The notes beneath the pieces are model-generated. The model was not told the origin of the DNA. It made no database searches and was given only the letters and a program-made list of their open reading frames with translations. Shown here in pieces: positions 1 through 23,549 of a DNA stretch of 23,549 bases (position 1 is its first letter; every line of letters begins with the position of its first letter). A program made the position numbers and the translations under genes. Source of the DNA: a virus. Location: the IMG/VR virus record IMGVR_UViG_3300042924_006037, positions 1-23,549 of that record. One strand, 5' to 3'.

Positions 1-147
1 GAGCCTGAGAAGCTGGCGAACGCTCGCCTCATTTCCCTCGCGCCTCAAATGCTGCTCGCGCTGCAACGCCTGACCCACCCAATGGCCGACGACGAGGATC
101 TAGACTACGCGCGGGAGGTCATTGCCAGGGCGAAAGGCCAGCAATGA
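1..147 (+). CDS. C-terminal end of a small phage protein (5' end outside window)
   Basis: The frame is open from base 1 and stops with TGA at 145-147, giving 48 visible residues. The visible part, NARLISLAPQMLLALQRL followed by DYAREVIARAKGQQ, matches from memory a very common family of small phage proteins whose C-terminus reads like NARLIAAAPDLLEAL ... ARAAIAKA. The function of that family is unknown. Its stop overlaps the next start as ATGA (144-147), so the two are probably translationally coupled. The family call rests on pattern recognition only. Confidence 0.75.
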   Translation, partial: EPEKLANARLISLAPQMLLALQRLTHPMADDEDLDYAREVIARAKGQQ

Positions 148-332
148 AGCACACTCACAAACCGAAAACATTCATCAGCCGATGTTTCAGCGGTCCGGTT
201 GATTCGCGCCGTCCGAATCCTCGCGCGCATGGATGGGCGACGGTCGAGCAAATATGCCCCTGCGGCGCATGGCGGATGGTCAACGTGAACCAAGGCCAGA
301 AGGAACTTGGCCATTGGCAATCCGAGCGGTAA
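144..332 (+). CDS. Small CxCG-containing phage protein, unknown function
   Basis: This 62-residue protein starts on the ATGA shared with the preceding stop. The N-terminal half is basic and the C-terminal half reads HGWATVEQICPCGAWRMVNV, with Cys38 and Cys40 in a CPCG turn. That resembles small phage proteins with a single half zinc-knuckle, but only two cysteines are clustered, so metal binding would need a dimer or His partners. The overlapping start and co-oriented neighbours support it as a real gene. No function can be assigned. Confidence 0.7.
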   Translation: MKHTHKPKTFISRCFSGPVDSRRPNPRAHGWATVEQICPCGAWRMVNVNQGQKELGHWQSER

Positions 333-334
333 AT

Positions 335-343
335 CCTAAGAAA
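335..343 (+). promoter_or_regulatory. CCTAAGAAA leader element
   Basis: A CCTAAGAAA string lies in the 34-base gap before the transglycosylase start at 367, which has no SD. Near-identical strings precede the starts at 5372, 5874, 8659 and, on the minus strand, 22565. Role unknown; an initiation or promoter element is inferred only from recurrence. Confidence 0.3.
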
Positions 344-366
344 ATCACGCAAACGAGAATCAAATT

Positions 367-747
367 ATGCATCCACTCCTCTTATCCGCCCTGATTCAGA
401 TTGAATCCGGCGGCAACGACCAAGCCCGTGGGCGTCACGGCGAGCTTGGCGCCTTGCAGATCAAATCGATCATGGTCCGCGATATCAACCGCATCATGGG
501 GACGCACTACGCGCACCAACAAGTCACCAACCGGGCAACCGCGACATTCATCGCCAATGCATACCTTTCGCACTACGGACGCAACCTCAGCGACGAATCC
601 TTAGCTCGGCTCTGGCAAGGTGGGCCAAAAGCCCTTAAAAGATCGTTCACGCGCGCGTACGGAAAACGTGTCATACGCGAGCTTGAACGCCAGCGAACCG
701 TCAAGGATTCCTTGACAGTTGCGACTCGAAACGAAACTCGACAGTAA
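367..747 (+). CDS. Putative lytic transglycosylase (SLT/lysozyme-like fold)
   Basis: This 126-residue protein opens with ALIQIESGGND, the typical catalytic-Glu segment of soluble lytic transglycosylases (Glu13), followed by GELGALQIK (26-33), the GxxQI motif that comes next in that family, and LARLWQGGPKAL (about 80-91), which resembles the W/YNGG element. Known members cleave the MurNAc-GlcNAc bond of peptidoglycan. It has no signal peptide or membrane segment, so as an endolysin it would need a holin; the only small membrane protein seen here is at 10557. It is about domain-length. It lies in the early-type operon rather than with the virion genes. A 25-base near-palindrome sits in its 3' end. 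The start has no SD and is preceded by an A-rich leader. Confidence 0.7.
   Translation: MHPLLLSALIQIESGGNDQARGRHGELGALQIKSIMVRDINRIMGTHYAHQQVTNRATATFIANAYLSHYGRNLSDESLARLWQGGPKALKRSFTRAYGKRVIRELERQRTVKDSLTVATRNETRQ
696..720. repeat. 25-base near-perfect palindrome
   Basis: Arms GTCAAGG (700-706) and CCTTGAC (710-716) flank ATT and extend outward as AAC/GTT, with one mismatched pair. It lies in the last codons of the transglycosylase. No U-run follows, so it is not a standard terminator; an operator or RNA hairpin is possible. Confidence 0.4.
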
Positions 748-755
748 AAACCCCA

Positions 756-774
756 TTTTCACCGGACGGTAAAA
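756..774. repeat. Near-palindrome TTTTcACCG-ga-CGGTaAAAA
   Basis: The gap between the transglycosylase stop and the start at 787 contains TTTT-ACCG and CGGT-AAAA half sites with one mismatched pair and a 2-base centre. The symmetry suggests a binding site for a dimeric regulator, but a chance palindrome of this size is possible. Confidence 0.25.
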
Positions 775-786
775 CAACAGAAACCA

Positions 787-1020
787 ATGAAACTAACCAT
801 TCAATCCCGCGACAACGCACAGACGATTGTCGATCTATTCAACGCAATCATAACCGGCGAGTGCGAGACACCAGGCGTTACACCCCTCTCGATTTATGAT
901 GAGGATAAGCATATCTGCTCCCTGATTGATTCACTCGGCAATCAAATCCTTGAACTGATCATCGAACGCGAGGAGGGCGACAAGCTCATGCAGATCGGCG
1001 AACCGGAGACGCTGCAATGA
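787..1020 (+). CDS. Hypothetical acidic protein, 77 aa
   Basis: I do not recognise this protein. It is acidic, starts MKLTIQSRDNAQTIVDLFNAI and contains a probable beta-strand pair around residues 36-60 (LSIYDEDKHICSLIDSLGNQILELII). The start at 787 is the first ATG after a 39-base gap and lacks an SD, being preceded by an A/C-rich stretch like other first-in-run genes here. Its TGA overlaps the next ATG (1017-1020). The coupling supports it being translated. Confidence 0.6.
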   Translation: MKLTIQSRDNAQTIVDLFNAIITGECETPGVTPLSIYDEDKHICSLIDSLGNQILELIIEREEGDKLMQIGEPETLQ

Positions 1021-1322
1021 TCGACAGCAAAACATTTTACCAAAACCTTTCCGAAAAGGTCCTTGTGCAGGCTAGTACGATGCCGCTCAAAGACCTAATC
1101 GAGAATCTCGAATCAGTCGCGCACATGATGCATTCGCCAATGCTCCGCGAGGTGGCGAACCGGCTTCGCAACGCCGATTGCGCGACGACGATACTGGAGG
1201 ATTCGCTTTTCTATGCGCGGATGTACCGCGACACGACGAGCGAGGGCGATAATCGGAGGAGAATGCTGATCGACGATGCGGAGACGGTTGTTTCGCTGAT
1301 TCGAAATGGAGGATGCGAATGA
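1017..1322 (+). CDS. Hypothetical helical protein, 101 aa
   Basis: This protein is unrecognised. It appears mainly alpha-helical, with segments around residues 18-48 (ASTMPLKDLIENLESVAHMMHSPMLREVANRL) and 80-97 (LIDDAETVVSLIRNGG), and has no obvious catalytic motif. The start is fused to the upstream stop as ATGA, with GGAG at 1005-1008 giving an 8-base SD spacing. Its own stop is fused to the next start at 1319. Real by position and coupling; function unknown. Confidence 0.6.
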   Translation: MIDSKTFYQNLSEKVLVQASTMPLKDLIENLESVAHMMHSPMLREVANRLRNADCATTILEDSLFYARMYRDTTSEGDNRRRMLIDDAETVVSLIRNGGCE

Positions 1323-1564
1323 GCCGCAATCTCTTCGCCCCGCCCAAGTTCAAGGTGCAAATATCCGGCGCGATTGGCTGGAGCGACTTGAAGGAGCGTG
1401 TGGTCAGCTTCAAAACGGTCGAATTCCGCACGCGCAAGGAGGCGGAAGCGGCGGCCAAAGACCTCAATCCCGGCGAGTACACGCAAGGGAGACTTCGCGT
1501 CGTGCCGGTCGAGATGCCGGAGGACTACGATGTGTATCCGGTAGCGGAGCGGACGAGCGTATGA
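1319..1564 (+). CDS. Hypothetical protein, 81 aa
   Basis: The start is chosen at 1319 (MSRNLFAPPK) rather than the in-frame ATG at 1313, because 1319 forms an ATGA junction with the preceding stop and has GGAGGA at 1308-1313 with 5-base spacing. The protein is basic to neutral with segments FKTVEFRTRKEAEAAAKDL and GRLRVVPVEMPEDYDVYPV, suggestive of a small alpha/beta fold. I cannot name the family. Its stop (1562-1564) is fused as ATGA to the start of the long second frame at 1561. Confidence 0.6.
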   Translation: MSRNLFAPPKFKVQISGAIGWSDLKERVVSFKTVEFRTRKEAEAAAKDLNPGEYTQGRLRVVPVEMPEDYDVYPVAERTSV

Positions 1565-2376
1565 GGCAATCATGCATCATCATCCCGTCAATCTTGTCGA
1601 ATTCTGCGCCGGATATTGCGGAATTGGAATCGGACTCAAGTCGGTTGTCCGAAATTTACGCACTATCGCTTACATCGAAAGGGAAGCATATGCCGCCGCG
1701 AACCTGGCTGGCAAAATTGAAGAGGGACGACTGGATGCAGCGCCTATCTGGTCGGACCTGCTCGACTTCCCGTATGGAAAGTTTCGAGGATTGGTGGATA
1801 TCGCGGCTGCGGGAATCCCGTGCCAGCCGCATAGTCACGCAGGATTGCGTAAAGGGGGGGGCGACGAGCGATTCCTTTTTGGCGACTGGCTGCGAGGACT
1901 CCAGCAGATGCGGCCAAGATGCATTCTCATCGAAAACGTCGAAGGACTGCTCACCAGTAAGATGCCAGATGGAACTCTTTGCATCCGGTGGACGCTGGAG
2001 AGACTGGAGCGCATGGGCTACCGGACTGCGAGCGGCATATTCAGCGCGGAGGAATGCGGCGCGCCTCATATTAGAAAGCGGGTCTGGATTCTGGCCTACG
2101 CCAACGGCGAACGAGGACAAGGATCAGAATGCTTCCTTCGCGACGCTTGCCAGATTGGACAAGGGCGGTCGGATTCTGCGTCGGATAGCGACATTGGCGA
2201 TGCGTGGAAATGGCCAAGTGGGCCAGAGCAACCTCAACGATGGTGGGAGCCGTCGCGAACGATTGAATCCAGCATGGGTCGAAAGTCTGCTCGGTCTGCC
2301 GTCGTCTTGGACAGACTGCGCCTCCTCGGAAACGGAGTCGTGCCAGCAACCGCCGCACTCGCATTCAAAACTCTAG
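1561..2376 (+). CDS. Overlapping second-frame ORF, WPTPTA / LNPxWVExLxG family
   Basis: A second frame is open from 1306 to 2376 and overlaps nearly all of the methyltransferase on the same strand. The preferred start is ATG 1561, fused as ATGA to the upstream stop, giving 271 residues. It carries segments I recall from a recurrent phage hypothetical family: SLTSKGKHMPPRTWLAK (about 36-52), FWPTPTANED (177-186) and LNPAWVESLLGLPSSWTD (235-252). The composition is rich in Ser and Arg with scattered Cys, as expected of an out-of-frame product, so it may be an over-annotated alternative frame of a conserved methyltransferase rather than an expressed protein. The fused start and 816-base openness favour a closer look. 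Function unknown. Confidence 0.45.
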   Translation: MRQSCIIIPSILSNSAPDIAELESDSSRLSEIYALSLTSKGKHMPPRTWLAKLKRDDWMQRLSGRTCSTSRMESFEDWWISRLRESRASRIVTQDCVKGGATSDSFLATGCEDSSRCGQDAFSSKTSKDCSPVRCQMELFASGGRWRDWSAWATGLRAAYSARRNAARLILESGSGFWPTPTANEDKDQNASFATLARLDKGGRILRRIATLAMRGNGQVGQSNLNDGGSRRERLNPAWVESLLGLPSSWTDCASSETESCQQPPHSHSKL

Positions 2377-2396
2377 CGCGAGAACTTCTCGTCTAA
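1572..2396 (+). CDS. C5-cytosine DNA methyltransferase
   Basis: This 274-residue protein shows the C5-methyltransferase motif order. Motif I is EFCAGYCGIGIGLK (10-23), which binds AdoMet. Motif IV is GIPCQPHSHAG (81-91) with the catalytic Cys84. Motif VI is ENVEG (121-125), motif VIII is GAPHIRKRVW (163-172), and motif X is LGNGVVPATA (252-261). It would methylate cytosine C5 in a short DNA target. The target-recognition stretch between VIII and X is only about 70 residues and looks low-complexity, so specificity is unclear. No restriction enzyme is nearby; protection from host restriction is the likely role. The start at 1572 has GAGG at 1563-1566 with 5-base spacing. The second-frame ORF 1561-2376 runs through it. 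Confidence 0.9.
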   Translation: MHHHPVNLVEFCAGYCGIGIGLKSVVRNLRTIAYIEREAYAAANLAGKIEEGRLDAAPIWSDLLDFPYGKFRGLVDIAAAGIPCQPHSHAGLRKGGGDERFLFGDWLRGLQQMRPRCILIENVEGLLTSKMPDGTLCIRWTLERLERMGYRTASGIFSAEECGAPHIRKRVWILAYANGERGQGSECFLRDACQIGQGRSDSASDSDIGDAWKWPSGPEQPQRWWEPSRTIESSMGRKSARSAVVLDRLRLLGNGVVPATAALAFKTLARELLV

Positions 2397-2496
2397 CCGT
2401 AGGCCAAACGAGCGCATCCAAAACCATGTCATTTCATCGATTCGATTCTAGCGTCGCGAAAGCCCCGTCCGCTACCGACACATCATCCGACAATCA

Positions 2497-2631
2497 AAAC
2501 GCGCCAGCGAGGCGTTTAGAGCGTTTGAACGCTATGTCGATGGGTCGTTCGAGCGGCGTTTTCTCTTCCGTTTCATCCGAACCGTTTGCGACACCGCCGT
2601 TCAAGGCGGGGAGCGAAGCAAAACGGTTTCG
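2497..2631 (+). ncRNA. Candidate structured RNA: three hairpins upstream of terminator
   Basis: Hairpin 1 pairs AAACG..CC with GGCGTTT around loop AGCGA (2497-2517). Hairpin 2 is the near-palindrome AGCGTT-TG-AACGCT (2520-2533). Hairpin 3 pairs CGAA-CCGTTT-GC (2578-2589) with GCAAAACGGTTTCG (2618-2631) and has an inner CCGCC/GGCGG stem (2594-2598 with 2605-2609). The terminator hairpin starts two bases later. Together these could be a small RNA, a regulated leader or an origin-associated structure. No known RNA family is recognised. Confidence 0.35.
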
Positions 2632-2633
2632 TG

Positions 2634-2684
2634 ATGAAACCCTTACCTCCTTGGTTTTTTAATACCAAGGAGGGTTTCATTTTA
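2634..2684 (+). terminator. Rho-independent terminator-like hairpin
   Basis: Arms ATGAAACCC plus TCCTTGGT (2634-2655, with a 5-base bulge) pair with ACCAAGGA plus GGGTTTCAT (2664-2680), giving 17 base pairs around a T-rich loop, and TTTT follows at 2680-2683. It would end the transcript carrying the methyltransferase. The arms are nearly symmetric, but the minus-strand side has no gene to terminate. Confidence 0.7.
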
Positions 2685-2800
2685 GTGAAATAGATAACAG
2701 CGCAAGCTAACCGAGAAGAGTAGGAAACGAACCGTGAATTCAGAAAACGAAAAACATGGTGTTGACAAGAGGATGATCTAACCGCAGACTAGAGTTCGAT

Positions 2801-3382
2801 ATGAGCTTTCTACCAACGGGGAAAACCCCCAGAACGATGTTCAGCGAGATGCCGCCGAAGACGCACGACGTTGACACGGCGAAGTCTGAAGTACTGGCCT
2901 ACATCTGCCAGGAGATGTCCTGCGACATGTCTAAGGCGATTCGGCTCTTCAACTCCATGCGCCATCCGAAGTGTCGGGTGCTGGTCTTCGACAAGATCGA
3001 GCGGCAATGGAAGGGCTGCTCCTTCAGGCCGAGCGATGCGGAGACAAGCGAGCTTTCGATCCTGCGTGAGCATCGGTCCTTGGAGCGACAGGTTGCTGCG
3101 GTTCGATCCGAGCTTCGAAGGTTGGCCAAGGAGGTCGAGATTTTGAAGAAGCGAACCAAGTCCAAGCGCAAGAGCGGCAATGAGAAGCAAGAGGGTGATG
3201 CAGAGGATTTGCCGGTCGAGCATGATGAGCGGACTGAAATCGACGACAGCGACGCGTTCATTCCATACATCGACATGGAGGAGGCCAACCGAATCGCGCT
3301 GATTGCCCAAGAAAAGCGTCAAAAAGAGCTGGAAGCGGAGCAAAAAGAAAATCTTCGCAAGGCAATGATGATTTGCCGTTGA
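2801..3382 (+). CDS. Hypothetical coiled-coil protein, 193 aa
   Basis: I do not recognise this protein. The N-terminal part (20-75) looks globular and includes KAIRLFNSMRHPKCRVLVFDKIERQW. Residues 85-118 are strongly coiled-coil (LREHRSLERQVAAVRSELRR), followed by a lysine-rich linker, an acidic stretch at 130-152, and a second charged helix at 160-188. It is the first gene after the terminator and structured region, and precedes the DNA-binding and recombination genes. No SD precedes 2801; in-frame ATGs at 2837 and 2851 are possible alternatives. A minus-strand frame (2810-3751) is also open but is judged a shadow. Confidence 0.65.
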   Translation: MSFLPTGKTPRTMFSEMPPKTHDVDTAKSEVLAYICQEMSCDMSKAIRLFNSMRHPKCRVLVFDKIERQWKGCSFRPSDAETSELSILREHRSLERQVAAVRSELRRLAKEVEILKKRTKSKRKSGNEKQEGDAEDLPVEHDERTEIDDSDAFIPYIDMEEANRIALIAQEKRQKELEAEQKENLRKAMMICR

Positions 3383-3430
3383 CACGACTCCAGACAACTG
3401 CAACGCTACGTCCGCAACGATGACCAATTT

Positions 3431-3511
3431 TTGGCAACCAAGCGTAGAGCGCATCGAGATGATGCGACGGGGTTTTGGATTTTTTCCCCTGACTGACCAC
3501 TTGGTTGCCAA
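3431..3511 (+). promoter_or_regulatory. 12-bp inverted repeat enclosing two hairpins before the HTH gene
   Basis: TTGGCAACCAAG (3431-3442) and its exact reverse complement CTTGGTTGCCAA (3500-3511) flank 57 bases. Inside are CGCATC-gagat-GATGCG (3450-3466) and GGGG...CCCC (3469-3489), so the RNA could fold into a three-way junction whose closing stem ends 9 bases before ATG 3521. Alternatively, each arm contains TTGG-N3-CCAA and could be one of two operators for a dimeric regulator. Confidence 0.5.
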
Positions 3512-3520
3512 CCCCCTTTC

Positions 3521-3796
3521 ATGAAAGTCTTCACTGCCAAAGACACGGCAAAGATGCTCCAAATATGCACCGAGACGCTTCGTCGTATCGTTCGCACCGA
3601 CGGCATCCAGCACCGGAGAATTGGCCGACGCATTTTGTTCACTGAAGCCGACATCGCGGCGATTCTTGAGAGTCGAGCGATGACCGGAGCCGTGAACCCC
3701 TACCAGCGCAAACAACCAAAACAACAAACCGAGAATACAAATGAGCAGCAACCTAGTTCCGACAACACCGCAGCCCCTGAGTCCGGCCAGTCCTGA
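3521..3796 (+). CDS. MerR/excisionase-type helix-turn-helix DNA-binding protein
   Basis: Residues 4-49 (FTAKDTAKMLQICTETLRRIVRTDGIQHRRIGRRILFTEADIAAIL, shown here in part as family hallmarks FTAKDTAKML and GRRILFTEADI) match the HTH_17 excisionase-like domain: a helix-turn-helix followed by a beta wing. The remaining 40 residues are a Gln/Asn/Pro-rich tail that probably exists because the gene overlaps the next by 56 bases. Such proteins act as excisionases, plasmid replication regulators or transcription factors. With no integrase in the window, a regulator is the safer reading. The upstream inverted repeat (3431-3511) could be its target. The start has no SD and is 9 bases after the repeat arm. 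Confidence 0.8.
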   Translation: MKVFTAKDTAKMLQICTETLRRIVRTDGIQHRRIGRRILFTEADIAAILESRAMTGAVNPYQRKQPKQQTENTNEQQPSSDNTAAPESGQS

Positions 3797-4556
3797 CAGC
3801 TCCGAATTCTACTCCCGCATTGGCACCTCGCTTGAGGCAGTCAAGGAGCTAGGATCATGGATTGCCCGAAGCGGTGTCTTCAATTGCCAGAAGGACGAGC
3901 AAGGCAACATGATTGCCCTTGAATGTCTGGCAACGCGCAAGACTCCGTTCGACTTCAAGCGAGAGTTCCATTTGGTGAACGGCTCCCTGACGATGCGCTC
4001 CGATGCCATGCTCGCCGGATACCGCACTCGCGGCGGCAAGGTCATTTGGAAGCAGTTCGATTCCACCGCCGCGATTGGCGTCTGGAAGTATGACGGCAAC
4101 GAATGCGAAATCGGATTCACGACCGAGGACGCAAAAATCGCAGGATTGCTTCCCGCTAAACCCGGAAGTGGCTGGGCTAAAGACCCTTCCGCAATGCTCC
4201 GTGCGCGCTGCATCTCGAAGGCTATTCGAATGCTCGCCCCTGAAGTTGTTGCTGGCGTTTATACCCCAGAAGAGGCCGCTGACTTTGCTTCGTCACCGTC
4301 AGCACCCACCGTCACCACTGCGACGCGCCAGACGGTCAATGTGACACCGGAAGTCACCTTCTCGCTGGTCGAGAAGCTGGAGCAGATTCTTGAGCCACAT
4401 TCCGACATCGCCAATGCGTTTTTGCTGTCGAAGAACCTAATCAAGGAAGGTCAGAACTTCCGCGATGTCTCGACCAAGGTGGCCAACATGATCATCGCCG
4501 ACAGCGACAGTTTCCTGATCAAGGCTAAGGCGTTCTCCGAACCGACCATCGAATGA
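3741..4556 (+). CDS. RecT-like single-strand annealing recombinase
   Basis: This 271-residue protein has the C-terminal core signature of RecT-family annealing proteins, AMLRARCISKAIRMLAPEV followed by AGVYTPEEAADF (about 151-182). An earlier region (MRSDAMLAGYRTRGGKVIWKQFDSTAAIGVWKYDGNE, 85-121) is compatible with the same fold. It would coat single-stranded DNA and pair it with complementary strands during phage recombination. The next gene is a PD-(D/E)XK nuclease sharing an ATGA (4553-4556), the expected RecE-RecT pairing. The start overlaps the HTH gene by 56 bases and has an A-rich leader without SD. It is typical RecT length; the exact subfamily is unconfirmed. Confidence 0.8.
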   Translation: MSSNLVPTTPQPLSPASPDSSEFYSRIGTSLEAVKELGSWIARSGVFNCQKDEQGNMIALECLATRKTPFDFKREFHLVNGSLTMRSDAMLAGYRTRGGKVIWKQFDSTAAIGVWKYDGNECEIGFTTEDAKIAGLLPAKPGSGWAKDPSAMLRARCISKAIRMLAPEVVAGVYTPEEAADFASSPSAPTVTTATRQTVNVTPEVTFSLVEKLEQILEPHSDIANAFLLSKNLIKEGQNFRDVSTKVANMIIADSDSFLIKAKAFSEPTIE

Positions 4557-5347
4557 GCATTCTAAACCGCCACGTTAATTTCGACATGGCTGCTGAGAAG
4601 TACCATGCCGTTGATGCTCTCTCGAAAAGCATGATGTCCAAGATCCTTAAGTCCCCGGCGCATTATCGTGCCGCGCTGGAGGAGCATCAGGAGCCGACGA
4701 AAGCGATGCAGATGGGTACGGCGATTCACACCGCCGTTCTCGAACCGCACCTGTACTCGCAGGTCGTCGCCGTCGTTCCGCCTGACATCGATGGCAGGAC
4801 GAAGGAAGGCAAAGCGTGGAAGGAAGCGCATAAGAGCCGTATCCACATGACCCACGCCGAGGACATCGATGTCCAGGGTGTCGCCAATAGCGTCCGCCGC
4901 CATCCGTTCTGGGACATCATCCATCTCAATCACAAGATCGAGGCAAGCGTCTTCGCCGAGGATGAGGACACTGGCCTACCTCTCAAAGCGCGTCCCGATC
5001 TGTGGGTCGAGGATCATACGCTTGTCGATGTGAAGACGACCGACGACGCGACGCCCGAGGGCTTCAGCCGCACGGTGACTAGCTTCGGCTACCACATTCA
5101 GGCCGCGCATTATCTGGAGATGACAGGCGCGGAGAACTTCATCTTCGTTGCGGTCGAGCGTAAGGCTCCGTATGCGGTCGGCATCTACAAGCTGGATGCC
5201 GAATGGCTTCAGGCCGGCGCGAACCTGCGTCGCAAGGCTATCACGCTGCTGCACGAATGCAAAGCATTGGACAGTTGGCCAGCCTATCCAACCGCAGTCC
5301 AAACCCTTTCTTGCCCAAAGTGGGTCTTGAATAAGTCAGAGAGCTAA
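4553..5347 (+). CDS. RecE/YqaJ-like PD-(D/E)XK exonuclease
   Basis: This 264-residue protein carries the nuclease signature in order: SKSMMSKILKSPAHYRA (25-40), the N-terminal helix typical of RecE-type nucleases; GTAIHTAVLEP (55-65); LKARPDLW (144-151), with the metal-binding Asp149; LVDVKTTDDA (157-166), the D-x-K pair Asp159/Lys161; and YHIQAAHYLEM (180-190), the QxxxY motif. The family (DUF3799-like, PDDEXK) resects double-stranded ends to load the annealing protein. Fusion of the start with the RecT-like stop supports joint function. The full domain is present, without the long N-terminal extension of E. coli RecE. Confidence 0.85.
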   Translation: MSILNRHVNFDMAAEKYHAVDALSKSMMSKILKSPAHYRAALEEHQEPTKAMQMGTAIHTAVLEPHLYSQVVAVVPPDIDGRTKEGKAWKEAHKSRIHMTHAEDIDVQGVANSVRRHPFWDIIHLNHKIEASVFAEDEDTGLPLKARPDLWVEDHTLVDVKTTDDATPEGFSRTVTSFGYHIQAAHYLEMTGAENFIFVAVERKAPYAVGIYKLDAEWLQAGANLRRKAITLLHECKALDSWPAYPTAVQTLSCPKWVLNKSES

Positions 5348-5361
5348 AACCAAAATCGAAA

Positions 5362-5371
5362 CCTAACAATT
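5362..5371 (+). promoter_or_regulatory. CCTAACAATT leader directly before ATG
   Basis: CCTAACAAT at 5362-5370 plus one T abuts the ATG at 5372, which has no SD. The same nine bases plus C abut the minus-strand ATG at 22565, where they fill the whole 10-base gap between genes. This is a recurring leader of unknown mechanism. Confidence 0.35.
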
Positions 5372-5800
5372 ATGTTCCAAGTAAACCGTAAGGATGCCGG
5401 AGGCCGATACATCGATGCCGAAGGCGAGTACACTGTATCCGTCACCAAAGTTGAGGAGAACCTCGATCCGAAGGGCCGCGAGGTCTGCAAGGTGACGTTC
5501 ACTACGAGCGAAGGTGCCAGCATCACCGACCGTTTCCTCAATCAGGAGAACACATGGTTCCGCGTGAACCAGCTTGTCGCCGCCACGAATCACAACGTGC
5601 CGGACGGTACTCAGGTTGACTTCCTTGGCGTGAAGGGCAGCTATGCCAACTTCCTCAAGTCCATGATCGGCCTGGAGCTGGTCATCACGACTCGCTTTGA
5701 AGAATACGAGTACAACGGCGAGAAGAAGAAGACTCTTCGCCTCAAGGGCATGAAGGCCGTCGCCCCGGTTGCCGCCGAGACTGAGGAGAAGCCGTTCTAA
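5372..5800 (+). CDS. SSB-like / DUF669-like recombination accessory protein
   Basis: The 142-residue sequence begins MFQVNRKDAGGRYIDAEGEYTVSV, closely resembling the opening of DUF669-like phage proteins found beside RecT/Erf modules. Predicted beta strands through residues 18-130 fit an OB-like fold. The C-terminus, AAETEEKPF, is acidic and ends Pro-Phe, like the protein-interaction tip of bacterial SSB. It probably binds single-stranded DNA or recruits replication proteins for the RecT/exonuclease pair upstream. A second, clearer SSB lies at 9732. The start at 5372 lacks an SD but follows the CCTAACAAT leader. Confidence 0.65.
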   Translation: MFQVNRKDAGGRYIDAEGEYTVSVTKVEENLDPKGREVCKVTFTTSEGASITDRFLNQENTWFRVNQLVAATNHNVPDGTQVDFLGVKGSYANFLKSMIGLELVITTRFEEYEYNGEKKKTLRLKGMKAVAPVAAETEEKPF

Positions 5801-5850
5801 GCATCCCAAACACGGAGGGGAGCGCATTCCGCGATAACGCTCGAAACCAA

Positions 5851-5859
5851 CCTAAGAAT
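5851..5859 (+). promoter_or_regulatory. CCTAAGAAT leader element before thyX
   Basis: CCTAAGAAT lies 15 bases before the thyX ATG in a 73-base gap. It matches the leader at 5362 in eight of nine positions. The gap also has a weak GAGCG/CGCTC stem. No SD precedes thyX. Confidence 0.3.
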
Positions 5860-5873
5860 TCAAATTCGTATCC

Positions 5874-6524
5874 ATGAGAATAAAACTTGTAGCCATCACC
5901 AAACCCCTTGTCGGCGACGGAACTCTAACCGCCTCCGACTTCATCACGTTCGCCGCCCGTGTCAGCAATCCGTCGAACCAGATGAGCCTACTCACCGCCC
6001 CGAAGTTATTGGCCTACTGCATTCGAAACGGCCACTGGAGCATCTTCGAGCAAGCGTCGATGACCATCGAGATTCAGACCAGCCGCGCTATCTCCGCCCA
6101 AATCCTGCGCCATCGCAGCTTCTGCTTCCAAGAATTCAGCCAACGCTATGCGCCGAGTGATACTGCGGAGCCGGTCGAACTGCGTACACAGGACCGTGTA
6201 AACCGCCAGGGAAGCGGCGATGTGTTTCCGCAGGAGTGGGCCAATGAGGTTGTCGCCAAGTCGGTCGATCTAGCCTTTAGAACCTATCGCACCCTGCTTC
6301 AAGAGGGCGTGAGCCGCGAGACTGCGCGAATGGTCTTGCCTCTCTGTACGCAGACGACCTTGTACATGACCGGCAACATCCGCTCATGGATTCATTACTT
6401 CGAGCAGCGTTGCGCGAAAGGTACACAGAAGGAGCATCGAGACATCGCCATCCAGATCCGCGACGAAATCTTCGCCAAGGAATTCGCGGTCATTCACGAA
6501 GCCATTACGAGCGATTCCAAATGA
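5874..6524 (+). CDS. thyX: Flavin-dependent thymidylate synthase ThyX
   Basis: The defining ThyX motif RHR-x7-S is present as RHRSFCFQEFSQRYA (79-93: Arg79, His80, Arg81, Ser89). The later segment ETARMVLPLCTQTTLYMTGNIRSWIHYFEQR (about 149-179) carries the Arg and substrate-binding region expected of the family. ThyX methylates dUMP to dTMP using methylene-tetrahydrofolate, NADPH and FAD as a homotetramer. At 216 residues it is a normal to slightly short member and looks intact. In a lytic phage it would boost thymidine nucleotides during replication. It sits between the recombination set and the small-gene run, and its stop is fused to the next start (6521-6524). Confidence 0.95.
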   Translation: MRIKLVAITKPLVGDGTLTASDFITFAARVSNPSNQMSLLTAPKLLAYCIRNGHWSIFEQASMTIEIQTSRAISAQILRHRSFCFQEFSQRYAPSDTAEPVELRTQDRVNRQGSGDVFPQEWANEVVAKSVDLAFRTYRTLLQEGVSRETARMVLPLCTQTTLYMTGNIRSWIHYFEQRCAKGTQKEHRDIAIQIRDEIFAKEFAVIHEAITSDSK

Positions 6525-6682
6525 CCCCCACAAAACCCAAACGTCCCACCCCCAAGATCTTTGTGGTCAGCGACGACACGCACAAGCGATTGAAGCAATA
6601 CGCAACGAAGAAAGGCTACAAGCTACAGTTTGTAGCAGACGAAGCGGTCAGTGAATACCTCAAGCGAAAGGAGCAGCAATGA
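6521..6682 (+). CDS. Small ribbon-helix-helix-like protein, 53 aa
   Basis: The frame is open upstream to 6386, but the start is placed at 6521 because that ATG is fused with the thyX stop. The 53-residue product has a Pro/Lys N-terminus, a short strand KIFVVSDDT (12-20), then two helices, HKRLKQYATKKG and LQFVADEAVSEYLKRKEQQ. This strand-helix-helix pattern is typical of Arc/CopG dimeric DNA-binding proteins, in which the strand enters the major groove. Gene 8392-8577 has a very similar pattern. A transcriptional regulator is likely but the family is not confirmed. Confidence 0.6.
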   Translation: MTPTKPKRPTPKIFVVSDDTHKRLKQYATKKGYKLQFVADEAVSEYLKRKEQQ

Positions 6683-6876
6683 GCGAGCAAAACGACAATG
6701 AGGAATACCGTCTAACATTCAAAGGACTGCTGTCCATCTATCTGCCGGAGAAGACAATGATTGAGGTCTACAACACAATCGAGCTGTCCTGCCGTCGGAA
6801 TGGCTGGGGCATCGCAATCGACGAGAACAACCGATTGGACTTCGTTCCGATGGTGAAAGTGGAGGAAAAGCAATGA
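6679..6876 (+). CDS. Hypothetical protein, 65 aa
   Basis: This unrecognised small acidic protein is fused by ATGA to its neighbours on both sides, with AAAGGAG ending 5 bases before the ATG, a good SD. It contains GLLSIYLPEKTMIEVYNTIELSCRRNGWGIAI, compatible with a small alpha/beta fold. The strong SD and coupling make it a credible gene. Confidence 0.6.
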   Translation: MSEQNDNEEYRLTFKGLLSIYLPEKTMIEVYNTIELSCRRNGWGIAIDENNRLDFVPMVKVEEKQ

Positions 6877-7223
6877 ACATCGAACAAACCAAAGAAGCCA
6901 TCCGCGTAATGCAAGCGTATGTGGATGGGAAGGAAGTGGAGTACAAGCGTCCTGATGGAATCTGGACGATAATAAACAACCCATGCTGGAATTGGAATAC
7001 ACAAGACTACCGCATCAAACCCACCCCCGTCCTCCGCCCGTGGACTGCGGATGAGGTGCCACTGGGGGCGTGGATACGGTACAAAAGAGCGTTGCATGAT
7101 CGAAGCATCCTCGCATGGACATCAAATCAATCTGACCGAGATATGTGGCTAGAAGAACGGGAACACAGCACCGACGGCGGTAAAACGTGGCTCCCGTGTG
7201 GTGTCGTGGAGGAGGCGAAATGA
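6873..7223 (+). CDS. Conserved phage protein with WNW...DYRIKP motif, 116 aa
   Basis: The N-terminus (IEQTKEAIRVMQAYVDGKEVEYKRPDG), then NPCWNWNTQDYRIKPTP (36-53) and LRPWTADEVPLGAWIRYK (54-71), match from memory a widespread family of small phage proteins with a conserved W-x-W...DYRIKP core. The function of that family is unknown. GGAGG sits a few bases before the ATG, which is fused with the preceding stop. The full length is expected and there is no sign of damage. Confidence 0.75.
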   Translation: MNIEQTKEAIRVMQAYVDGKEVEYKRPDGIWTIINNPCWNWNTQDYRIKPTPVLRPWTADEVPLGAWIRYKRALHDRSILAWTSNQSDRDMWLEEREHSTDGGKTWLPCGVVEEAK

Positions 7224-7423
7224 GCCAACCAATCAACTATGTAGCACCAGTGTTTCCAACACCGGCAGGAACACAACACAATGACGGAATGACCCTCCGC
7301 GACTACTTCGCAGCGGCCATCATGCAGGGACTAATGTCCAGCCAGTGTCAGGTAGATGATCCGTATCCGATCTATGCCTACCGGATAGCCGACGCAATGC
7401 TCAAAGCGAGGGAGGCGAAATGA
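7220..7423 (+). CDS. Conserved phage protein with GMTLRDYFAAA motif, 67 aa
   Basis: The start is placed at 7220 (MSQPINYVAP), fused with the preceding stop and preceded by GGAGG, not at the frame opening at 7187. The central GMTLRDYFAAAIMQGLM (23-39) and the ending YAYRIADAMLKARE match from memory a common family of small phage proteins of unknown function, where the spacer between the two parts is variable. It is probably a small helical protein. Confidence 0.8.
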   Translation: MSQPINYVAPVFPTPAGTQHNDGMTLRDYFAAAIMQGLMSSQCQVDDPYPIYAYRIADAMLKAREAK

Positions 7424-7755
7424 ACCATCTTGGTGACACCAACAAAATGGTCAGTGAGACGCCGATATCAGACAGTACTCCGCACAACGTGGCCGACTTG
7501 GGTATGCAGATCAGGCGGCTTGAGCGAAAACTCAACGCAGCAAACGTCGAGATTGAGGAGAAGCGAAAGGATATCGTCTGGCTGGCGACTGAAAAGGCCA
7601 AGTTAGAGGACCGCATCAAGCGGCTGAAGGAGGCTCTCGACTTGGTAAGACCTCACTGCGATTCAGTTCATCACTCAAAAAAACATCAACACCAATACGG
7701 CGAACCGTGTCCGGTCGTTGCGTTGATTGAAAATGCCAAGGAGGCCAAGCTGTGA
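7420..7755 (+). CDS. Hypothetical coiled-coil protein, 111 aa
   Basis: Residues 26-72 form a clear heptad-type coiled coil (GMQIRRLERKLNAANVEIEEKRKDIVWLATEKAKLEDRIKRLKEAL in total). It is followed by a His-rich segment with two cysteines (RPHCDSVHHSKKHQHQYGEPCPV, 77-99) that could bind a metal. GGGAGG precedes the fused ATGA start. This arrangement recurs in small phage proteins of unknown role. The next gene shares an RIKQLEDRI-type helix, hinting at possible hetero-oligomerisation. Confidence 0.65.
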   Translation: MNHLGDTNKMVSETPISDSTPHNVADLGMQIRRLERKLNAANVEIEEKRKDIVWLATEKAKLEDRIKRLKEALDLVRPHCDSVHHSKKHQHQYGEPCPVVALIENAKEAKL

Positions 7756-7976
7756 GCGTCGAACAACGAATCTTGGACCTGCCGGCTTTTGCCGATTACA
7801 ACGACCGCCGCGAACTCCGCGCAATCGCTCTTGAAGTCCGGAAGCGGGAGGATCGGATCAAGCAACTGGAGGACCGCATCCACCGAGCATCAATGGCGTT
7901 CTTTAGGGACGGCTCGGACGGTCATGTTGCGAGTCAAATGCTTCAGATTCTGGAGGAGGAGAGGGGGCAGAAATGA
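7752..7976 (+). CDS. Hypothetical helical protein, 74 aa, GTG start
   Basis: The start is GTG at 7752, overlapping the previous stop as GTGA, with AAGGAGG at 7738-7744 and a 7-base spacing. This is the strongest SD in the run and decides for GTG. The protein is charged and helical (RELRAIALEVRKREDRIKQLEDRIHRASMAFF), with a likely coiled coil at 20-48. Not recognised. Confidence 0.6.
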   Translation: MSVEQRILDLPAFADYNDRRELRAIALEVRKREDRIKQLEDRIHRASMAFFRDGSDGHVASQMLQILEEERGQK

Positions 7977-8173
7977 ATCCATTCAAATGGTATCGCAACT
8001 GGCGCATCCGACGCATGGAAGAGCGCATCGCTTTCCTTGAAGCGTACTGCAACTCATTCCACGACAGTAATGGGGTGGTTTCTTACACCGTCGCATCCCA
8101 TCACGAACTGTTTGAGAAGCGAGCCAAAGTCGCTCAGCTTCGCAAGCGGGTCTATCACCTCATGGAGTTTTGA
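7973..8173 (+). CDS. Hypothetical basic protein, 66 aa
   Basis: This unrecognised protein is fused by ATGA to its neighbour, with a purine-rich SD region (GGAGGAGGAGAGGGGG) just upstream. It is strongly basic at the N-terminus (KWYRNWRIRRMEERIAFLEAYC) and helical throughout, ending LRKRVYHLMEF. The basic helix could contact nucleic acid or a membrane surface. Confidence 0.6.
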   Translation: MNPFKWYRNWRIRRMEERIAFLEAYCNSFHDSNGVVSYTVASHHELFEKRAKVAQLRKRVYHLMEF

Positions 8174-8395
8174 ATGAGCATCCTACCAGACCTATCAGTC
8201 GCGTTCGTTTACAAGCACACCATGACCAGCGAGGTGCTGGTGGTGGACATCGACCGCGCACGGGAACTCGACGCAGCTAGACCATACTGGCAGCACGTTT
8301 CAACCGTGAATCCCATCTCCATCCTGCAACTCATCGTGCGAGCGAAGGGGCGCGAGCGAACCAAGATCATCAAAGAACTAAGCGAGAAACCATGA
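8174..8395 (+). CDS. Hypothetical protein, 73 aa
   Basis: The ATG directly follows the previous TGA with no gap, and GGAG lies about 9 bases upstream. The sequence LSVAFVYKHTMTSEVLVVDIDRARELDAA suggests two strands and a helix. The C-terminal half is helical and basic (LQLIVRAKGRERTKIIKELSEK). Unrecognised. Its stop is fused to the next start. Confidence 0.6.
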   Translation: MSILPDLSVAFVYKHTMTSEVLVVDIDRARELDAARPYWQHVSTVNPISILQLIVRAKGRERTKIIKELSEKP

Positions 8396-8577
8396 AACCC
8401 AAAAAGAAGAACACAGTAATCACCATCGACGCAGCACTCCATGAAGAGGTTCGCAAGTACTGCGAAGAGAACGGAGTCAAGATCGGCTTTCTCGCCACCC
8501 AAGCGTTGCGAAAGCTGCTGAATGAGAAGTGTGTCACGACGCAAGTAACGCACTCCTTATCTGCAACTAACGCTTGA
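8392..8577 (+). CDS. Small ribbon-helix-helix-like protein, 61 aa
   Basis: The product reads MKPKKKNTVITIDAALHEEVRKYCEENGVKIGFLATQALRKLLNEK before a short tail. A basic tip, the strand NTVITID, a helix HEEVRKYCEENG and a second helix FLATQALRKLLNEK make a typical Arc/CopG-like ribbon-helix-helix. It parallels the 53-residue protein at 6521 in layout, and the two may be divergent paralogues. It probably binds DNA as a dimer. The start is fused with the preceding stop. Confidence 0.65.
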   Translation: MKPKKKNTVITIDAALHEEVRKYCEENGVKIGFLATQALRKLLNEKCVTTQVTHSLSATNA

Positions 8578-8649
8578 CGGCGAAGCCTCCCGTGTGGGCG
8601 GCACAATACCCTTCGCTCGCTATGAAGCAGTGGGCGGAGGGGTAAATTT

Positions 8650-8658
8650 CCTAAAACT
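8650..8658 (+). promoter_or_regulatory. CCTAAAACT leader directly before helicase ATG
   Basis: CCTAAAACT abuts the helicase start at 8659, matching the CCTAACAAT leaders in position and seven of nine bases. The 81-base gap also has two GTGGGCGG copies (8594-8601, 8630-8637). GGAGG at 8636-8640 is too far (18 bases) for a normal SD. Confidence 0.3.
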
Positions 8659-9735
8659 ATGAATCTAAGAGACTACCAAAAGAACGCAGTAGAGTGGGCC
8701 AAAACTAGCGATGGCCTAATCATCGCACCGGCTGGCAGCGGCAAGACATGGATTGCTGCGAGCATCATCAAGAACGAGCAAAATGGCGGATCTGGATTGA
8801 GATTCGGCTGGCTCGCACCTACCCGCGAAACGTGCCAGCAAGCGCGTACATCGCTCCGTGTTGCCGGTGTGCCTGATGAGATTGTAGACATCCGTTGTCC
8901 GCACGAATCCGTAGACTTCAGCGACAAGGACATGCTGATAGTGGACGAAGCGAAGCACAGTCCTGCTGCCGGATGGCGTCGCATTATCGAATCCTGTAGC
9001 GGACTGCGCTTTGGCTTCGATGCTACCCCTTGGGGCGATGACGAAGACCGTAACGCGGTGACGCGAACGCTCTTCCGCAATCGCACCTACGAAATCAAGC
9101 GAAGCGACATCGGCGATTCATTGGCCGACGCTTACCTCCACCTCTCCGACGCAACCGATCTGAACCTCAAGCAGAAGATCGACGACAACATCGACCGGCT
9201 TTTTGTAACAAGACGGCGGTACATGCGAATAAGTGATGACGAATTAAAACGCATGTGCGCCTGGGAATCCCTGGTGGACATCGGCATCTGCCAGAACCGA
9301 GACAGGAATGCATACGCCGTCGATTACGCGCTTGAACACCTCGACATGCAGACGCTCATCCTCATCCCACGCATCACGCTGGGCGAGGAATATGAGGCGG
9401 CGATTCCACGTTCGCTCCTTGTCCATTCCAAGATCGGAAAGAAGCAGCGCAAGGCGGCGATGGAAGAGTTCAAAGCCGGAAACCTGCGGACCATGATCGC
9501 CACCAGTCTGGCCGACGAAGGACTCGACCTACCCAACGTGGAACTGCTGATCATGGTCAGCGGTGGCCGGTCATCGCAGAAGACGATTCAGCGAGCGAGC
9601 CGCGCATTGCGGAAAACAGATTCCAAAAACTGTGCGACAATTCTGGACTTTTCTGACAGGTTCCATCCCATCGGTGCATACCACGCGAAGAAGCGAATGG
9701 AATGCTACCGCCAACTAGGTTGCGTCTTCCAATGA
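8659..9735 (+). CDS. Superfamily 2 DNA/RNA helicase
   Basis: This 358-residue protein has two RecA-like lobes. Residues 4-14 (RDYQKNAVEWA) are the Q-like entry motif. Walker A is APAGSGKTW (23-31). Motif II is VDEAKH (95-100), a DEAK variant of DEAH. Motif III is FDATPW (120-125). Motif V is ATSLADEGLDLP (281-292) and motif VI is QRASRALRK (311-319), where the usual QxxGR is QxxSR. The arrangement resembles phage UvsW/UvsX-partner or RAD25-type branch-migration helicases. It probably unwinds recombination intermediates, fitting the adjacent SSB and RuvC-like genes. It has no SD; its stop is fused to the SSB start (9732). Confidence 0.9.
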   Translation: MNLRDYQKNAVEWAKTSDGLIIAPAGSGKTWIAASIIKNEQNGGSGLRFGWLAPTRETCQQARTSLRVAGVPDEIVDIRCPHESVDFSDKDMLIVDEAKHSPAAGWRRIIESCSGLRFGFDATPWGDDEDRNAVTRTLFRNRTYEIKRSDIGDSLADAYLHLSDATDLNLKQKIDDNIDRLFVTRRRYMRISDDELKRMCAWESLVDIGICQNRDRNAYAVDYALEHLDMQTLILIPRITLGEEYEAAIPRSLLVHSKIGKKQRKAAMEEFKAGNLRTMIATSLADEGLDLPNVELLIMVSGGRSSQKTIQRASRALRKTDSKNCATILDFSDRFHPIGAYHAKKRMECYRQLGCVFQ

Positions 9736-10091
9736 GTGCATCAATTACGACATCAAATGAAACAGCCACGCCTACAGAGAACGTAGTTCTTCTCATCGGA
9801 GAGCTGCGCGGAATCAGTCGCAAAACAGAAACCAAGAGCGGAGCATTGATGGTACGACGGGTCATCTCAATCGCTCGCCACTGGACCGATGCAGATGGCC
9901 GATTCCACGAAGACTACGATGAATTTGAGCTGTCATCATGGGGACAAGTGGCTGAGAAGATTATGGAAGTCGGCAATGGCGCGCTGGTGCGTGTCAAAGG
10001 CCGTGTGAAGGTTGAGAAATGGTCAGAAGGTGGCGATACGAAAAGTGCGGTTCGAATCGCTGCGGAACAGATAACCGTGCTGTGTTACTAA
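9732..10091 (+). CDS. ssb: Single-stranded DNA-binding protein (OB fold)
   Basis: The frame opens at 9702, but 9732 (MSASITTSNE) is preferred because it forms ATGA with the helicase stop. The 119-residue product has the SSB/OB strand pattern: ENVVLLIGELRG (16-27), LMVRRVISIARHW (39-51), EDYDEFELSSWGQVAEKI (60-77) and GALVRVKGRVKVEKW (83-97). It lacks the acidic DDIPF-type tail, whereas the protein at 5372 has a similar tail, so the two may divide the labour. It protects single strands during replication and recombination. Confidence 0.85.
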   Translation: MSASITTSNETATPTENVVLLIGELRGISRKTETKSGALMVRRVISIARHWTDADGRFHEDYDEFELSSWGQVAEKIMEVGNGALVRVKGRVKVEKWSEGGDTKSAVRIAAEQITVLCY

Positions 10092-10095
10092 TCCA

Positions 10096-10560
10096 ATGAA
10101 AGCATCCAATAAACCAATCGTAGCCGTAGATCCTGGCGTTAGCGGGGGATTCGCGGTCAATACACCGGACGGCATTATCCTGCTGTCCATGCCGGAATCG
10201 CTGCCGGAAATCTGCGCGCTGATCAATCAGCTAAAGGTAGCCAACTCAGAGTTATGGATCGAGGAGCTTCCACTGTTCGTGTCTCCCATGACGAAAAGCT
10301 CGTCGATGGCTGTGCTTCACAGAAACCTTGGTCGAGTTGAGGCTGCTGCATACGCGTACGGATACGCTCTTCACAGAGCAGCTCCAAAAGTGTGGCAGGC
10401 TCCTCTAGGACTCGGCGGGAAAGCATCGTGCAAAGATCATTCGGAATGGAAGCGAAAGCTCAAGGCGAAGGCGCAAGAACTCTATCCTCATCTGGACGTA
10501 ACCCTGAAGAACTGCGACGCGCTTCTGATCCTCCACTATGCCCTAGGAGGTGGCAGATGA
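10096..10560 (+). CDS. RuvC-like Holliday junction resolvase
   Basis: The RNase H-like fold is indicated by VAVDPGVSGGFAV (9-21) with the first acidic residue Asp12, LWIEELPLF (53-61) with Glu56/Glu57, and KNCDALLILHYAL (138-150) with the late Asp141. It would cleave four-way DNA junctions in pairs, resolving replication and recombination branches before packaging. At 154 residues it is a normal RuvC length. The residues 70-95 (SMAVLHRNLGRVEAAAYAYGYALHR) match the helix between the catalytic strands. The neighbours are helicase, SSB and primase-helicase, which is consistent. Only 4 bases separate it from the SSB stop. Confidence 0.85.
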   Translation: MKASNKPIVAVDPGVSGGFAVNTPDGIILLSMPESLPEICALINQLKVANSELWIEELPLFVSPMTKSSSMAVLHRNLGRVEAAAYAYGYALHRAAPKVWQAPLGLGGKASCKDHSEWKRKLKAKAQELYPHLDVTLKNCDALLILHYALGGGR

Positions 10561-10676
10561 TCCGCAGGTCGAGCCGTCCTCCATCACCAGACGAACTCAA
10601 GCAGCTCCTCATCGCCACGTTCTGCGCTGGCATGGTTATCACCGCTGCGTACTTCATTCTCTTCGTCGTCAAATGA
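10557..10676 (+). CDS. 39-aa single-pass membrane protein
   Basis: The start is placed at 10557, fused as ATGA with the resolvase stop and preceded by AGGAGG at 10545-10550 with 6-base spacing. The product begins with a basic, Ser/Pro-rich segment and has one hydrophobic helix at 17-38 (LLIATFCAGMVITAAYFILF). Such single-helix peptides in phages can be holin-like, spanin-like or superinfection-exclusion proteins; none can be chosen from sequence alone. It is the only membrane peptide found on this strand. Confidence 0.6.
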   Translation: MIRRSSRPPSPDELKQLLIATFCAGMVITAAYFILFVVK

Positions 10677-10867
10677 GCGAACCTACCAAGCCGCTCGCTC
10701 AAGAAACCGACATCGAAACCCTGCGCCATGCCGTCGAGGAATACCAATGGTTGGCCAAGGTTCTCTTCAAATCTCTCGGGTGCGGATGCAACGCGGGACA
10801 TGACCTGTGTTGGAACTGCACCCAAGCTGAGCGACACTACAAACTAACAACCGAGACATACAAATGA
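10673..10867 (+). CDS. Small protein with CxC...CxxC cluster, 64 aa
   Basis: The start at 10673 is fused with the preceding stop. After an acidic helix (DIETLRHAVEEYQWLAKVLFKSL), the sequence GCGCNAGHDLCWNCTQAE holds Cys37, Cys39, Cys46 and Cys49 plus His43, enough for a single zinc site. Small zinc-binding proteins are common in phage early operons; the role is unknown. Confidence 0.6.
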   Translation: MSEPTKPLAQETDIETLRHAVEEYQWLAKVLFKSLGCGCNAGHDLCWNCTQAERHYKLTTETYK

Positions 10868-11061
10868 GCATTAACAAAATACCGACAGTCCGAGTGGCAG
10901 ACGCAGACGAATCGACCCCAAGGATCGACTTCGCCTACATCGACCGAAAGTACAAGGAATGGCTGATCCGCCGTGGATTCGCCAATGAAATTGGAACCGA
11001 AATGGGAATGCGCCGAGCAGGCGGACGACGCGGCAAACGAATCGAACCCGATGAAATCTGA
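10864..11061 (+). CDS. Hypothetical basic protein, 65 aa
   Basis: The start at 10864 is fused with the preceding stop and is preceded by CCGAGACATACAA, almost identical to the leader before the RecT-like gene at 3741. The sequence contains FAYIDRKYKEWLIRRGFANEIG and a Gly/Arg-rich end (RRAGGRRGKR), suggesting nucleic-acid contact. Not recognised. Confidence 0.55.
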   Translation: MSINKIPTVRVADADESTPRIDFAYIDRKYKEWLIRRGFANEIGTEMGMRRAGGRRGKRIEPDEI

Positions 11062-11251
11062 AATCACGCGACAACAGTTGTTGAAGGAAGCCCCTCAGTT
11101 GATCGAGTATGCCCTTCTTCGCGGTTGGATGAGCAGGCCGAAGCCCCAGAAAAACGTGGATGGAGTCTGGCATTCGAGCGGTTCAGGCCATCTCGACGAT
11201 GCAACCGAAGATGAGATACAAGAACTTAGGAAACAGCTCGGTGCAGGTTGA
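11051..11251 (+). CDS. Hypothetical protein, 66 aa (start uncertain)
   Basis: The frame runs from a GTG at 10973, with ATGs at 10985 and 11051. Position 11051 (MKSEITRQQLLKEAPQLIEYALLRGW) is chosen because it limits overlap with the preceding gene to 11 bases and gives a natural helical N-terminus, but none of the starts has a good SD. The C-terminus is acidic (DDATEDEIQELRKQLG). Unrecognised. Confidence 0.45.
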   Translation: MKSEITRQQLLKEAPQLIEYALLRGWMSRPKPQKNVDGVWHSSGSGHLDDATEDEIQELRKQLGAG

Positions 11252-11396
11252 ACTCCTCTCCGACGACGTAGAGATACGAATCGGAGAAACCAAGTGGTCT
11301 GGAGTTGTCTACATGCGGGAAGGCAAACGAAAGCTCTACGTTCGAACGAAGGCTGAATTCAATGCCAAGTTCGCGCTGATAGATGCGAAGCCCTAG
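11211..11396 (+). CDS. Hypothetical protein, 61 aa (start uncertain)
   Basis: Starts at 11160, 11199 and 11211 are all possible. Position 11211 gives MRYKNLGNSSVQVELLSDD and the least overlap (41 bases) with the previous gene. The protein looks beta-rich: VEIRIGETKWSGVVYMREGKRKLYVRTKAEFNAKF. The ending VRTKAEFNAKF resembles small phage proteins with a V/Y-R-x-x-x-E-F-x-x-K-F end, of unknown function. Confidence 0.5.
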   Translation: MRYKNLGNSSVQVELLSDDVEIRIGETKWSGVVYMREGKRKLYVRTKAEFNAKFALIDAKP

Positions 11397-11607
11397 CCAT
11401 TACATCGCCGCACAAGAGCAGCTCTTTACGAAGTTCAAGTCTCGCTCCATACCCATTCAACAGTGGAGCAAGTACCTGATGACTCCCAAAGAGCTGGCTC
11501 TCCTTTTTCAGAAGCTGGAGAAATCAAATTCTGTTCTTCAGGACATCGCCAAGACTGACCTTGGCAGGTCCGGGGAACTCGCGAGAAAACAACTTGGAAT
11601 CGAATGA
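11383..11607 (+). CDS. Hypothetical helical protein, 74 aa
   Basis: This protein overlaps the previous gene by 14 bases and is fused to the primase-helicase start at 11604. It appears helical, with WSKYLMTPKELALLFQKLEKSNSVLQDIAKTDLG (28-61). No SD is seen. It could be a partner of the primase-helicase by position, but nothing in the sequence shows this. Confidence 0.55.
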   Translation: MRSPSHYIAAQEQLFTKFKSRSIPIQQWSKYLMTPKELALLFQKLEKSNSVLQDIAKTDLGRSGELARKQLGIE

Positions 11608-13418
11608 GCAATTCAAATATCGACCGTGCAAGAGCATGGCTTCGTAACACCCCCGGTGCCATCAGCGGCCAGGGTGGTCATAACGCAACCTTCGCAGTAG
11701 CCACCGCTCTAGTGCATGGCTTCGAGCTGTCGCGAGCATCTGCCGAAGATCTGCTCGCCGAATACAATGCGAAGTGCGTCCCGCCGTGGAAGCCTAACGA
11801 ATTGGCCCACAAAGTGAATCAGGCGATGAATGTGGCGCACGACAAGCCCAAGGGGTGGCTTCTATCCGCACAGAGCGGAACGCCCGTCTCAACGACCGGC
11901 AAGTTCATCGTTCAGAAGATCCAATCTGTGCCTGAGTCAGAATCCAAGCTGACCACAATCGACTTTCTCAAAGCCTGCTTCGAGCCGGACGAAGTTGTCT
12001 GCATCTGCAACGACATCATCTGCGACGAGGAAGGTAAAGGTAGGCCAGCGTCCAAGGGTACGTTCCTCAAGCGCGACGAATGGATTGAGAAGCATTTCAC
12101 GCCGCCCATAAGTTCCATGTGGAACGGTCCTGACAGCCGTGGCGCGTATGTACGGGTCAATCCATGTCTCGATGAAACAGGATCGGATTCTGGCGTGTCA
12201 GCATTCCGCCATGTGCTGGTCGAGATGGATGAGAAGACTAAGGACGAGCAATGGACGATCCTGAAGGATTCGAAGCTGCCTCTGTCCGTTGTCATCGATT
12301 CCGGCGGTAAGAGTCTGCATGGCTGGGTGCGCGTCGAAGCGGCGAACAAGGAGGAATGGGGCGAGCGTCGCGACGTTGTTTATCGCCATCTGGAAGCTCT
12401 CGGCATCGATCCGAAGAACAAGAACGCGAGTAGGTTCAGCCGCTTAGCCGGTGTGATGCGCGATGGCAATGAGCAGAGGCTTGTAGCTATCAATGTGGGC
12501 GTCGTGAACTGGGATGCGTTCACGGACTATCTGGAGTCGCAGGACATGCCTCAGGAGTTCCCGCTCCAGAGCATCATCGATTACGATCCTGAGAACGACC
12601 CGGACAACCTGATCGGCGACAGATGGATTCGGCGCGGTTCATCGATGCTCTTTGTCGGTCAGAGCGGATGCGGCAAAAGCTCGATGGCATTCTACCAAGG
12701 ACTTAGGTGGGCCATTGGTTCCGATTGGTTTGGATGTCAGCCGGTACGACCGCTCAAGGTGGCCTACGTCCAAGCTGAGAACGATATCGCCGATCAGCAC
12801 GACGCGCTGAAAGGAGCCGCGCAGATGGTCTTCGGAAGCGATTGGCGGAACGGATTGCGCCGTGCGGACATGCTCTTCTTCCGCGAGGCGGTTCGAACCG
12901 GCGCGGAGTTCACGACCATGCTGCGTCGTCTCATCCGAAAGACGAAGGTGGATATCGTCTATATCGACCCTCTGCTCTCCTACATCGGCGGCAATCCATC
13001 GGACATCGAGGTCTGCGCGAACTTCACGCGACATCTGCTCCAGCCGATTATGATGGAGACAGGCGTCGTCATCGTGCTGGTTCATCACTTCCCCAAGCCG
13101 AAGGGTAAGGACGACAAACCGGAGAGCGTGGCAGATATGGCCTACTCAGGATTCGGATCGTCTGATCTGACCAACTGGGCGAGAGAAGTGATTGTGCTGA
13201 AGGAGGTCGGATTCAATCAGCCGCGACGCTTCATGCTGGGAATGGCGAAGCGCGGAGACAGGTCGGGATTGAAGGACAAGAACGGAAACAAAACCGGCTC
13301 CATCGTCATTCAACGTGGAGTCGGAACGATATCCTGGGACTACGCACCGCCCGAGCAGTTCGTAGTCGATAAATCCGCAGCTAAGAAGCCGTGGGGCGGA
13401 AGACCTAGGGGGCGTTAG
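11604..13418 (+). CDS. Primase-helicase (PriCT, AEP-type primase and RecA-like ATPase domains)
   Basis: This is the largest plus-strand gene, 604 residues. Residues 6-76 (RARAWLRNTPGAISGQGGHNATF ... PPWKPNELAHKVNQA) match the small primase-associated helical domain seen at the ends of phage primases. Residues 200-295 contain AEP-like elements: LVEMDEKTK (205-213), SGGKSLHGW (233-241, with an S-x-H motif) and NASRFSRLAGVMR (274-286). Residues 345-535 are a RepA/AAA_25-type ATPase with Walker A FVGQSGCGKSS (350-360) and Walker B VDIVYIDPLLSY (449-460). It would prime and unwind DNA at the fork. No DNA polymerase is in the window. Its TAG overlaps the opposing gene's TAA. Confidence 0.85.
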   Translation: MSNSNIDRARAWLRNTPGAISGQGGHNATFAVATALVHGFELSRASAEDLLAEYNAKCVPPWKPNELAHKVNQAMNVAHDKPKGWLLSAQSGTPVSTTGKFIVQKIQSVPESESKLTTIDFLKACFEPDEVVCICNDIICDEEGKGRPASKGTFLKRDEWIEKHFTPPISSMWNGPDSRGAYVRVNPCLDETGSDSGVSAFRHVLVEMDEKTKDEQWTILKDSKLPLSVVIDSGGKSLHGWVRVEAANKEEWGERRDVVYRHLEALGIDPKNKNASRFSRLAGVMRDGNEQRLVAINVGVVNWDAFTDYLESQDMPQEFPLQSIIDYDPENDPDNLIGDRWIRRGSSMLFVGQSGCGKSSMAFYQGLRWAIGSDWFGCQPVRPLKVAYVQAENDIADQHDALKGAAQMVFGSDWRNGLRRADMLFFREAVRTGAEFTTMLRRLIRKTKVDIVYIDPLLSYIGGNPSDIEVCANFTRHLLQPIMMETGVVIVLVHHFPKPKGKDDKPESVADMAYSGFGSSDLTNWAREVIVLKEVGFNQPRRFMLGMAKRGDRSGLKDKNGNKTGSIVIQRGVGTISWDYAPPEQFVVDKSAAKKPWGGRPRGR

Positions 13419-13600
13419 CTTTCCTTCTCGCGTTCGGCGCGGCGACGACCTTTCGCAGCGAGCGATTGGAACTTCGCCTTGCCGAGCTTTTTGCGTCCGA
13501 TGTAAGCCGCCAAAGCGCGAGGCTCTCTCACACCCTTCTTCTCAAGCTCGCCGATGAGCTTCTCGTAACGTCCGCCACCACCAAGTTTCATCTTGTCCAT
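13415..13600 (-). CDS. Small basic conserved phage protein, 61 aa
   Basis: The sequence KLGGGGRYEKLIGELEKKGVREPRALAAYIGRKKLGKAKFQSLAAKGRRR matches from memory a frequent small phage protein with the pattern gA-AA-IGRKKyGK-kF-kLAAkGrR. The high Lys/Arg content suggests DNA binding or packaging with DNA. It is the last gene of the late unit and converges with the primase-helicase gene, overlapping its stop by four bases. No SD is visible. Confidence 0.75.
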   Translation of the reverse strand: MDKMKLGGGGRYEKLIGELEKKGVREPRALAAYIGRKKLGKAKFQSLAAKGRRRAEREKES

Positions 13601-13630
13601 ATCAGTTAGAATGAGTTGTTACCGACGAAA

Positions 13631-13900
13631 TCACCATGCTTTGCACGACCAATACTTGGGCGTCGTCTTATCCTTAGCATCCGAACAGTTATGCCGCGCA
13701 CGGAAGTTCTTACGACGCTCAGGATTGTCGCGCTTAATCTCCATATTCGGATCGCCGAAGCGAACCTTGATGACGTTGCCGCTGTCGTTCTTAACGTAGA
13801 CAGCACTTTTCTTCCGCTCTCCCGGCGTGTAGAAAGGCTTGTTGAGCGTCACCTTCTTGCCCTGATAGGTGTTACCTTTTTTGGAGAGGGAGGTTTTCAT
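13631..13900 (-). CDS. Conserved small basic virion-cluster protein, 89 aa
   Basis: This protein carries the segments KKVTLNKPFYTPGERKKSAVYVK (15-37), VRFGDPNMEIKRDNPERR (46-63) and NFRARHNCSDAKDKTTPKYWSCKAW (65-89), which match from memory a widespread phage and environmental-virus family with an invariant FGDPNMEI-R-D-P-RR-FRARH-C--A-DKT-A-YWSCK-W core. The function is unknown. Cys71 and Cys86 are conserved in that recollection. Its ATG overlaps the stop of the 1134-residue gene (TAATG), so it is probably translated with it. Confidence 0.8.
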   Translation of the reverse strand: MKTSLSKKGNTYQGKKVTLNKPFYTPGERKKSAVYVKNDSGNVIKVRFGDPNMEIKRDNPERRKNFRARHNCSDAKDKTTPKYWSCKAW

Positions 13901-16900
13901 TAGTCGCGGCGACGAGATTGGCGGCGCATTTCTTGAAGCTGCTTCTCTTCAGACTGGCCTTCTTCCATCTGCATCATGGCTCGGTCAGTTTCAAGCTTCA
14001 GCATTCTCGACCAGTTTCGATTAAACAAGTCGATCTGCTCCTTGGAAAGCTGACTGATCGGTGTGGTGACAGTTTTGACGTAGGTTGGCGACTGAAGCAT
14101 TCGGCCCACAGCGGATTCGCCGGAAACTCCGATTGCATTGAGAATCATCCTTCTTCCCATGAATCCCGCCATTCCAGCTCCAACAGCTCCAGTTAGCACG
14201 GGGCTGCTTGTTGCCAAGTACGTCGCGCCAGTCACCAATGTTGGTAAGATCGACTTTGAAACAAGGCTTTCGCTATCCTTGGATGCAACAGCCAACTGAT
14301 CGGCAATTGTGCTGATCTTGTCCACGCCTCCAGCACCGAACAGCTCGTTTACAAGCGCGTTGTACTCTCCCGGCTTTTCGCCACCAGCAATCAACGCCTT
14401 CATCTTGTTCGTGTCGATGGACTTCTTTCCATCAACAAACGAGTCTTTGACGATCCGACCGAGGACAATGTTCTGAGCATCAGCCAGAAGGTCTGGCCGA
14501 CTTTCCTTGAGGATCTTCGTAAACTCCTCAGCTCTCTTGACTGGATAAACGCCGCCACCCTTGGACTTGAGGAAATCTACAATGTTTCCGGCAGGAATGT
14601 TTCCGTAGAGTTCACCACCCCTGATGGCAGAAGCGACAACCTGCTGGAAGTCCGTGGCAGTCTTTGATTGTTCCGTGACGTAATCGTTCAACTCCCTGAG
14701 CATTGTGTTTGCATCAGGGTTTGAGGCGATTTGCTTCAGAACATTATCATCAATGACGACACCCTTCTTAACCTTGGACTTGATGTCGGAAAGCAGGCTG
14801 ATGATTTCCTTTTGAGCCTCAACGTCCTCTCCGGGTTGCGCCAGAATCCCCTTAAATCCACGCTCTTCATTCTTCTTCTGAAAAGCAGCTAGACGCTTTT
14901 TGACATCAGCAACTTCCTCTTGGTTTTTCTTCAGACGAGTTTCAGCTCCAGTGATGCGATTGGATACGTCAGTTTCAAGCAGATTTGACTTTGAAGTCAG
15001 CTCTTCAAGACTCGACTTGAGCTGCTCCTCTTCCTTGAGTATTGAAGTGTATTTTGAGGCTACATCTTGAATCTGGCCAAGGCTCGGGAAGAACTCGTTG
15101 GCCACTTCCTTAGACAACTTTCCTCCGCGAGCCGCTTTCGCCTCGGTGAGAGTGTTAAGAAACTCGACTGGATTCTTGCCGCGAATCTGATTGTAAATGT
15201 AGTCCGAAAGAGCTGGCTTCACATTGGTTTCCCAAGTGTCACCGGCCATATCTTTCAGAACGGCAAGCGTAGTTCCACCACGAGGGCCGATGATGGCCGA
15301 CACTGATTCAGGCGCACCGCCACCTTCTCCAATGCTACGCAGAATTCTATCAACGTATGCCCCTTTAAAGCGGCTGATTCCTTCTGCGTACTTTCTGTTT
15401 TGCTCGGCAAGATCATCTCGAAGTTTAGGATTTGCATCGAACGCAGCAGTCATCTGCTCGTTGATCTTGTTGAGCTTTTCCCAGCTCTCAAAAAAGCCTT
15501 GTTGAACCGGAGCATTGAAATCAAACAGTCGGTAGATTTTAGAGCGGATCTTTCGCAGGTCTTCCAATGTTTTCTTTTCAAGAACTGGCTTCCCATCTTT
15601 GTCCACCTTTCCAAAATCAACCTCAACAGTTGTTGCTTTGAGGTCAGGTCTGATTTTTGCGAAACCCTCCTCTTGTTCAGCTTCAAATACGTCTCGGAGC
15701 TTGTTGCCTTGCTCTCCAACAATCGTTCCAGTCTCAAAAGCTGAAACAGGTTTTCCAGCGGCAAACCGATCATCAAAACCTTCCTCGATTTTCTTTATCT
15801 GATCTTGAAACCCAGCAATCTGCCCTTCTATCCGGGTGCGATTGGCAATATCTTCAGCTCCAAGCTGCGCTCTCTGATTGCTCAAGCGAACAATCTCATC
15901 TTGAAGATCTTGAGATTCCACCTGAAGACGGCGTTCTGCATTACGGGCAAAAGCAAGCGCACGGCGATTTCGCTCATCCTTAAACCCAGCAGTCTTCCTG
16001 ATGGAATCATCGACCTTGCGAGTTGCCTGCTCAGTCAGTGCATCAGCTTGGCGCACAACCGACTCAACGACGGCTGGGTTTATGTCGGTTTTCCCAGAAA
16101 TCCTTTCAAGCTCGCCAACGATGGCTTGGGTCAAATCATCGCCGGAAAGACCAGACCGACGACCTTGAATCACGGACTGCTCCAGAACCGACTGAACGGT
16201 ATCCTGAAAGTTCTGAACATCCTGAGGAGACGACCCTGAGAATGCGGGATTGTAGAACGTGTCAGCAACCTGACGGGAAAGTGCAGGGTCGATGCCAGCA
16301 GCATTCCCAAGTTCCTGGCGAATCAGGTTTGCGCGGTCTTCCAGAAACTTTTGAGTGAACGGACGCTGCATTTCACCAGCAAAAGCAGCAGGAAACTTAC
16401 TGACCGACGGTGCGCCAGAAACCGCTCTTCCAAATGCACCGGCACCTCGAACAGTCGTAGAAATAGCGGGAAACAAAACGCTTCCCATTGCGGTACGCAA
16501 CGCCATTTCACCACCGGTAACATCCTCACCAAAAGATTCGATTCCAGCTTGAGCGAGAGATTGCGCGCCACCGGCAGCGGCTTCCTTCCTAACTTGTGCG
16601 CCAAAAGTGGCCTGCTGCGGAACTCCAGTTTCGCTGGTCAGCAAACGTCGAACACCTGTTCCAGTTCCCGCCTTGGCGATGCTGGGCGTTGGAACTCCAG
16701 ATGCAGCAATCTGGAAAGGACGCATCTTTTCCGGCTCCAACGTCTGAGCCAGAAATTCAGAGCCAATACCAATCGCAGCTTCACCAGCGAGAGTTTGACC
16801 TCCAGGGATTAAAGCGGCAGCAAGAGGACCCCCGTATCGAATCGCGCTTCCAAGGACTTTTCGTACACGCTTGTTTTCATAATCTACAAGGAACGACCTC

Positions 16901-17304
16901 TCCTTGTCTGTGAAATCCTCATCGGCCAGCGGCTCGTAATTGCCGGAAACAAACTTTTGGAATTTACGCGCGCTGTCAGGTCCGAGGTAAAAGTCAGCCT
17001 GCTGAACAAGCGGATCTTGAGTCTGGAGCCGTTGCGCGCCTTTAAGGTCTGATCCTTTTACAGCTTGATTGACAGCCTCCATAGAGCCTATTGGAGCGTC
17101 AGGCGTAAACCCAGCAAATGGATCTGACTCTCTAGTTATCGGCTCGTCTGGAGTGAAACCAGCGTAAATATCCTCTTGCGCAGTCGGTTGCTGCTGTCGT
17201 TGATTTTGAGCGGGTTCACTAAAAGTAACGTCAGCAACAGTCAGCGGCTGACCGGCATCCATTTGGCTCTGTTGGCCAACCCCCTGCAAAACGTATTCGT
17301 CCAT
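13900..17304 (-). CDS. Large internal virion (DNA ejection) protein, 1134 aa
   Basis: No enzyme motif is seen. The N-terminus is Gln-rich and contains two copies of a short motif, YAGFTPDEPI (47-56) and FAGFTPDAPI (63-72). Hydrophobic, Gly/Ala-rich stretches lie at about 157-183 and 1015-1049, flanking long charged helices, including coiled coils around 440-520 and 775-850. The size, helix content, paired hydrophobic ends and position after two other helical proteins fit podovirus internal/ejection proteins that cross the host envelope at infection. That assignment is by architecture. The gene starts 4 bases after the preceding stop, with no clear SD. Plus-strand open frames within it are shadows. 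Confidence 0.65.
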   Translation of the reverse strand: MDEYVLQGVGQQSQMDAGQPLTVADVTFSEPAQNQRQQQPTAQEDIYAGFTPDEPITRESDPFAGFTPDAPIGSMEAVNQAVKGSDLKGAQRLQTQDPLVQQADFYLGPDSARKFQKFVSGNYEPLADEDFTDKERSFLVDYENKRVRKVLGSAIRYGGPLAAALIPGGQTLAGEAAIGIGSEFLAQTLEPEKMRPFQIAASGVPTPSIAKAGTGTGVRRLLTSETGVPQQATFGAQVRKEAAAGGAQSLAQAGIESFGEDVTGGEMALRTAMGSVLFPAISTTVRGAGAFGRAVSGAPSVSKFPAAFAGEMQRPFTQKFLEDRANLIRQELGNAAGIDPALSRQVADTFYNPAFSGSSPQDVQNFQDTVQSVLEQSVIQGRRSGLSGDDLTQAIVGELERISGKTDINPAVVESVVRQADALTEQATRKVDDSIRKTAGFKDERNRRALAFARNAERRLQVESQDLQDEIVRLSNQRAQLGAEDIANRTRIEGQIAGFQDQIKKIEEGFDDRFAAGKPVSAFETGTIVGEQGNKLRDVFEAEQEEGFAKIRPDLKATTVEVDFGKVDKDGKPVLEKKTLEDLRKIRSKIYRLFDFNAPVQQGFFESWEKLNKINEQMTAAFDANPKLRDDLAEQNRKYAEGISRFKGAYVDRILRSIGEGGGAPESVSAIIGPRGGTTLAVLKDMAGDTWETNVKPALSDYIYNQIRGKNPVEFLNTLTEAKAARGGKLSKEVANEFFPSLGQIQDVASKYTSILKEEEQLKSSLEELTSKSNLLETDVSNRITGAETRLKKNQEEVADVKKRLAAFQKKNEERGFKGILAQPGEDVEAQKEIISLLSDIKSKVKKGVVIDDNVLKQIASNPDANTMLRELNDYVTEQSKTATDFQQVVASAIRGGELYGNIPAGNIVDFLKSKGGGVYPVKRAEEFTKILKESRPDLLADAQNIVLGRIVKDSFVDGKKSIDTNKMKALIAGGEKPGEYNALVNELFGAGGVDKISTIADQLAVASKDSESLVSKSILPTLVTGATYLATSSPVLTGAVGAGMAGFMGRRMILNAIGVSGESAVGRMLQSPTYVKTVTTPISQLSKEQIDLFNRNWSRMLKLETDRAMMQMEEGQSEEKQLQEMRRQSRRRD

Positions 17305-17308
17305 AAAA

Positions 17309-18883
17309 CTAATTTAGCCTTCCCTTAACACCATTGATAATTACCGAGTCACCAGATTTTTTTCCTTTTGCTCTAGCTTCAGCCGCCGATCCAAAAGAGA
17401 TTTCTGATGATGTATTAGTCCCAGACATTGCCGGAGCGTTCGTCGAACGCATTGCTTGAGGCGCAGGGGCCGCAATCATTGCGCCGCTTGAAGGCGTTTG
17501 AGATGTTCCAGCCGGAATCGGGATTCCATAACTGTTGTAAATGTTATTTACACGGCCCATGTTTTCCTTGATTCGAACATCAAGCTCACCCTTCTTCAGT
17601 TTGATTTTTTCGACAAAGCTATTAATATCAGGACCAAAAAGCGGCCCTCCTTCCAACGCTCGTTTTCCTGAAACCAATTCAAGTTCTTGCAAAATACGTT
17701 TCGCTTCCTCAGTTCCAACAGCATCTTTGCCTTCTGCACTATTCAGCACCTTTGCGATCATTCTTGCAGAATTCAGTCGGACATATTCGTTGATGTTAGG
17801 ATCTTCAAGTATGCCTATTTCGTAGCCAATAGCGTCAGAAATAGTTTGTTTATTGGCAATATCCTCGGCAGATTTTTTTACCAACCTATCATCAACAGCG
17901 TTTAGCTTTTTCTCTCCTGTTGCAGCAGACTGAACCAGCTTGAGACGCGCAAGTTCGTTTCGTTCCTTTAGCAAATTAAAACGCTGATCGCTATCGGTTT
18001 TGAGTCTACTTATGTTTTCTTTGGAAATATCAACTTTCTGCTGATCAATGTTGAATCGTTGATTCATTTCATTGGTAAGCCTAGTGATATTTTTTTCTAG
18101 CAGGTCAATGCGCCTGTTTTCCTGACCGGCTTTTGTTTCTGCGGTCGTCCGATCAAGTTCTAAACGCTTTTCCTTCAGCAACGCCTCTTCCGTGTCGAGT
18201 GCCTGTTTAAACTCAAACTTTGCTTTATCGAGTTCAGTTTCGGACGCACCTTCTCTCGTAAGCCTGTCTAGGTTATCGGCAGAAACTTTTAGCTTGCCCC
18301 TAGCAACCTCAAGATTGCCAAGCAGACCTGTAGTTTGAGCGGTCGTCTTAGCGAGATTAGCCTTCCTCTGCTCTTCAGCGCGCTGATTTAAGAGCGGAAC
18401 GTCAACGTCAAGCTTCCCGTTGGCGTCTCTCTTTATTGCTCCAAGCTCAATTGCCTTGTTGAGTGTGGAAGCAGCTATTGCGTCAGCTTGCGCTTCGGCG
18501 CGACTGGTTGCCTTCAGCAGCTTTGCCCGAGCGGAATACTTCTCAAGATTGTTGAGCATCTTGTCCGCCTCAATCCGGTAGGTTTTAGACTTGAACGCCG
18601 GAATGACCGGGAACTTCGCAGTCGATTCTGGATTGTCGAGATAGCTTCCAACCTGCTTGCTAAGATCCGAGAACGTCTTGAACTCATCAACCTGCGCCTG
18701 CCGCTCCTCGATGGTGTCGGCAAGGGTGATATCACGAATCTTGTTCTGAAGCTCCAGTCCCTGCCGTTGAAGCACGGATTCCGCAGTCTGCTGCTGGAAC
18801 TGCTCCATCATCCGCTTCTGCGTCTGCGCGCGGTCATACAGCGATGCTCCGAGTTGAAATGCTTGAAGAGTTTCGTCGGCCAT
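17309..18883 (-). CDS. Probable internal virion protein, coiled coil, 524 aa
   Basis: The protein is almost wholly alpha-helical, with long coiled coils over roughly 165-330 (ALLKEKRLELDRTTAETKAG, RLTNEMNQRFNIDQQKVDIS and similar). A flexible Pro/Ala/Ser/Thr linker (about 455-490) is followed by a C-terminal module SEISFGSAAEARAKGKKSGDSVIINGVKGRL, a pattern recurring at the C-termini of phage ejection and tail-associated proteins (FxSxAEARxxGKKxGDxVxIxG). It lies between two other candidate ejection proteins, as expected for a podovirus-like injection set. The GC content looks slightly lower than its neighbours. The start has a weak GGGG 9 bases upstream. Confidence 0.65.
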   Translation of the reverse strand: MADETLQAFQLGASLYDRAQTQKRMMEQFQQQTAESVLQRQGLELQNKIRDITLADTIEERQAQVDEFKTFSDLSKQVGSYLDNPESTAKFPVIPAFKSKTYRIEADKMLNNLEKYSARAKLLKATSRAEAQADAIAASTLNKAIELGAIKRDANGKLDVDVPLLNQRAEEQRKANLAKTTAQTTGLLGNLEVARGKLKVSADNLDRLTREGASETELDKAKFEFKQALDTEEALLKEKRLELDRTTAETKAGQENRRIDLLEKNITRLTNEMNQRFNIDQQKVDISKENISRLKTDSDQRFNLLKERNELARLKLVQSAATGEKKLNAVDDRLVKKSAEDIANKQTISDAIGYEIGILEDPNINEYVRLNSARMIAKVLNSAEGKDAVGTEEAKRILQELELVSGKRALEGGPLFGPDINSFVEKIKLKKGELDVRIKENMGRVNNIYNSYGIPIPAGTSQTPSSGAMIAAPAPQAMRSTNAPAMSGTNTSSEISFGSAAEARAKGKKSGDSVIINGVKGRLN

Positions 18884-18888
18884 AGATT

Positions 18889-19701
18889 TTAACCCCAGTT
18901 AGAAGGATCGGTTGGTCCACCAATGTTTCCAGGCGGAATAGAATAAAGCTCAGCATCATTCTGGGGGTTGTACGAGCTTGGGCGATAACCTCCAGCACCT
19001 TGCTGCATTAGGCCGCGCTGAGTGTACGCGCCACCAGCGAATCCACCGGCAGAAGAAATCGCGCTTCCGATTGCAGCCATCGTAGGATCAGGCATCGCAG
19101 CCACCTGAGCGGCTTGCAAGTCGCGGTTGTACTGCTGCTGATTCTGCTGCGCCAGCGCATTGATACGCTGAGACGGTGTGATGAACATGCTGCTCACCGA
19201 GAACGGCTGAACCATACCAAATGATCGTTGCTGCTGGATGAAGTTCTGAGCTTGAGCAAGACCTTGGTTTTGAAGCTGCATGGCAGTTAGACCCAAATCG
19301 CGAGCGGTCAGCGCACGGCCAAATCCAGATCCTGCGCCAAATCCTCCAGACAAAGCGCGTCCAGCAGTCGAACGCTGAACCTGAGCTGAAGCCTCAGGAG
19401 AAACCTGCCCACGCAAAGCTGCTCCTATGTTCTGACTCGCCTGCTGAATGAGCTGGTCATAGCCAGGAATCGCGCGACGAAGCTGCGACTCAAGCTGAGA
19501 CTGCTCAGCGGCGGTCGTCTTTTGAGCCAACTCAGTGGCAGGTTGAAGCGCAGCAATGTTCTGCTGAATCGCCTGCTTCTGCTCGGCCTCGAAATCGATT
19601 GGCTTGAATGCGGGAACCTTCGGCTTACTTCCTTTGCTCAGAAGTCCGCCAATAAGGCTTGAAGCCCCCACGATTGCTGCACCACCTAGAATAGCTCCCA
19701 T
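18889..19701 (-). CDS. Probable internal virion protein, 270 aa
   Basis: The N-terminus is a Gly/Ala-rich hydrophobic segment (AILGGAAIVGASSLIGGLL, 3-21), like the membrane-active ends of small ejection proteins. The middle is Gln/Ala-rich helix (EAEQKQAIQQNIAALQPATELAQ, QLESQLRRAIPGYDQLIQQA). The C-terminal part has further Gly/Ala-rich stretches and a disordered Pro/Asn/Tyr tail. A clear SD (AGGAGG, about 11 bases upstream) precedes the ATG. It is the first of the three internal-type genes in transcription order. The function is inferred from composition and context. Confidence 0.65.
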   Translation of the reverse strand: MGAILGGAAIVGASSLIGGLLSKGSKPKVPAFKPIDFEAEQKQAIQQNIAALQPATELAQKTTAAEQSQLESQLRRAIPGYDQLIQQASQNIGAALRGQVSPEASAQVQRSTAGRALSGGFGAGSGFGRALTARDLGLTAMQLQNQGLAQAQNFIQQQRSFGMVQPFSVSSMFITPSQRINALAQQNQQQYNRDLQAAQVAAMPDPTMAAIGSAISSAGGFAGGAYTQRGLMQQGAGGYRPSSYNPQNDAELYSIPPGNIGGPTDPSNWG

Positions 19702-19704
19702 AAA

Positions 19705-20250
19705 TCAAAAAACCTCCTTCACAAGACGATTGCCATTCTCAATCGAGAACACCTTTTCAGGTTCGTGACGCTGGATGTTCATGGTTACCAAACGCGCAGC
19801 TTTTTCCTCAGGGAATGCTCGCTCGTGATGGAAACAATGAACCCACACCCGACGCAAAGTATCCAACTTAAAAAGTTCTCCCTCACCGATTGTCATCACG
19901 CTGTTTGATGATGCCCAATCGTCCGCGTACTGCCTAAGCATCTGGACGGACGGGAGATGAACCTCGTAGCCGAATCGCTCGGTGCATTCTTTTGCCGACG
20001 CTTCAGCATCCTTCTTGACGTATACCTTGATGGAATCGTGAACGACAGCTTTCGGAAGATATCCATAGGTCGAGCAATCGGCGACGTACTTGTACTGCAT
20101 CCGATACTTCTCAATCGACCGCTTCCAATCAGGGTCAGTCGCACCCTGCTCATGTAGGCCAAGGCAATCGGCTTCCAATGAGAAAAGGACCGACATGAAT
20201 GCCGATCCGAATCGGGGCAGACCGCAGATTTGGAAGAGTTTACCGTTCAT
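19705..20250 (-). CDS. Sulfotransferase-like (P-loop fold) protein, 181 aa
   Basis: The N-terminus KLFQICGLPRFGSAFMSVLF (4-23) resembles strand, 5'-PSB loop and helix of sulfotransferases, whose usual loop is PRSGT; here it is PRFGS. The following CLGLHE (29-34) and the central YLPKAVVHDSIKVYVKKDAEASAKECTERFG fit the layout of short phage proteins with the same fold, in which the second strand reports a nucleotide-binding Arg/Ser. MTIGEGELFKLDTLRRVWVHCF (119-140) matches the late strand-helix. Whether it still binds PAPS is doubtful. It overlaps the citrate-synthase-like gene by 11 bases, so both are probably made together. Context suggests a virion or virion-decoration role, but this is inference. 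Confidence 0.55.
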   Translation of the reverse strand: MNGKLFQICGLPRFGSAFMSVLFSLEADCLGLHEQGATDPDWKRSIEKYRMQYKYVADCSTYGYLPKAVVHDSIKVYVKKDAEASAKECTERFGYEVHLPSVQMLRQYADDWASSNSVMTIGEGELFKLDTLRRVWVHCFHHERAFPEEKAARLVTMNIQRHEPEKVFSIENGNRLVKEVF

Positions 20251-20806
20251 TTTTTACGCACAAAGAAGTCCAAGCCGCAGTCCGCGCCAAGACAAAGATG
20301 GCCGACTCAGAGCCGGGAATCATCGCCAGCTCACTGCAAATGACCGCCGTGTAGAGAGCGGCATTCGGATAAACATCCTTACCAACTTCCTTCATCCACT
20401 GATGAAGCTGATTGATCCGGTTGTTCGCATCTTCGAAGTCCGTCGCGATAATCTCGCGCACCCGACTCCATGCTGGATCGATTCGATCCTTGAAGAACGA
20501 ATTGCCAAAGCCGGGAATCTTCATGCCAGCACCAATGGCCGACTTCAACGCTCGCTCGTCAAACCGCTCGTAAACGTATCGAGCAGGTCCAATCGGACCA
20601 TGAGCGTCGCCAAGAGTCAGAATGGCTGAGGCGATTCCATTCGTAAGCTGCGCGCTTCCAAAGAAGGCGTTCACCGCAGCAACCGAACTCGCGTTCTGAT
20701 TGTTACGCGCCGCCATGTCATGCGCGTCAAAGACAGCCTGAAGAAGCTCCAATTTCTTTGGAGTGGCTTCTGCTAGACCGAAATCGATGTTGAGGTTCAG
20801 AACCAT
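20240..20806 (-). CDS. Truncated citrate synthase-like protein, probably not catalytic
   Basis: The 188 residues align by eye with the second half of citrate synthase. ILTLGDAHGPIGPAR (62-76) corresponds to the GPAHGGA loop. IPGFGNSFFKDRIDPAW (97-113) corresponds to GFGHRVYK..DPRA. VYPNAALYTAVICSEL (145-160) corresponds to LYPNVDFYSGIILKAM, and FVLARTAAWTSL (171-182) to FAMARTVGWIAH. Of the three catalytic residues in E. coli enzyme numbering, His264 is kept as His69, His305 is Asn102 and Asp362 is Ala150. Full enzymes are about 370-430 residues. A structural or moonlighting role in the particle is likelier than citrate synthesis. It overlaps the upstream gene by 10 bases and the downstream gene by 11. 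Confidence 0.75.
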   Translation of the reverse strand: MVLNLNIDFGLAEATPKKLELLQAVFDAHDMAARNNQNASSVAAVNAFFGSAQLTNGIASAILTLGDAHGPIGPARYVYERFDERALKSAIGAGMKIPGFGNSFFKDRIDPAWSRVREIIATDFEDANNRINQLHQWMKEVGKDVYPNAALYTAVICSELAMIPGSESAIFVLARTAAWTSLCVKNER

Positions 20807-21768
20807 TGCGAGAATCCACCGCCATTTAATCCTACACCGACCATGCGTATCGTATGCACGGCATCGCCCAGATACTGCATCGTCTGCTCCTGCACAGCTT
20901 GAACCGCTTTAGCTTCGTAGGCCACTGCTTCCTGAATCAAATCGTTCTCCTCCTTACGAATCGCCATGACCATCAGTTTGATGGCATCGGGACACGGAGG
21001 AATGAGGTAGTCGTTCACGCTCGTCGCGTTGATATGGCGCATCTTCGCCATGACCGTCACCGGCTTATCCTCGTCGTTGTGGCAGCGGTCGGTCAGCAGA
21101 CTGCGACGGTACTGCGGCAAAGTTTCATCTGGGTCGTAAACTGCCAGATCGAGTTCGGACAACGCAGTCGCATCGTACTCGTACAGTCGGCTCGCGGTGT
21201 TCGTCGCCTCGCGGATAACGCCGGTAAGCTGCGTGAACTTCTTGGTTGATTGAACGTACGGCAAAGCGAGCGTCAGCTTCTCTCCGTCAATCCATGCGCC
21301 GCCGGACTGTGTTCGAATCCACTGACCGTTCTGATCGACTCCTTGCAGGGTGATGGTCTTGCCGACATCCGAAGCGTCGCCAGGGTAGACTCGAATGTAG
21401 CTGTTAAGACCGCCAGACATGTCGCGGTAAGAGACGACAGTCCCACGGTCAATAAGCTGCTTACCGACACAAGCGTCTCCTGAGTTGAGCAGTCCATAGC
21501 CGGTTTCTTGAAACTCGAACCATTGATTGCGGACGGTTCCGACTCCGCAGCAATCAGCTACAGCTTCGATGGTTTCGATCTGACGCGGCCAAGTGATGCA
21601 ACCGCCGACCGTGTGAATCGTGAATCGCCCGTACGCACCGGCCCACAGACCCTTGTGTAGAAGCCTTCGACACGCTTGGTTGATGTAATCGTAAACGCGC
21701 TGATCATCGACACATACGCCGATGACCCGAGCGATAGTCGAGCGGATGTCCTGAACGATCAGCTTCAT
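20797..21768 (-). CDS. Probable neck/tail structural protein, 323 aa
   Basis: The N-terminal helices IRSTIARVIGVCVDDQRVYDYINQACRRLLHKGLW (8-42) resemble the opening of podovirus tail-tube or head-tail adaptor proteins. CITWPRQIETIEAVADC (57-73) and RNQWFEFQETGYGLL recall a family of uncharacterised phage structural proteins in environmental genomes. The middle part is beta-rich, and the C-terminus (PCPDAIKLMVMAIRKEENDLIQEAVAYEAKAVQAV) is a long helix. It sits between the collar-type protein and the metabolic-like pair. The assignment to tail tube versus adaptor is uncertain. The start is fused as ATGA with the preceding gene's stop. Confidence 0.6.
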   Translation of the reverse strand: MKLIVQDIRSTIARVIGVCVDDQRVYDYINQACRRLLHKGLWAGAYGRFTIHTVGGCITWPRQIETIEAVADCCGVGTVRNQWFEFQETGYGLLNSGDACVGKQLIDRGTVVSYRDMSGGLNSYIRVYPGDASDVGKTITLQGVDQNGQWIRTQSGGAWIDGEKLTLALPYVQSTKKFTQLTGVIREATNTASRLYEYDATALSELDLAVYDPDETLPQYRRSLLTDRCHNDEDKPVTVMAKMRHINATSVNDYLIPPCPDAIKLMVMAIRKEENDLIQEAVAYEAKAVQAVQEQTMQYLGDAVHTIRMVGVGLNGGGFSQWF

Positions 21769-22565
21769 TTGGTGTAGTATTCTCGGATGGTTCGCTTGAT
21801 GAAGTACACACCGTAGAACGGCGGAAGGTTATTATGACCGATGGCGTTCTGGCTGTCGTTGCCAGTCTTGTCCGCGTTGGTCGTTCCAACTTCACCAGTC
21901 GTAATGCTTGGACCTGCTCCTCCGCCACCCGTTCCAGCGGCACCCTGAATAATCTTGGAGGGATAAGATCCAAGACCGGACCAAGTTTTTCCAACAAGGT
22001 AGTAGTCGTCGTTGTTTGGGATGGCCAACTGAGCAACGCCGTGCGTGTGTTCGTTGAACGGAGTTTCCGCAACGATAAGCGTGTGCTTGTCCTCGCCGAC
22101 AACAGATGTGGTCGTTGAGGTTCCATTGACATTCACGGTTCCGCTCGCCGCAAACGCTCCAACGCCAACCGGGAATCGAGCATCAAAATTTGTGTCAATC
22201 TCCCACATTGGGCCAGTCATCAGGGCAGCGGTAGCGGTTCCATCGCCACCGTCGTAGCTCAAGATATCTGCGGCAGGGCCAGCAAAGATGCGACGCTCGG
22301 AGCTGTTGGGCGCAACCGGATGCTGTCTTGCCCAGTATCCATTGACGCGCACCCACCAGTTACCCTTCTCATCTAGCCACGGATAAACCTGATTGTTCAG
22401 CGCAGGAGTGGTCGATCCGAAGTTGAAGAACGAGTTTCCAATCGAGCTGTTGAACGTCGCCTGAGTGCCGCTGATGATATCGTTGGCCAAGTTCTGGTAG
22501 TTCAGCGGACAATATCCAACCGGCAGACTCGGAGGAGTGAGCGTGATGAGTGTAAGGTTTGGCAT
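21765..22565 (-). CDS. Tail-collar-type protein, 266 aa
   Basis: The C-terminal half has features of phage tail-collar/fibre domains: FDARFPVGVGAF (127-138), FNEHTHGVAQL (170-180), a Gly-rich loop (210-219) and HNNLPPFYGVYFIKR (244-258), the last being the typical closing motif that follows a NxPP-type turn. The N-terminal 100 residues are unfamiliar and may attach it to the tail. Such proteins form trimeric tips or fibre bases. The ATG is separated from the upstream stop by exactly the 10 bases CCTAACAATC, and no SD is present. Confidence 0.7.
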   Translation of the reverse strand: MPNLTLITLTPPSLPVGYCPLNYQNLANDIISGTQATFNSSIGNSFFNFGSTTPALNNQVYPWLDEKGNWWVRVNGYWARQHPVAPNSSERRIFAGPAADILSYDGGDGTATAALMTGPMWEIDTNFDARFPVGVGAFAASGTVNVNGTSTTTSVVGEDKHTLIVAETPFNEHTHGVAQLAIPNNDDYYLVGKTWSGLGSYPSKIIQGAAGTGGGGAGPSITTGEVGTTNADKTGNDSQNAIGHNNLPPFYGVYFIKRTIREYYTK

Positions 22566-22575
22566 GATTGTTAGG
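22566..22575 (-). promoter_or_regulatory. CCTAACAATC leader filling an intergenic gap
   Basis: On the minus strand the ten bases between the TAG of the large structural gene and the ATG of the collar-type gene are exactly CCTAACAATC. The same nine bases precede the plus-strand start at 5372. Because the gap is in mid-operon, a role in translation initiation is more likely than in transcription. Confidence 0.4.
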
Positions 22576-23549
22576 CTATTCCGATGTGTAGGTCAGCGGG
22601 TTGATATCGCAGACATCAAGCGGCGTGCAGGCGGGGAAGACCGTCCGGCACTCTCCAACACTCGACTCTTGGATGTCGTAGGCGTGAACTCGAAGACTCT
22701 TGACCCGACAGTACCCGATGATGTTCAGCATAACCTGAACCTCGTAAAGATTCCGAGCAGGAGTGCTGATCGTCGCGTTACACGGCGCATCCGATGGAGT
22801 GGGGAAGCGCATCTTAGGCCGATACTGCGGCTTGAAATTTGTCAGAGGACACAGATCAAAGCACTGCGTAACAGTCGCGCATTCGGCGAAGTCAATCCAG
22901 TCGATCCAACCAGGATACTGGTCAGGTCGATAGGTGACATTGAACGAGACATCGCCTTCCAGCTTGTCGATGAACAAGTCGCCGGAATCGAGCCGCTTCA
23001 GACCGAACGGAACCTCGAAGTTGTAGGCGCGAGTCTGCACCTGCCACTCGATTTCCTTCTTGGGAGTCTCGCTCAAGTTCATGTCAAACTTGTCACCCTT
23101 GGTGATTTCCCAAATCTGAATCGTGTCGTCCGATCCGCGAGCGATTGCGAAACAAGCGTCTCCGTAAGCGTTCTCGGTCTTGACGAGCTGCAACACGTTC
23201 AAGCCGGTCCAGATGCCAGCCCATGCCGGAGGAGCCTTCTTCCGCATCGAGGTGACAAGCTCCATATCCAGCACAGATATGGCCTTATGAATCACGCCTT
23301 CTGAATTGAAGCGAGGCTGAGAAGTCATCAGCACCCGATTGTCAAAGACAACGGCTGAACTGGCCCACAAGAGATTCGACTGATCGTTCTCAACGATGGG
23401 CGTCATCTCGCCACTGATGGGCGTGTTGCCCCAGTCATTGAATGACCGACGAGCGATGATGAACGAGCGGATGCCGTCGATAGCTCGGTAGAAGACATCG
23501 CCATTGACGGTGATGGCCGACCGTGCGCCTAGCGCGCCGCTGGTCAGCA
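22576..23549 (-). CDS. Large virion structural protein, C-terminal part (5' end outside window)
   Basis: The frame is open from the window edge to TAG at 22576-22578, giving 324 visible residues; the Met at 23406 is internal, because the reading continues upstream with TVNGDVFYRAIDGIRSFIIARRSFNDWGNTPISGE. Beta-rich repeats (ITVNGDVFYRAIDG, SNLLWASSAVVFDNRVLMTS, DACFAIARGSDDTIQIWEIT) suggest a propeller-like or stacked-sheet fold, as in tail tubular B-type or receptor-binding proteins. The C-terminal region has many cysteines (CATVTQCFDLCPL, CRTVFPACTPLDVCDI). The plus-strand frame 22537-23304 is a shadow. It is the first visible late gene. Confidence 0.65.
   Translation of the reverse strand, partial: LTSGALGARSAITVNGDVFYRAIDGIRSFIIARRSFNDWGNTPISGEMTPIVENDQSNLLWASSAVVFDNRVLMTSQPRFNSEGVIHKAISVLDMELVTSMRKKAPPAWAGIWTGLNVLQLVKTENAYGDACFAIARGSDDTIQIWEITKGDKFDMNLSETPKKEIEWQVQTRAYNFEVPFGLKRLDSGDLFIDKLEGDVSFNVTYRPDQYPGWIDWIDFAECATVTQCFDLCPLTNFKPQYRPKMRFPTPSDAPCNATISTPARNLYEVQVMLNIIGYCRVKSLRVHAYDIQESSVGECRTVFPACTPLDVCDINPLTYTSE

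Follow-up and report, generated by a model that had tools for sequence, protein, structure and literature searches.

Two overlapping frames on the same strand of a viral genome very likely encode a single C5-cytosine methyltransferase as two polypeptides, in the manner of M.EcoHK31I, with the recognition domain and motif IX overprinted on the catalytic gene. We refer to the catalytic frame as alpha and to the second one, which lies in the +1 frame of alpha, as beta (Table 1). The conservation of both frames as coding sequence is shown at the sequence level, while expression, the interaction between the two products and the enzymatic activity are inferred.

The sequence analysed corresponds to positions 1-23,549 of the IMG/VR virus record IMGVR_UViG_3300042924_006037 (23,549 bases, hereafter the window). 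Genes for RecT, an exonuclease, ThyX, a helicase, a resolvase and a primase are found around the locus. Two proteins that matched no PHROG, of 1134 and 524 aa, are encoded in the minus-strand half of the record (13900-18883).

Catalytic frame and overlapping second frame

The product of alpha satisfies the C5-methyltransferase criteria for motifs I, IV (PCQ), VI (ENV), VIII and X. It matched PF00145 of Pfam (1.4e-24), with the match confined to residues 7-181, and PHROG 363 (1.9e-43), and its profile matched motifs I-VIII of M.HhaI (3.6e-30). The AF2 model had a pTM of 0.75 with a confident large domain, and Foldseek aligned it with M.HhaI over 174 columns only; in the linker the confidence fell below a pLDDT of 50 at residues 197-212 and 230-251. 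In typical enzymes motif IX reads RxLTPRECARLQGFP. Nothing resembling such a motif was found between motifs VIII and X in the alpha translation from the window. The criterion of a motif IX with a target-recognition domain is missing from alpha and is satisfied by the overlapping beta frame, which contains a TPT cassette (FWPTPTANED) and RLNPAWVESLLGLPSSW, the motif IX that alpha lacks.

Table 1. Features of the methyltransferase locus in the window
Feature	Position	Strand	Basis
Alpha, C5-cytosine methyltransferase, 274 aa	ATG 1572 to stop 2396	+	motifs I, IV, VI, VIII and X; no IX
Beta, overprinted gene comprising the recognition stretch and motif IX (271 aa if started at ATG 1561)	1561..2376	+	PHROG 1008; no stops in relatives; dN/dS
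Twin start: beta ATG 1561, alpha ATG 1572, GAGG 1563-1566 before alpha	1561..1574	+	sequence reading
Alpha motif IV GIPCQPHS (catalytic Cys)	1812..1835	+	translation; PCQ invariant in alignment of relatives
Constrained core of beta (approximate), starting some 45 codons upstream of motif VIII and reaching the beta stop	1923..2376	+	beta NN/NS in lineage 2
Alpha motif VI ENV	1932..1940	+	translation; alignment of relatives
Alpha motif VIII GAPHIRKRVW	2058..2087	+	translation; alignment of relatives
Alpha linker between VIII and X	2088..2259	+	low model confidence; near-neutral in relatives; conserved WPSxPxxPQxxWEP block
Beta cassette FWPTPTANED, putative recognition-domain module	2089..2118	+	motif also found in the cassettes that are repeated in the one-frame enzymes L154-L158
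Beta motif IX RLNPAWVESLLGLPSSW	2260..2310	+	hhalign match between the beta profile and one-frame enzymes
Alpha motif X RLRLLGNGVVPAT, overlapping the 3' end of beta	2313..2351	+	sequence

Within the weakly constrained linker of alpha a WPSRPGEPQxxWEPPRVV block is conserved (residues 214-229, approximately 2211-2258), and it is possible that this block makes contact with beta or with DNA.

The initial annotation of this stretch, made from the sequence alone, had described the two overlapping frames, and the extents and motifs that it gave for them were all present as described. It had also regarded the second frame as open from 1306. The frame can indeed be read from the ATG at 1306 (356 aa) or from the ATG at 1561 (271 aa) to the stop at 2376, but 1306-1560 was rejected as part of the gene. 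Beta begins at about 1561, because the close relatives L009 and L010 have a beta-frame stop 2-4 codons upstream of the equivalent position. The claim that this ATG is fused with the stop of the preceding gene like other genes of the window also held: the ATGA at 1561-1564 overlaps the stop of the ORF 1313-1564, and two other genes are joined likewise by the ATGA at 1017-1020.

Searches of Pfam and NCBIfam gave no model matching beta, and no matches were obtained in an hmmsearch of the PDB with the beta profile. The AlphaFold model of beta was poor (pLDDT 48) and therefore its fold is not shown. PHROG 1008, described as 'DNA methyltransferase', matched the beta of the window (3.6e-8) and all of the 50 beta members scanned. 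Its name implies a whole enzyme, yet its matches follow the beta frame, and the reading of PHROG 1008 as a one-frame family was rejected; this group was apparently built from annotated phage beta-frame proteins.

Both frames are conserved coding sequence

Viral relatives were collected with several queries. Seventeen loci were recovered with alpha and 23 with beta; with a more distant beta 433 relatives were found and 80 of them retained, and the beta of Acinetobacter phage ABMM1 yielded at least 598, again with 80 retained. The layout, with alpha/beta always in 0/+1, was seen in two large lineages, of 73 and 60 distinct loci, and in a dozen named phages and plasmids.

The first rival to be considered is that the second frame is a mere shadow, the alpha protein and the base composition leaving +1 open and giving rise to look-alikes of the WPTPT and LNPxWVE motifs. 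When the window was shuffled 10,000 times preserving the alpha protein and its codon usage, 3.6 stops were expected in the +1 frame and none is present (P = 0.006), whilst the +2 frame has 7 against 9.9 expected. In support of a shadow, the window alone expects few +1 stops between motif VIII and the end of beta (0.08), and openness over this part is for that reason uninformative. Against it, the relatives, with tens of thousands of codons between them, show a depletion of +1 stops that is absent from +2 and from control genes. In 58 loci of lineage 1 the stretch from motif I to motif IX amounts to 17,471 codons, in which +1 has 2 stops, both in a single locus (L005), and +2 has 703. The 60 loci of lineage 2 have no +1 stops at all versus 126 expected over I-VIII and 89 from VIII to the end of beta (approximately 215 in all), and in +2 no depletion was seen (506 versus 340 expected and 530 versus 429, respectively). 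Neighbouring genes at the same loci, which served as control, had 95 stops versus 98.9 expected. Collecting many of the loci with beta queries can tilt the sample toward loci whose beta frame is open over VIII-IX, an effect from which the I-IV part is largely exempt; the 17 loci found with alpha as query likewise have an open beta, including two that carry a poly-G indel.

Selection was followed by classing substitutions according to their effect in both frames (the idea of OLGenie, in our own implementation) on disjoint pairs, 17 in lineage 2 and 11 alignable ones in lineage 1. Constraint was found to switch frame along the locus, acting on alpha over I-VIII, on beta over VIII-IX and on both from IX to the end. 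For lineage 2 the dN/dS values of alpha and beta were 0.16 and 0.46 over I-VIII, 0.72 (0.58-0.93) and 0.15 (0.11-0.19) over VIII-IX, and 0.32 each from IX to the end. The corresponding values for lineage 1 were 0.20 and 0.70, 0.66 and 0.43 (0.31-0.57), and 0.12 each. An earlier lineage 1 value of 0.66 for beta over VIII-IX is superseded, since the diverged recognition regions had aligned poorly, and alignable pairs were used instead. Among 11 close relatives of the window, dN/dS from the TPT cassette to motif X was 0.23 for alpha and 0.14 for beta. Contrary to what a shadow would give, VIII-IX is dominated by changes that are silent in beta and not in alpha (pNS 0.457 versus pSN 0.132).

Ordinary neighbouring genes gave a beta-type ratio of 0.75 (0.57-0.89), and therefore the upstream half of beta is at most weakly constrained. 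From approximately 45 codons before motif VIII onward beta is clearly constrained in lineage 2, the NN/NS of beta in these 45 codons being 0.36 (0.25-0.49); the upstream limit of the constrained core in Table 1 (1923) is inferred from this lineage. This is an unusually clean case of overprinting, in which the switch of constraint between the frames coincides with a known domain boundary.

The initial annotation had left open whether the second frame represents a genuine overprinted gene or a shadow. The computational tests decide in favour of a real gene: stop codons in the second frame of homologues, which it had named as a possible refutation, are essentially absent, and the frame-specific dN/dS that it had proposed gives low values for the second frame precisely where its best motifs lie. 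The same motifs are also borne by one-frame enzymes, described below. The shadow explanation is contradicted by these results and can be all but excluded.

One-frame relatives, start codons and possible origin

In the phage enzymes L154, L156-L158, L161 and L162 the region with the TPT cassettes and motif IX is continuous with motifs I-VIII and X. These one-frame ORFs have 437-669 codons and the order I, IV, VI, VIII, LLPTPxAxD cassettes, RLSARFAEWMMGWPDGW or a close variant, and a motif X of the type IIGNGCVP. By profile comparison alpha aligns to their motifs I-VIII (6.5e-34), and with hhalign the beta profile aligns to them at motif IX, RLSARFAEWMMGWPDGW (E 2e-8), the coverage being of motif IX only and not of the entire cassette region. 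The profile of the one-frame enzymes against M.HhaI gave a match below significance, in the right order, at 272-309 (motifs IX and X), KLHPRECARVMGYPDSY. Beta is homologous, at the sequence level, to the VIII-X segment of the one-frame enzymes; that the cassettes are the recognition domain remains putative and rests on their position in these enzymes.

The one-frame enzymes also show that the second-frame motifs occur outside an overlap. The initial annotation was right, too, in noting that the recognition stretch of the methyltransferase is poor just under the best motifs of the other frame, and this is the key point, the recognition stretch and motif IX sitting in that frame. It had, nevertheless, viewed the second product as a phage hypothetical protein and missed that beta is the absent piece of alpha's own enzyme.

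A second rival is that beta is an independent phage protein, for instance an anti-restriction factor, merely carried by the methyltransferase DNA. The lack of a Pfam or NCBIfam model and the fact that the N-terminal half of beta is its own speak for this. Against it, motif IX is missing from alpha exactly where beta has it, the one-chain enzymes hold the segment of beta in frame, and the alpha motifs lie in the frame before that of the beta motifs at nearly all scored loci. This held for 76/76 scored loci of the first set (alpha/beta in 0/+1, the alpha motifs being in the frame just before that of the beta motifs), and in the second set, collected with the ABMM1 beta, motif IV was in the -1 frame relative to beta at 77/78 scored loci. 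We consider this rival practically ruled out.

On the two-polypeptide reading, alpha would supply the cofactor-binding and catalytic large domain (I-VIII and X), its linker being loosely constrained where other enzymes place the target-recognition domain. Beta would supply the TPT cassette or cassettes and motif IX, that is, the small DNA-reading domain of one-chain enzymes. Both would then assemble into an active enzyme methylating the phage DNA, and assembly and activity are inferred. The methylation presumably protects the phage from host restriction, as inferred from the usual role of phage orphan methyltransferases.

The start codons of the two frames are close together at most loci. In the window the ATG of alpha lies 5 nt after a GAGG, and the twin starts of the relatives are mostly 2-11 nt apart. 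Lineage 1 has a beta ATG and an alpha GTG 2 nt apart (ATGTGG) in 31 loci and two ATGs 5 nt apart (ATGACATGG) in 19 loci. The start of lineage 2 is ATGAATGAGTTGGCTC, where the first ATG belongs to alpha and the second to beta; a beta-frame TGA directly precedes the latter, and therefore no beta start can lie further upstream. Four loci of this lineage (L187, L191, L194, L196) have the alpha start displaced upstream and retain the beta ATG. In the Paenibacillus phages and in Firecracker the beta start is inside alpha. The twin starts point to an independent initiation of alpha and beta, although this is an inference made without expression data.

A third rival proposes a single polypeptide made by programmed frameshifting, with a +1 shift after motif VIII into beta and a return before motif X. 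It would agree with the order of the motifs along the DNA, which matches that of a one-chain enzyme, and with the beta frame being closed upstream in some phages (Spikelee, Firecracker). However, it requires two shifts, beta is open throughout I-VIII with its own start beside that of alpha, which a shift would not need, and in Paenibacillus phage Rani an internal start for beta is annotated on its own. We regard it as very unlikely.

Given that one-frame, split and fully nested relatives are all available, the origin of the overlapping pair should be reconstructable. Mycobacteriophage Firecracker gp6 comprises motifs I-VIII only and ends right after VIII, and gp5, in +1, comprises cassette, IX and X; this layout is intermediate between one-frame and nested enzymes. 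By inference, the pair could plausibly have arisen from a one-frame ancestor through two frameshifts that flanked the recognition-IX segment and compensated each other, Firecracker representing the stage with one shift. In a Megaera plasmid (L140) motifs IX and X are in the frame of alpha and the TPT cassettes in +1, which might reflect either a further frame change within the recognition segment or a broken gene.

Distribution and comparison with known systems

The layout is shared by phage C75C1, by phages of Acidovorax, Vibrio, Porphyromonas, Acinetobacter, Synechococcus, Sulfitobacter, Microbacterium, Microcystis, Salmonella and Paenibacillus, by a Leptospira plasmid and by an E. coli prophage region. 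Across the first set the VIII-IX distance is highly variable and the IX-X distance is mostly fixed. The latter measures 62 nt in the window; most loci of lineage 1 have 101 nt, and L024, whose beta terminates before motif X, has 140. A scan of a genome collection gave one match, a Verrucomicrobia MAG, which is no measure of the spread in bacterial chromosomes; an alignment of 11 distant betas was too diverse to serve as seed for a scan of this kind. In the literature searched, from which subscription papers were mostly absent, the arrangement was nowhere described as widespread in phages.

On this evidence hundreds of viral contigs and phage records bear a C5 methyltransferase that is incomplete without its nested gene, which has been omitted from most of the phage annotations examined. 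The annotated gene, expressed alone, would be expected to yield an inactive protein. The variable numbers of TPT cassettes suggest, moreover, a route by which phages could change their methylation specificity.

Two-polypeptide C5 methyltransferases have been reported before. M.EcoHK31I has motifs I-VIII and X on a large polypeptide and only motif IX on a smaller one, with the recognition domain predicted on the large polypeptide (PMC3404938). The beta of M.EcoHK31I and M.EaeI is coded inside alpha in another frame. The window resembles these enzymes in having motif IX on a separate polypeptide and I-VIII and X on the large one, a likeness drawn without direct sequence comparison. It differs from M.EcoHK31I in that both homology and selection assign the recognition stretch to beta, the large polypeptide not meeting this criterion, and from both enzymes in that its frames start within a few bases of each other and overlap almost completely. 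M.AquI is likewise a C5 methyltransferase of two polypeptides, with the break lying in the variable region (PMC3404938); its second subunit bears IX and X, as in the Firecracker-type phages (L129) and unlike the window, where X is on alpha.

Among annotated phages a similar case is Paenibacillus larvae phage Rani, where gp51, annotated as 'g50 Internal gene', DNA methyltransferase, lies in +1 inside gp50; unlike in the window, the beta of Rani starts within alpha and there is no twin start. With the ShiLan insertion element, too, a protein is hidden in another frame of a phage methylase gene, but that one is a homing HNH endonuclease, inserted as a mobile element (PMC11855218), and not a domain of the enzyme.

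We are also inclined to consider a bolder reading, for which the arguments seem to us evenly balanced. These loci would form a large phage-wide class with domains interleaved in two frames, where compensating frameshifts put the DNA-reading domain in +1, the twin start sets the ratio of the subunits, and cassettes extend or exchange the out-of-frame segment to alter specificity while the catalytic frame just stays open.

Several records at these loci are annotated in ways that deserve mention. Acidovorax phage Alfacinha1 gp46 (L006), annotated as 'cytosine-specific methyltransferase', is the beta frame, and the true alpha frame is unannotated. In mycobacteriophage Llama (L007) a frameshift breaks alpha, and two methyltransferase genes (gp74 and gp75) are annotated in its place, unlike in Spikelee (L005), whose copy is intact. 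In the prophage region of E. coli PCP07014 (L263) the gene is annotated as a pseudogene, alpha being interrupted by an internal stop, and a beta-frame stop is found at about the same place.

The window has a run of 8 G inside the overlap (1854-1861). In two relatives, L021 and L022, this stretch is one base off (AA+8G and AA+10G versus AAA+8G) and the frames downstream are swapped, a difference that could be due either to homopolymer sequencing error or to slippage.
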